DNA of 64,000 nt from Phycisphaerales bacterium AB-hyl4 (GTDB taxonomy: Bacteria > Planctomycetota > Phycisphaerae > Phycisphaerales > Phycisphaeraceae). The position numbers were made by a program, and so were the translations under genes. Shown here piece by piece: positions 1 through 64,000 of the stretch; the stretch's first letter is position 1; each line of letters opens with the position of its first letter. The stretch is taken from positions 18,328 to 82,327 of the forward strand of contig JBGUBD010000017.1 of the NCBI GenBank assembly GCA_041821185.1, written 5' to 3'. The notes below the pieces were generated by a model. That model did not search any database. It was not told the DNA's origin and worked only from the letters and a program-made list of their open reading frames with translations.

Positions 1-317
1 CGCCGAAGGAAGCGCCGGAGTACGCGGAGCCGGGCTTGCCGTTGGGTGATGTGACGGCCGACCGTTTCAATCACCGCGAAGGCAACGACGATTACACCCA
101 GCCTGGCAACCTCTACCGCCTGTTCGACGAAGGGCAGAAGCAGCGGTTGGCCAGCGCGATCGCCGGCGCGCTGGGACAGGCCCGACGTGAGATTCAAGAG
201 CGTCAGCTTTGCCACTTCTTCCGGGCCGACCCGGATTACGGCAAGCGTGTGGCGGACGCGCTGGGCATTGATGTGAGTGAGATGATGCCGGAGTCGCAGA
301 CCGGCGCGACGAACTGA
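1..317 (+). CDS. katA: Catalase, C-terminal part (5' end outside window)
   Basis: The reading frame is open from the left edge and ends at 317, giving the last ~105 residues of a haem catalase, which breaks down hydrogen peroxide to water and oxygen in the cytoplasm. Visible family features are the GDVTADRFNHR stretch, the DDYTQPGNLYRL segment and the C-terminal helices ending in YGKRVADALGI, as in short-subunit (clade 3, KatA-like) catalases. The haem ligands and the catalytic His/Asn lie outside the window. The protein ends shortly after this core, so it has no large-subunit C-terminal flavodoxin-like domain. The family is clear; the clade is an inference from the C-terminus. Confidence 0.93.
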   Translation, partial: PKEAPEYAEPGLPLGDVTADRFNHREGNDDYTQPGNLYRLFDEGQKQRLASAIAGALGQARREIQERQLCHFFRADPDYGKRVADALGIDVSEMMPESQTGATN

Positions 318-731
318 TTCGACATGACCGAGCCCCCTTGTTTTCCGGCCCCGTTGCGTGTCCATGTTTTCGGCGATGCCAGGCGCTTGCCCCCGCGCCT
401 GCTCGACGCGGACGCTGCGACGGGGCCGGTTTTTATTTGATTCAGCGGGGGCGAACGCCAGGTTGTGGATTTACACCGGGTCGTTGATTTACGCCAAGAC
501 GCCAAGAAGAAAAAGACAGAAGGCAGAACAATAGAAACCGCAGATGAACGCCGATAAACGCGGATAAGAGTTGGAATTTCTTCCCTCCGCGTTCATCGGC
601 GTTCATCCGCGGTTTCAAATCCCTCCCCCCTGCCTTGTCCTTGGCGTCTTGGCGTAAATCAGTCTGATTGCGCGATCGAGTCGGGCGAAACTGGTGCATG
701 GCGGCGGTTTGGCCGATACATTAGAACGGTT
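318..731. other. Intergenic spacer carrying a nested palindrome
   Basis: There is no credible coding sequence between the catalase stop and the HAD-UbiA start. The second half is filled by the nested palindrome at 486-660. The first half holds a GC-rich stretch (about 345-435) with no clear oligo-T terminator. Confidence 0.6.
486..660. repeat. Nested palindromic element (outer and inner inverted repeats)
   Basis: The outer arms 486-506 and 640-660 are perfect 21-bp inverted repeats built on an ACGCCAAGACGCCAAG motif. Inside lie a second pair of ~30-bp arms, 534-563 and 587-616, built on a GATGAACGCCGAT motif, with one or two mismatches. The ~175-bp unit could fold into one long cruciform or RNA hairpin. 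From general experience such CGCCAAGACGCCAAG and GATGAACGCC palindromes are dispersed in planctomycete-type genomes; that is recollection, not a search result. Confidence 0.8.
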
Positions 732-2219
732 GTGACACAGACGCAGACATCCCGGTCGGCTGAGGGCGTGTCGAAGCCCGGCGCGGCGCGGCCGCTGTGC
801 GTCGACCTTGACGGCACGCTGGTGGCCACGGACACGGTGTGGGAGGCGATATTGCACCTGCTGCGGTATCGGCCGTGGGTGGTGTGGCGGCTGCCGGTGC
901 TGGCGGCGCAGGGGTTGCCCAACCTCAAGGCGTGGCTGGCGGATGAGGTGGTGGTGGATGTGGCGACGCTGCCTTACCGGTCGGCAGTGGTGGAATTTCT
1001 CAAACAGCAAAAAAGCGACGGCCGACGGTTGATCCTCGCGACGGGGGCGGACGAGCGGTTCGCTCGCGACGTGGCGGCGCATGTGGGCCTGTTTGATGAG
1101 GTGGTGGGCACGCGAACGGGGCGCAACTGCACGGGCTCGGGTAAATGCCAGGCCATCGCCAGCACGCTGGGCGACGGCGTGGCGTTTGACTACATCGGCG
1201 ACTCGCGGGCAGACGTGGCGGTGTGGCAGTCGGCGGATCGGGCGTACATGGTGAACCCGACGTCGAGCGTGCATCGGCGGGTGCACGCGGGCGGCCGACT
1301 CGAGCAAGTGTTCCGCGATCCGGGCGGAGGCAATCGGCTGATGGCGTTGCTGGTGAGCATGCGGCCGCAGCAATGGGTGAAGAACCTGCTGCTGGCGGCG
1401 CCGATGTTGCTCGGCCAGCAGTTGTTCGACCCCGTGCGATGGTGGTTGCTGCTGGTTGCCATTGCGTGTTTCAGCCTGGCGGCGTCGGTGGTGTACCTGA
1501 TTAATGATCTGTTCGACTTGAAGGCGGACCGGCTGCATCCGAGCAAGCGGCATCGGCCGTTGGCGGCGGGGGTGCTGCCGATTCCGTGGGCGCTGGCGGC
1601 GGTGCCGGTGTTGCTGGTGATGGCGTTGGGGCTGGCGGCGGCGGTGCTGCCTGCGGCGTTCGTGGGGCTGGTGGCGGGGTATGTCGCGCTGGCGCTGATG
1701 TATTCGTGGGCGGTGAAGGGCAAGGCGATCCTCGATGTGATCTGGCTGGCTGGGCTTTATACGCTGCGGCTGATCGCCGGCGGCGTGGCGGTGGCGGTGT
1801 TGCCGTCGGCGTGGTTGCTGGGGCTGTCGATGTTCTGCTTCCTGTCGCTGGCCTTTGCCAAGCGTTACGCCGAGTTGGGGCGAATCGCACGTGAGCAGGG
1901 CACGGCCGCGGCGGGACGCGACTACCAGGTCTCCGACATGTCACTGATCGGCACGGCTGGCCTGGTGGCGGGCTACATGGCGGTGCTGGTCTTCGCGCTC
2001 TACATCAACAGCGATGTTGTCACGGAGCTTTATACGCAGCCGGTGGCGCTGTGGCTGATCTGCCCGCTGTTGGTGTACTGGTTTACACGGCTATGGCTGA
2101 AGGCGCATCGGCAGGAAATGCGCGACGACCCGCTGATGTTCACCTTGACCGACCCGGCGACGTATGGCGTGGGCCTGCTGGTCGTAATCGTCGCGGTGGT
2201 CGCGGCGTGGCCGGGGTGA
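732..2219 (+). CDS. HAD phosphatase-UbiA prenyltransferase fusion protein
   Basis: A 495-residue two-domain protein. Residues ~20-175 are a HAD-superfamily hydrolase: the DLDGT nucleophile motif is at residues 25-29 and a late acidic IGDSRAD motif is near 156-161. Residues ~205-495 are a polytopic UbiA-type prenyltransferase with the magnesium-binding NDxxDxxxD signature at ~258-266, followed by about seven further hydrophobic segments. UbiA enzymes move polyprenyl groups onto small acceptors at the membrane; the HAD part may remove a phosphate from substrate or product. Proteins of this kind are annotated as HAD/UbiA fusions, some related to decaprenyl-phosphate phosphoribosyltransferases, but the substrate cannot be told here. 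The start is GTG. Confidence 0.85.
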   Translation: MTQTQTSRSAEGVSKPGAARPLCVDLDGTLVATDTVWEAILHLLRYRPWVVWRLPVLAAQGLPNLKAWLADEVVVDVATLPYRSAVVEFLKQQKSDGRRLILATGADERFARDVAAHVGLFDEVVGTRTGRNCTGSGKCQAIASTLGDGVAFDYIGDSRADVAVWQSADRAYMVNPTSSVHRRVHAGGRLEQVFRDPGGGNRLMALLVSMRPQQWVKNLLLAAPMLLGQQLFDPVRWWLLLVAIACFSLAASVVYLINDLFDLKADRLHPSKRHRPLAAGVLPIPWALAAVPVLLVMALGLAAAVLPAAFVGLVAGYVALALMYSWAVKGKAILDVIWLAGLYTLRLIAGGVAVAVLPSAWLLGLSMFCFLSLAFAKRYAELGRIAREQGTAAAGRDYQVSDMSLIGTAGLVAGYMAVLVFALYINSDVVTELYTQPVALWLICPLLVYWFTRLWLKAHRQEMRDDPLMFTLTDPATYGVGLLVVIVAVVAAWPG

Positions 2220-2261
2220 GATTGGGTTTCGAGTTTCTGGTTTCGAGTTTAGAGTTGGGTA

Positions 2262-2290
2262 GACGCCCACGGCGTGACGCCGTGGGCGTC
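2262..2290. repeat. GCCCACGG/CCGTGGGC hairpin between convergent genes
   Basis: A near-perfect palindrome around GCCCACGGC-GTGA-GCCGTGGGC, lying between two convergent stops (2219 and 2312). It belongs to a hairpin family repeated through the window and may serve as a bidirectional transcription end here, though no oligo-T run follows. Confidence 0.7.
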
Positions 2291-2311
2291 GGTGTTGTTG
2301 GAGCCTGATCG

Positions 2312-3820
2312 TCACACGACGGTTTCGGCTTTGCGCTGTCCGAAGAACGCTTTCGATGGTGCGGGGAACAGCAGGTAGAGCAGCAGATCGCGGTGCGATT
2401 TGAGCAGCGGGCCGACTTCTTCGATTGTCTTGGCGAGGTCGACTTTAGGAGCGTAGTTGGCCGGTCGTTCGCTGAAGGTCTTGCCGTCGGGCGAGCACTT
2501 TCGGATCACTTCGGGCGAGGCCTTGCCGGGCAGCCTGCCATACTTCCCGAGCACCATGCTGCGGAATTCGTTGGTCGCCATGCCGTAGCGGTTGCCGGTG
2601 ATGATGTTCATCGCGGCCTGCGTGCCGACGATCTGGCTGGTGGGCGTGACCAGTGGCACGTAGCCGGCCTCGGCACGAACCTTGGGGATCTCGGCGAGGA
2701 TCTGCGGCAACTGGTCGAGCTTGTCCTGGTCTTTGAGTTGTTTGTGGAGGTTGGAGATCATGCCGCCGGGCACTTGCGCGTCGAGCTGGTTGCGGTCGAC
2801 GGGAGCGAAGCCCTGGGGCACGAGAATTTCATCTTCGACGATGGCGATCGCCTGTTCGATCTTGTCGCGGTCACGGCTTTGCACAAGTTCGACGACGGTG
2901 GCGAGCTTGTGCTTGACGTCGTCGGCTATCGTGGCGGGCCAGGGGTTGCCGAAGTGTTCCGGATCGCGGTCCGCGTCGTGCAGCTCCTTGCGGATCTTGC
3001 GCAGCTCGGCGTCGATCTTGTCCGCCAGGCGGAGGTCGACATTGGTTTCGTAGCCTGCGATTTTCGCGGCTTCGTTGAGCAGTTCGACAGACGGCTGCGA
3101 CGTGCCGCCCGCCATGGGGCCGTGGCAGGTGTCCAGATGATCGACGCCCGCGAGCATGCCGGCGATGTAGGCGGTCGTCGCCAGGCCGTTCGTGCAGTGT
3201 GAGTGCAGGGTGATGGTCACGTCGCCGAAGCGTTCGCGTAACGCCTGCACGAGTTCGATGCAGTCGGCGGGGTGGAGCAGGCCGGCCATGTCTTTGATGG
3301 CAAGCGAGTCCGCGCCGTTGTCGAGCACGGTCTGTGCGAAGCGGAGGAAGTGGTCAAGGTCGTGGACGGGCGACGTGGTGTAGCTCATCGCCGCTTCCGC
3401 GTGGCCGTTGAAGGTCTTGGTGGCCATGATCGCGGTCTGGAGATTCCGCGCATCGTTGAGTGCGTCGAAGATGCGGATGCGATCGTTGCCGGACTTGACG
3501 GCTTCCTTGATGAACTCGAAGACGACGTTGTCGGCGTAGGGCGTGTAGCCGAAGAGGTTCTGCCCACGGCAAAGCGAGCGGATCTGGATGTCAGGCCCGA
3601 GCGTCTGGCGGAAGCGATCGAGTCGTTCCCATGGGTCGTCGTTGGTGAATCGGAGGCAGGCGTCGAGGGTCGCTCCGCCCCAGAGTTCGAGGATGTTGTA
3701 GCCGGTGTCTTTGAGCAGGGGCAGGACGCGCATGCACTGCTCGGTGCTCATGCGTGTGGCGAGCAGGGACTGGTGTCCGTCGCGGAGGGAACAATCGATG
3801 AAGTTGATGGATTTACTCAC
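2312..3820 (-). CDS. Pyruvate carboxylase subunit B / oxaloacetate decarboxylase alpha-type carboxyltransferase
   Basis: A 502-residue protein of the HMG-CoA-lyase-like carboxyltransferase family. The N-terminus carries the DCSLRDGHQSLLATR metal/substrate motif, then ELWGGATLDACLRF, and the metal-binding HSHCTNGL segment in mid-domain. The C-terminal PYC_OADA conserved region (VTPTSQIVGTQA) follows. Such domains transfer CO2 between carboxybiotin and pyruvate/oxaloacetate. The protein ends without the biotinyl AMKM domain found in full OadA/PycB, so it must use a separate biotin carrier not seen nearby. The start is GTG at 3820 with AGAGGA upstream. Pyruvate carboxylase B, oxaloacetate decarboxylase alpha and transcarboxylase 5S cannot be separated on sequence alone. 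Confidence 0.85.
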   Translation of the reverse strand: MSKSINFIDCSLRDGHQSLLATRMSTEQCMRVLPLLKDTGYNILELWGGATLDACLRFTNDDPWERLDRFRQTLGPDIQIRSLCRGQNLFGYTPYADNVVFEFIKEAVKSGNDRIRIFDALNDARNLQTAIMATKTFNGHAEAAMSYTTSPVHDLDHFLRFAQTVLDNGADSLAIKDMAGLLHPADCIELVQALRERFGDVTITLHSHCTNGLATTAYIAGMLAGVDHLDTCHGPMAGGTSQPSVELLNEAAKIAGYETNVDLRLADKIDAELRKIRKELHDADRDPEHFGNPWPATIADDVKHKLATVVELVQSRDRDKIEQAIAIVEDEILVPQGFAPVDRNQLDAQVPGGMISNLHKQLKDQDKLDQLPQILAEIPKVRAEAGYVPLVTPTSQIVGTQAAMNIITGNRYGMATNEFRSMVLGKYGRLPGKASPEVIRKCSPDGKTFSERPANYAPKVDLAKTIEEVGPLLKSHRDLLLYLLFPAPSKAFFGQRKAETVV

Positions 3821-4033
3821 GGCAGGGTCCTCTCGATTAGCCCTTGCTGACTATTGGAAGGTTAGCACAAAAGTCGGCTTCGCTCTGCCCCGGCGGGATG
3901 TGCCACGGCAATTATCCGTGGCGTCGGCGTGGTCGGCTTGTTCCGGCGGGGGGCGGTGAGTACGATTGCCGCTCGGCGTATGTTTTTCGCCGGTTTTCCT
4001 GCCTTACCTCCTGCTCTCCTGCGGATTGTTGCC

Positions 4034-4867
4034 ATGTTCGCCGACCGCTTCGTCAGCCTGGGCCAACAGATCGAGCTGCAGCTTGCCAGCTTCGGCCGAT
4101 TTTCCAACTTCGCGCTGGCCACCGCCGGCTGGACGTTGCGTGGTGCGGGGTCGCTGGGGCGGTTGCAATTGCTTCTGCCGCAGCTTTACGCGATCGGCAC
4201 GCGCAGCCTGCCGGTGGTGATGCTCGTCGGCGGATTCGTCGGCGCGGTGATGGCGGTCGAGTCGTTTGCCCAGTTCCAGGCGTTCGGGCAGGAAGAGCGC
4301 CTCGGCGGGGTGATCAACATCGCCGTGGTCAAGCAGATCGGCCCGGTGCTGGCGGCGGTGATGATTGCCGGCCGAGTCGGCGGGGCGGTGGCGGCAGAGC
4401 TGGGCACGATGCGCGTCACCGAGCAGCTCGACGCGCTGCGCGTCATGGGGGCAGACCCGGTCAGCTACCTCGTCGTGCCGCGCGTGATCGCGTGTGTGAT
4501 CATGCTGCCGATCCTCACGGTGTTCTCCGACCTGCTGGGCATCTTCGGCGGCTACCTGGTGACGGTGCAGGGCTTCGGTGTAGACGCCGGGGCCTACTGG
4601 CGATTTTCAGGCGACTTCGTCAGCTTCTGGGATGTGTTCACCGGGCTGTTCAAGAGCATCGTGTTCGGCCTGGCGATCGGGCTGATCAGTTGCTACAAGG
4701 GCTTCAACTGCTCCTCCGGGGCCGCGGGCGTCGGCCGAGCGGCCACCGACGCGTTTGTCGTCAGCTTCATCGCGATCATCGTCGCCAACTTCTTCCTCGC
4801 CTACCTGCTCAACGATGTGTACGCCATCATCTACGGCCAGTCGGCGGGCGCGACGCTCGCTGAATGA
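4034..4867 (+). CDS. mlaE: MlaE/YrbE-family ABC transporter permease
   Basis: A 277-residue integral membrane protein of the MlaE (YrbE) family, the permease of ABC systems that move phospholipids or other lipids between the membranes. Five or so hydrophobic segments are visible. The family core (VGGFVGAVMAVE, then IGPVLAAVMIAGRVGGAVAAELGTM, with EQLDALRVMGADP) is intact. ATG 4034 is preferred because it gives the usual family length; the frame stays open upstream to a GTG at 3929, and neither start has a strong Shine-Dalgarno. No MlaF ATPase or MlaD MCE protein lies beside it, so its partners are encoded elsewhere. Confidence 0.85.
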   Translation: MFADRFVSLGQQIELQLASFGRFSNFALATAGWTLRGAGSLGRLQLLLPQLYAIGTRSLPVVMLVGGFVGAVMAVESFAQFQAFGQEERLGGVINIAVVKQIGPVLAAVMIAGRVGGAVAAELGTMRVTEQLDALRVMGADPVSYLVVPRVIACVIMLPILTVFSDLLGIFGGYLVTVQGFGVDAGAYWRFSGDFVSFWDVFTGLFKSIVFGLAIGLISCYKGFNCSSGAAGVGRAATDAFVVSFIAIIVANFFLAYLLNDVYAIIYGQSAGATLAE

Positions 4868-4899
4868 GGTGAATGATCTAGGGTGATCGTGACAGAACT

Positions 4900-4920
4900 C
4901 CCACGGATGCGATCCGTGGG
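4900..4920. repeat. CCCACGGAT/ATCCGTGGG hairpin after mlaE
   Basis: Perfect 9-bp arms with a 3-base loop, followed by a short T-rich stretch, 33 bases after the mlaE stop. It may act as a weak terminator and belongs to the same dispersed hairpin family as 2262-2290. Confidence 0.6.
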
Positions 4921-4992
4921 CTTTATCTGTGGGCTTTATTTGTTGGTTTGTCGTCACTGGACAAACTGTTTGTGCGGGACGAGGATGAGGCG

Positions 4993-5286
4993 ATGAGCGA
5001 TTCCAAGCCGAGCGAACTGGCTATCCCCACCGAGGCGATCCCGACGCTGAAGGCCGTCGCGGATGCATTGTCGATCCGTCTGGGGCAACCGTTGAACTAT
5101 GCGCAAACCTATATCGTCATGCGCAGCGCCCAGGCGAGCGGGGCGTTCGATGCGATTGGTTGCCGTGACTTTCTTGAGCACATGCAGGACCCGCGATTGA
5201 TCGAAATGGTGGCTGCCCTGCTGGAGCAGCATCCGGAGTTGATCGCCGAGCTTCAGAGCAAGGCGAAGCTCCAGGGGTTTGAATGA
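4993..5286 (+). CDS. Small conserved-looking hypothetical protein (97 aa)
   Basis: I do not recognise a family. The protein is short, soluble and mostly helical in appearance, beginning MSDSKPSELAIPTEAIPTL and ending in a charged helix (LLEQHPELIAELQSKAKLQG). ATG 4993 is chosen because a GAGGATGAGG Shine-Dalgarno-like stretch lies just upstream; the frame extends to 4948 but that start has no ribosome site. There is no signal peptide or membrane segment. It sits alone between mlaE and the convergent citrate synthase gene. That it is a real gene rests on its ribosome site and natural codon use. Confidence 0.6.
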   Translation: MSDSKPSELAIPTEAIPTLKAVADALSIRLGQPLNYAQTYIVMRSAQASGAFDAIGCRDFLEHMQDPRLIEMVAALLEQHPELIAELQSKAKLQGFE

Positions 5287-5287
5287 T

Positions 5288-5358
5288 GTATGGATCAGCC
5301 CTCAAACTCGGACTCTGTACATGAGGCTGACACCCACGGATTCAATCCGTGGGCTTCC
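5288..5358. repeat. Composite dispersed repeat, copy 1 (TATGGAT...hairpin)
   Basis: A ~70-bp unit: a TATGGAT box, a conserved CTCAAACTCGGACTCTG core, then a perfect CCCACGGAT/ATCCGTGGG hairpin (5333-5353). The same order of parts recurs at 17158-17226 and, with an insertion, at 23379-23468. Confidence 0.75.
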
Positions 5359-5366
5359 AGCGCAGT

Positions 5367-5409
5367 AAAACGCCCCACCATGCAAGCATGCCGGGGCGTA
5401 TCTTCTTTT
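5367..5409. terminator. Probable bidirectional terminator
   Basis: Stem ACGCCCC (5370-5376) pairs with GGGGCGT (5393-5399). An inner CATGC/GCATG pair closes the loop, with AAAA on the left and a T-rich tail on the right. It lies between the convergent genes ending at 5286 and 5433. Confidence 0.6.
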
Positions 5410-5432
5410 GTGATAAGTGGGACCGCCGCGGG

Positions 5433-6728
<1,296 letters not shown>

Positions 6729-6871
6729 AGGTAAAGACTCTCCCATCACCTCCAGGCGGCCGGCCAACTGCCTGAATATCGAGACCTTGATTGTAGGGAC
6801 GCGTCATCGGTTATGCCAGTTGACAGCAGCGAGGGAGGCGAGCCGAACCTCGTGCTGGAGCGAATCTGGCG

Positions 6872-7147
6872 TTAATCGCTTCGCGCGCCCGGCGGCGGCG
6901 TGCGGTCCGGCATCGTGCCCTGCGGTCGGCCGACGATCAGGTAGATCAACGCGCCAAGCCAACTCAGCAGCACGATGACCAGCACCCAGATGACCTTGTC
7001 GTTGCCGTTGAAGTCCCGGCGGACGCAGTCGATCAACGCCCACAACCAGAACGCAAAAAGCCCTGCCACCACCGGCAGGACACAGCACATCAACAGCATG
7101 AGAAACAAGGGCAACGCGACGGTCACATCAGGCGATGGTTGGTGCAT
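6872..7147 (-). CDS. Small PLDc_N-type membrane protein
   Basis: A 91-residue protein with two hydrophobic segments (~8-34 and ~47-65) and the short ALIDCVRRDF ... NDKVIWVLVIVLLSWLGALIYLIVGRP pattern typical of the phospholipase-D-nuclease N-terminal (PLDc_N) domain when it occurs alone. Such proteins sit in the cytoplasmic membrane; their function is not known. ATG 7147 is preferred because GGAAG lies 8 bases upstream; a longer start at 7162 lacks such a site. The tail is polar and proline-rich. Confidence 0.75.
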   Translation of the reverse strand: MHQPSPDVTVALPLFLMLLMCCVLPVVAGLFAFWLWALIDCVRRDFNGNDKVIWVLVIVLLSWLGALIYLIVGRPQGTMPDRTPPPGARSD

Positions 7148-7206
7148 CCACGTTGCTTCCAAGAGTGTTTCGCCCCCACATATGCAAGCCGTTTCAACCT
7201 TGCAAC

Positions 7207-7281
7207 ATTTAGCCGCGGTGCTTGCACCGCGATCTTCGGCTCTGCGGGACCAAACGCGCGGACCAAGGCCCGCGGCTAAAT
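7207..7281. repeat. TTTAGCCGCGG palindrome, copy 1
   Basis: Terminal 12-bp inverted repeats (7207-7218 and 7270-7281) enclose a GCGGTGCTTGCACCGC hairpin and a GC-rich centre. The element lies between two minus-strand genes, just downstream of the anti-sigma-like gene. Close copies occur at 25954-26023 and 34329-34403. Confidence 0.85.
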
Positions 7282-7312
7282 AGGAGGCCGGGGTCGAAGC
7301 CGCGTTCTCGTG

Positions 7313-7906
7313 CTAGAAAAACATCCGCGGCCCGTCGGCCCCGAGCCATTCGACTTCATACGTGTCCAGCAACATGTCAACCGGGTCGTCCGAACCGGAC
7401 CACACGCGATCGTCATCCTCGGCCGAGCTGACGAACTCCCCGTTGTACGCCAGCAGCCGTTGCGTCCAATACGACTCGAAATCCACACCCTCCGCCGCTG
7501 CGAACGCGGCGAGCAACTCGCGCTGCTCCGCTCGGCTGAGTGCGACGCGCTGCGTGGTCGGTTCGTGCATGTGGCCGACGATGCCCGGCCCGGGCACGTC
7601 GTTGTTCTGATCCGCCGACAGCACCGCCAGCAGCCCGGCCCCCAGCAGTCCGACCACCGCCACCGCCGCCGCCGCCCGCCACGCCGACGTCAGGCCGATA
7701 CGCGCCAGCACGCCTTCGCGCCTGGCACGATGCGGCGCAACGGTGTGCGCGTCACGGCCGGGCAGCCGAGCCTCGGTCGCCGCGACGATCCGGTCCGCCA
7801 TGCCCGTCGGCGGCTCGGGCGCACCGAGCGCCTCGTCCAGCAACGACTCCAAAGCCGGGTCGATCGCATCGTCACGCGTGCGAGGTGAGTTGTTGATGTC
7901 GTTCAT
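7313..7906 (-). CDS. Probable anti-sigma factor-like membrane protein
   Basis: A 197-residue protein with a soluble N-terminal part (~1-70), one strong transmembrane segment (~75-98, in AAAAVAVVGLLGAGLLAVL) and a C-terminal extracytoplasmic part rich in acidic residues. No zinc-binding HxxxCxxC anti-sigma motif is visible. The call rests on context: the gene starts 60 bases after the stop of an ECF sigma factor on the same strand, the usual place for an anti-sigma or a membrane-bound cognate regulator. ATG 7906 is chosen over the longer frame (7951) because GAAAG lies close upstream. It could also be an unrelated membrane protein co-transcribed with the sigma gene. Confidence 0.6.
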   Translation of the reverse strand: MNDINNSPRTRDDAIDPALESLLDEALGAPEPPTGMADRIVAATEARLPGRDAHTVAPHRARREGVLARIGLTSAWRAAAAVAVVGLLGAGLLAVLSADQNNDVPGPGIVGHMHEPTTQRVALSRAEQRELLAAFAAAEGVDFESYWTQRLLAYNGEFVSSAEDDDRVWSGSDDPVDMLLDTYEVEWLGADGPRMFF

Positions 7907-7966
7907 GGCGTGTCTTTCATCTGCAGTACACATCCGCAATGCAGTCGGCATGATGTCAGCCGAGCG

Positions 7967-8608
7967 TTATGCCTGCTCTTCATGTTCCATAATCTTCCGC
8001 AGCTTGCCCAGTGCCCGATGTGCCCGCGCGAGCACCGTGCCCAGCGGCTGGCCGAGCGACTCGGCGATCTCCGCGAAGCTCAGCCCGGCCGTGTGCCGAA
8101 GGTGCAGCACTTCCCGGTCGGCGTCGTTGAGCTGGTCGACCGCCTCGGTCAGTTGGGCGACCGTCTCCGCTCGGCTGGCCTGCTCGTCGGGCCGATCGTC
8201 GCGCGGTGAGGCCGTGGGGCTGCCCATCGATCGCACGGTCGGCTCGACGCCTGCCCAGCCGCTCGGCTCGCCATCGGAGCCACTGCCCGGGCCCATGTCC
8301 ATCGGCCGGGCGTGACGCTTGCGGCGGCGCATCTCGTCGCGCAGCTCGTTGATCGCCATCCGAAACAGCCATGCCTCGAACCTCCCGCGCTCCTCGTAGC
8401 TGGTCGTGTCGCCGAGCTTCACCACCAGCTTCACAAACGTGGCCTGAGTGAGTTCCTCAGCCAGATCACGGTCGCCGCATTGTCGCAACAGCAGGCCGTA
8501 CATCCGCCCGCTGTAGGCACCCACCAGGCTGCGCCAGGCGTCTGCATCGCCCGCGGCGGCGCGCCGGAGCGTGTCTGGCAGATTCTGGTCCGGCGCACCG
8601 TGGTTCAT
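7967..8608 (-). CDS. ECF-type RNA polymerase sigma factor
   Basis: A 213-residue extracytoplasmic-function sigma factor. Region 2 spans ~12-95 (LVGAYSGRMYGLLLRQCGD ... EELTQATFVKL ... FEAWLFRMAINELRDEMRRRKR). A ~45-residue low-complexity linker (MGPGSGSDGEPSGWAG...) follows, and region 4 spans ~145-205 with the DREVLHLRHTAGLSFAEIAESLGQPLGTV helix-turn-helix. It directs RNA polymerase to a special set of promoters. The linker between the two regions is longer than in most ECF factors. The gene is first in a two-gene unit with the membrane protein 7313-7906, which may hold it inactive. The start has AGGA upstream. Confidence 0.9.
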   Translation of the reverse strand: MNHGAPDQNLPDTLRRAAAGDADAWRSLVGAYSGRMYGLLLRQCGDRDLAEELTQATFVKLVVKLGDTTSYEERGRFEAWLFRMAINELRDEMRRRKRHARPMDMGPGSGSDGEPSGWAGVEPTVRSMGSPTASPRDDRPDEQASRAETVAQLTEAVDQLNDADREVLHLRHTAGLSFAEIAESLGQPLGTVLARAHRALGKLRKIMEHEEQA

Positions 8609-8808
8609 GGTGTCCTGATTCTATAACGCGGGGGTGTGAGGCTTATTGCGGCGAGCCGGCACAAATGCGAAGTCGCCGTGTGTCAATATGTTAGATCTTA
8701 CAGGCAACGGCCGGGCGAAACACGGCGGCTGTCAGCGCCGGGCGAATCGCTACCATAAGGCCCGCCTTCGCGGCGGGTGAACCGACTTGCCATGGATGGA
8801 GTGTTGCG

Positions 8809-9837
8809 ATGCGAATAGTGATCGGCCTGATGGCCATGACGCTTGCCTTCAGCAGCGGATGCGCGACGCACCCGACCGCCGAACCCCGCTCGGCCATGCC
8901 CACGCCGGGCACGCAGGCCTACCAGCGGGCGGGCGATGAAATCGTCGTCGCCGGCCAGTTGTTTCACACCGGCACGCCCGTAGTGCTCTGGATGGACCCC
9001 GGCGGCTACGACGCCTACCGCGTCGAGCGACGGTTCGTCCCCTACGACCAGGCCTCGTGGGAAGCGTCCGCGGAAAAGCTGAACTGGCCCAACCGTTACG
9101 GCCTCCGCCGCCGCGACAACTGGCCCGCCGAGACGCTCGAACAGATCCGCGGCGGCGGCTGGGATCTACCCCTCCTGCAAGACGTCGTCGACCAATTCGT
9201 CATTCACTACGACGCCTCGGGCACCAGCCGACACTGCTTCAACATCCTGCACGACCATCGCGGCCTGAGCGCCCACTTCCTGCTCGACCTCGATGGCACG
9301 ATCTACCAGACGCTCGACCTCAAAGAACGCGCCTGGCACGCCAGCGTCGCCAACGACCGCTCCGTCGGCATCGAGATCGCCAATATCGGCGCCTACACCC
9401 CCGGCCGAGACGAGCCGCTCCAACGCTGGTACGGCACCGACGAAACCGGCCAACCTTATATCACCATCCCCGAAGCCCACGGCGACGGCGGCATCCGCAC
9501 GCCCGACTTCGTCGGCCGACCGGCTCGCAGCGAGCCCATCTACGGCTCGATCAACGGCCGCGACCTCAAACAATATGACCTGACCCCCGAACAATACGAA
9601 GCACTCATCAAACTCACCGCAGCCCTATGGGAAATCTTCCCCAACATGGCAGACGACGTGCCGCGCGATGACGCAGGCGAGATGATTTTCGACCGCCCCC
9701 TGACCGCCGACGAACTCGCGACGTTTCGCGGACTGCTCGGCCATCACCACGTCACATCCGGCAAGGTCGACCCTGGCCCGGCGTTTCAATGGGACCACGT
9801 GCTCAACGAAGCACGCAAGCACCACCGCGACCGCTGA
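8809..9837 (+). CDS. N-acetylmuramoyl-L-alanine amidase (Amidase_2), probable lipoprotein
   Basis: A 342-residue secreted amidase. The N-terminus (MRIVIGLMAMTLAFSSGC) is a signal peptide with a lipobox-like Cys18, though the box is not canonical. The Amidase_2/PGRP-type zinc domain runs from ~125 to 320: VIHYDASGTSRHCFNILHD, LLDLDGTIYQTLDLKERAWHAS, then SVGIEIANIGAY, and HHHVTSGKVDPGPAF near the C-terminus supplying the last ligands. These enzymes cut the bond between MurNAc and L-Ala in peptidoglycan. A GGAG site lies 8 bases before the ATG. It acts in the periplasm, in wall turnover or recycling. Confidence 0.88.
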   Translation: MRIVIGLMAMTLAFSSGCATHPTAEPRSAMPTPGTQAYQRAGDEIVVAGQLFHTGTPVVLWMDPGGYDAYRVERRFVPYDQASWEASAEKLNWPNRYGLRRRDNWPAETLEQIRGGGWDLPLLQDVVDQFVIHYDASGTSRHCFNILHDHRGLSAHFLLDLDGTIYQTLDLKERAWHASVANDRSVGIEIANIGAYTPGRDEPLQRWYGTDETGQPYITIPEAHGDGGIRTPDFVGRPARSEPIYGSINGRDLKQYDLTPEQYEALIKLTAALWEIFPNMADDVPRDDAGEMIFDRPLTADELATFRGLLGHHHVTSGKVDPGPAFQWDHVLNEARKHHRDR

Positions 9838-9857
9838 CGCCACTGCTGACGCTGGAT

Positions 9858-10559
9858 TCAGCCGTTCTCCAACACCCACTGCACCGCGTGGCGGACGAGT
9901 TCGTTGTTGTTTTCGAGGTTGAGCTTGGTCTTGATGTGTTCGCGATGGGTTTCGATGGTCTTGGGGCTGAGGTGCAGACTCTTGGCGATCTGCTTCGTGG
10001 TCTTGCCCTGGCCGATCATTTCGAAAACTTCGAGTTCGCGGTCGGAGAGGGTGTCGATGGGCGAGTCGCCGGCCCGGCCGTCGTTTCGCATCATCCGCTG
10101 GAGCACGCGTTCGGTGATCGGGCCCGAAAGATAGATTCGCCCGGTGAGGATCTGACGGATCGCTTCGATGATACGATCCGTGCCTTCGGATTTGTTGATG
10201 TAGCCCATCGCACCGGCGCGAAGGGCGCGCTCGGCGTAAAGCAGCTCATCGTGCATCGAGGAGACGAGCATTTTCGTCTGACTGCCCTCGGCCTTGACCT
10301 GCTTGATCAGCTCCAGGCCGTTGCCGCCGCCGAGGCTGATGTCGATCACCGCCACATCGGGCTGGTGCTTGCGAATCGCATCGAGCGCATCCGCCGCGTT
10401 GGAAGCCTTTTCGCAGACCTCCAGCCCTGTCGTGTCATCGATCAGTTGCGCCAGACCATGCCGAACGATCGGATGGTCGTCCACAATCAAAATAGTGGCA
10501 TTGCCCGCATCACGATTCAAAAAACTGGAGCCTGTGGTGCTGGGTGTGTCGGTGGTCAT
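9858..10559 (-). CDS. NarL/FixJ-type response regulator
   Basis: A 233-residue two-domain regulator. The receiver domain (~18-135) has the acidic pair (IVDDHPIVR), the phospho-acceptor Asp in VAVIDISLGGGNGLELI, and Lys in YINKSEG. The C-terminal LuxR-type helix-turn-helix (~165-230) carries LSDRELEVFEMIGQGKTTKQIAKSLHLSPKTIETHREHIK. It begins 7 bases after the stop of the hybrid histidine kinase gene, so the two are almost certainly a cognate pair in one transcript. A longer frame starting at 10595 would overlap the kinase; ATG 10559 fits the usual N-terminus better. Confidence 0.9.
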   Translation of the reverse strand: MTTDTPSTTGSSFLNRDAGNATILIVDDHPIVRHGLAQLIDDTTGLEVCEKASNAADALDAIRKHQPDVAVIDISLGGGNGLELIKQVKAEGSQTKMLVSSMHDELLYAERALRAGAMGYINKSEGTDRIIEAIRQILTGRIYLSGPITERVLQRMMRNDGRAGDSPIDTLSDRELEVFEMIGQGKTTKQIAKSLHLSPKTIETHREHIKTKLNLENNNELVRHAVQWVLENG

Positions 10560-10566
10560 GGCGAAT

Positions 10567-13500
10567 TCACTTTTCTCGAAAGGTACATCGAACACAAGTG
10601 CCGCCCTGGTCGCGCGGCTCCACGGAAAGGTCGGCGCCGATCACCGACGCGCGATGATGCATGATTCGAAGTCCGATTCCCTCCATCTTTATAGCGTCGT
10701 CCGGCATCCCGCAGCCATCGTCAGCCACAAGAATCTCAAAACGCGCCTGTTCATCCCGCGCCAGACAAACTTCGATCCGACTCGGCTGGGCGTGTTTCAC
10801 CGCGTTACGCATCGCCTCCTGAACAACGCGAAACAAGTGATTCGTAGCATGCCGTTCCAGTTTCGGGGCCTCTGTCCGGGCATCCAACCGACATGCTATA
10901 CCATATTGTGCTTCGGTCGTGCGAACGAGTTCAGTCAGGGCTTCTACTAAGTCGCTCGAGTCAAGATCCACCGGATACAGCCCCCGAGCGACCGCGCGAA
11001 CGTTCTCCAACGCTCGGCGAAGCCCCTCCGCCAGCTCGTGCACACGCTCGGCCTCACCGCGGCCCTCTTCGCGCAACTGATTACGAAGATTTTGCGCCAT
11101 AAAGCTCAGTCCGGTCAACTCCTGTCCGAGGTTATCGTGCAATTCCTGCCCGATCCGCTGCTGTTCCCGCAGCGACAACTCCGTCAAAGCAGCGTCCAGA
11201 TCCTTCTGGTCGGTGATGTCCTGCGTGATGGCGATGGCGTATAGCGGGGCCCCCGTCCGGTCCCGGATGAGCGAGGCGTTGCATTGCACCCAGATCGCCC
11301 GGCCGTCTTTGTGCACCAGGCGCTTTTGCATGTCGTAGTACTCGGCCTCGCCGGTGAGCAGCTTGATGCAGCGATCCTCGGCGGTGCCACGCTCGTCTTC
11401 GTGCGTCAATTCATGGATGGTCAACTGGCGAAGCTGGGCTTCGTTGTAGCCGAGCATCTGCTGCATGGCCAGATTGGCCTCGGCCAGCTTGCCGTCGGGG
11501 TTGATCAGCGCGATGCCCAGTTGCGTGCTCTCGAACACTGCCCGGAACCGCTGCACGCTTTCGCCCAGCGCTTCCTCGGCCCGCCGACGTTCGGTGATGT
11601 CTTCCAGCGTGCCGAGCACCTGGGCGACCCCGCCCTCTTCTGTGCGGGTGAAGCCGGTGACCCGGGCTTCGAACCAACGCCAGTCCCCGTCGCTGTGGCG
11701 GAGTCGGTACTCGGCGTCGATTACCGTGCCGGCGGGCGCGTCGGCGAGCTGTTCGAGCAGTCGGCGGAACGCGGCCCGATCGTCTTCATGGAAAAGCTGC
11801 ACCAATTGACCGCGGTCCATCGCCTGAAGCTGAGCCTCGGTATAGCCGAGCATCGTGCGGACCTGCGAGTTGGCGTAGATGAGTTGGCTCTTGATCAGAT
11901 CGACGACGACAAACAGCAACGGGGCCGTGTCCGCGACCGAATTGATAAAGTGCTCGCTGTCGCGCAAGTGCTTCGCAGCGCGTTCGCGTTCGACCACTCG
12001 GCCAAGTTGTGTGCCGATCTGTGTCATCACTTCAATCAACCGATCATCAGGCTGGATATTGCGCTCTGAGAAAAACTCCAGCACCGCCACCACCTGGTCC
12101 CCCGCCCAGACCGGCAACGCCATTGCCGTCCGCACCGCCTGCTCCTGCGCACGCAGGGTGCGAATCAGCGGCTCTTCCGATTCATGCATGCTCCAAGCGG
12201 GTCGGCCAGTCTGATAGACACGGCCGACGAGACCGACCCCCCGGCGAATAGAACTGCGACGGACCGCCTCCGTCAGCGCCGAATCATCTTCGATCTGCTC
12301 CGCTGTGGCGCAGTCCAGCAGCAGCAGATTGTCCCCCTCCGCCTCGTCAGGGAGGAACGCCAGCCCCACCATCCAACCCCCCGTGCGACAGACCTGTTCG
12401 AGCACCTGACGCACCGCCGACGCCAGGCCGGAAGATTCGTTGGCCGCCGCCGTCGTCGTCTGCATCAGACGCAGCCAGGCGGTGCGCTGTTCGACGTTTT
12501 TCTCCAATTGCCGATTCAAATTTTTCAGTTCATCTTCAAAGGTCTTACGGGCCACGGCTTGCGAAAGGATGTGTGCAACCGACTGAATAAAATTCACATC
12601 TTCCTGCGTGAAGCGACGCGGCCGAACGCTGTGCACCCCCAGCACCCCGAACGGACGGTGGCTGCCCTGAATCACCACGCTCAAGCCGCTGATCACGCTG
12701 GCGTGGCGAAGCAGCGGCGGCCCCGAAAAACGCTGTTCATTGCCCAGGTCGTCAACCACCACCGGCGTGCCCACCGCCAGCGTATAGCCCGCCTGCGAGT
12801 CCAGCCCCGCATCCACGCGCGCATGCCCCACCATCCCCGGCTCCCACCCCACGCCCGACCGCAGCAACAACTCCATCCGCCCGGGCAACAGCTCCAGCAC
12901 CTTGGCGTACTCCACGCACAGCGTCCGCGCCACCGCCTTCGTCGCTTCGTCCATCAGCAGCTGAAGGTCCGTCCCCTCCAGCGCACGCTGGCCCAGCTCG
13001 GCGACCACGGCCTGCTGCGCGACGCGGCACTGGCTTTGATCGACCAGGTCGCGCAGGCGGGTCACATCGGTGAACGTGAGCACGACGCCTTCGATCCGGT
13101 TCTGAGCCGTGCGGTACGGCAGCACGCGCATCGTGTACCACGTGCCCGTCGCGGTGCGGATTTCTTTCTCCACCGGCGACAGCCGATCCAGCACCGCCGC
13201 GGCCTCGCCCAGCAGACTCTCGTCGGTCAGCCGCATCATCGCGCGGTTGATCGGCCGACCGCGATCGCTCGTCTCCAGCCCCAGCAGCCGCGCTGCCGAC
13301 GGGGTGAACCGCTTGATGCACAGGTCCGTGTCAAGAAACACGGTGGCGATGTCCGTGCTCGCGAGAAAATTGGAGATGTCATTGTTCGCCTGCTCCAGCT
13401 GGTCGACCTTTTCCTGCAACTGCGTGTTGAGCGAACGCAGCTCCTCGTTGAGCGACTGCAATTCTTCCTGCGAGGTTTCCAGTTCCTCGTTGGCCGACTG

Positions 13501-15039
13501 CAACTCCTCGTTCATCGACATGACCTGTTCGTTGGAGCTGCGCAACTGGTCGTTGGAGCATTCGAACTGGTCGATGGTGGCCTGGAGGTCCTCGCGGACG
13601 ATGCTCAGCTCGTGTTCGAGTTGGGCAATCGTGTGCTTGCGGTCGAGGTCAGAGCCATCGCCATCGCCGTCGCCGTCGGCCGAGGGGGAGTGGCTGCCAG
13701 TGGAGAAGGCGTCTTCGAAAACCACCATCAGCACAGGCGCGTCGGCGGTGGTGTCCTGATTCACCGGGCGAACCGTCATGCGCACCAGGCTTGAGCCGGC
13801 GCTGGTCGCGGCGGTGACGGCCACGGGCCGACGGGTCTGAAGCGTTTCGTGCACGCCAGCTCGGAGCCGGTGTTGCGCCGGCTCGTCGAGCATGCTCAGG
13901 AGGTTGAGGCTTGGCTCGCCTTCGGGCAGGTGCAGGTAGCGGCGCGTCGGGCCATGCAGATGCAGGATCTCGTACTGCCCGTTGATCGCGACGCATGCCG
14001 GAGCGTACTCCTGCATCACGATCCGCCGAATGGTTTCGCCCAGGTTGCTGTGACTCTCGACACGGCGTGGGGGCGTCGGCCGCGTGTGCGTACGCTCCGC
14101 ACCGGTCAGTACCGGAAAGGCGGCGGGCTGTCGGCGGGCGGCGGGCAGCTTGTGGTACACCCGGCGTTCGTCGGCGACCGGGGCGAACAGCTCGCGCTTA
14201 CGGCCGACGCTTTCCGAATGGCCCAACACGAGGTAGCCCTCGTCCGCGATCGCCATGTGAAACAGCGACAGCAGCCGAGCCTGGATGTCCGGCTCCAGGT
14301 AGATCATCAGGTTTCGGCAGCAGATCAGGTTCAGCCGAAGGAACGGCGGATCGGTCAGCAGGTTTTGCGGCGCGAAGACGATCGATTCGCGAAGCGACTT
14401 ACGCACCCGGTACGTGCGGTCCGGCTGCTTGTGGAAGAATCGCTGTAGCCGATGTTCGTCAATGTCGGTCGAAATCTCGTTGGGGTATCGGCCGGCGCGG
14501 GCGAATTCCAGCGCCCGGCGGTCGATGTCGGTGGCGAACACCTGCAACTGCGACGCCGCCTTGTCGCCTAACGCTTCGTGAAACAGCATCGCGAGCGTGT
14601 AGGCCTCTTCCCCGGTGGCGCAGCCGGGCACCCAGACGCGGATCGGCGGGGCGTTGGCGGAACGCTGTTTGACGATGTCGGGAATCGCCTGTTCTTCGAG
14701 AATGCGGAACGTCTCCGGCTCGCGGAAAAACGCCGTGACGCTGATCAGCAGATCCTGAAGCAAACGCTGCGCCTCATCCGGCCGCTGCTCAAGCAGGTGG
14801 ACGTAGCCGGCAAGGTCCGACGTGCAAGCCAGGGCCATCCGCCTTTCGATCCGTCGGCGAATCATGCTCTTCTTATAAGGCCGAAAGTCGCAGCCCGTGA
14901 CGTTGCAAACCTGCTCCAGCACACAATTGAACAACTGGTCGACATCGGTCGTGCCCTCCGCAGCGCGTGACGCATCGATCGATGAATCGATCGGTGACGC
15001 ATCGTCTCGCGTTGGTGGAGAAGGTTCACGCTCAGTCAT
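10567..15039 (-). CDS. CheR-PAS-GAF-PAS sensor histidine kinase (HisKA_3 type)
   Basis: A giant 1490-residue signalling protein. The domains in order are: CheR N-terminal all-alpha (~35-115), CheR SAM-dependent methyltransferase with VPGCATGEEAYTLA at 137-150, a long coiled coil (~465-545, repeating NEELQS/LNEEL), a PAS domain (~550-660), two GAF-like regions (~690-850 and ~880-1030), two further PAS domains (~1040-1260), and a NarL-type HisKA_3 dimerisation domain with the phospho-acceptor His in QELHDNLGQ, followed by an HATPase_c domain (NAVKHA ... DDGCGMP). CheB/CheR-PAS kinases are known, but the CheB methylesterase domain is missing here. The protein is soluble, with no membrane segment. 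It pairs with the response regulator immediately downstream. ATG 15039 is preferred to 15057. Confidence 0.9.
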   Translation of the reverse strand: MTEREPSPPTRDDASPIDSSIDASRAAEGTTDVDQLFNCVLEQVCNVTGCDFRPYKKSMIRRRIERRMALACTSDLAGYVHLLEQRPDEAQRLLQDLLISVTAFFREPETFRILEEQAIPDIVKQRSANAPPIRVWVPGCATGEEAYTLAMLFHEALGDKAASQLQVFATDIDRRALEFARAGRYPNEISTDIDEHRLQRFFHKQPDRTYRVRKSLRESIVFAPQNLLTDPPFLRLNLICCRNLMIYLEPDIQARLLSLFHMAIADEGYLVLGHSESVGRKRELFAPVADERRVYHKLPAARRQPAAFPVLTGAERTHTRPTPPRRVESHSNLGETIRRIVMQEYAPACVAINGQYEILHLHGPTRRYLHLPEGEPSLNLLSMLDEPAQHRLRAGVHETLQTRRPVAVTAATSAGSSLVRMTVRPVNQDTTADAPVLMVVFEDAFSTGSHSPSADGDGDGDGSDLDRKHTIAQLEHELSIVREDLQATIDQFECSNDQLRSSNEQVMSMNEELQSANEELETSQEELQSLNEELRSLNTQLQEKVDQLEQANNDISNFLASTDIATVFLDTDLCIKRFTPSAARLLGLETSDRGRPINRAMMRLTDESLLGEAAAVLDRLSPVEKEIRTATGTWYTMRVLPYRTAQNRIEGVVLTFTDVTRLRDLVDQSQCRVAQQAVVAELGQRALEGTDLQLLMDEATKAVARTLCVEYAKVLELLPGRMELLLRSGVGWEPGMVGHARVDAGLDSQAGYTLAVGTPVVVDDLGNEQRFSGPPLLRHASVISGLSVVIQGSHRPFGVLGVHSVRPRRFTQEDVNFIQSVAHILSQAVARKTFEDELKNLNRQLEKNVEQRTAWLRLMQTTTAAANESSGLASAVRQVLEQVCRTGGWMVGLAFLPDEAEGDNLLLLDCATAEQIEDDSALTEAVRRSSIRRGVGLVGRVYQTGRPAWSMHESEEPLIRTLRAQEQAVRTAMALPVWAGDQVVAVLEFFSERNIQPDDRLIEVMTQIGTQLGRVVERERAAKHLRDSEHFINSVADTAPLLFVVVDLIKSQLIYANSQVRTMLGYTEAQLQAMDRGQLVQLFHEDDRAAFRRLLEQLADAPAGTVIDAEYRLRHSDGDWRWFEARVTGFTRTEEGGVAQVLGTLEDITERRRAEEALGESVQRFRAVFESTQLGIALINPDGKLAEANLAMQQMLGYNEAQLRQLTIHELTHEDERGTAEDRCIKLLTGEAEYYDMQKRLVHKDGRAIWVQCNASLIRDRTGAPLYAIAITQDITDQKDLDAALTELSLREQQRIGQELHDNLGQELTGLSFMAQNLRNQLREEGRGEAERVHELAEGLRRALENVRAVARGLYPVDLDSSDLVEALTELVRTTEAQYGIACRLDARTEAPKLERHATNHLFRVVQEAMRNAVKHAQPSRIEVCLARDEQARFEILVADDGCGMPDDAIKMEGIGLRIMHHRASVIGADLSVEPRDQGGTCVRCTFREK

Positions 15040-15692
15040 GATCAGTGTTCCGTGCAAAAAACCACGCCGAGGCCGGGCTCAGCGTCGAAACAGCGAGGTG
15101 GCAAGGCTGCGGACCAAACATGCCAAAATCAGGTGGCACAATATGAGTCCACCCGGCGTCCATTTTGATGTCGAAAATGAAGCCCCTCTACATCTCAACA
15201 TGGAGTATCCGGGTCATCTGGCAATCCGACGCTTTTTCCAACGTCGGGGGCGGTGTCGCGATCCAGCACAGCAAAGATCTACTAGCGACCGCAAGTGCCA
15301 GTGGCGAGCGACATCTGCCAGTGGCGAGCGACATCATAGTTTCTCCAGATTGCCTTGGCTTCTCCATTTCACAAAAAAATTCAAGTTTTAATGGCTGTTT
15401 AACCGTGGTACGGATGGGGTAAATCATTTGTGTTATGTGCTTTGGGGCGTTTTTCCAGCTTAAGGGTAGGTAAGTATCCGCGTTAGCCTATGGGGTTTTG
15501 CGTGGAGCAGGCTAAGGAAAAGGTAGGGCAGTGCATCTGTGTGATGCCCAAGGCAGGTTCAGCCCAAATGCCCCGCCTCAAGCTTCATGTTTAGCCCCTG
15601 CGGCCACGCAGTGCGCCCTGCCTTGCGGCCAGACGCGATCACCCGGAGCAAGTGATCGATGACATTGACGTTGCGGGGGCAGATCGCCGATC
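15040..15692. other. Long, locally AT-rich spacer with a 20-bp tandem duplication
   Basis: No convincing gene was found. The stretch 15150-15470 is more AT-rich than its neighbours. It contains an exact tandem duplication of a 20-base unit (TGCCAGTGGCGAGCGACATC) at 15296-15335. Short frames on both strands have no ribosome sites or recognisable domains. It probably holds the promoters of the divergent kinase and subtilase genes, and may include decayed sequence. Confidence 0.5.
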
Positions 15693-17120
15693 ATGAAGCA
15701 GGATATGAGTTACCCGATCTGGCGATGGTGTTGCAACGGCTGGACGCTGACACTGCTGCTGAGCGCAGCGGCGGTGGTGTGGGCGCTCTGGTCGCCGCTG
15801 CCCCGCGCCAGCCTTGCTGAGCAGGCGGAGGCCGTCGAGTCGGCCCCGCCCGATCGCGCGGAACTGGCTGGCTTCACCCAGGCCGAGCGCCGCCTCGGCG
15901 ATGATGCCCCGACCGGCGCGGGCATCGTCCTCGGCCACGTTGAGGGCGACCCCGGCCAGTACCTGCCTCGCGTTGACCACCACCGCTACCGCCGCATCGA
16001 CCTCCGCCCACGCTCCGGCGAGTCCGAACCCCTCAGCCATACCGACGCCACCGCCCGCATCATCTACGGCCCGCAAGGCCTCGCCCACGGCATCCGCGAA
16101 GTGCACCACTTCTCCAGCCCGCACTGGCTTGGCGGCGGCTACCTCCGCGCCGGCCAAAGCCAACCGCCCGCCGACGACCGCCCGCGCGTGTTCAATCACT
16201 CGTGGATCGGCAACGACTCGGGCATGAACCCCGCGCAGACCGCCCACATCCTCCGACGCATCGACTACGCCATCGACCGCCACGGCGTTGTGATGAGCGT
16301 CGGCGTCAACAACAACCGCAACAGCCGTGTGCCGGGCCTGCTGGCCAGTGCCTACAACGTCATCGCTGTGGGCCTGGCTGACGGTGCTTCGAGCAGCGGC
16401 GGGACGAACATTGAAGTCGAAGGCCGAGCCAAGCCCGACATCGTCGCCCCGGGGACTCGCACGAGCTACTCGACCCCCGTGGTTACCGCCGCGGTCGCCC
16501 GCATGCTCGAAGCGGCGGGCAAGCTGCCGGAGCACGCCGAGTCCGCCCGTCGGCCGGAGACGATCAAGGCGCTGCTGATGGCCGGGGCGACCAAGCCGTG
16601 GAACTGGCGGCAGCGCGACGGGCAGGTGCTCGACGATCGGCTGGGCGCGGGCGTGGTCCATCTGGACAACGCGCTTCGCATCCTCGAAGCCGGCCGAGCC
16701 AAGCCCAACGAGGTCCGCTCCGGATCAGGCTGGGACTTGCGGATGATCCAGCCCGGCGGCAGGGCGATCTATCGTCTGGACCTCGACGAGCCGGTGGAAG
16801 AGCTCTCGATCATGCTCACCTGGCACCGCCGCATCGACGGCCGAACCGTCCCCCACCCCACCACGGGCCAGCCCGCCTGGGTCGACACGCCGGCGCTCGC
16901 CCGGTTCGACCTGCGGGTGGTGCACGCGGGCGATGAGGGCTCGCGCCTGCTGGCGGACAGTCTGTCCGAAATCGACAACGTGCAGCACGTCCACCTCACC
17001 GACGCGCCGGCGGGCGACTATCACCTGGTCGTTTCAAGACGGGAAGGCGGCCCGGCTGCCCCCTGGCCTGTGGCAATCGCCTGGCGTGCGGGCGAACGAG
17101 TGCCCTATCCGGGCGATTGA
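15693..17120 (+). CDS. Membrane-anchored S8 (subtilisin-like) serine peptidase homologue
   Basis: A 475-residue protein with one N-terminal hydrophobic anchor (~16-36) and a subtilase-like domain (~70-290). The catalytic Ser region is GTRTSYSTPVVTAAVARML (Ser258), the oxyanion Asn area is VVMSVGVNNN (~200-208), and the His position fits LSHTDATARIIYG (His116). Where subtilases have Asp in the first strand (the xxDTG motif), this protein reads GAGIVLGHVEG, so the canonical Asp is not evident. The C-terminal ~130 residues form a beta-rich domain. It probably acts outside the cytoplasmic membrane. It may be a true but divergent peptidase or a non-catalytic homologue. The start could also be ATG 15705. 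Confidence 0.78.
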   Translation: MKQDMSYPIWRWCCNGWTLTLLLSAAAVVWALWSPLPRASLAEQAEAVESAPPDRAELAGFTQAERRLGDDAPTGAGIVLGHVEGDPGQYLPRVDHHRYRRIDLRPRSGESEPLSHTDATARIIYGPQGLAHGIREVHHFSSPHWLGGGYLRAGQSQPPADDRPRVFNHSWIGNDSGMNPAQTAHILRRIDYAIDRHGVVMSVGVNNNRNSRVPGLLASAYNVIAVGLADGASSSGGTNIEVEGRAKPDIVAPGTRTSYSTPVVTAAVARMLEAAGKLPEHAESARRPETIKALLMAGATKPWNWRQRDGQVLDDRLGAGVVHLDNALRILEAGRAKPNEVRSGSGWDLRMIQPGGRAIYRLDLDEPVEELSIMLTWHRRIDGRTVPHPTTGQPAWVDTPALARFDLRVVHAGDEGSRLLADSLSEIDNVQHVHLTDAPAGDYHLVVSRREGGPAAPWPVAIAWRAGERVPYPGD

Positions 17121-17463
17121 GGTTCAATCGCCTTGCCAAGGGCCGCTTAAATGATGCTACGGATGACCCATCAAACTCGGGCTCTGTGTGTGAGGCCGAC
17201 GCCCACGACTTGAAGCCGTGGGCGTCCTGGTCGACCCGAGATGGGGGAACCGGCTCAATTCAACAAAATGAAAATGTCGTGCAAACGATGATGTTCGGCT
17301 GCGTCTTTTAGAACGTGGGAACGGTGCCACTGGTGGCAAGCCACCAGTGGTACGCATTCAGCTTTTTACACACATTCTAAGAGACTCTATAGAGATATGG
17401 ATTCGCATCGTGGGTCGCGGGGCTCTCGACGCGACCCGTGCAAGGCGGTAGGGGTGATGCCGA
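17121..17463. other. Spacer with composite repeat and a second hairpin
   Basis: No gene was seen. It carries the composite repeat at 17158-17226 and a perfect hairpin CCACTGGTGGC/GCCACCAGTGG with AA loop at 17327-17350, probably another dispersed palindrome. The stretch just before 17464 should contain the promoter of the sigma-fusion gene. Confidence 0.6.
17158..17226. repeat. Composite dispersed repeat, copy 2
   Basis: TACGGAT, then CATCAAACTCGGGCTCTG, then a GACGCCCACG...CGTGGGCGTC hairpin. It has the same architecture as 5288-5358. Confidence 0.8.
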
Positions 17464-18999
17464 ATGATGGATGGTGAAGTAGCAGAAGAGTTCGCGCGGT
17501 ATCAGCAGAACGGCGACGCGTCGTCGTTCGGGCGGCTGACACAGGTGCTCACGCCGCTGATCGAATCGATCGCCCGGCATCATCTGCGCGATCCGCATCT
17601 GATCGAGGACGCCCGGCAGGAAGTGTTGATTCGACTGAACGTGCATGCGGAGGCGATCTACGGCAACCTGCCGGGCTGGATCTCCACGACGACGCGGGCC
17701 GTGTGCGTCGACATGATTCGACGCCAGGCTGCCCAGCGGCGGCGGGTGACGCATTATGCGGTTGAGCCCAGGCGGTGCAGCGACGAGGCATTGATCGCCG
17801 AGGCCGTCCGCCGTCGGCTGGATGACGCGCTGTCCGAACTGTCGCCGGAGGTGCGGGAGCTGGTCCGGCAGCGATTCCTCCACGGGGCGCCGCTGCGGGC
17901 CGTGGCGAAGGCTCGTCGGGTTTCGATCGCCACCGCCAGCCGTCACGTGCAGGCTGCGCTGGCGGAGTTGCGGCATGCCTACGAATCGTTGGGCGTGGAC
18001 GGCATCCATTCCAAGGCCATGCTCGCCGACGTGCTCGTCGGAAGCGGGTGGCGGAACTACATCGCCGACCATGGGCTGAGTCACTACACGCATCGCCCGC
18101 TGCCAGGGGCGGGGATGATCAGCGGCGCCCCACAGGCGGGGCCGGATGGTTGGCCGCGACCGATCCGGGTCGGGGTGATCGTCAGTTACTCCTCTGCTAC
18201 GCGACCGAATAATCTCGGGAAAGTGATGCCCATTGAGCAGCAGGTCGTTTGGCTGCCTTTTCTGGAGGATCCCCGCTTTGAACTGGTGGGGGTGGTCGAG
18301 CCGGATACATCCGATCAGCCTCAGATCGAGCGGGTCATTCGAGGGTACGACCTGACGGCCGGCCTGATCGATGGGACCGACCTCGAGGCGCTGCGCACGC
18401 TCGACGTGATCTACCTTGGCTGGCAGGGGCGCATCATTCCGCAGGTGATCAGGGGGATCGCGGAGGCGGTGAGCGAAGGCGTGGGTTGCTACAACGTCGG
18501 GGTGACCTACACCCACCGCGGCGATTACCACCGGATCGTGCGGGAGGATCCTTATCTGCGGGCGCTGCGCCTCTGCGACGCGGTGTTGGGCACCTACTGC
18601 ACCATCGACCTCGGCCCGAGGAAAGGGCGGCACATGGTTCCGATGTCGCACACGGTGCAGCAGCGGCATCCGGCGCTGGCGGGGCTGGAGCCGGGGGATA
18701 AGTTCAATATGGGGGGCTGCGGTCTGCTGCTTCGGCCGGCGGAGGGGGTGCAGGTTCTGGCCACTCAGGACGAACTGGTGTCGCACACCTGTGCGTGCGA
18801 CGAGTGCCTTCGGTTTCCCATGACGACCCAGAAGATGCCCAAACACCAGATCTTGGCGGGCTCCTACGGCCGCGGGCGGGTGTTCATGAATCAGTCGCCG
18901 GAAATCCAGCCCCTGGCGAATCACCCGAACTCTCGTGGCTCGTTTCTGGAGCGCGTGTTTACCTGGCTGGCCGAGCCGCGCCGGCCGGAGGCGCGATGA
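17464..18999 (+). CDS. Sigma-70 family protein fused to a ThuA/GATase1-like domain
   Basis: A 511-residue protein with a sigma factor N-terminus and an unrelated C-terminal domain. Region 2 covers ~25-95 (LIEDARQEVLIRL, then GWISTTTRAVCVDMIRRQA). Region 4 covers ~117-176 (ELSPEVRELVRQRFLHGAPLR, with a helix-turn-helix around VSIATASRHVQAAL). A linker to ~233 is followed by an alpha/beta domain (~234-505) beginning IRVGVIVSY, with LDVIYLGWQGRIIPQVI, a VSEGVGCYNVG turn and a QQRHPALAGLEPGDKF segment, which together look like the ThuA/class I glutamine-amidotransferase-like fold. Cys443, Cys445 and Cys448 lie in HTCACDECLRF. The frame is open without break across both parts, so this is one protein. 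The C-terminus is probably a ligand-sensing module; that role and the fold name are inferences. Confidence 0.8.
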   Translation: MMDGEVAEEFARYQQNGDASSFGRLTQVLTPLIESIARHHLRDPHLIEDARQEVLIRLNVHAEAIYGNLPGWISTTTRAVCVDMIRRQAAQRRRVTHYAVEPRRCSDEALIAEAVRRRLDDALSELSPEVRELVRQRFLHGAPLRAVAKARRVSIATASRHVQAALAELRHAYESLGVDGIHSKAMLADVLVGSGWRNYIADHGLSHYTHRPLPGAGMISGAPQAGPDGWPRPIRVGVIVSYSSATRPNNLGKVMPIEQQVVWLPFLEDPRFELVGVVEPDTSDQPQIERVIRGYDLTAGLIDGTDLEALRTLDVIYLGWQGRIIPQVIRGIAEAVSEGVGCYNVGVTYTHRGDYHRIVREDPYLRALRLCDAVLGTYCTIDLGPRKGRHMVPMSHTVQQRHPALAGLEPGDKFNMGGCGLLLRPAEGVQVLATQDELVSHTCACDECLRFPMTTQKMPKHQILAGSYGRGRVFMNQSPEIQPLANHPNSRGSFLERVFTWLAEPRRPEAR

Positions 19000-19143
19000 G
19001 TGGCGCGCGTCACCGATGCCGGGCTGCTTTCCCGCCGGAGCGACTGTGCGGAAAGAAAATTGTCCGAAGCGTGAAAAATGATCCCGTCAGCTTCGTCTGA
19101 ATGTCGGAGAGATGGTTCTTTTCTAACACTCAGGAGACGTTCG

Positions 19144-19554
19144 ATGTCCACACACACGATGCCCGCAAGCCAGTCGGCGCCTACGGCCCTTGCTCCAGAC
19201 GACACGTCATTGGTCGCGTCGCCTCGGCCCTGGTGCCGGAAGCTGATTCTCGGGACCCGTTGCGCGATGTTGATCCTGCTGATCGCCCCCATTGTGAATG
19301 CGCTGGTCGTCCTTGCCATGAGTTGGGGGTTGATGCTTATCGTTGAGGTCAAGTCGGACAGCATTATTCTCAGAGTCTTCACCGGCCTCGGGGAAGCCAT
19401 GGTGTTGTACCGCTGGTCGTTTGCATTGGCGGCGGTCTGTGGCGGCATCCACAGCCTTCTGGTCCTTCGAACGCGCCCCGAATGGCACGTGATCCCCCTG
19501 CTTGCAGTCGTCTGCCTGATTGCCCTGCTGTTGGCGGACGGATTTTTCGGATGA
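19144..19554 (+). CDS. Hypothetical small membrane protein (136 aa)
   Basis: I do not recognise a family. The N-terminal ~30 residues are polar and Thr/Pro/Ser-rich. Three hydrophobic segments follow (~38-67, ~85-105 and ~112-133), so the protein is probably a cytoplasmic-membrane protein. ATG 19144 has a strong AGGAG Shine-Dalgarno about 7 bases upstream, which decides the start over the longer frame at 19078. It lies 144 bases after the sigma-fusion gene on the same strand and might be a target or partner of it, but nothing in the sequence proves this. Confidence 0.65.
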   Translation: MSTHTMPASQSAPTALAPDDTSLVASPRPWCRKLILGTRCAMLILLIAPIVNALVVLAMSWGLMLIVEVKSDSIILRVFTGLGEAMVLYRWSFALAAVCGGIHSLLVLRTRPEWHVIPLLAVVCLIALLLADGFFG

Positions 19555-19632
19555 CAGCATTGGTGAGGGTTGCGTCGGCTCGGTTTGCCTTGGAAACCCC
19601 GTTATTTCCGAGTCCCGTACAGGCCTTAGGCC

Positions 19633-19797
19633 CTAACTGACGAATTCCAAACGGGTGCCACACAGCATCCGAAGTTCATCGGTGCCCCATCGGCCACAGC
19701 GAATCGTGCGGCTGTGCAGCACAACGAAAGCGCGATCAGCTCGGCCATTTTCCTTCTGGTGACGTAGCTTCGGCAATTTCGGGCGGGGCGCGGTCAC
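19633..19797 (-). pseudogene. Integrase-like N-terminal remnant next to tRNA-Val
   Basis: A short frame of 54 codons starts with GTG at 19797, preceded by a strong GGAGG (19805-19809) 7 bases upstream, and stops at 19633. The product contains KLPKLRHQKENGRA ... FVVLHSRTIRCGRWGTDELR. This resembles the N-terminal strand-rich segment of planctomycete tyrosine-type integrases, where a pattern like GQA-VTL-GR--YLG-YGT-E-R is usual. The SAM-like and catalytic domains are absent. It lies just downstream of the 3' end of the tRNA gene, the usual place for an integrase of a tRNA-targeted element. Reading it as a decayed integrase is an inference; it could be a genuine small protein. Confidence 0.4.
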
Positions 19798-19913
19798 GGT
19801 GTTACCTCCGGGGGTTGAACGGACCCATGGGTACGTTTCCGGTGATGGTAAACGGCCGCGCCGCCTGTTGGCGGGTAAGCGTTACTTACGCTTTCAGCCT
19901 GACTTGTGGAAAT

Positions 19914-19986
19914 GGGCGATACAGGACTCGAACCTGTGACCTCACGGGTGTGATCCGTGCGCTCTAGCCAACTGAGCTAATCGCCC
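19914..19986 (-). tRNA. tRNA-Val (CAC)
   Basis: The 73-base minus-strand sequence folds into a full cloverleaf: acceptor stem GGGCGAT/ATCGCCC, D-arm GCTC-AGTTGGCTA-GAGC, anticodon stem CACGG/CCGTG with loop ATCACAC (anticodon CAC, valine), a five-base variable region and T-arm ACAGG-TTCGAGT-CCTGT. CCA is not encoded. Confidence 0.93.
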
Positions 19987-20053
19987 GCAGTGAACGCATC
20001 AGCATAGCGAGGAAGGGCAACGCGTCAAGCGATACGCCTCGGGGTTGCGGGCC

Positions 20054-20356
20054 TTACGGTGTGCTGGGCGGGGCGCTGTGATTGGCGCTGGATTTATCGG
20101 TGGCGTCGGCTTTGGTGTCGACAGCGTCGCGCTGATGCTGTTCGATCTGCGGCGACTGCTTGGTCGCTTCGTCGAGGCCGTCTTCAATGCCGGAGAGGCC
20201 TTTCTTGAACTCGACGATCCCTCGGCCGATGCTCTTGCCGACTTCAGGCAGCCGCTTGCCGAAGATCAGCACACCGAGCAGGGCGAGCAGCAGCAGCTCC
20301 GGCCAACCGAGCGGACCGACGAAGCCGAGCGCAGAATAAAGCAGGGTGTCAGGCAT
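20054..20356 (-). CDS. tatA: Twin-arginine translocase subunit TatA/TatE
   Basis: A 100-residue Tat component that forms the pore through which folded proteins with twin-arginine signals cross the cytoplasmic membrane. A short N-terminus is followed by PLGWPELLLLALLGVLIFGKRLPEVGKSIGRGIVEFKKGL: the single membrane helix, the FG hinge and the amphipathic helix typical of TatA. The polar tail is variable, as in the family. ATG 20356 is preferred because AAGGAA lies about 8 bases upstream; the frame extends to 20383. No tatB or tatC gene adjoins it. Confidence 0.92.
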   Translation of the reverse strand: MPDTLLYSALGFVGPLGWPELLLLALLGVLIFGKRLPEVGKSIGRGIVEFKKGLSGIEDGLDEATKQSPQIEQHQRDAVDTKADATDKSSANHSAPPSTP

Positions 20357-20626
20357 GGCCTGGGTTCCTTTCGTCGAAATCAATTCAAGCCAGACACATA
20401 TTATTGCACAGGTTGCCGGCGGGGGCCAGCAGCGTTGTGAAAAACCGCGTCAGGGGTGAGTGAGTGGGGGCGGGGGGGGTGTGAGGCTTGAGGCGTGGGG
20501 GGGTGTCCCGAAAGGCTGAGCGACTTAAGTGGCTCTGCCTCAAGCCCCGCGCCCCACGTCCCACGCCTCTTCGCTCTTGCCGAAGGCCTGTCGATCGGGT
20601 GATAATGAACCTGATGAGGTCTTGCC

Positions 20627-20737
20627 ATGCGTGATCGACTGGACAGCCCGATGGCTGGCTGCGGCGGCGGAGGCTGCCTGCTGATGCTGCTCATCGGCGT
20701 CGTGCTCATGATCCTCATGCAACTGAACTTGTGGTGA
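20627..20737 (+). CDS. 36-residue membrane peptide with GCGGGGC motif
   Basis: A very small frame with its own GATGAGG Shine-Dalgarno directly upstream. The product starts MRDRLDSPMAGCGGGGC and continues as a single hydrophobic helix rich in Leu, Ile, Val and Met, ending LNLW. The Cys-Gly-rich patch sits at the membrane entry. Nothing is known of its function from the sequence. The ribosome site, clean start and stop, and clear single-span topology support a real gene; the small size limits certainty. Confidence 0.55.
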   Translation: MRDRLDSPMAGCGGGGCLLMLLIGVVLMILMQLNLW

Positions 20738-20796
20738 CGCCAGCGGCAGGCGCATGGCAGCATGGCGAGAGAAAACAGGGCACAGCTTGACTCTCG

Positions 20797-21198
20797 CTAT
20801 TGGCGAGAGGCGACAAAGGGTTGCGTGAGATGCCGCCGTGTCGGCAGCAGGTCGGCGGAGCCGGGCCCGAACCAGATGTCGACGCCAGGATAGCCGCCCG
20901 ACTGCTGAACCCACACCTCGCTGTGCGCGGCATCGTGCCAGACGAGCAGGTGAATGCCATCGTGCATCCTCGGCGACGCGCTGGCGGCAAGCACGATGGC
21001 CATCGCCTCTGTCGCTGGTGGGGCGTCGGTTCGCGGAAGCTGGTTGAGGATGGCGAGAATGTCACCGAGATGCTTCGGCGGTGAGAAGTCGGGCAGGGCG
21101 GTCGAGCGATCGGCCGACGTCGGTTCAGCCGACGGCGACGAGCAGCCTGCGATCAGCGCAACAAGCAAAGTCACACTCAGCCCGAGCATCTGCTGCAT
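20797..21198 (-). CDS. Hypothetical lipoprotein
   Basis: A 133-residue protein starting with a lipoprotein signal (MQQMLGLSVTLLVALIAGC; lipobox LIAGC, Cys19), so it is exported and lipid-anchored. The mature part has a Pro/Ser linker and a compact C-terminal domain (DGIHLLVWHDAAHSEVWVQQ ... GVDIWFGPGSADLLP). I do not recognise the domain. It is followed by the membrane protein 21226-21498 upstream on the same strand, so the two may be co-transcribed. Confidence 0.7.
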   Translation of the reverse strand: MQQMLGLSVTLLVALIAGCSSPSAEPTSADRSTALPDFSPPKHLGDILAILNQLPRTDAPPATEAMAIVLAASASPRMHDGIHLLVWHDAAHSEVWVQQSGGYPGVDIWFGPGSADLLPTRRHLTQPFVASRQ

Positions 21199-21225
21199 GT
21201 CGGCTCCCCATTTTCGCCCGTCAGT

Positions 21226-21498
21226 TCAGCGCCGCCAAAGGCTCGACAGCTCCAGCCAGAGGCATTGGAAGGTGAACCAGCCGAGTTTCACGATGAAGTA
21301 GCCGGCCAGCGCCGCCAGACCGCAAAGCCCGAAGATGGTCAGCATCCAGACGAGATCGCCGATCCATGCGCCCGCGCCAACCAGCACCGCCAGGATCGGA
21401 CCGATGGCCACCACCATCGCGATCACGATAAGCGTCGCGAGGATGCCAACAAGCAGCCACTTGATCTGACGCAACTCTCGCTGCACATCGTCGTTCAT
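21226..21498 (-). CDS. Hypothetical membrane protein (90 aa)
   Basis: A small protein with a polar N-terminus (MNDDVQRELRQIKW) and then two long hydrophobic regions (~14-48 and ~49-75), indicating two or three membrane spans. I do not recognise a family. It lies 51 bases after the rpiB stop and 27 bases before the lipoprotein start on the same strand, so it may be part of a transcript with them. Confidence 0.65.
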   Translation of the reverse strand: MNDDVQRELRQIKWLLVGILATLIVIAMVVAIGPILAVLVGAGAWIGDLVWMLTIFGLCGLAALAGYFIVKLGWFTFQCLWLELSSLWRR

Positions 21499-21549
21499 GG
21501 TCGGCCCCGCCCCCGAGGTGAATCGAACCGGACGGGCGTCCGCGGCGGA

Positions 21550-22053
21550 TCACTCGGCCGCGGCGAATTCGACTTCGCCATCGGTCACGTCCGCGGGGCT
21601 GCGGCCGGCTTCGATGGCGCTGATCTTGCGAACGCGGCGAGCGTGTCGGCCGCCTTCGAACTCCGTGTAAAGCCAGACCTCCAGCACGCGCTCAAGCTGC
21701 CGGGGGCTCATCAGGTCAGCCGCGAGGCAGAGCACGTTCGCGTCGTTGTGTCGACGCGAAAGCTCGGCACCGACCTCGTCGCAGACCAGCGCAGCGCGAA
21801 CGCCTTTGACCTTGTTCGCGGCGATGGACATGCCGATGCCCGAGCCGCAGACGAGGATGCCACGGTCGGCGTCGCCTTCGCCGACGGCGGTGGCGACGGG
21901 GTACGCCTTGTCGGGGTAGTCGCAGGTGGCGTTTTCGCCGACGCCGCAGTCGCCGGTGATGGCGATGAAGGCGTGGCCCTGCTGTTCGAGCCAGCCCTGG
22001 ATCTGGCGGGCGACGTCCGTGCCTCGATGGTCAGCTGCGATGGCGACTCTCAT
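21550..22053 (-). CDS. rpiB: Ribose-5-phosphate isomerase B
   Basis: A 167-residue RpiB/LacAB-family isomerase, interconverting ribose-5-phosphate and ribulose-5-phosphate in the pentose phosphate pathway. It shows the N-terminal IAADHRG motif, the catalytic Cys in ILVCGSGIGMSIAANKVKGVRAA, and the RRHNDANVLCLAA segment. The ~20 C-terminal residues after the core are an extension rich in Ala and Glu. Its start overlaps the stop of the Sua5-phosphatase gene by four bases (ATGA), indicating translational coupling. Confidence 0.93.
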   Translation of the reverse strand: MRVAIAADHRGTDVARQIQGWLEQQGHAFIAITGDCGVGENATCDYPDKAYPVATAVGEGDADRGILVCGSGIGMSIAANKVKGVRAALVCDEVGAELSRRHNDANVLCLAADLMSPRQLERVLEVWLYTEFEGGRHARRVRKISAIEAGRSPADVTDGEVEFAAAE

Positions 22054-23201
22054 GGCTGTTGCTCCTTCAACCGCGATTCAAGACGACGTCGGATGACCTC
22101 GGCCGTCCGCTGGTAGGACGTAGCACCGGTGCCGATCGGGTCGTCGATATCCCCTCGTGGGTCGAGTGTGAACGTCTTATCCTCGGCCCACGGGGCGAGT
22201 TGAAGCACTGCCTGCCGGTGGGAGTCGGTCATGGTGTAAATCACATCCGCGTCGTGGATCAGTTCCGGCGTCAGTGGCCGCGAGCGGTGGCTGGCGATGT
22301 CGATGCCCTGCTTTTGCAGCGCTTCGATCGCGTGGTCCGCCGCAGGCATGCCGGGCATCGCCGACACGCCCGCCGAGAGCACGCGCAGCCCCGCGGCCTC
22401 CAACTCGTCCGTCGCAATGCCACGCTGGTCGGCCAGCAGCTTGCTCGCCAGCCCCTCAGCCATCGGCGAGCGGCAGGTGTTCCCGGAGCAGACCAGCAGC
22501 ATCGTCCACCTTAGCATCTTACGGATGTAACGCTCATCGTAGACGCCTTCACGTTCCACTTTTATGTGACGACTTACACCCTCGCCCGCGAGGTGCACCA
22601 CCGTCGACGGCCGAGCGTAGCGACTTCGCCCGCCATCGATGATCAGATCGACCTGACCATCCAACGCCTCGGCGGCGGCGTGAGCGTCGTGCGGCGCGGG
22701 TTGGCCCGGGCGGTGGGCGGCCGCGGCAACGATGGGCTCGTCCAGCGAGCCGAGCATCTGCTGCGTCAGTTCGTGGTCCGGGCAGCGAAGCGAAACGCTT
22801 TGTGCGTGGTAGATCCGGTCGCGAGCATAGGTCAGCCCACTGTCGCGGAGCTTCCGGTCGATCAGCTCGTTTGTAACATCAATGATCAGCGTCACCGCGC
22901 CGGGGAACGACTTTTCAATGGCCCGCTTCAGGAACGGGTCCGCCATGTCGACGTAGCGGTCCGCGGCGAAGGGGGTGGGCAGGTGGACGGTAAAGGCCCG
23001 GGCCTCGCCGTCGGCCTTGAGTTGGCGTAAGCGTTGCATGCCGATGTCGCTGGTGGCGGCGGCGGCCACGCCGTAGACCGTCTCGGTGGGGAAAACGACC
23101 AGTCCGCCGTCGCGGAGCAGCTCGGCGGCCTGCTTCGCGACCGCCCTCGCCTGTTCGCGGTTGCCCGGCTCGACCATGGTGATCTGCATATGACTGGCCA
23201 T
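22050..23201 (-). CDS. Sua5/YrdC-low-molecular-weight phosphatase fusion
   Basis: A 383-residue fusion. Residues ~10-215 are a Sua5/YrdC/YciO domain that makes threonylcarbamoyl-AMP for the t6A modification of ANN-decoding tRNAs (GGLVVFPTETVYG, then PGAVTLII and STVVHL). Residues ~230-380 are a low-molecular-weight phosphatase with the P-loop VCSGNTCRSP (Cys238, Arg244) and the C-terminal acid in DIDDPIG. Thr242 at Cys+4 is the feature that, in Bacillus YwlE, favours phosphoarginine over phosphotyrosine. In Bacillus subtilis the homologues ywlC (Sua5), ywlE and ywlF (RpiB) are separate but close neighbours. AAGGCG lies upstream of ATG 23201. Confidence 0.92.
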   Translation of the reverse strand: MASHMQITMVEPGNREQARAVAKQAAELLRDGGLVVFPTETVYGVAAAATSDIGMQRLRQLKADGEARAFTVHLPTPFAADRYVDMADPFLKRAIEKSFPGAVTLIIDVTNELIDRKLRDSGLTYARDRIYHAQSVSLRCPDHELTQQMLGSLDEPIVAAAAHRPGQPAPHDAHAAAEALDGQVDLIIDGGRSRYARPSTVVHLAGEGVSRHIKVEREGVYDERYIRKMLRWTMLLVCSGNTCRSPMAEGLASKLLADQRGIATDELEAAGLRVLSAGVSAMPGMPAADHAIEALQKQGIDIASHRSRPLTPELIHDADVIYTMTDSHRQAVLQLAPWAEDKTFTLDPRGDIDDPIGTGATSYQRTAEVIRRRLESRLKEQQP

Positions 23202-23378
23202 TGTATCGCCTTGAATTCCACCCGGTTTCAGTGCAGGCAGCTTTGTACAACCCGCCCGCGTCCAAGGCGTCGCCTCGGGCCGCGCGGTCGAGCCTGTCTA
23301 TTTTAACCGACAGCCCGCGGCGGGTGAAACGCGGGTTTTCGACAAACTGAGAAAGCAGGTTGAAGGGAGGTTCAATTA

Positions 23379-23468
23379 TACGGATTACCCATCAATTCGG
23401 GCTCTATGAAGGAGGGTGAAACCTGTCGTAAAAGGCTGAAGCCCACGGCGTGACGCCGTGGGCTTCCG
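23379..23468. repeat. Composite dispersed repeat, copy 3 (with insertion)
   Basis: TACGGAT, CATCAATTCGGGCTCT, then an extra ~20 bases and a perfect GAAGCCCACGGC/GCCGTGGGCTTC hairpin. It sits between the Sua5-fusion promoter side and the stop of the transglutaminase gene. Confidence 0.8.
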
Positions 23469-23472
23469 GGGT

Positions 23473-25809
23473 TCACCCGCGCGTGCGGACCAGGGCGTGT
23501 TCGAGTTGTTTGAGGTGGGCGCTGATTCGGCGTTTGCGGTCGCCGTCGAGTTCGCGGTGGCCGAAGCGGATTTCGTAGAAAATCTCCGTCAGCGCCACCA
23601 CCGGGTCGAACCGCATCGGGTTGGCCTCGGCCAATTCCTGAGCGAAGCTGAACGGGCTTTGCCAACTCGGCCGGTGGTAGCCGTGGCGTTCGAGCATGTC
23701 GAGCATGGTCAGGTAGAACCGCAGCCGACGGGCCAGGCCGCGCCGTTTGGCACGGGGTAGCGCGGTCAACTGCAACGCCACCAGCCGCTGCCGACGCAGC
23801 ACGAGCAGGCGCGCGAGGTAGGCCAGGCAAATCCCGATCGCCACGACGATCAGCCCAGCGATGGTCCAACTGATGCGGTCCAGCCGCCAGTAGTCGGGCA
23901 GGTCGCGGAAAAACTCGCCGACTTCCTTCAGCCAGTTGACGCCTTCCGCCTCGTCGCCGCCTTGGATCGTATGCTGGATGCCGTCCATCACGGCCTGCCG
24001 ACTGCGCTGGTCGAACGCCACCACCGACCGGATCCACGCAAACTCCGCATGATCGTAAAGCTGCCGGAGCACCATCCGCCAGCCCGCCCGCGGACGGTGC
24101 TCCTCGGCGAGGTCGGCCGGCGGGGTAGGGTCGAACGTCCGCCACGTCTGACCCGGCCCGGTGTTGATCTCCACCCACGCGTGAGCGTTACGCTGACGAA
24201 CCACGTAGTAACCGCCCACCGGGTTGTACTCGCTGGCGACGTAGCCCGTGACGACGCGAGCCTGCATGCCGATCGACCGCGCCATCGCAGCGAGCCCCGA
24301 GGCGAACAGCTCGCAATGCCCCGAGCGATGGTCGAACAGAAACTGAATCACCGGGTCCTGATGATCGGGCACGTCGGGGTTGGTCAGCTTGTAGGTAAAC
24401 CCCTCGCGGAAGTAGTCGGTCAGCACGCGGGCGATCGCCGCGTCGTCGTCGGTATGCAACGCCTCCGGATCGCGCGACAGGCCATGCTCAGCCAGCAATG
24501 CCTGCGTGTACTCCGTGACTCGGCCGCGCTGCACCGGCCAGCCGCGGGCGTAATCACGGTCGAACGATTCGAACAGCTGCGAGTCGCGGGCCTGCCGCAG
24601 CATCTCGCTGTCGCTCGCATGTCTGCCCACCTGCTCCCGGTATCGCTCGACCACATTCTCCTGCGGAGCCACCGGCCAGGCGACCGTATACACCAGCGCC
24701 CCCGACGCGTCTTCGCTGGTCAACTGTTGGTCGACCGCATTGAACCCCACCGCCGCGAGGCTGCTGCTTTGCACGAACGACGGCAGATGATGCGTAAACA
24801 GCACGTTGTGCCCAAGCTGCCGAAGCGTGACGTGGGCCTCAATGGTCGGCGTGTTCTCCGGCAGGTCCACGAGCGTGACACCCTCGCTGGGCAGACTCAG
24901 GCGAAAGTCGTGTGCGTTGGTGCTTCGGCTACGCGACCAGGCCTGCGTCACCTGGTTGTACTGATCCAACGCCGCGCCGCGCAACAGCCAGGGCGGGCGG
25001 TTTTCGCCGCCGATGTTCATCTCGTGCATGTAAAAACGCACGTTGAGCACCGGCTCTCGGCCGCCTCGGCTGCCGGGGCTGCTGCGTGTGCTCACCTGCT
25101 GGGAAAAGCCCGCTTCCGTTCGGCCGCTGGCGTCGCGGGCGGTGATCGGGTTGTGCGTGTCGTCGGCCCGAGGCGAAATGACGAACACCGCCACCGCCAC
25201 CGCCGTGCACATCAGCCCCACCGCCACCGTCATGAACCGGAAATGCCACCGATGCCCCCGGCCCACCACCGGCTTGGGGCGGATCGCCTTGCTCGGCTCG
25301 GTCGCCGCGGCGCGGTTGTGCTCCAGCACCTTGTCGCTCGTGCTCTTGAAGTGAAACAGCAGCACCGTCACCAACGCCAGCACGCAGTAAGCCGCGAGGA
25401 TCACGCCATACACCATCGACACGCTCAGCACGCTCGCCGCGATCATTTGCAGCACACTGAGCACGAGCACCTGTGCGTACTCGCGATTGGTCTTTTCACT
25501 GTAAAGCAGCAGGATCTGCAGCCACATGGTGAAGTGGCCCATCGCCACGACCATGTCCACCGGCTGCTGCCCGCCTTCGCCGGCGAACAGCTCCACCAGC
25601 ATCCACGCCACCGCCGCCAGCGCCCCGATATTCGTCACCCAACGCGGCAGCGGTCGGCCGTTGGGCCCCTCCGTCACGTACCACGCCAACGCGCCGATGC
25701 TGCCGGCGACCAGCAGCATGCCCGGATTCTGCGCCGCGAGGCAAAACGCCACAATGCCCAGCAACACCTGGGCAAACGCCAGCCGACGAAATTGGTAAAT
25801 CAGCGACAT
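23473..25809 (-). CDS. TgpA-type transglutaminase-like membrane protein (DUF3488)
   Basis: A 778-residue protein. The first ~210 residues contain about six hydrophobic segments (DUF3488/TgpA N-terminal region). A large extracytoplasmic part follows, with a transglutaminase-like domain: Cys in GHCELFASGLAAMARSIGM, His in NAHAWVE and Asp in FDPTPP form the expected triad. One more membrane segment (~ISWTIAGLIVVAIGI) and a cytoplasmic DUF4129-like tail complete it. TgpA of Pseudomonas is essential and has transglutaminase activity; the substrate here is unknown. The frame runs up to 26001, but that part reads through a dispersed palindrome, so ATG 25809 (GGGGT just upstream) is preferred; 25824 is the alternative. 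Confidence 0.87.
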   Translation of the reverse strand: MSLIYQFRRLAFAQVLLGIVAFCLAAQNPGMLLVAGSIGALAWYVTEGPNGRPLPRWVTNIGALAAVAWMLVELFAGEGGQQPVDMVVAMGHFTMWLQILLLYSEKTNREYAQVLVLSVLQMIAASVLSVSMVYGVILAAYCVLALVTVLLFHFKSTSDKVLEHNRAAATEPSKAIRPKPVVGRGHRWHFRFMTVAVGLMCTAVAVAVFVISPRADDTHNPITARDASGRTEAGFSQQVSTRSSPGSRGGREPVLNVRFYMHEMNIGGENRPPWLLRGAALDQYNQVTQAWSRSRSTNAHDFRLSLPSEGVTLVDLPENTPTIEAHVTLRQLGHNVLFTHHLPSFVQSSSLAAVGFNAVDQQLTSEDASGALVYTVAWPVAPQENVVERYREQVGRHASDSEMLRQARDSQLFESFDRDYARGWPVQRGRVTEYTQALLAEHGLSRDPEALHTDDDAAIARVLTDYFREGFTYKLTNPDVPDHQDPVIQFLFDHRSGHCELFASGLAAMARSIGMQARVVTGYVASEYNPVGGYYVVRQRNAHAWVEINTGPGQTWRTFDPTPPADLAEEHRPRAGWRMVLRQLYDHAEFAWIRSVVAFDQRSRQAVMDGIQHTIQGGDEAEGVNWLKEVGEFFRDLPDYWRLDRISWTIAGLIVVAIGICLAYLARLLVLRRQRLVALQLTALPRAKRRGLARRLRFYLTMLDMLERHGYHRPSWQSPFSFAQELAEANPMRFDPVVALTEIFYEIRFGHRELDGDRKRRISAHLKQLEHALVRTRG

Positions 25810-25953
25810 TGACCCCGTCAGCATACCCGCTCGCCCGCGCCAGGCGAAGCCCGGGCGATCGCCCGGCAGGAAGCCGGCTGCGATTTGCGCCTGACTGCCA
25901 CGCAGCAAACCACAGACGATCAAGCACGACAAACGTGGCTGCACACTTGCAAC

Positions 25954-26023
25954 ATTTAGCCGCGGTGCTTGCGCCGCGCGCTTCGGCAGCAACCCCAACA
26001 CGGGCCAAGGCCCGCGGCTAAAT
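25954..26023. repeat. TTTAGCCGCGG palindrome, copy 2
   Basis: It has the same terminal arms (25954-25965 and 26012-26023) as copy 1, the same GCGGTGCTTGCGCCGC internal hairpin and a shared GGGCCAAGGCC stretch before the right arm. It lies between the response regulator stop and the transglutaminase start. Confidence 0.85.
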
Positions 26024-26070
26024 GGGGACGCGAGATCGAACCCGCATTGTTGCGCAAGCTCGCACCTGCC

Positions 26071-27219
26071 TTACGCCAGCTCGCCGCCGAACTCGTCGCT
26101 GCGCTCATCACCATATTCGTCGTCGAAGAGATTCGACCGATGATGAATGCGGATCAGCCGTGACAGCGCCTCAGCCATGATCGGCGCGATGCTGGCGCAA
26201 ATGTCCACAAGCTGGTCGTCGAACGGGTCGTCGCGGTCGCGGAAGAGCGTGATCACCGCCAGCGCTTCGTTCTCATGCTGGCAGGCGAACGCGAGCACGT
26301 CGCACTCAGCAAGATACGCGGCGTCGTCGCCCATGTGCTCTTGCAGAACCTTGTCACTATTCAGACGCAGCACCTTGGCATGCTCAGCCACACGCGGTGC
26401 GAACACGTCGCCGAGGTGTTGCAGCAACAGATCCGCCGCATCGCTGGAGCAGTCAAAGTTGACGTATCCGCCGAGGCTGAACTCGTCCGCCGTCGAAGGC
26501 AGGAACAGCGCCGCGTTCGTCGGGCCGGCGCGGTCGATCAGGTACTCCAGCGTCTTGAGCAGCAATTGTTCGAGGTCCAGTTCCTGGCGGACCATCGCCT
26601 GGTACTCGGTCGAGCTGACGTTTTGCTGCATCTGGTCGGCCAACTCCTGGTACGCCGACACCAGATCGCTGCACAGAATGTCAACCTGCTGGCTGATTTC
26701 CTCACGCGCCTCGTTGAGCTTGTGGCAGGCTCGGCGGAGCCGGCGGATGCGCTGGGTCTGATGATGGTCGTGGTCCTGACGGGCAATCACCTCGCGGACG
26801 CGTTGGGTGAGCTGCTTCGTCTCCAACGGCCGCGTGAGAAAGTCGACAGCGCCGAGGCGCATCGCCTGCACCGCTGCCTCAACCGTGGGCGTGTCCGTGA
26901 CCATCAGCATCTGCGTGCGCCGACGTCGCTGACGCAGCGTACGCGCCAGATCAAAACCCGAGCCGTCGGGCAATGTGGTGTCAGCCACGACCAGATCGAT
27001 CGGCCGACGCGCCAACCGCTCCCGTGCTTCACCGAGGTTGCACGCATGCTCAACCTTGATCGGCTGCTGCGTGTCCATGCATCGTTCGAGCTGCTTTGCC
27101 AGATCCATGCCCCGGTCGACGACCAGCACGCGGAACGGCTTATGCGAGCGCTGTTCCGCCCGGTCGTAGTGGGGCGTGATCGCGGGGGTCGACGGCTGGC
27201 GGGACGAATATCGCGGCAC
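26071..27219 (-). CDS. Response regulator with a coiled linker and GAF-like output domain
   Basis: A 382-residue protein. A receiver domain (~28-150) has FRVLVVDRGMD, the phospho-acceptor Asp in PIDLVVADTTLPDGSG and a DFLTRPLE motif where Lys is usually found, here Arg. A helical linker (~155-215) follows, then a GAF-like domain (~220-360; NAALFLPS ... CDVLAFACQHENEALAVITLF). No DNA-binding domain is seen, so the output may be protein-protein or second-messenger sensing. The start is GTG 27219, with a textbook AGGAGG 5 bases upstream; an upstream TTG at 27264 is rejected. No kinase gene is adjacent. Confidence 0.82.
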   Translation of the reverse strand: MPRYSSRQPSTPAITPHYDRAEQRSHKPFRVLVVDRGMDLAKQLERCMDTQQPIKVEHACNLGEARERLARRPIDLVVADTTLPDGSGFDLARTLRQRRRRTQMLMVTDTPTVEAAVQAMRLGAVDFLTRPLETKQLTQRVREVIARQDHDHHQTQRIRRLRRACHKLNEAREEISQQVDILCSDLVSAYQELADQMQQNVSSTEYQAMVRQELDLEQLLLKTLEYLIDRAGPTNAALFLPSTADEFSLGGYVNFDCSSDAADLLLQHLGDVFAPRVAEHAKVLRLNSDKVLQEHMGDDAAYLAECDVLAFACQHENEALAVITLFRDRDDPFDDQLVDICASIAPIMAEALSRLIRIHHRSNLFDDEYGDERSDEFGGELA

Positions 27220-27558
27220 GGGCTCCTCCTGTCGTCGTTGGCCCTGACACGCCGAACAACTCAACGTCGCGTTTCACACGCAGGGCTTGCAGTGGCAGTA
27301 TCGGCCGATTGCGCCGGTCGATTCAGGTGCGCGGGCAAAGAAATTACCCAGACTTGCATCAAATACGCATCCAAACCCGATGAGCGCCGATCGCACACCA
27401 GATTCAGGGCGCTAAACCGTCAAGCCATCCGACCCAAGCTCGCATCCCGATAACTGCGGAACAAAAAAACGAGCAGGCGCCGGAGGGGGCGCCTGCTCGA
27501 TGACGCCTTGCTGGGGAGTGCCAAGGCGGTTGGGGAGAACCGTCTATCCGTCGAACGA
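27220..27558. other. Spacer with terminator
   Basis: No gene was seen. It contains the terminator at 27463-27499; the remainder upstream of the response regulator should hold its promoter, but I see no clear -35/-10 pair. Confidence 0.5.
27463..27499 (-). terminator. Rho-independent terminator of the secreted-protein gene
   Basis: Read on the minus strand, perfect 12-bp arms (27488-27499 and 27470-27481, CGAGCAGGCGCC type) close a 6-base loop and are followed by seven T. It lies 60 bases after the stop at 27559. Confidence 0.9.
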
Positions 27559-28854
27559 TCAGTCGTAGCTGACAAACTGAGCCCGCGTCGCGTTGGGGTC
27601 TTTGTCGTAGTCGCAGAAGACGATCGCGCCGAACTTGTTCATGCCGGCCACGCTCTTGAGCGCGTCGAACTGGTTGCTGCCAAAGTTGAACGTGCCGAAG
27701 CGGTTGTTGTTGATTTCGAAGCCGACCAGGTCGTTGCCGATGAACTCCAGGCCGTAAATGTTGGCGAGGGTCAGCGAGGCGACGAGCGTTTCGGTTTCGT
27801 TGGCACGGTCGATGCGGTAGAGGCGGTTCTCGCTGGTGGCGTAGAACTGCTGGCCGTCGGTCGACGCGAGGCCGTCATAGTCTCGGCTGAGGGGGAACAG
27901 CTCGACGGCCGTGCCGGCGGGCATGTCAAACGCTTCGCCGGTGACCTGGTTGATCTCGACGGTGTCCTGGTGCATGACGCGGACGAGTCGGCGGGGGGTG
28001 ACGACCTCGGCTTCTTCGCCCTGGATGGCCTGGCCGCCTTCGATGGCGAGGTACCAGTGGCCCATGTTGAGGTTATTGCTTCCACTGTGGCCGGAGCGGC
28101 TGTTGTAGACGCGGATCTTCATGGGCGAGTGATCGCCGCTGGTGAAGGTGTAGGTGTTGGAGTTCAGCAGGGTGATGGTTTCATCGCCGAGCTGGATGTC
28201 GCGTTGCCCGCCCTGGCCGATGGGTCGGATGCGGAAGTTGGCGGCGTAGCCGGAGATCAGCGTGCCGTTGTTGTCGACATCGCCTTGCCGGGCGTTGAGC
28301 AGGTCGTCGCGTGACCAGGCACGGACAAAGTTGCCGTTCTCGTCGATCTGGACGAGGTCGAACTGCATCTGGTCGCTATTGTTCGGGTTCAGCCGAATCT
28401 CGCCGGAGATCGGCTTGGGCGGTGTGGTCTCCGCGAGTTGCACGGCGTAGAGGACGTTCTTGCCGCCTTCCTTCACCGCGACCGCGCCGGTGACCCGGCC
28501 GCCTTCGACGCGTTCCTCGGCGAGGGTCGCCTCGGCGGAGTGAATATCTACGTAGACAAATCGCCCCACGTGGCTTTGCGGATCGGTCCAGAAAGCAAAG
28601 ATGTTCTGGAAGCCGGGCACGTACGCAGCGCCGTCGATGCCGGTGAGCAGCGAGTTGTCTGTGCTCAGCACGTGGCCGACGTCATGGCTGCCGCTTGAGC
28701 CGAGTACATGGCGGACGAGCTTGCCGCTTTCGCGGTCGAAGCCGTACATCACCTGTTCGCCGGTGTCGTGGTCCGCCAGGGCGGGCGCGACGGCGGTCGC
28801 GCCGATCACGGCCGCAGCAAGGCCGGCACGAAAGGGATTGGGACGATTACGCAT
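27559..28854 (-). CDS. Secreted hypothetical protein (possible beta-propeller)
   Basis: A 431-residue protein with an N-terminal signal peptide (MRNRPNPFRAGLAAAVIGATA..., likely cleavage after ALA), so it is exported. The rest is beta-rich with repeating short blades: VMYGFDRESGKLVRHVLG, NSLLTGIDGAAYVPG, FYATSENRLYRIDR, NIYGLEFIGNDLVGFEINN. This suggests a propeller-like fold, but no named family is recognised. ATG 28854 has AGAGGTG upstream, which decides against the longer frame to 28926. It ends in its own terminator, so it is a single-gene transcript. Confidence 0.72.
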   Translation of the reverse strand: MRNRPNPFRAGLAAAVIGATAVAPALADHDTGEQVMYGFDRESGKLVRHVLGSSGSHDVGHVLSTDNSLLTGIDGAAYVPGFQNIFAFWTDPQSHVGRFVYVDIHSAEATLAEERVEGGRVTGAVAVKEGGKNVLYAVQLAETTPPKPISGEIRLNPNNSDQMQFDLVQIDENGNFVRAWSRDDLLNARQGDVDNNGTLISGYAANFRIRPIGQGGQRDIQLGDETITLLNSNTYTFTSGDHSPMKIRVYNSRSGHSGSNNLNMGHWYLAIEGGQAIQGEEAEVVTPRRLVRVMHQDTVEINQVTGEAFDMPAGTAVELFPLSRDYDGLASTDGQQFYATSENRLYRIDRANETETLVASLTLANIYGLEFIGNDLVGFEINNNRFGTFNFGSNQFDALKSVAGMNKFGAIVFCDYDKDPNATRAQFVSYD

Positions 28855-29298
28855 AACTACACCTCTTGAAAAAAAAGAACTTGGACTGGCCTCCCAATGC
28901 CTTGTCCAGCAGGTCGAACGGGTCACCCTGGTCGGGCCCGCCGATCTGCCACGGGGTACAACAGGTGAAGGTGTAAGATTCGCCGGCCGTGCGGGCCAGC
29001 CGATGACGCAAAATCCCCACTAATTCCGTATTGCCCAGTCCGCATAACGCGCACGGGCGGCGCAGATGAAAGCGGTTTACCGATGTCAGGGCCGGTGCAC
29101 ATGACGCATTGAGGATTTCATGCCGGTTCCCTCTCCCTCGCAGGGAGAGGGGCAGGGTGAGGGTCGGCCAGCCCTGCACCATCCCATACGCAGCATGCTG
29201 TTCAACCTCGACTTCGGTTCCTGCAAACCCTCACCCCAGCCCTCTCCCTGCGAGGGAGAGGGGGGTGAAGCCAGACGCTGGGAATAACTTGAAACCGT
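28855..29298. other. Spacer with CCCTCTCCC palindrome
   Basis: No gene was found. It holds the long inverted repeat at 29129-29265 and, nearer 28855, the promoter region of the secreted-protein gene, with no clear promoter box identified. Confidence 0.5.
29129..29265. repeat. CCCTCTCCCTCGCAGGGAGAGGG long inverted repeat
   Basis: Left arm 29129-29163 and right arm 29228-29265 are inverted copies. Each is itself a hairpin (CTCTCCCT/AGGGAGAG), joined by a ~65-base unique centre. Very similar CCCTCACCCC-AGCCCTCTCCC elements occur between genes in many bacteria (recollection). Confidence 0.8.
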
Positions 29299-30114
29299 TT
29301 ACATCGTGCTTTGCCGCACTCGTCCGACGAAGGCGTCGTACTGCTCGGGCGTGTCGATGCCGGTGTGGTGAACGTGTGTGCGAACGATGGCGATCGCGTG
29401 GCCGTGCTCGAGGGCGCGGAGCTGTTCGAGCTTTTCGGTTTCTTCCAACGGCGTGGGGGCCAGTTGCACGTACTGGTCGAGGAACCATCGGCGGTAGACG
29501 TACAGGCCGGGATGCTTCAGCGGGGCGTGCTCGCGGGTGTTGTCGCGATCGTGGGGGATCAGGGCGCGGGAGAAGTAGAGCGCCCGGCCGGTCGCGGCGA
29601 CGACAACCTTGACGATGTTGGGGTTGGCCGGGTCTTCATCGGGCGCGAACGGGCTGGCGAGGGTCGCCATCGGCGCGTCGGGGTCGTTGGCGAGGCCCTG
29701 GATGAGCTGGTCGATCACGCTCGCCTCGATCTCCGGCTCATCGCCTTGCACGTTGACGATCAGCGGCGCGTCGGGCGTATGCCTGGCACCCTCAGGCGTG
29801 GGGCCGAGCAACGCGTCGGCCGCCTCGGCGAGGCGCGACGTGCCGTTGGGGTGGTCGGCTCGGGTCATGACCGCCTCGCCGCCGAACGCGAGCACCGCGT
29901 CGTAGATCCGCTGATCATCCGTCGCCACCGCCACGCGCGACACATGCTTCGCCTCGCGAACGCGTTCGACCACATGCTGAATCATCGGCTTGCCCGTGCG
30001 ATCGAGCAACGGCTTACCCGGCAGCCGAGTGGACGCGTAACGGGCGGGGATCAATGCGATGGCGGAGAGCGGAATTTCGGATTTCGGATTTCGGATTTCG
30101 GATTTGTCGGTCAC
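29299..30114 (-). CDS. kdsB: 3-deoxy-manno-octulosonate cytidylyltransferase
   Basis: A 271-residue CMP-Kdo synthetase that activates Kdo with CTP for the lipid A-core of lipopolysaccharide; its presence implies a Kdo-containing outer membrane. Landmarks are IPARYASTRLPGKPLLD, VAVATDDQRIYDAV, DHPNGTSRLAEA and VQGDEPEI. The first ~15 residues (TDKSEIRNPKSEIPLS) precede the normal start of the fold and are coded by a dispersed ATCCGAAATC-type repeat. The GTG at 30114 has GAGGTAGG upstream and is the only good start. The C-terminal HTGIDTPEQYDAF motif is intact. Confidence 0.93.
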   Translation of the reverse strand: MTDKSEIRNPKSEIPLSAIALIPARYASTRLPGKPLLDRTGKPMIQHVVERVREAKHVSRVAVATDDQRIYDAVLAFGGEAVMTRADHPNGTSRLAEAADALLGPTPEGARHTPDAPLIVNVQGDEPEIEASVIDQLIQGLANDPDAPMATLASPFAPDEDPANPNIVKVVVAATGRALYFSRALIPHDRDNTREHAPLKHPGLYVYRRWFLDQYVQLAPTPLEETEKLEQLRALEHGHAIAIVRTHVHHTGIDTPEQYDAFVGRVRQSTM

Positions 30115-30167
30115 AGCAGCCTACCTCGCATTCCAAATTCGAAATCCGAAATCCCGAAATTCGAAAT
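30071..30167. repeat. TTTCGGATTTCGGAT inverted repeat overlapping kdsB start
   Basis: A tandem run of the heptamer GGATTTC (30071-30105) faces an inverted, slightly degenerate copy (30135-30167, GAAATCCGAAATC type). The left arm is translated as the kdsB N-terminus, and the right arm ends at the stop of the TPR gene. Confidence 0.8.
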
Positions 30168-30170
30168 GCC

Positions 30171-31670
30171 TCAGGCCGTCTTCGCGCCCAACTCGTCGGC
30201 GAGCTTGCGGATGCCTTCCATGCGATCGCGGATGTCGCGGAAGTTGATGTCGGCCTGGAGAATCTGCGACGCGAGCTTCTGCGCCTCGCGGGCCTGCTCC
30301 GCGTCGTTGTTCTTGCGGGCCGACTTCTCCAACGCGTCCATCAGCAGGTAGCGCATGTCCATCGCGACGCGGTCGCTGTCGGCCGGATGCGCCTCAATGC
30401 CCTGACGCAGCGTGTCCACCGCTTCCTCGAACCAGCCTTTGTGCAGGTAGCAGGAGCCGAGGAACTCGTGCGACAACGCCCGATGCTTCGGGTCGGCCTT
30501 GGATTGCTGGAACGCGCCGATCGCCTCGTCCACCTCGCCCGACTGGTACAGCCGACGCCCGAGCTCGAAACGCAACGCCATGTCCGTGGGATACTGCTTG
30601 ACGCGCTCGCGATATTCCTGCAACTCGAAGGTCAGCCGTTTGCGGCGGAGCTCTTCGTACTTCTGCTTCAGATCCGGATCGTCCGGGTCTTGTTCAAGCG
30701 CCGCACGCAGCTTGCGCTGCCGACGGTTGAACTGCTTCATTCGGATGTCGCCGATGCGCATCTTGTACCGGCTCTGGCTGGTCTGGTCCCAGAGCTGCTG
30801 GAGCATCTGGATCGCTTCGTTCTCCGCGGCTTCCTCGTCCTTGCGAAGCAGCAGATCGACGATCTTCGTAATCTTGTCGACGTCCTGCGGGTCTTCTTCC
30901 AACTCGGCTTTACGACGCTTGATCGTCTCATCCAGCGCAGCGCCGGGGCGGGCGGAGTCTTCGGTTTCAAGGTCGCGCTGCTTCTCGGCGTCGCGGACGA
31001 AGCGGCGGAAACCGCCTTCTTCCGTCTTCTGCTCGCCGGAGTAGCCGCCCATCTGCATCGTGTTCTCGGCTTCGAGCTCTTTGAGATCCTTCAGCAGCTT
31101 GTCGTTGTTCTGGTCCAGCCGAATGGCGTGCCGACAGGCTTCCACCGCCTTGTCGAACGCCTGGATGCGTGAGAACAGGTCGCGAATCTGAATGTAGACC
31201 GCCTTCTTGGGCTTCTTCGCCTGGGCGTTGAAGTCCATCGCCAGGCCGCCCACCCAGTACGCCACCTCCGCCAGGTGCAGGTCGGGCTCGGCTTCGTCGG
31301 CTTCGACGGCCCACTTCATCACCTCCTGCATGAGGCTGACGTTCAGCGGATCTTTCGCCCAGAGCATCTCGTTGTGGAGCATCTTGTCCAGCGGTGAAGG
31401 GCCGCCGCTCTTGAACTTCTCGGTGAAGCCTGCGGGCTTGCCGCCGGAGACTTTACGTCGCAGCGAGACGTCGCGGAGGGCTTCGTGCTTGGACATGTTG
31501 TCCGGATCGTGCTTCAAGCCGTTGACGTAGCACTCGATCGCGTAGTCGTAGTTTCGCGCATCGGCAACGGTCTGGGCGTGTTCAAAGAAACGTCGAGCCT
31601 TGCGCTCGTCGCGTTTGAACCCGCTTTCAGCGTCGTCCGACTTGCCCTGACTGAAAAAATTAAGTGCCAT
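30171..31670 (-). CDS. Tetratricopeptide repeat protein
   Basis: A 499-residue, strongly helical and charged protein. TPR-like units are seen at ~25-60 (FFEHAQTVADARNYDYAIECYVNGLKHDPDN), ~125-185 and especially ~350-450 (ALRFELGRRLYQSGEVDEAIGAFQQ; HEFLGSCYLHKGWFEEAVDTLRQGIEAHP). The middle part (~225-345) is a long acidic/basic coiled region (RRKAELEEDPQDVDKI ... RRQRKLRAALEQDPDDPD). There is no signal peptide or membrane segment. Such proteins are scaffolds; the partner is unknown. It lies directly upstream of kdsB on the same strand, separated only by the repeat, so the two may share a transcript. Confidence 0.8.
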   Translation of the reverse strand: MALNFFSQGKSDDAESGFKRDERKARRFFEHAQTVADARNYDYAIECYVNGLKHDPDNMSKHEALRDVSLRRKVSGGKPAGFTEKFKSGGPSPLDKMLHNEMLWAKDPLNVSLMQEVMKWAVEADEAEPDLHLAEVAYWVGGLAMDFNAQAKKPKKAVYIQIRDLFSRIQAFDKAVEACRHAIRLDQNNDKLLKDLKELEAENTMQMGGYSGEQKTEEGGFRRFVRDAEKQRDLETEDSARPGAALDETIKRRKAELEEDPQDVDKITKIVDLLLRKDEEAAENEAIQMLQQLWDQTSQSRYKMRIGDIRMKQFNRRQRKLRAALEQDPDDPDLKQKYEELRRKRLTFELQEYRERVKQYPTDMALRFELGRRLYQSGEVDEAIGAFQQSKADPKHRALSHEFLGSCYLHKGWFEEAVDTLRQGIEAHPADSDRVAMDMRYLLMDALEKSARKNNDAEQAREAQKLASQILQADINFRDIRDRMEGIRKLADELGAKTA

Positions 31671-31825
31671 CGCGTCGATTGGTCGCCTGAATAAGCGTCT
31701 TCGGACAGATGTTCCGTACTGTGTAATCTACGGGGAGCACCGGGGTTGTCAACTGTGACATGCCGGAAGTGGCGGTACAGGGGCCATGAGCCCGGCGTCT
31801 GTTCGGAATAAAGCCCAGGCATGAT

Positions 31826-31855
31826 AAAGCCCAGGCATGGCCATGCCTGGGCTTT
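31826..31855. repeat. Perfect 30-bp palindrome between divergent genes
   Basis: AAAGCCCAGGCATGG and its exact reverse complement meet without a loop. A second partial copy of the left half lies just before it (31809-31824). It sits in the promoter space shared by the TPR gene and argC, so it is not acting as a simple terminator of either. Confidence 0.85.
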
Positions 31856-31951
31856 AAAAACCCGAAAACCCAAAACAACCCCCACACCCCAAACCCCCGC
31901 CACCGCGTCGCGCTTTTGATCATTCGGCCGATCGTGGCAACAATACCCCTT

Positions 31952-32995
31952 ATGACCCGCGTTCGCACTGCTATCGTCGGCCCGACAGGCTATACAGGCT
32001 TCCACCTGATCGACCTGTTGCTGCGCCATCCCCAGGCCGAGCTGACCTATCTCGCCAGCCATCGCGATGAGCTGCCCGACATCCGCGAGGAGTTCCCGCA
32101 GCTGCTCGGTCGGCTGACCGACGAACAGGCGGTCTGTCGGCCGATCGACCCCGACACCATCGCCGACGTCGCCGACGTGGTCTTTCTCGCGCTGCCCCAC
32201 CGGGCGGCGATGAGCTACGTGCCGCGCCTGCTCGACGCGGGGTTGCGTGTGATCGACCTGTCCGCCGACTATCGCCTCGCCGACGCCGACCTCTACGAAC
32301 GCGTCTACGAGCACCCGCACGAAGACCTCGCCAACCTCGCCGACGCAGTCTATGGCCTGACCGAGCTGTACCGCGACCAACTGCCCGGCGCGATGCTTGT
32401 CGCCAACCCCGGCTGCTACCCCACCGCAGCGGCATTGGGCATCGCGCCCCTGCTGGCGCGGTCGGTCGTGCAGCGGGAGGGCATCGTGATCAACGCCGCC
32501 TCGGGCGTGACCGGCGCCGGGCGGAAGCCGAGCCTTGCGCTCATGTTCGCCGAGCAGAACGACGCGTTCGGCGCGTATGGCAAGATCGGCGGCCATCGAC
32601 ACCAGAGCGAGATCGAACAAACGCTCGGCCGAGTGGCGGGGCAGGCGATGTCGCTGCTGTTCGTGCCACATCTGCTCCCGGTCGACCGGGGCATCCTGGA
32701 GACCATCTACCTCACGCCCACGCAGCAGGATGTAACGGAAGAGGAGCTGTTCGAGGCGTTTGAGGACGCGTACGCGGACGAGCCGTTCGTTCGCGTGCGG
32801 GAAAACCTGCCGAACATCAAGCATGTGGTGGGCACGAACTTCGTCGATGTCACCGTTCGACTGACCGGCCCGGCGGAGCAGCGGCGGGTGGTGGTCTTCG
32901 CCGCTGAGGACAACGTCATCAAAGGCGCGGCCGGCCAGGCGATCCAGAACATGAACGTTGTTTTCGAGCTCGATGAGACCGCCGGTCTGATGTGA
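31952..32995 (+). CDS. argC: N-acetyl-gamma-glutamyl-phosphate reductase
   Basis: A 347-residue ArgC, the NADPH-dependent third step of arginine synthesis in the cytoplasm. The N-terminal nucleotide fold begins VRTAIVGPTGYTG. The catalytic Cys155 is in VANPGCYPTAA, with GKIGGHRHQSEIEQTL and FVPHLLPVDRGILETIY downstream. The start is ATG 31952, which matches the family N-terminus; no Shine-Dalgarno is visible and the longer frame to 31916 is only a promoter-region extension. No other arg genes adjoin. Confidence 0.95.
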   Translation: MTRVRTAIVGPTGYTGFHLIDLLLRHPQAELTYLASHRDELPDIREEFPQLLGRLTDEQAVCRPIDPDTIADVADVVFLALPHRAAMSYVPRLLDAGLRVIDLSADYRLADADLYERVYEHPHEDLANLADAVYGLTELYRDQLPGAMLVANPGCYPTAAALGIAPLLARSVVQREGIVINAASGVTGAGRKPSLALMFAEQNDAFGAYGKIGGHRHQSEIEQTLGRVAGQAMSLLFVPHLLPVDRGILETIYLTPTQQDVTEEELFEAFEDAYADEPFVRVRENLPNIKHVVGTNFVDVTVRLTGPAEQRRVVVFAAEDNVIKGAAGQAIQNMNVVFELDETAGLM

Positions 32996-33150
32996 TGTCG
33001 GCAGGTTTGGTCAATTTTCCGACTTTGTTTGGGTCGTTCTTTTTTCAGAGTGCCACACAGATGTCACCGTCTGTTGTTATGTTGCTCACGTTCCGTCGCT
33101 GGGTTGCGTTCGCGTACCAGCGGGGGAACCGAGCTCTTTTGGGGGGCAGT

Positions 33151-33180
33151 GGCAGCGGTGCGGGGGCCGCTGCCTTTTTT
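33151..33180 (+). terminator. Rho-independent terminator between argC and the WYL gene
   Basis: GGCAGCGG (33151-33158) pairs with CCGCTGCC (33167-33174) across an 8-base loop, followed by six T. It ends argC transcription or acts in the leader of the following regulator gene. Confidence 0.88.
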
Positions 33181-33221
33181 ATTGGCGGGTTTTACGACGG
33201 GTAAGGTGTGAGGAGTTGCCC

Positions 33222-34259
33222 ATGTCAGCCGACTACAGTCGCATCCATCGCCTGCTGAAGATTCTCATGCTGATCCAGTCCGGCGGGACGTGGACGGCCG
33301 AGCGGCTGGCGGCGGAATGTGACGTCGCGGTGCGGACGATCTACCGCGACCTCAAAACGCTCGAAGGTGCGGGCGTGCCCTATTTTTTCGATGGCGAGCA
33401 GAAGGGCTACCGCGTTCGGCGGGACTTTTTCATGCCCCCCGTGGAGCTGACGCTCGACGAGTCGCTGGCGTTGCTGGCATTGGGCGAGCACGTCGCCGGC
33501 CGAGAGCAGGTGCCGATGACCCGCGCCGCCGAGCGCGCCATCGCCAAGGTGCGCAGCCAACTGCCGACAGCGGTGCAGCAGGAGGTGGAGCAGCTCGACG
33601 GCCGAGTGGCGATCGACCTCGCCGCGGCGGGCCCGCATGACGGCATTGCCGACGTGTATGAGCAGGTTCGCAGCGCGATCGCCGACCGGCGGATGCTGCG
33701 CTGTTCGTACGAGTCGATTCAAAGCTCGCTCGATGGCGGCACGGGTGGCGGGGGCAGTGGCGGGGCCGGAGGTGGCGGGGGTGATGAGGTGTTCGAGTTT
33801 CGGCCTTACGCGCTGCTGTTCGCTCAAAGGGCGTGGTACGCGGTGGGGCATCATGGCGGGCGGGGCGCGGTACGGCAGCTCAAGCTCAATCGGTTTACCG
33901 CGGTGGAGCGGACGGGCAAGCCTTATGAGATACCGGCCGACTTCAGCCTGGCGGACCACCACGGCCAGGCGTGGCGGATGATCCGCGGCGAGCCGAGGTG
34001 TGATGTCGAGCTGCACTTTGATGCGGCGTTTGCCGAGACGGTCGCCGACACGCGCTGGCATTCGACGCAACAGGTTGACTGGCATGACGATGGGTCGATC
34101 ACCTTTCGTTGTCAGGTGGACGGGCTGGACGAGATTGTGTGGTGGGTGTTGAGCATGGGGCCGCATTGCGTGGTGAAGCAGCCGGTCGAGTTGGCCGACC
34201 GTGTGCGCTCGCTGGCCGAGGCGGTGGTGGCGAAGTATGCAGCGGTTCAGCAGGAGTAG
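33222..34259 (+). CDS. HTH-WYL domain transcriptional regulator
   Basis: A 345-residue regulator. The N-terminal winged helix-turn-helix (~3-62) reads RIHRLLKILMLIQSGGTWTAERLAAECDVAVRTIYRDLKTLEGAGVPY. The WYL ligand-binding domain (~145-240) has FEFRPYALLFAQRAWYAVGHH and RQLKLNRFTAVE, followed by a WCX-type C-terminal domain. WYL domains bind nucleic-acid or nucleotide-like ligands in several known cases; the ligand here is not known. A flexible Gly/Ser run (~170-187) interrupts the WYL domain. AGGAG lies upstream of ATG 33222, which is preferred to TTG 33216. Confidence 0.88.
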   Translation: MSADYSRIHRLLKILMLIQSGGTWTAERLAAECDVAVRTIYRDLKTLEGAGVPYFFDGEQKGYRVRRDFFMPPVELTLDESLALLALGEHVAGREQVPMTRAAERAIAKVRSQLPTAVQQEVEQLDGRVAIDLAAAGPHDGIADVYEQVRSAIADRRMLRCSYESIQSSLDGGTGGGGSGGAGGGGGDEVFEFRPYALLFAQRAWYAVGHHGGRGAVRQLKLNRFTAVERTGKPYEIPADFSLADHHGQAWRMIRGEPRCDVELHFDAAFAETVADTRWHSTQQVDWHDDGSITFRCQVDGLDEIVWWVLSMGPHCVVKQPVELADRVRSLAEAVVAKYAAVQQE

Positions 34260-34328
34260 GGCGGCAGCAGGGATGGGGGACGGTTGCCGGAGGCCTTGGA
34301 ACGACAACGCGGCTTCTGCACTTGCGAC

Positions 34329-34403
34329 ATTTAGCGGCGGTGCTCGCACCGCCTTTTTCGGCATGGCAGGACCGAACGCGCGGGCCAAGGCCCGCGGCTA
34401 AAT
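34329..34403. repeat. TTTAGC palindrome, copy 3
   Basis: The left arm has one change (GCGGCGG), and the right arm GGGCCAAGGCCCGCGGCTAAAT is identical in kind to copy 2. A CACTTGCGAC stretch before it matches CACTTGCAAC before copy 2, showing that the repeat unit extends beyond the arms. Confidence 0.85.
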
Positions 34404-34450
34404 GGGAACTCGCGTTGTCGTACCAAATAATGGATCACGGAGCGTTTCGC

Positions 34451-34777
34451 ATGGACGCGAACAGGCAGATCGAGCCCGACCTGGCCCCGCACTGGCGAGT
34501 GTATAGACAGTGCATGGCAGAGATTGTGCGCGTATTGCGGCAGTCGGTGCTGCGCGGTCGGCCGATGACGCTGCCGAACGTGCGTCGGCTGTTCGAGCGG
34601 CGGTGGCGTGGCGTGACGCGGGCGCTGCCGACGGCGGAAGATCGGCAGGCGGCGTTTGCGGCCGGCTTGCGCCGTGGACGGGTGTGGCTGACGGCGTATT
34701 ACCCGCTGAACGTGCCCGGGGCGGCCTCCGCGCGGTGTCTCAGCGGCCCGGATGAGGCAGGGGCCGGGGCCGCGTAG
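34451..34777 (+). CDS. Hypothetical protein (108 aa)
   Basis: I do not recognise a family. The product is basic and soluble (RVYRQCMAEIVRVLRQSVLRGRPMTLPNVRRLFERRW...), with a likely helical core and a Gly/Ala tail. GGAG lies 8 bases before ATG 34451, which gives it a natural start; the frame stays open far upstream into the WYL gene and repeat, which is not coding. A DNA-binding or ribosomal-type small protein is possible, but nothing specific supports it. Confidence 0.5.
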   Translation: MDANRQIEPDLAPHWRVYRQCMAEIVRVLRQSVLRGRPMTLPNVRRLFERRWRGVTRALPTAEDRQAAFAAGLRRGRVWLTAYYPLNVPGAASARCLSGPDEAGAGAA

Positions 34778-35167
34778 ATGCTGGCTAGCACAACGTTAAC
34801 AGAGCAAGACGCGATTCGGGCTGGATTTACGCTTCGATGCGCGGTAGGGTAACTGACTGAGTTGGACTGGCGGAACGGGCGACGCTCGGCCTCGGAAGGG
34901 AGGCGGGCCTTGCTGATCGGGTGGCTAGTCTGATTGCGGCCGGGCGGGTGCCCATCGGGTCGCAGTTGATGCCTACGTCTAATAGGTGGCCGATGCCGCG
35001 TGAAGGCAGCGGGCCAGGCGTGGGTAAATCCAAAATCAGTGTCCGTCGACGAAACGCGTCAGAGCGCCCGGTTGTGCCATGTTCACGACTGAGCGGTCCG
35101 CGCCTGGTCTCGGCGGTCACATAGGTTTTTTTCTGATACGCGTTTCATTACGAAAGGGAAGCACAAT
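34778..35167. other. Long leader before the betaine genes
   Basis: No gene was found. The ~390-base stretch precedes GSMT and contains several GC-rich potential stems but no recognised riboswitch (the SAH and SAM consensus motifs were looked for and not seen). It should hold the promoter and any salt-responsive control of the betaine operon. Confidence 0.45.
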
Positions 35168-35980
35168 ATGACGACCAAAGCACGCGAACAGCAATCCTTC
35201 GGCGAAAACCCCGTGGACGTCCGCGAGACCGACCACTACACCGACGAGTACGTCAAGGGATTTGTTGATAAGTGGGACGAACTGATCGACTGGGACAGCC
35301 GGGCGAAGAGCGAAGGCACGTTCTTCATCGACAAGCTGCGCGAGCTGGGCGTGAAGAAGGTACTCGACGTCGCAGCGGGCACGGGTTTCCACTCGGTTCG
35401 CCTGCTGGAAGCTGGCTTTGAGGTGGTTAGCGCTGACGGCTCGCCGCAGATGCTCTACAAGGCGTTCGAGAACGCCCGCCGCCGCGGCCACGTGCTTCGC
35501 ACGGTCCAGGCCGACTGGCGCTGGCTCAACCGCGATGTGCACGGCGAGTACGACGCGATCATCTGCCTCGGCAACTCGTTCACCCACCTCTTCGCCGAGC
35601 ACGACCGACGCAAGGCCCTGGCCGAGTTTTACGCCATGCTCAAGCACGACGGCGTGCTCATGCTCGACCAGCGAAACTACGACGGCATCCTCGACAACGG
35701 CTACGACTCCAAGCACCAGTACTACTACTGCGGCGACAATGTCTCCGTCGCCCCGGTCCACGTCGACGAGGGCCTCGCCCGCTTCCGCTACCAGTTCCCC
35801 GACGAGTCGGAATACTTCCTCAACATGTTCCCGCTCCGCAAGGACTACACCCGAAAGCTTATGAAGGACGTCGGCTTCCAGCAGATCGATACCTTCGGCG
35901 ACTTCCAGCAGACCTACAAAGATCAGGACCCGGACTTCTACATCCACGTCGCAAGCAAGGCCTATCAGGAAGAAGACTAA
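35168..35980 (+). CDS. gsmt: Glycine/sarcosine N-methyltransferase (betaine synthesis, step 1-2)
   Basis: A 270-residue SAM-dependent methyltransferase that converts glycine to sarcosine and then dimethylglycine. The SAM-binding core is VLDVAAGTGFHSVRLLEAGFEV (~66-87), followed by DGSPQMLYKAFENA and DAIICLGNSFTHL. The N-terminal YVKGFVDKWDELIDW region and the C-terminal YIHVASKAY match GSMT of halophiles. AAGGGAAG lies before the ATG. SDMT follows 89 bases downstream, making the usual two-enzyme pathway to glycine betaine, an osmoprotectant. This implies tolerance to salt. Confidence 0.93.
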   Translation: MTTKAREQQSFGENPVDVRETDHYTDEYVKGFVDKWDELIDWDSRAKSEGTFFIDKLRELGVKKVLDVAAGTGFHSVRLLEAGFEVVSADGSPQMLYKAFENARRRGHVLRTVQADWRWLNRDVHGEYDAIICLGNSFTHLFAEHDRRKALAEFYAMLKHDGVLMLDQRNYDGILDNGYDSKHQYYYCGDNVSVAPVHVDEGLARFRYQFPDESEYFLNMFPLRKDYTRKLMKDVGFQQIDTFGDFQQTYKDQDPDFYIHVASKAYQEED

Positions 35981-36069
35981 ACACCCCTGGCACGGTTTAG
36001 CCCTCGCGATCACGTGAGGTAACGGTGCGACGCAAGGTCTGACTGAATGGTTCGCAGCAAGGAACGAAT

Positions 36070-36909
36070 ATGAATACGCAATACTCCGACGCCGTGCAGA
36101 CCGCACGCGAGTACTACAACAGCGAAGACGCTGACAACTTCTACTACATCGTCTGGGGCGGCGAGGACATCCACATCGGGCTTTACGAGTCCGACACCGA
36201 GCCCATCGCCGACGCCAGCCGACGCACCGTCCGCCACATGGCGGGCAAGATCCAGAACATCGACAAGCAAAGCAAGGTCATCGACCTCGGCGCCGGCTAC
36301 GGCGGATCAATGCGATACCTCGCCAAAACGCACGGCTGCCACTGCGTCGCGCTCAACCTCTCCGAGGTCGAAAACGAACGTGACCGCCAGATGAACGCCG
36401 AGCAAGGCCTCGACAAGCTCATCGATGTCGTCGACGGCGACTTCACCGCGCTGCCTTACGAGGACAACAGCTTCGACGTCGCCTGGTCGCAGGACGCGTT
36501 CCTGCACAGCGGCGATCGCGTGAAGGTGCTCGAAGAGGTCGCCCGCGTGCTCAAGCCCGGCGGCGAGATCATCTTCACCGACCCGATGCAGGCCGACGAC
36601 TGCCCCGAAGGCGTGCTTGACCCGATCCTCGCCCGCATCCACCTGGACACGCTCGGCTCGCCGGGCTTCTACCGCGAGCAACTGAAAAAGCTCGGCTTCG
36701 AGGAAATTGAGTTCGAAAACCTCAGCCACCAGTTGTGCAACCACTACGGCCGAGTGCTGCGCGAACTCGAATCACGCGAAGCGGAACTGCGCGACAAGCA
36801 GGTCAGCAGCGACTACATCGAGCGGATGAAAAAGGGCCTCAACCACTGGATCGAAGGCGGCAAGCAGGGCCACCTCGCCTGGGGCATCCTCCACTTCCGC
36901 AAGAAGTAA
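36070..36909 (+). CDS. sdmt: Sarcosine/dimethylglycine N-methyltransferase (betaine synthesis, step 2-3)
   Basis: A 279-residue methyltransferase that adds the last methyl groups to give glycine betaine. The SAM-binding site is VIDLGAGYGGSMRYLAKTHG (~70-89), with FDVAWSQDAFLHSGDR and a LKPGGEIIFTDPM strand. The N-terminal YYNSEDADNFYYIVWGGEDIHIG segment is characteristic of SDMT. AAGGAA lies upstream of the ATG. It is the second gene of the betaine pair and is followed at once by a strong terminator, so the operon has two genes. Confidence 0.94.
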   Translation: MNTQYSDAVQTAREYYNSEDADNFYYIVWGGEDIHIGLYESDTEPIADASRRTVRHMAGKIQNIDKQSKVIDLGAGYGGSMRYLAKTHGCHCVALNLSEVENERDRQMNAEQGLDKLIDVVDGDFTALPYEDNSFDVAWSQDAFLHSGDRVKVLEEVARVLKPGGEIIFTDPMQADDCPEGVLDPILARIHLDTLGSPGFYREQLKKLGFEEIEFENLSHQLCNHYGRVLRELESREAELRDKQVSSDYIERMKKGLNHWIEGGKQGHLAWGILHFRKK

Positions 36910-36937
36910 TCTGCCGCAACCATAACCGTCCAAATCG

Positions 36938-36970
36938 AAAGCCCACGGGCCCCCGCCCGTGGGCTTTTTT
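36938..36970 (+). terminator. Rho-independent terminator of the betaine operon
   Basis: A perfect 10-bp stem GCCCACGGGC/GCCCGTGGGC (36941-36950 and 36955-36964) with a CCCC loop is followed by six T and preceded by AAA. The stem sequence is a member of the dispersed GCCCACGG hairpin family, here in a working terminator. Confidence 0.93.
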
Positions 36971-37150
36971 CGCGCCGATGGGCTACCATTCATTCAAAAC
37001 GCGAATTCATGGAAATACAACCCCGCGTCCGTGCGTTGTACCCCTAAGGCCCGCCGCGCCCACGCGCCCCGGGCTTACCCGGACACACCACCACCGCCAC
37101 CTGTGGCAACGGCAGGGGACGAACCACTCGCCCGGATCGAGCGGAATTTC

Positions 37151-38374
37151 ATGGCCAGGAAGCGAATACCCGTAGCACGAATCGTAGGCAGCCTCATCGC
37201 GCTGGCATTGCTGGCCACACTGGGCTGGGCGATCTATGGCAAGGTCAGTGAAGCTCGCGAGTCGCCCGAACGCGACCGTGGCGGCGGGTCGGTCGCCGTG
37301 CACACCGCTGCGGTCGAGCACGGCTCGATTACCGACCAGCGCACCTTCACCGGCACGCTCAACGCGCGCTCCCGCTTCACCGTCGCGCCCAAGATCGCCG
37401 GCCGCATCGATGAGCTCACCGTCGACATCGGCGACACCGTCGAACGCGGCCAGGTCGTCGCCCGCCTCGACGACGCCGAGGTCGTCCAGCAGGTGGAAGA
37501 GGCCCGCGCCGAACTCGCCGTCGCCGAGGCGACGCTGGAGGAAACGCGGAGCAACCTCGCCTCCGCCGAGCGCGACTTGAACCGCATCCAGTCACTACGC
37601 GAGCAGCGCGTCGCTTCCGAATCAGAGCTGGACGACGTGCAGTCGCGCTTCGATGCGCAGCAGGCTCGCCTGCGCGTGGCCGAGGCGCAGGTCGCCCAGC
37701 GGCAGGCGGCGCTGCGGTCCGCCCAGGTCCGCATGAGCTACACCCTCGTCCGCGCAAGCTGGCAGGGTGATGATGAACAGCGCGTCGTCGGCGAACGCTT
37801 CGTCGATGAGGGCGACACCCTCTCCGCCAACGCGCCGCTCGTGACCGTGCTCAACATTCAAACCCTCCGCGCCGTCGTCTTCGCCACCGAGCGAGACTAC
37901 CCCCGGCTACGCGTCGGCCAGCGCGCCGAAGTCACCGCCGACGCGTACCCCGACGAGTCGTTCGTCGGCGAGGTGACGCGGTTGTCGTCCGAGTTTCGCG
38001 AAGCATCACGCCAGGCACGCGTGGAACTGCGCGTGCCCAATGACGATCATCGATTAAAGCCGGGCATGTTCGTTCGCGTTCGCCTGGAACTGGAAGAGAT
38101 TGACGACGCGACGATCGTGCCGCTGGACGCGCTGGTCACTCGCCGAAACGAGCAGGGCGTGTTCGTCGCGGACGTGGATGAGCGTAAGGCGCACTTCGTG
38201 CCCGTGCGTGTGGGCGTCACGCAGGGCAACCGAGTGCAGTTGATCGACCCGCCGCTGGCCGGCCGCGTGGTCACGCTCGGCCAACACCTGCTGGAAGACG
38301 GCTCGTCAATCACGCTCGTGGATGATGATGACGATGAAGCGGCCGACGCGCTGGCGGAAATCACAAGCGGGTGA
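37151..38374 (+). CDS. RND efflux periplasmic adaptor (membrane fusion protein)
   Basis: A 407-residue HlyD/AcrA-type adaptor. An N-terminal membrane anchor (~8-28, IVGSLIALALLATLGWAIYG) precedes the lipoyl halves (VAPKIAGRIDELTVDIGDTVERGQVVARLDD), a long alpha-hairpin (~105-185; VQQVEEARAELAVAEATLEET ...), a beta-barrel domain and a membrane-proximal domain (LDALVTRRNEQGVFVADVDERKAHFVPVRVG). It links the inner-membrane pump to the outer-membrane channel. ATG 37151 is chosen as the anchor begins right after it; the frame runs to 36959 through the betaine terminator, which is not coding. It is the first gene of a three-gene efflux operon. Confidence 0.92.
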   Translation: MARKRIPVARIVGSLIALALLATLGWAIYGKVSEARESPERDRGGGSVAVHTAAVEHGSITDQRTFTGTLNARSRFTVAPKIAGRIDELTVDIGDTVERGQVVARLDDAEVVQQVEEARAELAVAEATLEETRSNLASAERDLNRIQSLREQRVASESELDDVQSRFDAQQARLRVAEAQVAQRQAALRSAQVRMSYTLVRASWQGDDEQRVVGERFVDEGDTLSANAPLVTVLNIQTLRAVVFATERDYPRLRVGQRAEVTADAYPDESFVGEVTRLSSEFREASRQARVELRVPNDDHRLKPGMFVRVRLELEEIDDATIVPLDALVTRRNEQGVFVADVDERKAHFVPVRVGVTQGNRVQLIDPPLAGRVVTLGQHLLEDGSSITLVDDDDDEAADALAEITSG

Positions 38375-38535
38375 GGCAATCAACGATCAACGATTAGCAA
38401 TCAGCGATCAGCGATCAGCGATCAGCAATTAGAAATTCCCCCTGATCCGGCCCTTCGCTCGCGGACTCGCTCAGGGCTCGGCTTGAACTTGAGGGGCTCG
38501 ACTAAACGGGTTGTGGTGGGGTTTCGGGAACGAAC
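38375..38535. repeat. Short tandem GATCAGC run in the efflux operon
   Basis: From about 38377 to 38430 the sequence repeats a ~7-base unit (ATCAGCG) four to five times with flanking ATCAACG variants. It lies between the adaptor and pump genes. Confidence 0.6.
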
Positions 38536-41690
<3,155 letters not shown>

Positions 41691-41694
<4 letters not shown>

Positions 41695-43427
41695 ACACGA
41701 CCCCCCGCTCTGCAGCTATTTGCACGACGTCCACCACCACAAAGCCCAGCCATCGCCATGGCTGGGCGTTATCCGGGGCGTTACCCCGTGCCGCCACCTT
41801 GCTGCGCCCCACGCGCGCCACCGTCATCGTCGGCACACTTACCACGCTTGCCTTGATCGTCCCCGCCTGCCAGTCGCCCAAGCCTTGGGACATCGACGAG
41901 CAGGTTGGCTACGACTACTCCACCGCTCCGCGCGCCACGGTTGACATGGCCCCCGACGCGTTGGAGGACGCCGACGAGCCGATCGTGCCGGATAGCGATG
42001 AACCGCTGACGCTCTCCGTCGAGCAGGCCGTCTTCCTCACATTGCAGAACAATCGCGCTTTGCGCATCCAGCAGTACGAGCCGCAGATCGCCGGCCAGTT
42101 CGAGCAGATCGAACGCTCCCGCTTCGACCCGCTGCTCTATACCGACCTCGTCTACAGCCGGGCTCGCACGCAACAACTCTCGCCCGAGATCGGCGCGACT
42201 TTCGATACGGAGCGCGAAGCCGTCGGCGCGGACGTGGGCATCCGCCAACGGCTGCCCACCGGCACGGAACTCGGGGCAGAACTCTCCCACGACTGGCTTA
42301 GAAGCGACCGCACACCCGACGATCAACACGAAGCCCGCGTCGGCGTATCGCTCACCCAGGCCCTGCTGCGCGGCCGGGGGCGCGAGTCCAACCTCGCCGC
42401 CATCCGCCAGGCTCGCCTCGACACGCTCGCGTCCGAGTATGAGTTGCGCGGCTTCGCCGAGGCGCTCGTCGCTGACCTGGAAGTCACCTATTGGAGCTAT
42501 GTGCTCGCCCGCCGCGAGATCGAAATTTTCGACAGCTCGCTCGAAGTCGCCCAGCAGCAGCAGCGCGAAACCGAGCGGCGCGTCGAAGTCGGCGTGCTGG
42601 CGGAGACGGAACTCGCCGCAGCGCGATCCGAAGTCGCACTGCGACGCGAAGAGCTCATCAACGCGCGCAACAACGCCGAGGTGCTCCGCCTGCAACTGCT
42701 TCGCCTGATGAATCCCGGCAAGCCGCAGTGGGAACGCCAGATCGACCCGATCGAAGAGCCCACCATCATCGACGTGGAGCTGGACGACGTGAACGACCAC
42801 GTACAGCTCGCGCTGCGCCAGCGGGCGGACCTCAACGAAGCCCGCCTTCGACTTGAGCAGCGTCGGCTCGACCTCGTCCGCACGGCCGACGGCCTGCTGC
42901 CTCGGCTGGACCTGTTCGTCACACTGGGCAAGACCGGCTTCGCCAGCGCGTTCGGCCGAGCGTGGGAAGACCTTGACGGCCGCGGCTACGACCTCGCCGT
43001 CGGCGGCCAGTTCGAATATGCCCTGGGCAACCGCGCCGCTCGCGCCGACGACCGCATCGCCCGCTTCAGCCGACAGCAGGCGTCCGAAGCGGTGGGCAAC
43101 GTGGCCGAGCTTGTGCAGCTTGATGTCCGCACTGCCTGGCTGGAAGTGCAGCGCGCCCGCGAGCAGATCGCCGCCACCATCGCGACGCGCGAGCTGCGTG
43201 AAGAAACGTTGCGAGCCGAGCAGGAAAAGTTCCGCGTCGGCACGACGACGGCGTTGCTCGTCGCGCAAGCCCAGCGCGATTTGCTGGAAAGCCAGATCGC
43301 CGAAGTGCGAGCCGTGGTGACCTATCGGCAAGCGTTGATTGACTTGTATCGTTTGGAAGGTTCGCTGCTGTTGCGGCGTGGCGTGGAAGCGCCGGGCGCT
43401 CAGCCGCGCGCGTTCAACGGTGAGTGA
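41691..43427 (+). CDS. TolC-family outer-membrane efflux channel (lipoprotein)
   Basis: A 578-residue outer-membrane factor, the last part of the tripartite pump. Two OEP domains with long helices are seen (EQAVFLTLQNNRALRIQQYEPQIAG ...; LALRQRADLNEARLRLEQRRLDLV ...). A signal sequence with lipobox LIVPAC follows an unusually long, Thr/Ser-rich N-terminus of ~45 residues. Part of that N-terminus (KPSHRHGWALSG) is coded by a dispersed hairpin at 41744-41767, so the original start may have been further downstream. The start here, ATG 41691, overlaps the pump stop, indicating coupling. Internal Met starts before the signal are absent. Confidence 0.88.
41744..41767. repeat. GCCCAGCCAT/ATGGCTGGGC hairpin inside the channel gene
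   Basis: Perfect 10-bp arms with a 4-base loop, related to the 31826-31855 palindrome (GCCCAGGCAT type). It is translated in frame near the N-terminus of the outer-membrane factor. Confidence 0.75.
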
Positions 43428-43464
43428 CCGGGCGGTGATTCGCTTTCTACCAACAGGTGACAAT

Positions 43465-44298
43465 ATGAAAACGATTCGACGGGTCATCACAAGCGGGCGA
43501 CATTTTCTGAAGGAGTGCATGTATGGCTCGTTGGCGTGCGCCGGGTCGTGGGACGCCATGCGGTTGGCCCTGCTGTTGCGGATGTCGCCGAAGCATGGGG
43601 ATCATGACGCGCGGCGTTCCCCGTGGAAGTTGCGGCTTCGCGGGTATGATCACCCGCTCTGGCTTCGGCCGCACACGAGTGATGCGCTGGTGGCCCGTGA
43701 AGTACTGTTCCAGGGAGAATACGATGGGATTCGGCAATGCGAACTGCCCGATTCGGCACGAATTCTCGATCTGGGCAGCAACATCGGCTTGTCGGTGTGT
43801 TACTGGGATTACCTGTTCGAGCAATGCGATGTTATTGCCGTGGAGCCCGACGATCACAGCCGGACGCTTTTGGAGCGGAACTGCCAGAGCATGATTGAAG
43901 CTGATCGACTTCATGTCGTTAGCGCCTTCATTAGCCATGAAGCGGGGTGGGCGGCGATCGAGCGGCCCGGCCGGGCGTGGAGCTATCGCATGGGCGAAAC
44001 CAGCCAGGCGCAGGTTGATGACAAAACGATCCCTACCGTCACCGTGCCTTCATTACTTGAGGAGGCGGACTGGGATGTCGTTGATCTGCTCAAGTGCGAC
44101 ATCGAGGGAGGAGAAGTAGGACTGTTCCAGTCGGCTGGCGACTGGGTGAGCCGGATTCGACACATGTTCGTCGAAACGCACCCGCCCTACACGAATGAAG
44201 ATCTGTACGCGGATCTGCGCCGGGCAGGCTACGTGTTCGATGTGCTGCACGACGAAAGCAAACTCACCAACGGCGTGTGCCTGCTGCGGCAACGGTGA
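43465..44298 (+). CDS. FkbM-family methyltransferase
   Basis: A 277-residue SAM-dependent methyltransferase of the FkbM family, which O-methylates sugars and other small groups. The SAM motif is ILDLGSNIGLSVCYWDY (~101-117), followed by DVIAVEPDDHSRTLLERN, and the family-typical VDLLKCDIEGGEVGLFQ and HMFVETHPPY segments. AGGTGA lies right before ATG 43465. It has a slightly weaker sequence bias than its neighbours. The gene is downstream of the efflux operon on the same strand but is probably independent; substrate unknown. Confidence 0.87.
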   Translation: MKTIRRVITSGRHFLKECMYGSLACAGSWDAMRLALLLRMSPKHGDHDARRSPWKLRLRGYDHPLWLRPHTSDALVAREVLFQGEYDGIRQCELPDSARILDLGSNIGLSVCYWDYLFEQCDVIAVEPDDHSRTLLERNCQSMIEADRLHVVSAFISHEAGWAAIERPGRAWSYRMGETSQAQVDDKTIPTVTVPSLLEEADWDVVDLLKCDIEGGEVGLFQSAGDWVSRIRHMFVETHPPYTNEDLYADLRRAGYVFDVLHDESKLTNGVCLLRQR

Positions 44299-44904
44299 GT
44301 GATACGGACGACGATTGACCTTCATGTTTTCTCTGGCTTCGAAGCCCACGGCGTGACGTCGTGAGCGCCTTTCCCACGCACGTAGATAGATCCCAACGCG
44401 CATGATCTGATTCTATAAGCACGGCTTCAGGTAAAGTCATCCGCCGCCCGACCACACGTGTGCGTGGCCGGGCTGACGGATGAGGGTGACACAATATTTT
44501 GGCGAGGCCGACTTGCTGCCGGGCCTTTGCGGGAGATCGTGGGGTCGTGGCGTGTTGTTCCCGGGCAGCCAGGTCAACGCGCAAATGCGGCGGAAGTCCG
44601 AGCCGTGGGGACGGCTGGGCTTTCGTGGTCGCATCCCGCTGGTTGCCGGCCTTTCGTGTCGTTTCCGATTGGTCAGTCGCGTGGCTGCCCATCCATGTTC
44701 ACGCGTCTGTCCGGGAGCGGACCACCCAGAGCCGGGTCTCGCCGAAGGCTTGCCGAAGCGTGCCTTCAGAGTAGGGGCGACGCGTCGCCGGCGTGCGCAT
44801 GGCGTGACGATTTCGGGTGAGTGGTGTAGGCAACTGTAATAGGGTACATTTCGAAAGGCGTCACACAGCACCTCAAAGCTTCCAATGAACATGTGGTTGC
44901 GATC
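44299..44904. other. Long non-coding stretch with a degenerate hairpin
   Basis: No gene was found on either strand; all frames are without ribosome sites or recognisable domains. A degenerate copy of the GCCCACGG hairpin is at 44341-44367. The rest is GC-rich sequence without obvious structure, and may include decayed coding sequence. Confidence 0.5.
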
Positions 44905-45831
44905 ATGAGCAAAACGAATCAGCAGATCCAATGGGGCTACCTCATCCACCTCGGCTACAACATGTGGGAGGATCGCGAGTCGCCGAATCGCCCGGACCGC
45001 CGCATTGCCAAGCCTTACCTGCGCTGTGACAAGCCGCTCTGGGATGAACTGACGCAGCGATTCGCCGAAGTCGGCGGGAGCTTGCTCGTCATCGATCTGG
45101 GCGAAGCGGTTCGATACGAAAGTCATCCCGAGCTCGCCTGCAAACATGCCTGGAGCCCGGCAAAGCTGAAGCGGGAAATCAAGCGGTTGCAAAAACTGGG
45201 GCTGGAGGTGATTCCCAAGCTCAACTTTTCAGCGGCGCACGACACATGGCTCGGGCCTTACCATCGCTGCGTGTCGACGGACACCTACTACGCGGTCTGC
45301 CGTGATCTGATCGAAGAGGTGTGCAACATCTTCGATCAGCCGCGCCTTTTTCACCTGGGCATGGACGAAGAAACGTTCAAACATCAGCGTGACTTCGCGT
45401 TCGCGGTCGTTCGTCAGCATGAACTGTGGTGGCATGACCTGCATTTTCTGGCCGAGCAGGTCGAACGGCAGCACGTTCGGCCGTGGGTCTGGTCCGATTA
45501 CTACTGGCATCACCCGGAAGCATTCCTCAAGAACATGCCCAAGTCCGTGCTGCAAAGCAACTGGTACTACAACGTCAGGTTCAACAAACGACGACCAGCG
45601 GTGGGGGCCTACCTCGACCTGGAAGCGCATGGGTACGATCAGATACCGACCGGCTCAAACGCCAATCACGCAGAGAATCTCGAACTGACAGCCAGGTATT
45701 TGAAGCGTCGCATTCACGCGGATCGCCTTCACGGATTTCTCCAGACGCCGTGGAAGCCGACGCTCCCCGAGTTTCGCGACCATCACCTCGAAGCCATAGA
45801 AAAGGTCGCCGACGCCATGAAAGTGTTTTGA
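44905..45831 (+). CDS. Glycoside hydrolase family 20-like barrel protein
   Basis: A 308-residue cytoplasmic protein without signal peptide. The sequence looks like a TIM barrel of the GH20/hexosaminidase kind: GGSLLVIDLGEAVRYE early, KLGLEVIPKLNFSAAHDTWLG, then LFHLGMDEE (~154-162), which resembles the catalytic HxGxDE strand of GH20, and WVWSDYYWHHPEAF later. It is shorter than secreted hexosaminidases and lacks their N-terminal domain. The exact substrate is unknown, and it may not be an active hexosaminidase. ATG 44905 fits better than 44893. Confidence 0.6.
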   Translation: MSKTNQQIQWGYLIHLGYNMWEDRESPNRPDRRIAKPYLRCDKPLWDELTQRFAEVGGSLLVIDLGEAVRYESHPELACKHAWSPAKLKREIKRLQKLGLEVIPKLNFSAAHDTWLGPYHRCVSTDTYYAVCRDLIEEVCNIFDQPRLFHLGMDEETFKHQRDFAFAVVRQHELWWHDLHFLAEQVERQHVRPWVWSDYYWHHPEAFLKNMPKSVLQSNWYYNVRFNKRRPAVGAYLDLEAHGYDQIPTGSNANHAENLELTARYLKRRIHADRLHGFLQTPWKPTLPEFRDHHLEAIEKVADAMKVF

Positions 45832-45864
45832 ACGGCAGCGGCACACATCGTTCACATCGTACGA

Positions 45865-47376
45865 TCACCCTGCGCTGGAGAGCAACTGGTCGTCTGCCAT
45901 GTCGGGGGCGGGGAGATCGCTGTGGCCCATGAGTTGTTGGTCGATCGCTCGCGCGGCGCCGCGGCCTTCGGCGATGGCCCAGACGATGAGGCTTGCGCCG
46001 CGGCGCATGTCGCCGGCAGCGAAGACCTTGTCGACGTTTGTGCGATAGTTGGCGTAAGGCGCGTCGACCGTGCTCCACTTCGTTTCGGTGACGCCGAACT
46101 GCTGGACGAGTTTGGGCGTGTCGTGGCCGGTGAAGCCGATGGCGAGCAGGACGAGTTGCGCGGGCAGGTCGCGTTCGGAATCTTCGACTTCTTCGCTGAC
46201 CTTGCGGCCGGTCTTCGGGTCGGTCGACCACTTCAATGTTGAAACGCGCATGGCTTTGACCTTGCCGTTGCCGTCATCGACGAAGGCTTTGGGGAGGATG
46301 CCATATTCGCGGGGGTCGCGTTCGAAGCGGGCGGCGGCCTCGGCGTGGCCGTAGTCGATGAAGAAGGTTCCGGTCGGGCCGGGCCAGGGGTGTTTGTCGT
46401 CGCGTTCGTCGGGCTCGCGTTCACGGCGGGTGATGTTCAGCAGGCTGTTGCAATTGTGGCGGAGGGCGGTGCCGATGCAGTCCGTGCCTGTGTCGCCGCC
46501 GCCGATGACGATGACGTCTTTGCCCTCGGCGTTGGTGTACTGGCCGTCGGCGAAGTTGGAGTTGAGCAGGCTTTTCGTCGCGGCGGTGAGGTAGGGCATG
46601 GCGAACTGCACGCCTTCGAGCTCGCGGCCGGGCAGTTCGAGGTCGCGCGGCTTGAGCGCGCCGCAGGCGAGCAGCACGGCGTCGAACTCATCGATGAGTT
46701 GTTGCGCGGGGATGTCTTCGCCGACGTTGCTGTTGGGTTTGAAGATGACGCCCTCTGCTTCGAGGAGGTTGACGCGTCGTTGGACGATGGTTTTGTCGAG
46801 CTTCATGTTGGGCACGCCATACATGAGCAGGCCGCCGATGCGGTCGTCGCGTTCGAAGACGGTGACGGTGTGGCCGGCCTTGTTGAGCTGGTCGGCGGCG
46901 GCGAGGCCTGCGGGCCCGGAGCCGACGACGGCGACGGTTTTACCCGTGCGCGATTCCGGCGGTGTGGGCGTGACCCAGCCTTCTTCGAAGGCCTTGTCGA
47001 TGATGGTGCACTCGATGCTCTTGATCGTGACCGGCGGTTCGGTGATGCCGAGCACGCAAGCGTCTTCGCAGGGCGCGGGGCAGATGCGGCCGGTGAACTC
47101 GGGGAAGTTGTTGGTCTTGGCGAGGCGTTCGTATGCTTCGCGCCACTGGCCGTGATAGACCAGGTCGTTCCACTCGGGGATGAGGTTGTCGATGGGGCAG
47201 CCGGGCTCGGATTGGCAGAAGGGGATGCCGCAATCCATGCAGCGTGCGCCCTGTTCTTTGAGCACGTGCTCGTCGCCGCGCGCGTAGATTTCGTAGAAGT
47301 CGTTGATGCGCACTTCAGGCGAGCGCGATCGCATCGGCTGACGTTCGTATTCGAGAAATCCGGTTGGCTTACCCAC
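45865..47376 (-). CDS. gltD: Glutamate synthase small subunit
   Basis: A 503-residue NADPH-binding subunit of glutamate synthase (GOGAT). The N-terminal cysteine-rich ferredoxin-like region (CMDCGIPFCQ, then GRICPAPCEDACV) carries Fe-S ligands. The FAD-binding VAVVGSGPAGLAAADQL and NADPH-binding VIVIGGGDTGTDCIGTA motifs and the C-terminal VFAAGDMRRGASLIVWAIAEGR follow. It passes electrons from NADPH to GltB. The GTG at 47376 with GGAG upstream is preferred; the frame runs to 47475 through a dispersed palindrome. It follows gltB on the same strand, separated by about 120 bases of repeat. Confidence 0.95.
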   Translation of the reverse strand: MGKPTGFLEYERQPMRSRSPEVRINDFYEIYARGDEHVLKEQGARCMDCGIPFCQSEPGCPIDNLIPEWNDLVYHGQWREAYERLAKTNNFPEFTGRICPAPCEDACVLGITEPPVTIKSIECTIIDKAFEEGWVTPTPPESRTGKTVAVVGSGPAGLAAADQLNKAGHTVTVFERDDRIGGLLMYGVPNMKLDKTIVQRRVNLLEAEGVIFKPNSNVGEDIPAQQLIDEFDAVLLACGALKPRDLELPGRELEGVQFAMPYLTAATKSLLNSNFADGQYTNAEGKDVIVIGGGDTGTDCIGTALRHNCNSLLNITRREREPDERDDKHPWPGPTGTFFIDYGHAEAAARFERDPREYGILPKAFVDDGNGKVKAMRVSTLKWSTDPKTGRKVSEEVEDSERDLPAQLVLLAIGFTGHDTPKLVQQFGVTETKWSTVDAPYANYRTNVDKVFAAGDMRRGASLIVWAIAEGRGAARAIDQQLMGHSDLPAPDMADDQLLSSAG

Positions 47377-47390
47377 AGTCGTTTTGCTCC

Positions 47391-47494
47391 ATTTGGCGAT
47401 TTGGCGATTTGGTGATGTGGTGATTTGGTGATGTGAGGGCGAGCGGCAACGGCTTCTGTTCGGGAACTTCACCACATCACCACATCACCAAATG
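47391..47494. repeat. TTTGGTGATGTGGTGAT inverted repeat between gltB and gltD
   Basis: A run of GATTTGG/GGTGATGTG units (47391-47436) faces an inverted run of CACCACATCACC units (47469-47494). It lies inside the operon, in the 120-base gap between the two subunit genes. Confidence 0.8.
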
Positions 47495-47496
47495 TC

Positions 47497-52190
<4,694 letters not shown>

Positions 52191-52194
<4 letters not shown>

Positions 52195-53195
52195 GCTCGT
52201 TCTCCCACCAACTCGCTGCGGTCAGCCCGGCTGTCCCGGGTCGCCATCGCCGGGCCCGTCAGATCGACGCTCGGCCCGGCGTGCTTGAGCAGGTAGTCCA
52301 CAAAGGTTTGGCTCGCAGGCGAAAACACCTCGCCATGCTTGTGCCGACGGCGGTAGATCATGCCGATCGGCCTGACGAGCGCCGGCTTCAGCTCCACCAT
52401 GCAAAGCTGGCCCGCCGCGACTTCGCGGGCGACCGTACGCTTAGGCAGGATGGAAAAGCGTTGCGTCACCGTCAGCACGCCCTTGATCGTGTCGATGTTG
52501 TCGAAAGAGTTCACGACCGTTGGCTGGGCCGCGTTGTCCCGCAGGTATTGGCGGATTCGCCGACCGGCGGGCAACTCCCGATCAAAACCGACCATCTCAT
52601 ATCCAGAAAGCTCAGCCGCCTCGATCCGCTCCCGCTCGGCCAGCGGATGCCCCGGCGGGCAGACCACCGCCATCACTTCATCGCGCAGCGGAATCACGCC
52701 CACCTGTCGCCAGCGCTGCGGATAAGAAAGAATCCCCAGATCGCACTCAAAAGCCCGCACCGCGTCATAGACCTGATCCGGCTGATTGTAACGGATTTCC
52801 ACCTCAATCCGAGGATGTTCCGCCACAAACCGCTCGCGAATCCGGTTCAGCAGTTCGATGCCCGACGAGTAGATCGCCGCCACGCGAACGTGGCCTGCGA
52901 TGTCCGCCTCCGCCCGCGCTGCCGCCTCCGAGTCGGCGTCGGCCGACAGCAGGGCGACCTGATCTTTCAGCCGATCGTAGCCGGTGAGCAGGTCGGTAAC
53001 GCCGTCGAGAAACACCTGCCCCGCCCGCGTCAGCTCCAGCGGCCGAACGGAGCGATCCAGCAGCGTCGCCCCGAGATTCTTCTCCAGCTGCGAGATCCGC
53101 TGACTGGCCGCCGATTGCGTAATGCCATGCGCCACCGCAGCTTTTGAAAAGCTGTGACAGCGTGCGACATCCACAAACAGGCGCAAAGTCTGCAT
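52191..53195 (-). CDS. LysR-family transcriptional regulator of the glutamate synthase operon
   Basis: A 334-residue LysR regulator. The N-terminal winged helix-turn-helix is at ~3-62 (RLFVDVARCHSFSKAAVAHGITQSAASQRISQLEKNLGATLLDR). The effector-binding domain runs from ~90 to 300. Its stop overlaps the gltB start by four bases, so it is the first gene of a lysR-gltB-gltD transcript, like GltC-controlled gltAB of Bacillus in function but co-directional. No ribosome site precedes the ATG, which agrees with the leaderless promoter described at 53205-53232. Confidence 0.92.
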
Positions 53196-53204
53196 AGTCG
53201 GAGC

Positions 53205-53232
53205 ATCGTAACATAAGAGCCGCTTATGTCAA
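53205..53232 (-). promoter_or_regulatory. LysR promoter with embedded operator
   Basis: On the minus strand TTGACA (53232-53227) and TACGAT (53210-53205) are spaced by 16 bases. Between and overlapping them lies a perfect inverted repeat CATAAG-N5-CTTATG (53212-53228), of the dyad kind bound by LysR-type regulators. The predicted RNA start is only 3-6 bases before the ATG. Confidence 0.7.
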
Positions 53233-53289
53233 TCCGACTTAGTATTAATCTGTCTAATAGTGGGGGCTGCCCTTATTGGCGGGTCGGGC

Positions 53290-54240
53290 TCATTCCGGCT
53301 CGACGAATTCGATCTCGCCCTTGTCCGGCACGAGGCCGGCCTTTGTCGCTTCGCCGATGAACTGCCGCACCGCAGCTCGGCCGTGCTCGCCGTAGTCCAG
53401 CGTCCATTGATTGACATACATGCCCACGAAACGGTCCGCGAGGTCATGCCCCATGTCGCGGGCCCATTGCAGCGAAAACTTCACCGACTCTTCGCGATGG
53501 TTCAGCGCCCAGCGGATCGATTCGAGCAGGATGCCGCAAACCTTCGGCAGCTCGTCGCCCAGATCTTTGCGGATCGCGTTGCCGCCCAACGGCAGCGGCA
53601 GCTCGCGCGTCTCCGTCCACCACTTGCCCAGGTCGACGACGCACTTAAGCCCCGCCTTCGCGTAGGTGAGTTGGCCTTCGTGAATGATCAGCCCCGCGTC
53701 GAACTCGCCGGAGACGACTTTCGGGATGATCTGGTCGAACGGTACGACCTCGAAATCCACGGGAATCTCCTCGCCCGGCTGCGCGCCGTGCTCCAGCAGC
53801 AGCAACTGCATCGCCAGCCAGGCGCTGGTCTGCTCGCCGGGGATCGCCAGCCGCGGCCGTTTGGAGTCGGCGGGCGTCGGTGTGGCGAGCGGATGAATGA
53901 AGTCGGCGATCTCAAACTGCTCCCGCGCGACCACCATCGGCCCGTAGCCGTCGCCCATCGACGAGCCGCAGCTTGTCAGCACGTACTTGTCGCTGATGTA
54001 GGGCAGCTGGTGGATGGAAAGGGCGGTGATTTCCAGCTCGCCCTTGTTCGACCGCTCGTTCAGCGACTGGATGTCTTCCAGCACGTGAACGAAGTCGTAG
54101 CCTTTCGTGTCGATCTTGGGCGTGTAGGCGTTGCCGTCGGGCCCGGTGAAGTTGGCCAGCGGATACCACATGAACGCGTCATCGGGATCGGGCGAGTGGC
54201 CGATGCGCAACGTCTTTTTGTTCGTGTCAATGCTCGTCAT
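53290..54240 (-). CDS. mqnD: 1,4-dihydroxy-6-naphthoate synthase
   Basis: A 316-residue MqnD, the enzyme that forms 1,4-dihydroxy-6-naphthoate from cyclic de-hypoxanthine futalosine in the alternative (futalosine) menaquinone route. The family N-terminus LRIGHSPDPDDAFMWYPLAN is intact, with YISDKYVLTSCGSSMGDGYGP and DAGLIIHEGQLTYAKAGL, and a periplasmic-binding-protein-like two-lobe fold. It has no signal peptide, so it acts in the cytoplasm. No other mqn gene is beside it. Confidence 0.95.
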   Translation of the reverse strand: MTSIDTNKKTLRIGHSPDPDDAFMWYPLANFTGPDGNAYTPKIDTKGYDFVHVLEDIQSLNERSNKGELEITALSIHQLPYISDKYVLTSCGSSMGDGYGPMVVAREQFEIADFIHPLATPTPADSKRPRLAIPGEQTSAWLAMQLLLLEHGAQPGEEIPVDFEVVPFDQIIPKVVSGEFDAGLIIHEGQLTYAKAGLKCVVDLGKWWTETRELPLPLGGNAIRKDLGDELPKVCGILLESIRWALNHREESVKFSLQWARDMGHDLADRFVGMYVNQWTLDYGEHGRAAVRQFIGEATKAGLVPDKGEIEFVEPE

Positions 54241-54302
54241 GCGAGCCAGTTTAGCGAATTGGCGCGGCGGTGGGCATGTCGCTCCTCGAAGCCCACACCC
54301 CC

Positions 54303-54331
54303 GAAGCCCACACCGTCACGGTGTGGGCTTC
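54303..54331. repeat. GAAGCCCACACC/GGTGTGGGCTTC hairpin at a gene end
   Basis: A perfect 12-bp stem with a 5-base loop. It overlaps the last codons of the lipoprotein gene ending at 54316, so the tail GKPTP is coded by the repeat. Confidence 0.8.
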
Positions 54332-54945
54332 CCGTCCACCCCCCGCGCGACGATCTCCGCCAGCAGTCGACCCTCCATGTACGCATCGCGCCCCACCGGC
54401 TCCCAGTAGCTGCGGTCGATACCCCGCCGGGCCCACTCGGCCGGCACGTCGTCGAGCGTGCGGAAGACGTTGCCGCGCGTTCGCCCGGTCATCCGACGCG
54501 TCGGCTGTACGCGACGCTCCAGCAGCACTTCCACCCGCAACAGGTAATCGCCTTCCGCCATGACGATCACATGATCCGCCTCCGCGTTCGCTTCCGCATC
54601 GCCCGGCTCATCCGTGGGCTCGAAAAACAGCGACACCGTCCGCCGCTGATGATCCAGCGTCGACTGCCACGCCTGCGCCGCCGTCGTGTTATCGCCATGC
54701 CAGGGCTCGAACGCCGTGGGCGAATCCTTGGGCATCGTCGTCACTCGGCCAAACCGATAGTCCTGCCGATCGACGTCAAACCCGTGATCGCGCAGCACCG
54801 CAATGCTCGCGTCAAACGTCCGGTCATACGCCTCGCTCGCGATCGGCGAAGGGTTCGGCGTATCCACAAAGGCACGCTGACAACCCACCGCAGCAACCAT
54901 CAACAGCAGGGCAGTCGCAATCAAAACACTTCGCATGACGGTCAT
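54316..54945 (-). CDS. Hypothetical lipoprotein
   Basis: A 209-residue protein with a lipoprotein signal (MTVMRSVLIATALLLMVAAVGC; Cys22), so exported and lipid-anchored. The mature part (SEAYDRTFDASIAVLRDHGFDVDRQDYRFGRVTT ... VSLFFEP ... YLLRVEVLLERR) resembles bacterial small periplasmic lipoproteins of unknown function with an alpha/beta fold. Family not named. The start at 54945 is preferred; 54936 or 54966 are possible. Its C-terminus runs into a dispersed hairpin, which suggests the original stop has been replaced. Confidence 0.72.
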   Translation of the reverse strand: MTVMRSVLIATALLLMVAAVGCQRAFVDTPNPSPIASEAYDRTFDASIAVLRDHGFDVDRQDYRFGRVTTMPKDSPTAFEPWHGDNTTAAQAWQSTLDHQRRTVSLFFEPTDEPGDAEANAEADHVIVMAEGDYLLRVEVLLERRVQPTRRMTGRTRGNVFRTLDDVPAEWARRGIDRSYWEPVGRDAYMEGRLLAEIVARGVDGKPTP

Positions 54946-54961
54946 CTGCCTGATGCTCTCC

Positions 54962-55002
54962 CCCATTTAGCCTCCCCCATTTAGCCGCGTCGCTCGCGAC
55001 GC
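54962..55002. repeat. Half copy of the TTTAGCCGCG palindrome
   Basis: Two CCCCATTTAGCC starts in tandem, then the GCGTCGC-TCGCGACGC hairpin found in the arms of 57941-58020. The matching right arm is missing. Confidence 0.65.
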
Positions 55003-55045
55003 GCTCTTCCACGCGCCCCAAACACAAACGCCCCATCGCCCGCCG

Positions 55046-56566
55046 TCACACCCCCAGCTTCTGCTTGATCATTTCCGTGACGACCTTCGGGTTCGCCTGC
55101 CCCTTGCTCAGCTTCATGATCTGTCCCATCAGCGCGCCCACTGCCTTGAGTTTGCCCGCCTTGATGTCTTCCACTGCCTTGGCGCTCTTGGGGTCGCTGA
55201 GCACCTGGTCGATGAAGCCTTCCAGCGCGCCGGTGTCGGACACCTGCGACAGGCCATGCTTCTCGGCAAGGGCTTCGGCGGTTTCGTCACTGTCACAGCA
55301 ATGGCCGAACAGTTGGTCCGCGGCGCTCGAGCCGATCTTGTCCGCCGCGAGCAGGTCGGCAATGCCCTTGACCTGACCGGGCGTGATACCCAGATCGTCG
55401 ATGTTCACGCCACGCTCGTTCGCCCGCTTCGCGCCATAGTTCAACAGCAGTGCCGCAGCCCGCTTCGCGTCCACGTCCGTGGCGAGCACCTTCTCGTAAA
55501 ACCGGCAGACGTCAGGGTCGTCAATCAACGCCTGTGCATCTTTGGGGTTCAGCCCGAGATCCTGCACGTACCGCCGTTGCAGATCCAGCGGCAGCTCCGG
55601 CTGAATCGCCTGCAACTCATCCAGCCAACCCGCGTCCACGTTCAACTCGACAAGGTCCGGGTCGGGGAAGTAGCGATAGTCGTGCGCCTCTTCCTTCTCA
55701 CGCTGAAGCACGGTGACCATCTTGATGTCGTCCCATCCGCGCGTCGACTTCGCGCCGCTGGCCATCACCTTCCCCGTCTCCAGCCATTCGTCAACCTGCC
55801 GTTCGTACTCGTACGCCACCGCGTTGTACACCGCGCGAAAACTGTTGAGGTTCTTGATCTCAACGATCGGTGTCTTATACGTCTGGCCATCCTTCTCAAT
55901 GATCACGTTGATGTTCGGCTCGAACCGCATGTGACCCTTCTGCATGATCCCCTCCGACACGCCAAGGTGTCGGCAGATGTTCCGCAGCGTCTGCCCGAAC
56001 ATCACCACCTCCTCAGGCGTCTCGAAGTCTGGATACGTCACAATCTCAAGCAACGGCGTGCCCGCGCGATTCAAGTCCACAATCGAATGATCGATCGCAG
56101 CGCCGCCAGGCCCTTCATGCAACAACTTGCCCGCGTCCTCTTCCAGGTGAGCACGAATGATCCGCACGTTTTTCGTCGGGGCCCCCGGCTCGTCAGACGT
56201 CGGAATCTCCACCGCGCCTTCCTCGCATAGCGGCATGTCATATTGACTGATCTGGTAGTTCTTCGGCAGGTCGGGGTAGTAATAGCTCTTGCGGTCCCAC
56301 TTCGTCCGCTTGGCGATACGGCAGCCCAACGCCAGCCCCACCTGGATCGACATCCGCACCGCCTCGCGGTTGATCACCGGCAGCACGCCCGGCATGCCCA
56401 GCACCACGGGGTCCGTCAACGTGTTCGGCTCCGCGTCGTAATAGTCCGGGTGCGCCACGTTCGGCGCACTGGTGAACATCTTCGACCGCGTCGCCAACTG
56501 GACGTGGATTTCCATGCCGACCTTCAAGGTCGTCTTCAATGCTTCGTGGGTCGTCGTTGCGGGCAT
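55046..56566 (-). CDS. gatB: Aspartyl/glutamyl-tRNA amidotransferase subunit B
   Basis: A 506-residue GatB, the kinase/transfer subunit of GatCAB that converts Glu-tRNA(Gln) and/or Asp-tRNA(Asn) to the amidated form. The N-terminus has VGMEIHVQLATRSKMF, then KSYYYPDLPKNYQISQYD, the RAGTPLLEIVT strand and FRAVYNAVAYEYERQ. The C-terminal YqeY-like tail domain (~395-500) ends KVVTEMIKQKLG. ATG 56566 has AGGCGAAG upstream; the frame runs to 56590 through a TTTCAAG repeat. gatA and gatC are not adjacent. It implies that this organism lacks GlnRS and/or AsnRS. Confidence 0.94.
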   Translation of the reverse strand: MPATTTHEALKTTLKVGMEIHVQLATRSKMFTSAPNVAHPDYYDAEPNTLTDPVVLGMPGVLPVINREAVRMSIQVGLALGCRIAKRTKWDRKSYYYPDLPKNYQISQYDMPLCEEGAVEIPTSDEPGAPTKNVRIIRAHLEEDAGKLLHEGPGGAAIDHSIVDLNRAGTPLLEIVTYPDFETPEEVVMFGQTLRNICRHLGVSEGIMQKGHMRFEPNINVIIEKDGQTYKTPIVEIKNLNSFRAVYNAVAYEYERQVDEWLETGKVMASGAKSTRGWDDIKMVTVLQREKEEAHDYRYFPDPDLVELNVDAGWLDELQAIQPELPLDLQRRYVQDLGLNPKDAQALIDDPDVCRFYEKVLATDVDAKRAAALLLNYGAKRANERGVNIDDLGITPGQVKGIADLLAADKIGSSAADQLFGHCCDSDETAEALAEKHGLSQVSDTGALEGFIDQVLSDPKSAKAVEDIKAGKLKAVGALMGQIMKLSKGQANPKVVTEMIKQKLGV

Positions 56567-56576
56567 GACTTCGCCT

Positions 56577-56645
56577 GTTTCAAGTTTCAAGTTTCAAACT
56601 GTGTTTCACACAAAGCCCACGGATGTAGCGCAGCGAATCCGTGGG
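56577..56645. repeat. TTTCAAG tandem run and GCCCACGGAT hairpin upstream of gatB
   Basis: GTTTCAA units are repeated three times at 56577-56599. They are followed at 56615-56645 by GCCCACGGAT and ATCCGTGGG arms with an ~11-base loop, another dispersed hairpin copy in the gatB promoter region. Confidence 0.7.
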
Positions 56646-56705
56646 ACACCACCACCCACCATCCCCATACACCCCCGCCCCGTCAATCAGATTGTAACCA
56701 CCCCA

Positions 56706-57926
56706 TCACCGCTCCGTCGTCTCGATGCCGAGCATTGGCGACAGGTCGTCCCACAACTGTTCCGCCGACGCCGGCCGACCCTGCATCCACAGCCAGGGCC
56801 CGACCAACTGCGGCAACGGCCCCGCGCCCCCAAGCATATGCACCGCCACATTCCGCCCCGGCTGCTCCTGCACCCACGCCTCCGCAAGCGCCGCCTCCAG
56901 CGCCTCATCGCCGACCAGCTCCGCCGCCCGCGCCCGCGCCGCCTCAAGTGTGCGCGTCTCGTCCGTCGCGGTCATCCAATGGTCAAACGTCTCGAATTGC
57001 GACGCGTCCGCCTGCCACACCGCCAGCGCCACCCGCGCCAGCTCGCACGCGTCCGCGTGCACGCTCGGCGTCTCGTCGTACATCGGATGACACGCCGCAT
57101 CCAACGGCACGGGCAGCATCACCACCGCCAGCCGACCTTCCGCCCAGTCGCGCACCACCTCCAACTGCCGATGCAGCACCCGGCAGTGAGCACACGTGTA
57201 GTCGAACAGGTACACCAACAGCACCTCCGCGTCCGCCGACCCCAGCACCGGCTGATCGTGGGGCGTCAGCATTACACCGCTTTCGCCCTGCATCAGCGTC
57301 AGTGTTCGCGCCCCGCCGGGCCCGGTATCACTCACCACGCCCGACCCCGTCAGCACCCGCGTCGTCTCAGGCGGCACTGCCAGCTGTCCGCCAACCAGCA
57401 CACCCACGCCCACCACCGCCGCGGCCGCGCCCACGCCCAGCCCGCGCCCGTTCAACGCACCGCCTTGCCACAGCACTGCCCCCGTCAGCACTGCCGCGAT
57501 CATGCCGAGCGCGTGCACGGTCATGCAGTAGGCGCACATCGCTTCGATCACCACCGCCTGCAGCACGATAAACCACACCGCCGCCCCCGCCGCCGCCATC
57601 GCCGCCCCCGCCATCACCCCCGCCGCCAGCCGCCGCTGATCGGTCGGCCGACCGCGCCCCACCTGCCAGCTCATCGCCAGCAACAGCGCATAAATCCCCA
57701 TCGCCGGCCCCGCCACCGGCACGCCAAGCCAGTACGCCCATCGGCTGCTCAGCACCGCATCACACCCCGAGCCGGGCCCGCACCCCGGCAGCGACACCCC
57801 GCCCGCGCTCGCGACCGACTCGTAAAACAGAAACGCACCGATCGCTAGCGCCCCGAATGCAGGCAAACGCACCGCCCACAAGAGCGGGCGTTCGTACGGA
57901 CCAGGTTGAATAGCGCTGTCGTTCAT
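56706..57926 (-). CDS. Vitamin K epoxide reductase-thioredoxin fusion (disulfide-forming)
   Basis: A 406-residue membrane protein combining a VKOR domain and a thioredoxin-like (DsbA-type) domain. The VKOR part (~20-155) has four or five membrane spans, the paired Cys49 and Cys55 in GCGPGSGCD and the CAYC redox centre Cys131/Cys134 next to the quinone site. Residues ~205-400 form a DsbA-like thioredoxin domain with active site YTCAHC (Cys245, Cys248). Such fusions oxidise protein thiols outside the membrane, passing electrons to quinone; menaquinone would fit the mqnD route seen nearby. The start at 57926 is preferred; the long frame to 58166 reads through a palindrome. Confidence 0.88.
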   Translation of the reverse strand: MNDSAIQPGPYERPLLWAVRLPAFGALAIGAFLFYESVASAGGVSLPGCGPGSGCDAVLSSRWAYWLGVPVAGPAMGIYALLLAMSWQVGRGRPTDQRRLAAGVMAGAAMAAAGAAVWFIVLQAVVIEAMCAYCMTVHALGMIAAVLTGAVLWQGGALNGRGLGVGAAAAVVGVGVLVGGQLAVPPETTRVLTGSGVVSDTGPGGARTLTLMQGESGVMLTPHDQPVLGSADAEVLLVYLFDYTCAHCRVLHRQLEVVRDWAEGRLAVVMLPVPLDAACHPMYDETPSVHADACELARVALAVWQADASQFETFDHWMTATDETRTLEAARARAAELVGDEALEAALAEAWVQEQPGRNVAVHMLGGAGPLPQLVGPWLWMQGRPASAEQLWDDLSPMLGIETTER

Positions 57927-57940
57927 CGTCTCGCATCCCC

Positions 57941-58020
57941 ATTTAGCCGCGTCGCTTGCGACGCGCTCTCCCGGCGTGGCACATACCGCACGAAGCGCGT
58001 CGCAAGCGACGCGGCTAAAT
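57941..58020. repeat. TTTAGCCGCGTCGC palindrome with perfect 27-bp arms
   Basis: The left arm 57941-57967 and right arm 57994-58020 are perfect inverted repeats. Each contains a GCGTCGC/GCGACGC hairpin, with a 26-base centre. It lies between queC and the VKOR fusion gene. The ends (ATTTAGCCGCG) match the 7207, 25954 and 34329 elements, but the internal hairpin differs. Confidence 0.9.
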
Positions 58021-58047
58021 GGTTTCATATGTGAATCGATGTGTCGT

Positions 58048-58782
58048 TCATACGGTATCACCACCCATACCCGGATCACGCATCCCCAGTTCGCCGAACG
58101 CTCGCATTCGCAGCAGACACGAGTCGCAATGTTCGCAAGGCCTTGCCCCCAACGGATGCCGCTCATCCGGCTGCGGGTCGTAGCACGAATGCGTCAGCCC
58201 GTAATCCACGCCCAACGCCAGCCCTTTACGGATGATCTCAACCTTCGGCAGCTCGATCAGCGGCGTGTGCACCTTCAGCCGATGCCCCTCCACGCCCGCC
58301 TTCGTCGCGAGGTTTGCCATGCGTTCAAACGCTTCGATAAACGTTGGCCGACAGTCCGGGTATCCCGAGTAGTCCACCGCGTTGACGCCGATGAACAGGT
58401 CGCCGCTGCCGAGCACTTCCGCGAGCGCCAGCGCGTAGCTTAAAAAGATCGTGTTCCTGGCCGGCACATACGTCACCGGGATGTCGCCGTGCATCGTTGA
58501 TTCGTCGCGGTCTTTCGGCACGTCGATGTCCGCTGTGAGGGCCGACCCGCCAAACGCCCGCAGGTCGATGCTCGCCCATCGCAGGCTTGCCACGCCGACT
58601 TGCGCCGCCACGCGCTTGGCCGCTTCGATTTCCACGCGATGCCGTTGGCCGTAGTCGAAGCTCAGCGCATGACACGCAAACCCCTGCTCGCGCGCCATCG
58701 CCAGCACCGTCGCCGAGTCCAGCCCGCCCGACAGCAGCACCACCGCCGGCCGCCCGGCCCCTGCATGTTCACGTTCCCGCAT
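58048..58782 (-). CDS. queC: 7-cyano-7-deazaguanine synthase
   Basis: A 244-residue QueC that turns 7-carboxy-7-deazaguanine, with ammonia and ATP, into preQ0, the precursor of queuosine in tRNA. The PP-loop motif is [17 protein letters not shown] (~14-30), followed by [12 protein letters not shown] and [17 protein letters not shown]. The zinc-binding C-terminal cysteines appear in HSCYDPQ ... [12 protein letters not shown]. Other que genes are not adjacent. It sits upstream of the VKOR gene on the same strand, with only the palindrome between them. Confidence 0.95.
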
Positions 58783-58840
58783 ATGCGCGCCTCATGTCGC
58801 TCATCACCCCGAAGCCCACGTTCCACCATCACTGCCCGTT

Positions 58841-58975
58841 ATACGGATCACGCTAAATACTTGTGCTTCCAATAGCCCCCCGCGGAAGCGGGGGGTTAGC
58901 GCCATGTGGACCAAACCCCCCGCTTCCGCGGGGGGCTATTGCGCATGACGCACGAGGATTTAGCGTGATCCGTAT
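58841..58975. repeat. Nested palindrome with ATACGGATCACGCTAAAT ends
   Basis: Outer 18-bp perfect inverted repeats (58841-58858 and 58958-58975) enclose perfect 27-bp inner arms (58871-58897 and 58914-58940). Each inner arm is itself a CCCCCCGC/GCGGGGGG hairpin. The right end abuts the stop codon of the RDD gene. The ATACGGAT end matches the TACGGAT start of the composite repeats. Confidence 0.9.
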
Positions 58976-60951
58976 CACTCGTCATCCTTCCGCGTCCGCG
59001 GCGGCTCTTCCGCATCCGTCTCGCTCTCACCATCCCCGTCATTCTCCCCGTCACCTTCACCGTCACCGTCGCCGCCTTCCGCCTCATCCCGCTCCACCGG
59101 CGACACCACCACCGTCCGCGCCACCAGGTCCCCCAGCCGCTGACGGTAAGGGCCGAGCACCAGCAAAATCAGCAACGGCCACGCCACCAGGTCAAAGCTC
59201 TTGAGCACGTTCCGCACCAGCAACTGCCAGACCCGTGGCCGTTTGCCATGCAGATCGCTCACACGCAGCCCGAAAATCACCTTCCCCACCGTCCGCCGCA
59301 TCAACAGCTCCGCGAACGTCGTGTACAGCACGAACAGCACCACCACCAGCACGCCCGGCTCGATCGCCTGCCAGCTCGCCGCAGCGCCACTGCCGGGCCA
59401 ACGCATCATCATCTCCGGCAGCGTCAGCCCATACGTCGTCATCACCAGTACCACCGCCGGCAGCAGGTCCAGCCCCGCCGCCATGAACCGCCGACCCAAC
59501 GCACCCAGTTCCAGCGTATTTGGCAGCGATAGCTGGTTCGCCGCTGCATCGCGCCGCCAGAACAGCAGCATCAGCATCACCGCCGACACCAGCACGCCGA
59601 CCATGATGTAATAGTCTGCGGTGCTCCCGATCCCCGCCGGCTCCCGCCAGCGCAACTCCTTCATGGTCGTGCCCACGCTGCCCTGCAGGTCCAGCGACGT
59701 CCACCGCCACAACGGCTCCACGCCCGGCAGCGGCTCTTCGCCCTCCACCCGCGTCGCCCGCGTGTGCTGACCCACCAGCCACACGGCCCCCTCAACCCCC
59801 GCCACATCCCACGCCAGTTGTCGCCCCGGCAGTTCCATCGCACCGATCGGCCGAACCCGACCATGACGCAACACCGCCGCTTCCACACGCAACGCCGACG
59901 CGTCCGCCTCAACGTCCGCCTCTTCCGCTTCACCGGCGTCCGCGTCCACCGTCGGCGAGGTCTGCCACGCGACGACAAGATGCCCGTCCACCGCCACCGC
60001 CGACCATCGCTCGCTCACCGGCACGTCGTAATGACGCGACTGCCAGGCCTGTTCCTCTTCATCCCACCCGTACACATCCAGCCCGCCATCCGCCGCCACC
60101 ACCAGCCGCGGCGAAGCGCCCGCCGTCGTCACCAGCCGAACGTCGCCGTCGCTCGGCCAATCGCTCGGCAGGGGCGTCACCACCCACCGACCCGCCCGCA
60201 GACGCAGCAGCCGATCCAACCCCGTCGCCTCGTTCGCTTCGTCCGCTGCCGCCGGCACCGCGTCTGCGTCCGCATCCGCATCCGCGTTCGCGCCCGCATT
60301 CGCGTCCGCTTCCCCAACCGCATCAACGTCACCTTCCGCCGCATCGTCGACCGCGTCGGCAGCATCCCCGTCCGCCGCCTCATCATCCGCCTCCGCCTCC
60401 GGCTCAACCATCGGCGTCCGACGCAGGTTTGGCGGCAACCCCAATTGAAGGTTCCGCAGCATCTCCCGCTCGCTCAGCCCCGACGCGCCCGGCCGATCTG
60501 CGCCTGGCGAATCCAACCGCCGCGCCGCGTCCGCATCCGCCGCCCGCACCAGCGCCCAGGGCCCACCGCGACCCACACCAAACCCGCGCAGCGTCACATC
60601 CCGCGGCAGGCTCGGCCCCGGCCGGGCGGTATAACGCCAATGTTGCTCAACGCCCGCCCGCTGCCCGTCAAACCGCTGCAGCGTACCATTCGTGTAAATC
60701 ACATAAACCGTCTGCCCCCGCGCCGCCACGCCGCCCGGCGATACCGTTCGACTGACCTCACGCACCTGCCCCAGCACGCCCGGGCTATCGCCAGGCCCGT
60801 GATGCGCAATCAGCGTCCCCGCCTCATCATCCCAGGGCTGCGCAATCCAGACATGCCGACCCTCCGCCGCCACGGACACCGCCCACGCCGCCGCTTCGCC
60901 GCCGCACATCAGCGCCGCCATCGCTGCCCAGATGACAAACATTCGCATCAT
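58975..60951 (-). CDS. RDD-family membrane protein with an extracytoplasmic propeller-like domain
   Basis: A 658-residue protein. A signal/anchor (~1-25) is followed by a beta-rich part (~25-430) with repeated short blades (GRHVWIAQPWDD; QTVYVIYTNGTLQRFDG; HLVVAWQTSP; AVWLVGQHTR), perhaps a propeller. An ~60-residue run of Asp/Glu/Ala, roughly 175-240, interrupts it. Then a membrane segment (~460) and an RDD domain (~485-615; RRFMAAGLDLLPAVVLV ... RRTVGKVIFGLRVSDL) follow, and a long acidic tail. The RDD family's role is unclear; a transporter role is often supposed. ATG 60951 is preferred; an upstream TTG at 60960 is the alternative. Confidence 0.78.
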   Translation of the reverse strand: MMRMFVIWAAMAALMCGGEAAAWAVSVAAEGRHVWIAQPWDDEAGTLIAHHGPGDSPGVLGQVREVSRTVSPGGVAARGQTVYVIYTNGTLQRFDGQRAGVEQHWRYTARPGPSLPRDVTLRGFGVGRGGPWALVRAADADAARRLDSPGADRPGASGLSEREMLRNLQLGLPPNLRRTPMVEPEAEADDEAADGDAADAVDDAAEGDVDAVGEADANAGANADADADADAVPAAADEANEATGLDRLLRLRAGRWVVTPLPSDWPSDGDVRLVTTAGASPRLVVAADGGLDVYGWDEEEQAWQSRHYDVPVSERWSAVAVDGHLVVAWQTSPTVDADAGEAEEADVEADASALRVEAAVLRHGRVRPIGAMELPGRQLAWDVAGVEGAVWLVGQHTRATRVEGEEPLPGVEPLWRWTSLDLQGSVGTTMKELRWREPAGIGSTADYYIMVGVLVSAVMLMLLFWRRDAAANQLSLPNTLELGALGRRFMAAGLDLLPAVVLVMTTYGLTLPEMMMRWPGSGAAASWQAIEPGVLVVVLFVLYTTFAELLMRRTVGKVIFGLRVSDLHGKRPRVWQLLVRNVLKSFDLVAWPLLILLVLGPYRQRLGDLVARTVVVSPVERDEAEGGDGDGEGDGENDGDGESETDAEEPPRTRKDDE

Positions 60952-61076
60952 GCCGCACAACTTACTTCACCCAGCCCTCGCCTGCCCAGACCCCGCGCCC
61001 CCGCCTGCCCCCAACGCGCACGTAAAAGCCCCGGCATAACGCCGACTCGACAACACGCTCAATTGACCAAAACGAT

Positions 61077-61760
61077 TTATGAAGACTTGGCCGGCTCGGC
61101 CTCCTGGTCAGCAGGCGCCGGGCTCGGCTGCTGCTGCTGCGGAGGCTGCTGCTGCGGCGCCGAAGGCTTCTTCTCCTTCGGCTTGCTGGCCTGCGGCTTG
61201 GATTGCTGGTGGCTCTTGCGGTCCGGCGCGAGCACCATCGTCATGCGTCGGCCCATCATGCGCGGCGCTGCCTCGATCTTCGCGATGTCCGACAGACCCT
61301 GGTAAATCGACTGCATCGAACGCAGCCCAAGGTCCTGGTGCGCCATCTGGCGACCACGGAACAGCATCGTGAACTGCACCTTGTCGCCGTCGTCCAGAAA
61401 CTCGCGAGCCTTGTTCGTCTTGATTTCCAAGTCGTGCTCGTCCGTGCCCGGGCGCAGGCGGATGCCTTTAAGCTCACTTTGCTTCGCGTGAGACTTGGCC
61501 TTCTGCTCTTTCTTGCGCTGCTGGTACTTCCACTTGCCGTAGTCCATGATTCGGCAGACCGGCGGCCGGGCCTGCGGAGCGACTTCAACAAGATCAAGCC
61601 CGGCAGTGCGCGCACGCTGCTTGGCTTCGTCGGTTTCCACGACGCCAACCTGTTCGTTGTTCTCGTCGATGAGCCGGACGGGAGAAAGGCGGATCATGTC
61701 GTTCACGCGAAGGCTCTTGCCGGTCTCGCGTGGCTTTGGCCGAAAACGTCCCCTAGCGAT
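61077..61760 (-). CDS. infC: Translation initiation factor IF-3 with AUC start codon
   Basis: A 227-residue IF-3, which keeps 30S subunits free and checks the start codon. The N-domain begins RVNDMIRLSPVRLIDENNEQVGVV, with VCRIMDYGKWKYQQRKKEQKAK as the linker helix. The C-domain (~85-170) reads LRPGTDEHDLEIKTNKAREFLDDGDKVQFTMLFRGRQMAHQDLG. A C-terminal Gln/Pro/Lys-rich extension of ~45 residues is unusual. No ATG, GTG or TTG fits; the only start with a Shine-Dalgarno is ATC at 61760, with GGAG 8 bases upstream (61769-61772). Rare AUU/AUC starts in infC are known to let IF-3 repress its own translation. rpmI and rplT do not follow it. Confidence 0.92.
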   Translation of the reverse strand: MARGRFRPKPRETGKSLRVNDMIRLSPVRLIDENNEQVGVVETDEAKQRARTAGLDLVEVAPQARPPVCRIMDYGKWKYQQRKKEQKAKSHAKQSELKGIRLRPGTDEHDLEIKTNKAREFLDDGDKVQFTMLFRGRQMAHQDLGLRSMQSIYQGLSDIAKIEAAPRMMGRRMTMVLAPDRKSHQQSKPQASKPKEKKPSAPQQQPPQQQQPSPAPADQEAEPAKSS

Positions 61761-61985
61761 GGTGAAATCTCCATTAACTGGGTCAGAAACAAAAAAATAC
61801 CGCCACCACGCAACAGGCCGGCCTCGCCACACCCACCCCCTTATGATGGTTCTGCAGCAGCCTGCTCACGATGACACACGTTCACTCTAGTATATCGACT
61901 CCCCGCCCGGCTACCTAACACGCTAATTTCTCTTTTTTCGCCCCAACCCGAAACCAGAAACCCAAAACCACAAACCCGGTTGATC

Positions 61986-62960
61986 TCACCCCGGCCCGTG
62001 CAGCAGTGCCACCAGTTGCAGCAGCCAGTACGCCACCGGCGCGACCGCCAGCGGCGAGTCGAAAACGTCCATCAGGCCCCCGAAACCGGGAATCGTCCGC
62101 CCCGAGTCCTTCACCCCCGCGTCGCGTTTGAACAGGCTGGCGGTCAAATCGCCCATCTGCCCGACCACGCCCAGCAGCAGCCCCGCCACGAACGCGAACA
62201 CCAGCGGGAAGTCAAACTGCACGAACACCCGGTCGCCATCGATGCGGGCCCAGTAGCCGGTCACCTCCATCGCGTTGCCCGCGGCCGTCAGCGCCATCGC
62301 CGCCAGCCCCGAGACGACCACGCCGCCGACGAGCCCTTCCCACGTCTTGCCCGGGCTCAGCCAGGGGATGAGCTTCCGCCTGCCGACCGCTCTGCCGGTG
62401 AAGTACGCCCCGATGTCGCACGATTTGGTGATGAGGATGACCGCCGCGATCACCCACACCGCATGCCACTGTCGAATCGCCAGATAAAAGCCCGGCAGCG
62501 TGCCCATGTAGATCAGCGCGAACATCGCCGCGCCCGCCACGCCCACGGCCCCCTCGGTCCGCTGCTTTCTTAGCGAATGTCGCAGCAGGGCGGTGATGAA
62601 TACCGCCACCAGGGCCGTGGCGTAAATCGCCAACGCCAGTTGCGAGTCCAGGTCTTGTGGCAGCACATAGATCAGCACACATCCCACCATGCCCGCCGCC
62701 GTCAGCGTCGTCGCTGGGGCGTCGATGCCTTTGGCGCGGAAGATCGCCGACAGCTCCCGCGACATCAAAGCGATCATCACCAGCAGCACGCCGAGCAGGA
62801 TCAGCCCCGCCGGCAGGTAGGTTCGCCCCCGGAACAGCGATTGCAGCCATGTGCCTTCGATATCCACGTGATCGAGGTAGCCGTCGGCGTACATCAACAC
62901 CAGCAGCAACAAGACCAGAAGCGTGCCGAAGATCAGTCGATGCTTGAGCATGCGGGACAT
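61986..62960 (-). CDS. cdsA: Phosphatidate cytidylyltransferase
   Basis: A 324-residue polytopic enzyme with about eight membrane spans that makes CDP-diacylglycerol from phosphatidate and CTP, the branch point of phospholipid synthesis. The CdsA signature is at the C-terminal end: SLFKRDAGVKDSGRTIPGFGGLMDVFDS, with the earlier ITKSCDIGAYFTGRAVGRRKLIPWLSPGKTWEG. The N-terminus is MSRMLKHRL; ATG 62960 is preferred to the longer frame at 63020. It is the first of three minus-strand genes (cdsA, infC, RDD protein), with gaps of 225 and 125 bases, so co-transcription is uncertain. Confidence 0.93.
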   Translation of the reverse strand: MSRMLKHRLIFGTLLVLLLLVLMYADGYLDHVDIEGTWLQSLFRGRTYLPAGLILLGVLLVMIALMSRELSAIFRAKGIDAPATTLTAAGMVGCVLIYVLPQDLDSQLALAIYATALVAVFITALLRHSLRKQRTEGAVGVAGAAMFALIYMGTLPGFYLAIRQWHAVWVIAAVILITKSCDIGAYFTGRAVGRRKLIPWLSPGKTWEGLVGGVVVSGLAAMALTAAGNAMEVTGYWARIDGDRVFVQFDFPLVFAFVAGLLLGVVGQMGDLTASLFKRDAGVKDSGRTIPGFGGLMDVFDSPLAVAPVAYWLLQLVALLHGPG

Positions 62961-63178
62961 GGTAACGGCGACGCACGCGAACGTGGCAGCGACACGATCC
63001 CCCGCATCGCAGGATTCCATGGGCCGATAACCTGAGAGTCGGCAAAAACCTTACCAATGGCTCAGTTGATACGACCGGAACGCCGACAAAAGGATCGCTG
63101 CATCGCCTTTGAATGTTTGCGCGGCGACGTTCTGGCCGAGCGGGGTGCATCAGCGTTTTTTTCGAAAGAAGGTCCGTT

Positions 63179-64000
63179 ATGTCAGATCCCGGATTGGTTT
63201 GCGCGATGGGTGCTCGCTCGTATGCCGCGCCGCGTCGACGATGGTCGACGGCCGTCGCGGCGTTGTTGCTGTTCGCCAGTTCGCCCGCCCTGGCAGTGGA
63301 CTGGACCGGCGGCACGGGTGACTGGTTCGACAGCAGCAACTGGAGCGGCAGCGTCCCCGGCCCCGGCAACGATACTGGCATCGACAACGGCGGCACCGCA
63401 CAGATCGAGGCCTCGGACGCCGACGCGTTCGGATTGACTGTCGGCCGCTTCCAGTCCGGCGCCCTGCGCGTCACCGACACAGGCACGTTGACCGTCCACA
63501 TCGGCCCCCTTCGAATCGGGAGGGAAAGCACCGGTGTCGGCGAACTCGACATTATCGGCCCTGACGCCCAGGTGACGGTGGCGAGCCATACCACCGAGGT
63601 CGGCGGGTCCGGCCAAGGCCAGCTCACGATTCAGGACGGCGGCACCTTGACGACAGACCTGCAAGGCAGGATCGGCACGAGCTCCAACTCTTACGGCCTC
63701 GCCATGATCAGCGGCGCTGGCTCCACCTGGACCATGGGTGGTGACCTCACCGTCGGCTGGGACGGAGAGGGCCAACTCCTCGTGGCCGACGGCGCATCCG
63801 TCCGCACGGATACGGGGCTGATCCGGATCGGTCGAAGCAGTTCCGGCACCGGCACACTCCAGATCGGCAACGGCGCCGCAGCCGGCTTCATCGACGTCGC
63901 CACCATCACAGGCGGCTCCGGCACAAGCACTGTCAACTTCAACCACACCGACCTCGACTACTGGTTCACCCACGACGGGACCGCCGACGGGGACGCCATT
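63179..64000 (+). CDS. Secreted T5SS/PEP-CTERM-type repeat protein (3' end outside window)
   Basis: The frame is open from ATG 63179 to the right edge (274 codons). GAAGG lies 6 bases upstream. A signal peptide (AVAALLLFASSPALA, cleavage about residue 39) leads into DWTGGTGDWFDSSNWSGSVPG, the typical start of large autotransporter-like repeat proteins. Gly/Thr/Asp/Ser-rich repeats follow with a GELDIIGPDAQVTVASHTTEVGG / GQLTIQDGGTL / GQLLVADGASVRTDTGLI / GTLQIGNGAAAG pattern. These match the TIGR04393-type repeat found in T5SS and PEP-CTERM proteins. It is probably a surface beta-helix protein. A PEP-CTERM anchor cannot be checked, as the C-terminus is outside the window. Confidence 0.82.
   Translation, partial: MSDPGLVCAMGARSYAAPRRRWSTAVAALLLFASSPALAVDWTGGTGDWFDSSNWSGSVPGPGNDTGIDNGGTAQIEASDADAFGLTVGRFQSGALRVTDTGTLTVHIGPLRIGRESTGVGELDIIGPDAQVTVASHTTEVGGSGQGQLTIQDGGTLTTDLQGRIGTSSNSYGLAMISGAGSTWTMGGDLTVGWDGEGQLLVADGASVRTDTGLIRIGRSSSGTGTLQIGNGAAAGFIDVATITGGSGTSTVNFNHTDLDYWFTHDGTADGDAI

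Follow-up and report, generated by a model that had tools for sequence, protein, structure and literature searches.

The window analysed here, a stretch of 64,000 nucleotides from Phycisphaerales bacterium AB-hyl4, carries on its forward strand a gene of 511 codons without interruption (Table 1), whose product joins sigma factor regions 2 and 4 to a further folded domain. No match to region 3 was obtained with Pfam or NCBIfam, and the NCBIfam model sigma70-ECF spans residues 26–172 (E 2.7e-16, above the model's cut-off), as in ECF (sigma-70 group 4) proteins; in the AlphaFold2 models the additional domain sits C-terminal to region 4, i.e., it is a C-terminal extension. The initial annotation had already described one unbroken frame with both sigma regions, and this is what has been found. 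The genome of the window contains a single copy of the fused protein, its other match being restricted to the sigma part (E 4.4e-6). The frame on the opposite strand (17377–18924) only matched antisense frames of two relatives and is therefore regarded as a shadow. Directly upstream of the sigma gene, on the same strand, lies a gene for an S8 subtilase-family protein (15693–17120, E 5.6e-12).

Table 1. Coordinates of the features described in the text; positions refer to the window or, where an L handle is given, to that locus of a relative.
Feature	Position	Strand	Basis or remark
Whole gene, ECF sigma factor with C-terminal GATase1/ThuA-like domain, 511 aa	17464..18999	+	ORF, Pfam, NCBIfam, relatives
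Sigma region 2, residues 30-89	17551..17730	+	Pfam PF04542 (Sigma70_r2), E 5e-9
Sigma region 4, residues 122-171	17827..17976	+	Pfam PF04545 (Sigma70_r4), E 1.8e-5
Predicted helix after region 4, residues 184-202, low confidence	18013..18069	+	AlphaFold2 full-length model
Linker, residues 203-226, low model confidence	18070..18141	+	AlphaFold2 full-length model
GATase1/ThuA-like domain, residues 227-508, probable sensor	18142..18987	+	AlphaFold2, fold searches, profile comparison
Strand and turn where a class I GATase nucleophile would sit, residues 341-346	18484..18501	+	Secondary structure, alignments; inferred position
His402	18667..18669	+	23/23 rows of A7
Cys419	18718..18720	+	14/14 rows of A2, 15/15 cytosolic rows of A7
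CxCxxC, Cys443/445/448	18790..18807	+	Window protein only, 1/27 family proteins
ECF sigmas with hydrophobic helix, then domain	L082 385-2046; L084 3545-4987; L117; L085 1431-3191; L055 8052-9833		L084 and L117 are near-alike contig-end pieces
Ser/Thr kinase with hydrophobic helix, then GATase1/ThuA-like domain	L081 6072-8198		G814; Pkinase E 2.3e-52
Four adjacent paralogues of the fused sigma gene	L021 7670-13706		ZRK32/G034
Three adjacent paralogues of the fused sigma gene	L022 7652-12050		G005

A search for other proteins with identical domain order, as suggested by the initial annotation, yielded 20 proteins in which the sigma regions are followed directly by the domain, in 14 genomes of the class of the window organism (Phycisphaerae) and with the window protein counted in (three in G005, four in G034, two in G429, and one each in G000, G008, G009, G017, G019, G025, G041, G439, G444, G445, and G807). 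The order is kept in one frame across other genera at 28–45% identity. In G005, G034, and G429 the paralogues lie side by side; G034 (CP066225.1) is the cultured strain ZRK32, from the same family as the window organism, which has been proposed as Poriferisphaera heterotrophicis (PMC10945688, excerpts), Poriferisphaera being placed in the Phycisphaeraceae, class Phycisphaerae. So wide a recurrence, with ZRK32 alone having four such genes in a row, indicates that the fusion is not a chance join. Frameshifted copies do exist in two of the 14 genomes, both draft assemblies (G017 and G444), as might be expected if the fusion had arisen from faulty assembly or if two separate genes were read through by chance. 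However, the window copy is intact, independent genomes keep the frame, and the latter is unbroken in 18 of the 20 cytosolic proteins, among them those of the single-contig genomes G005 and G034 and that of G445, clipped by a contig end. An artefact is thus extremely improbable, and the fusion of sigma factor and domain is real.

The distribution of the domain was followed with the window domain alone, which matched in 9 of 61 near genomes and in 3 of 392 across the phylum, and with two profiles, one built from 14 cytosolic fused domains (A2) and a wider one of 23 rows, 15 cytosolic and 8 other (A7). With a threshold of E 0.001, profile A2 matched 12 of the 51 same-family genomes (10 of these at E < 1e-10), at least 18 of 400 in the order (at least 13 strongly), at least 40 of 347 in the class (at least 12 strongly), and at least 12 of 343 in the phylum (at least three strongly, those three all in the window's order); in the order, class, and phylum searches 6–7 candidates were scored per genome, which makes these tallies lower bounds, and the near-genome, family, order, class, and phylum sets overlap. 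Profile A7 matched 20 of 26 genomes in the family of G839, five of them at E < 1e-25, and 18 of 28 in the family of G814, where only G814 itself reached E < 1e-25. A viral collection gave five pattern matches and no relative, and a genome collection seven pattern matches and no relative with the window domain as query; with five domains of G005 and G034 as queries, 47 pattern matches in the genome collection included one locus, that of ZRK32 itself.

At E up to 1, residues 191–511 of the window protein matched no Pfam or NCBIfam family, and a single-sequence PDB search with this segment gave one match (E 0.79). On the other hand, residues 227–508 were modelled by AlphaFold2 as an alpha/beta domain with a mean pLDDT of 88.5 and a pTM of 0.90, and this model, the fold searches, and the profile comparison assign it to the class I GATase/ThuA/GATase1-like superfamily, with modest Foldseek TM-scores of 0.33–0.51 and rmsd of 6–12 Å for the domain model among the 50 matches listed. 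The initial annotation, which had proposed a ThuA/GATase1-like domain to be checked by structure prediction and family search, is therefore borne out at the level of the superfamily and not for the ThuA family proper. In fact, the Pfam gathering score of ThuA (PF06283) was not reached, the window protein being without match and one of the 14 fused domains matching at E 0.23; nor was that of GATase1_like (PF07090), with none of the 14 at E up to 1, and the link to this family is one of profile and fold similarity alone. When four of the seven weak profile matches of the family and order searches were scanned, three turned out to be stand-alone GATase1_like proteins (PF07090, E 2.6e-21 to 8.2e-24) and the fourth a ThuA protein (PF06283, E 1.6e-51), so the domain profile itself points to both families; Pfam identities were obtained for none of the weak matches in the class, phylum, G839-family, and G814-family searches. 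The sets used in the profile-profile comparisons (A4 and A5) were picked from members already matched by the domain profile, and these comparisons are not independent of the family and order searches. Fold and detectable profile similarity are shared with the GATase1_like protein 3rht of Planctomyces limnophilus (PF07090), which, however, is a stand-alone protein of 259 residues, whereas the window domain is fused to a sigma factor. With ThuA (PF06283) the domain shares the fold (1t0b and 4pxy), profile similarity, and an HP motif at His402, but it lacks the WHGG stretch of the ThuA rows.

The conserved residues were read from A2 and A7, which jointly cover all 19 cytosolic domains in the tree (15 are in A7, the remaining four in A2); the frameshifted G444 copy was omitted from alignments, trees, hydropathy, and CxCxxC counts, and row L019 of alignment A1, with an out-of-frame start, is a frameshifted copy. 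Class I GATases carry their nucleophile Cys at an elbow, as part of a Cys-His-Glu triad. With the elbow placed by secondary structure, no Cys is conserved at residues 341–348 in A7, isolated Cys residues occurring at 342 in the window protein and at about 348 in G439. Glutaminase chemistry is therefore unlikely, and identity as a class I glutamine amidotransferase has been rejected. Cys419 occurs in every one of the 19 cytosolic domains but in none of the eight rows of the other branch, which have Asn (5), Tyr (2), or Glu (1) at this position; in the ThuA alignment Cys419 stands opposite the Glu of an HSEQYY stretch. Glu289 and Arg293 are found in 15 of 15 cytosolic A7 rows, vs. two and none of the other eight, respectively, and further polar residues of the cytosolic rows are Glu279 (14/15) and Ser241 (13/15). 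Cys443, Cys445, and Cys448, which had been suggested as a possible metal site, are present in the window protein, but since the cluster is confined to it among the 27 family proteins, metal sensing there is unsupported.

The domain also occurs on other outputs. In further ECF sigma factors a hydrophobic helix separates region 4 from the domain; these are encoded by a second gene of G009, by G858, and by three genes of G839, up to five in all, as two G839 pieces lie at contig ends (C231 without start and C198 without the end of the domain), are near-alike, and perhaps represent one gene. A Ser/Thr kinase of G814 has the same arrangement, proteins of G839 and G843 consist of a bare anchor, the domain being preceded by nothing but an N-terminal helix, and a G848 protein of this sister branch is clipped by a contig end ahead of the domain. 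Maximal hydropathy over 19 residues is 2.06–2.77 in the seven helix-bearing proteins measured vs. 0.85–1.60 in 19 cytosolic ones, and from hydropathy alone the domain of the former would be located outside the cell. In the domain tree the eight sister-branch rows fall together on one side of a branch (85/93), and seven of them, that of G009 being excluded, unite at 98/95; the kinase row lies within this group, beside the anchor rows and one G839 sigma factor (93/72). In the sigma tree the four membrane-spanning sigma factors tested group together (100/98). One domain on differing outputs is the usual pattern of a sensory domain; of all the evidence for a sensory module, the attachment of this domain to both sigma factors and a kinase is the strongest.

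Two other functions for the domain have to be weighed against this. It might be a GATase1/ThuA superfamily enzyme, such as an amidase or isomerase, that either is tethered to the transcription machinery or gates the sigma factor by its turnover, as a trigger enzyme would: many members of the superfamily are enzymes, His402 is universal in A7, and Cys419 is kept throughout the cytosolic branch. But no nucleophile is conserved after strand 341–344, residue 419 is replaced in the eight other rows, and the outputs visible beside the domain are a sigma factor or a kinase, all of which make an enzyme quite improbable; catalysis without the classical Cys is conceivable. Alternatively, the domain could be a module for dimerisation or protein docking, comparable to the GH42 trimerisation domain that it resembles, with regulation by a partner or by assembly, as proposed for ECF42. 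Nevertheless, the polar residues Arg293, His402, and Cys419 (15/15 each), Glu279, and Ser241 fit a pocket no worse than a surface contact, and the copies on a kinase and on sigma factors behind a hydrophobic helix suit a receptor, so that docking is unlikely to be the function.

The surroundings of the gene were compared in the same way. Among 20 neighbouring ORFs of eight relative loci, chosen by length and not by a gene caller, and with two window neighbours scanned as well, no anti-sigma family was found at E up to 1e-3, eight of the 20 ORFs being without any family. Across 14 regions, long syntenic stretches are only seen in the close pairs G005/G034, G009/G429, and G041/G445, and the other loci show at least eight single pairings, each of a different gene; shared neighbours were accordingly discarded as a clue to the regulon. 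Examples of these pairings are a TatA-like gene (window and G019), the window gene at 5433–6767 with a citryl-CoA-lyase-like gene of G008, and aconitase-superfamily genes of G025 and G008. The aconitase-type gene was judged not to be a shared partner, given its two settings: that of G025 resembles the large subunits of 3-isopropylmalate/homoaconitate dehydratases, and between it and the sigma gene there is an ORF with a transposase match below the cut-off, whereas that of G008 is grouped with PrpD- and citryl-CoA-lyase-like genes. In G008 (L018, 9154–17000) genes resembling PrpD, homoaconitase, and citryl-CoA lyase precede the sigma gene on the same strand, an order that is possibly a regulon hint for that genome alone. 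The small membrane protein downstream of the window gene (19144–19554), formerly put forward as a target, is unsupported in that role, with no relatives in the 13 other regions and no Pfam match at E up to 1e-4, its one match (E 0.23) being at chance level. No upstream motif was shared (best motif in 5 of 17 sequences, shuffle maxima 4–6), and the scans returned no promoter-like site (0.5 expected) and two terminator-like sites (1.7 expected). These searches, limited as they are, support the view that the gene probably has neither an anti-sigma gene nor a common partner gene nearby.

The explanation that we consider probable is a cytosolic one-component ECF sigma factor governed, without an anti-sigma factor, by its own non-catalytic ligand-binding C-terminal extension. 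It builds on the observations that the fusion exists and is conserved, that the domain has this fold but no conserved GATase nucleophile, and that members of its family are also carried by other sigma factors and by a Ser/Thr kinase. The GATase1/ThuA-like extension would bind a small ligand at the edge of the beta-sheet, with no catalysis, at a site of which Cys419 may be part; binding would alter the packing of the domain on the sigma part, perhaps via the predicted helix 184–202, and the altered packing would turn association with core RNA polymerase or with the promoter on or off. In the full-length AlphaFold2 model (pTM 0.59) the two domains are not confidently packed together, the helix has block-mean pLDDT values of 59 (181–190) and 41 (191–200), and residues 193–223 are below 50, as in a disordered linker; given this linker, the low-confidence helix, and the pTM, the contact between the domains is a putative one. 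The action of the ECF41 and ECF238 extensions by conformational change has been described (PMC8999054, excerpts). One-component control, already suggested by the initial annotation, is likely, judging from the presence of the domain on other signalling outputs.

Similar arrangements exist among known sigma factors. For example, ECF41 (SigJ) and other SnoaL-extended ECFs also combine an ECF core with a folded C-terminal regulator and no anti-sigma factor (PMC8999054, excerpts); SnoaL takes the place that a GATase1/ThuA-like alpha/beta domain of some 280 residues occupies in the window protein. Membership in ECF41 was rejected, with no SnoaL match at E up to 1 and a GATase1/ThuA fold in the model, as was membership in ECF42, with no TPR match at E up to 1. 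In the metal-sensing ECF238 (CorE) the C-terminal extension is an on-board sensor, as proposed here (PMC8999054, excerpts), but the window protein lacks the CXC that ECF238 has in the linker joining regions 2 and 4 (residues 90–121 here), the family has no conserved Cys-rich domain at the C-terminus, and it was not assigned to the CorE-like group. Another example are the membrane-spanning fusions ECF52, ECF48, ECF53, and IutY, which resemble the sister proteins of G839, G858, and G009 in the order of sigma factor, hydrophobic helix, and a domain beyond, although their extensions are anti-sigma or zinc-finger segments, or a carbohydrate-binding domain in SCO4117, and not a GATase1/ThuA-like domain (PMC8999054, excerpts). 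At least 26 ECF groups have N- or C-terminal extensions, 15 of them yet unstudied (PMC8999054, excerpts), and those named include SnoaL, TPR, WD40, Cys-rich, anti-sigma-like, and carbohydrate-binding ones (PMC8999054 and PMC8103513, excerpts). In the excerpted text of both reviews the word "amidotransferase" is absent, as is "DJ-1" in that of PMC8999054. Among the literature matches listed, none dealt with a fusion of ThuA or GATase1 to a sigma factor, and "sigma factor," "ThuA," and "fused" as whole words only retrieved a Rhizobium Nod factor paper; the comparison covered sources other than the 2021 ECF classification (10.1093/nar/gkaa1229), and the proteins may already be part of some existing ECF group.

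The C-terminal extensions of ECF sigma factors are a known and little-explored route to the control of RNA polymerase without an anti-sigma factor, and a GATase1/ThuA-like extension, with its probable ligand pocket, would form a new class among the on-board sensors. Since ZRK32 is cultured and has four copies side by side, it lends itself to tests of the ligand, the target genes, and the logic of the paralogues. The copies of the domain on a kinase and on apparently membrane-spanning sigma factors would offer a route to the ligand from outside the cell. More speculative, and rather doubtful at present, is the idea of a new, uncatalogued sensory module of Phycisphaerae that would recognise one kind of ligand in both compartments, within the cell on soluble ECF sigma factors and outside it on membrane-spanning sigma factors and receptor Ser/Thr kinases, with position 419 re-tuned by compartment: Cys inside, redox- or electrophile-reactive or metal-binding, and mostly Asn outside. 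If so, the membrane-spanning sigma factors carrying their own receptor would be one-piece switches from receptor to polymerase.

Finally, other multidomain proteins are encoded on the reverse strand of the window. One of them (10567–15057) is a chimera of 1490 amino acids that combines a CheR methyltransferase with PAS, GAF, and a HisKA_3/HATPase histidine kinase. In another (22050–23201), adjoined by an RpiB-type isomerase (21550–22053), a Sua5/YrdC domain is fused to a low-molecular-weight protein tyrosine phosphatase.
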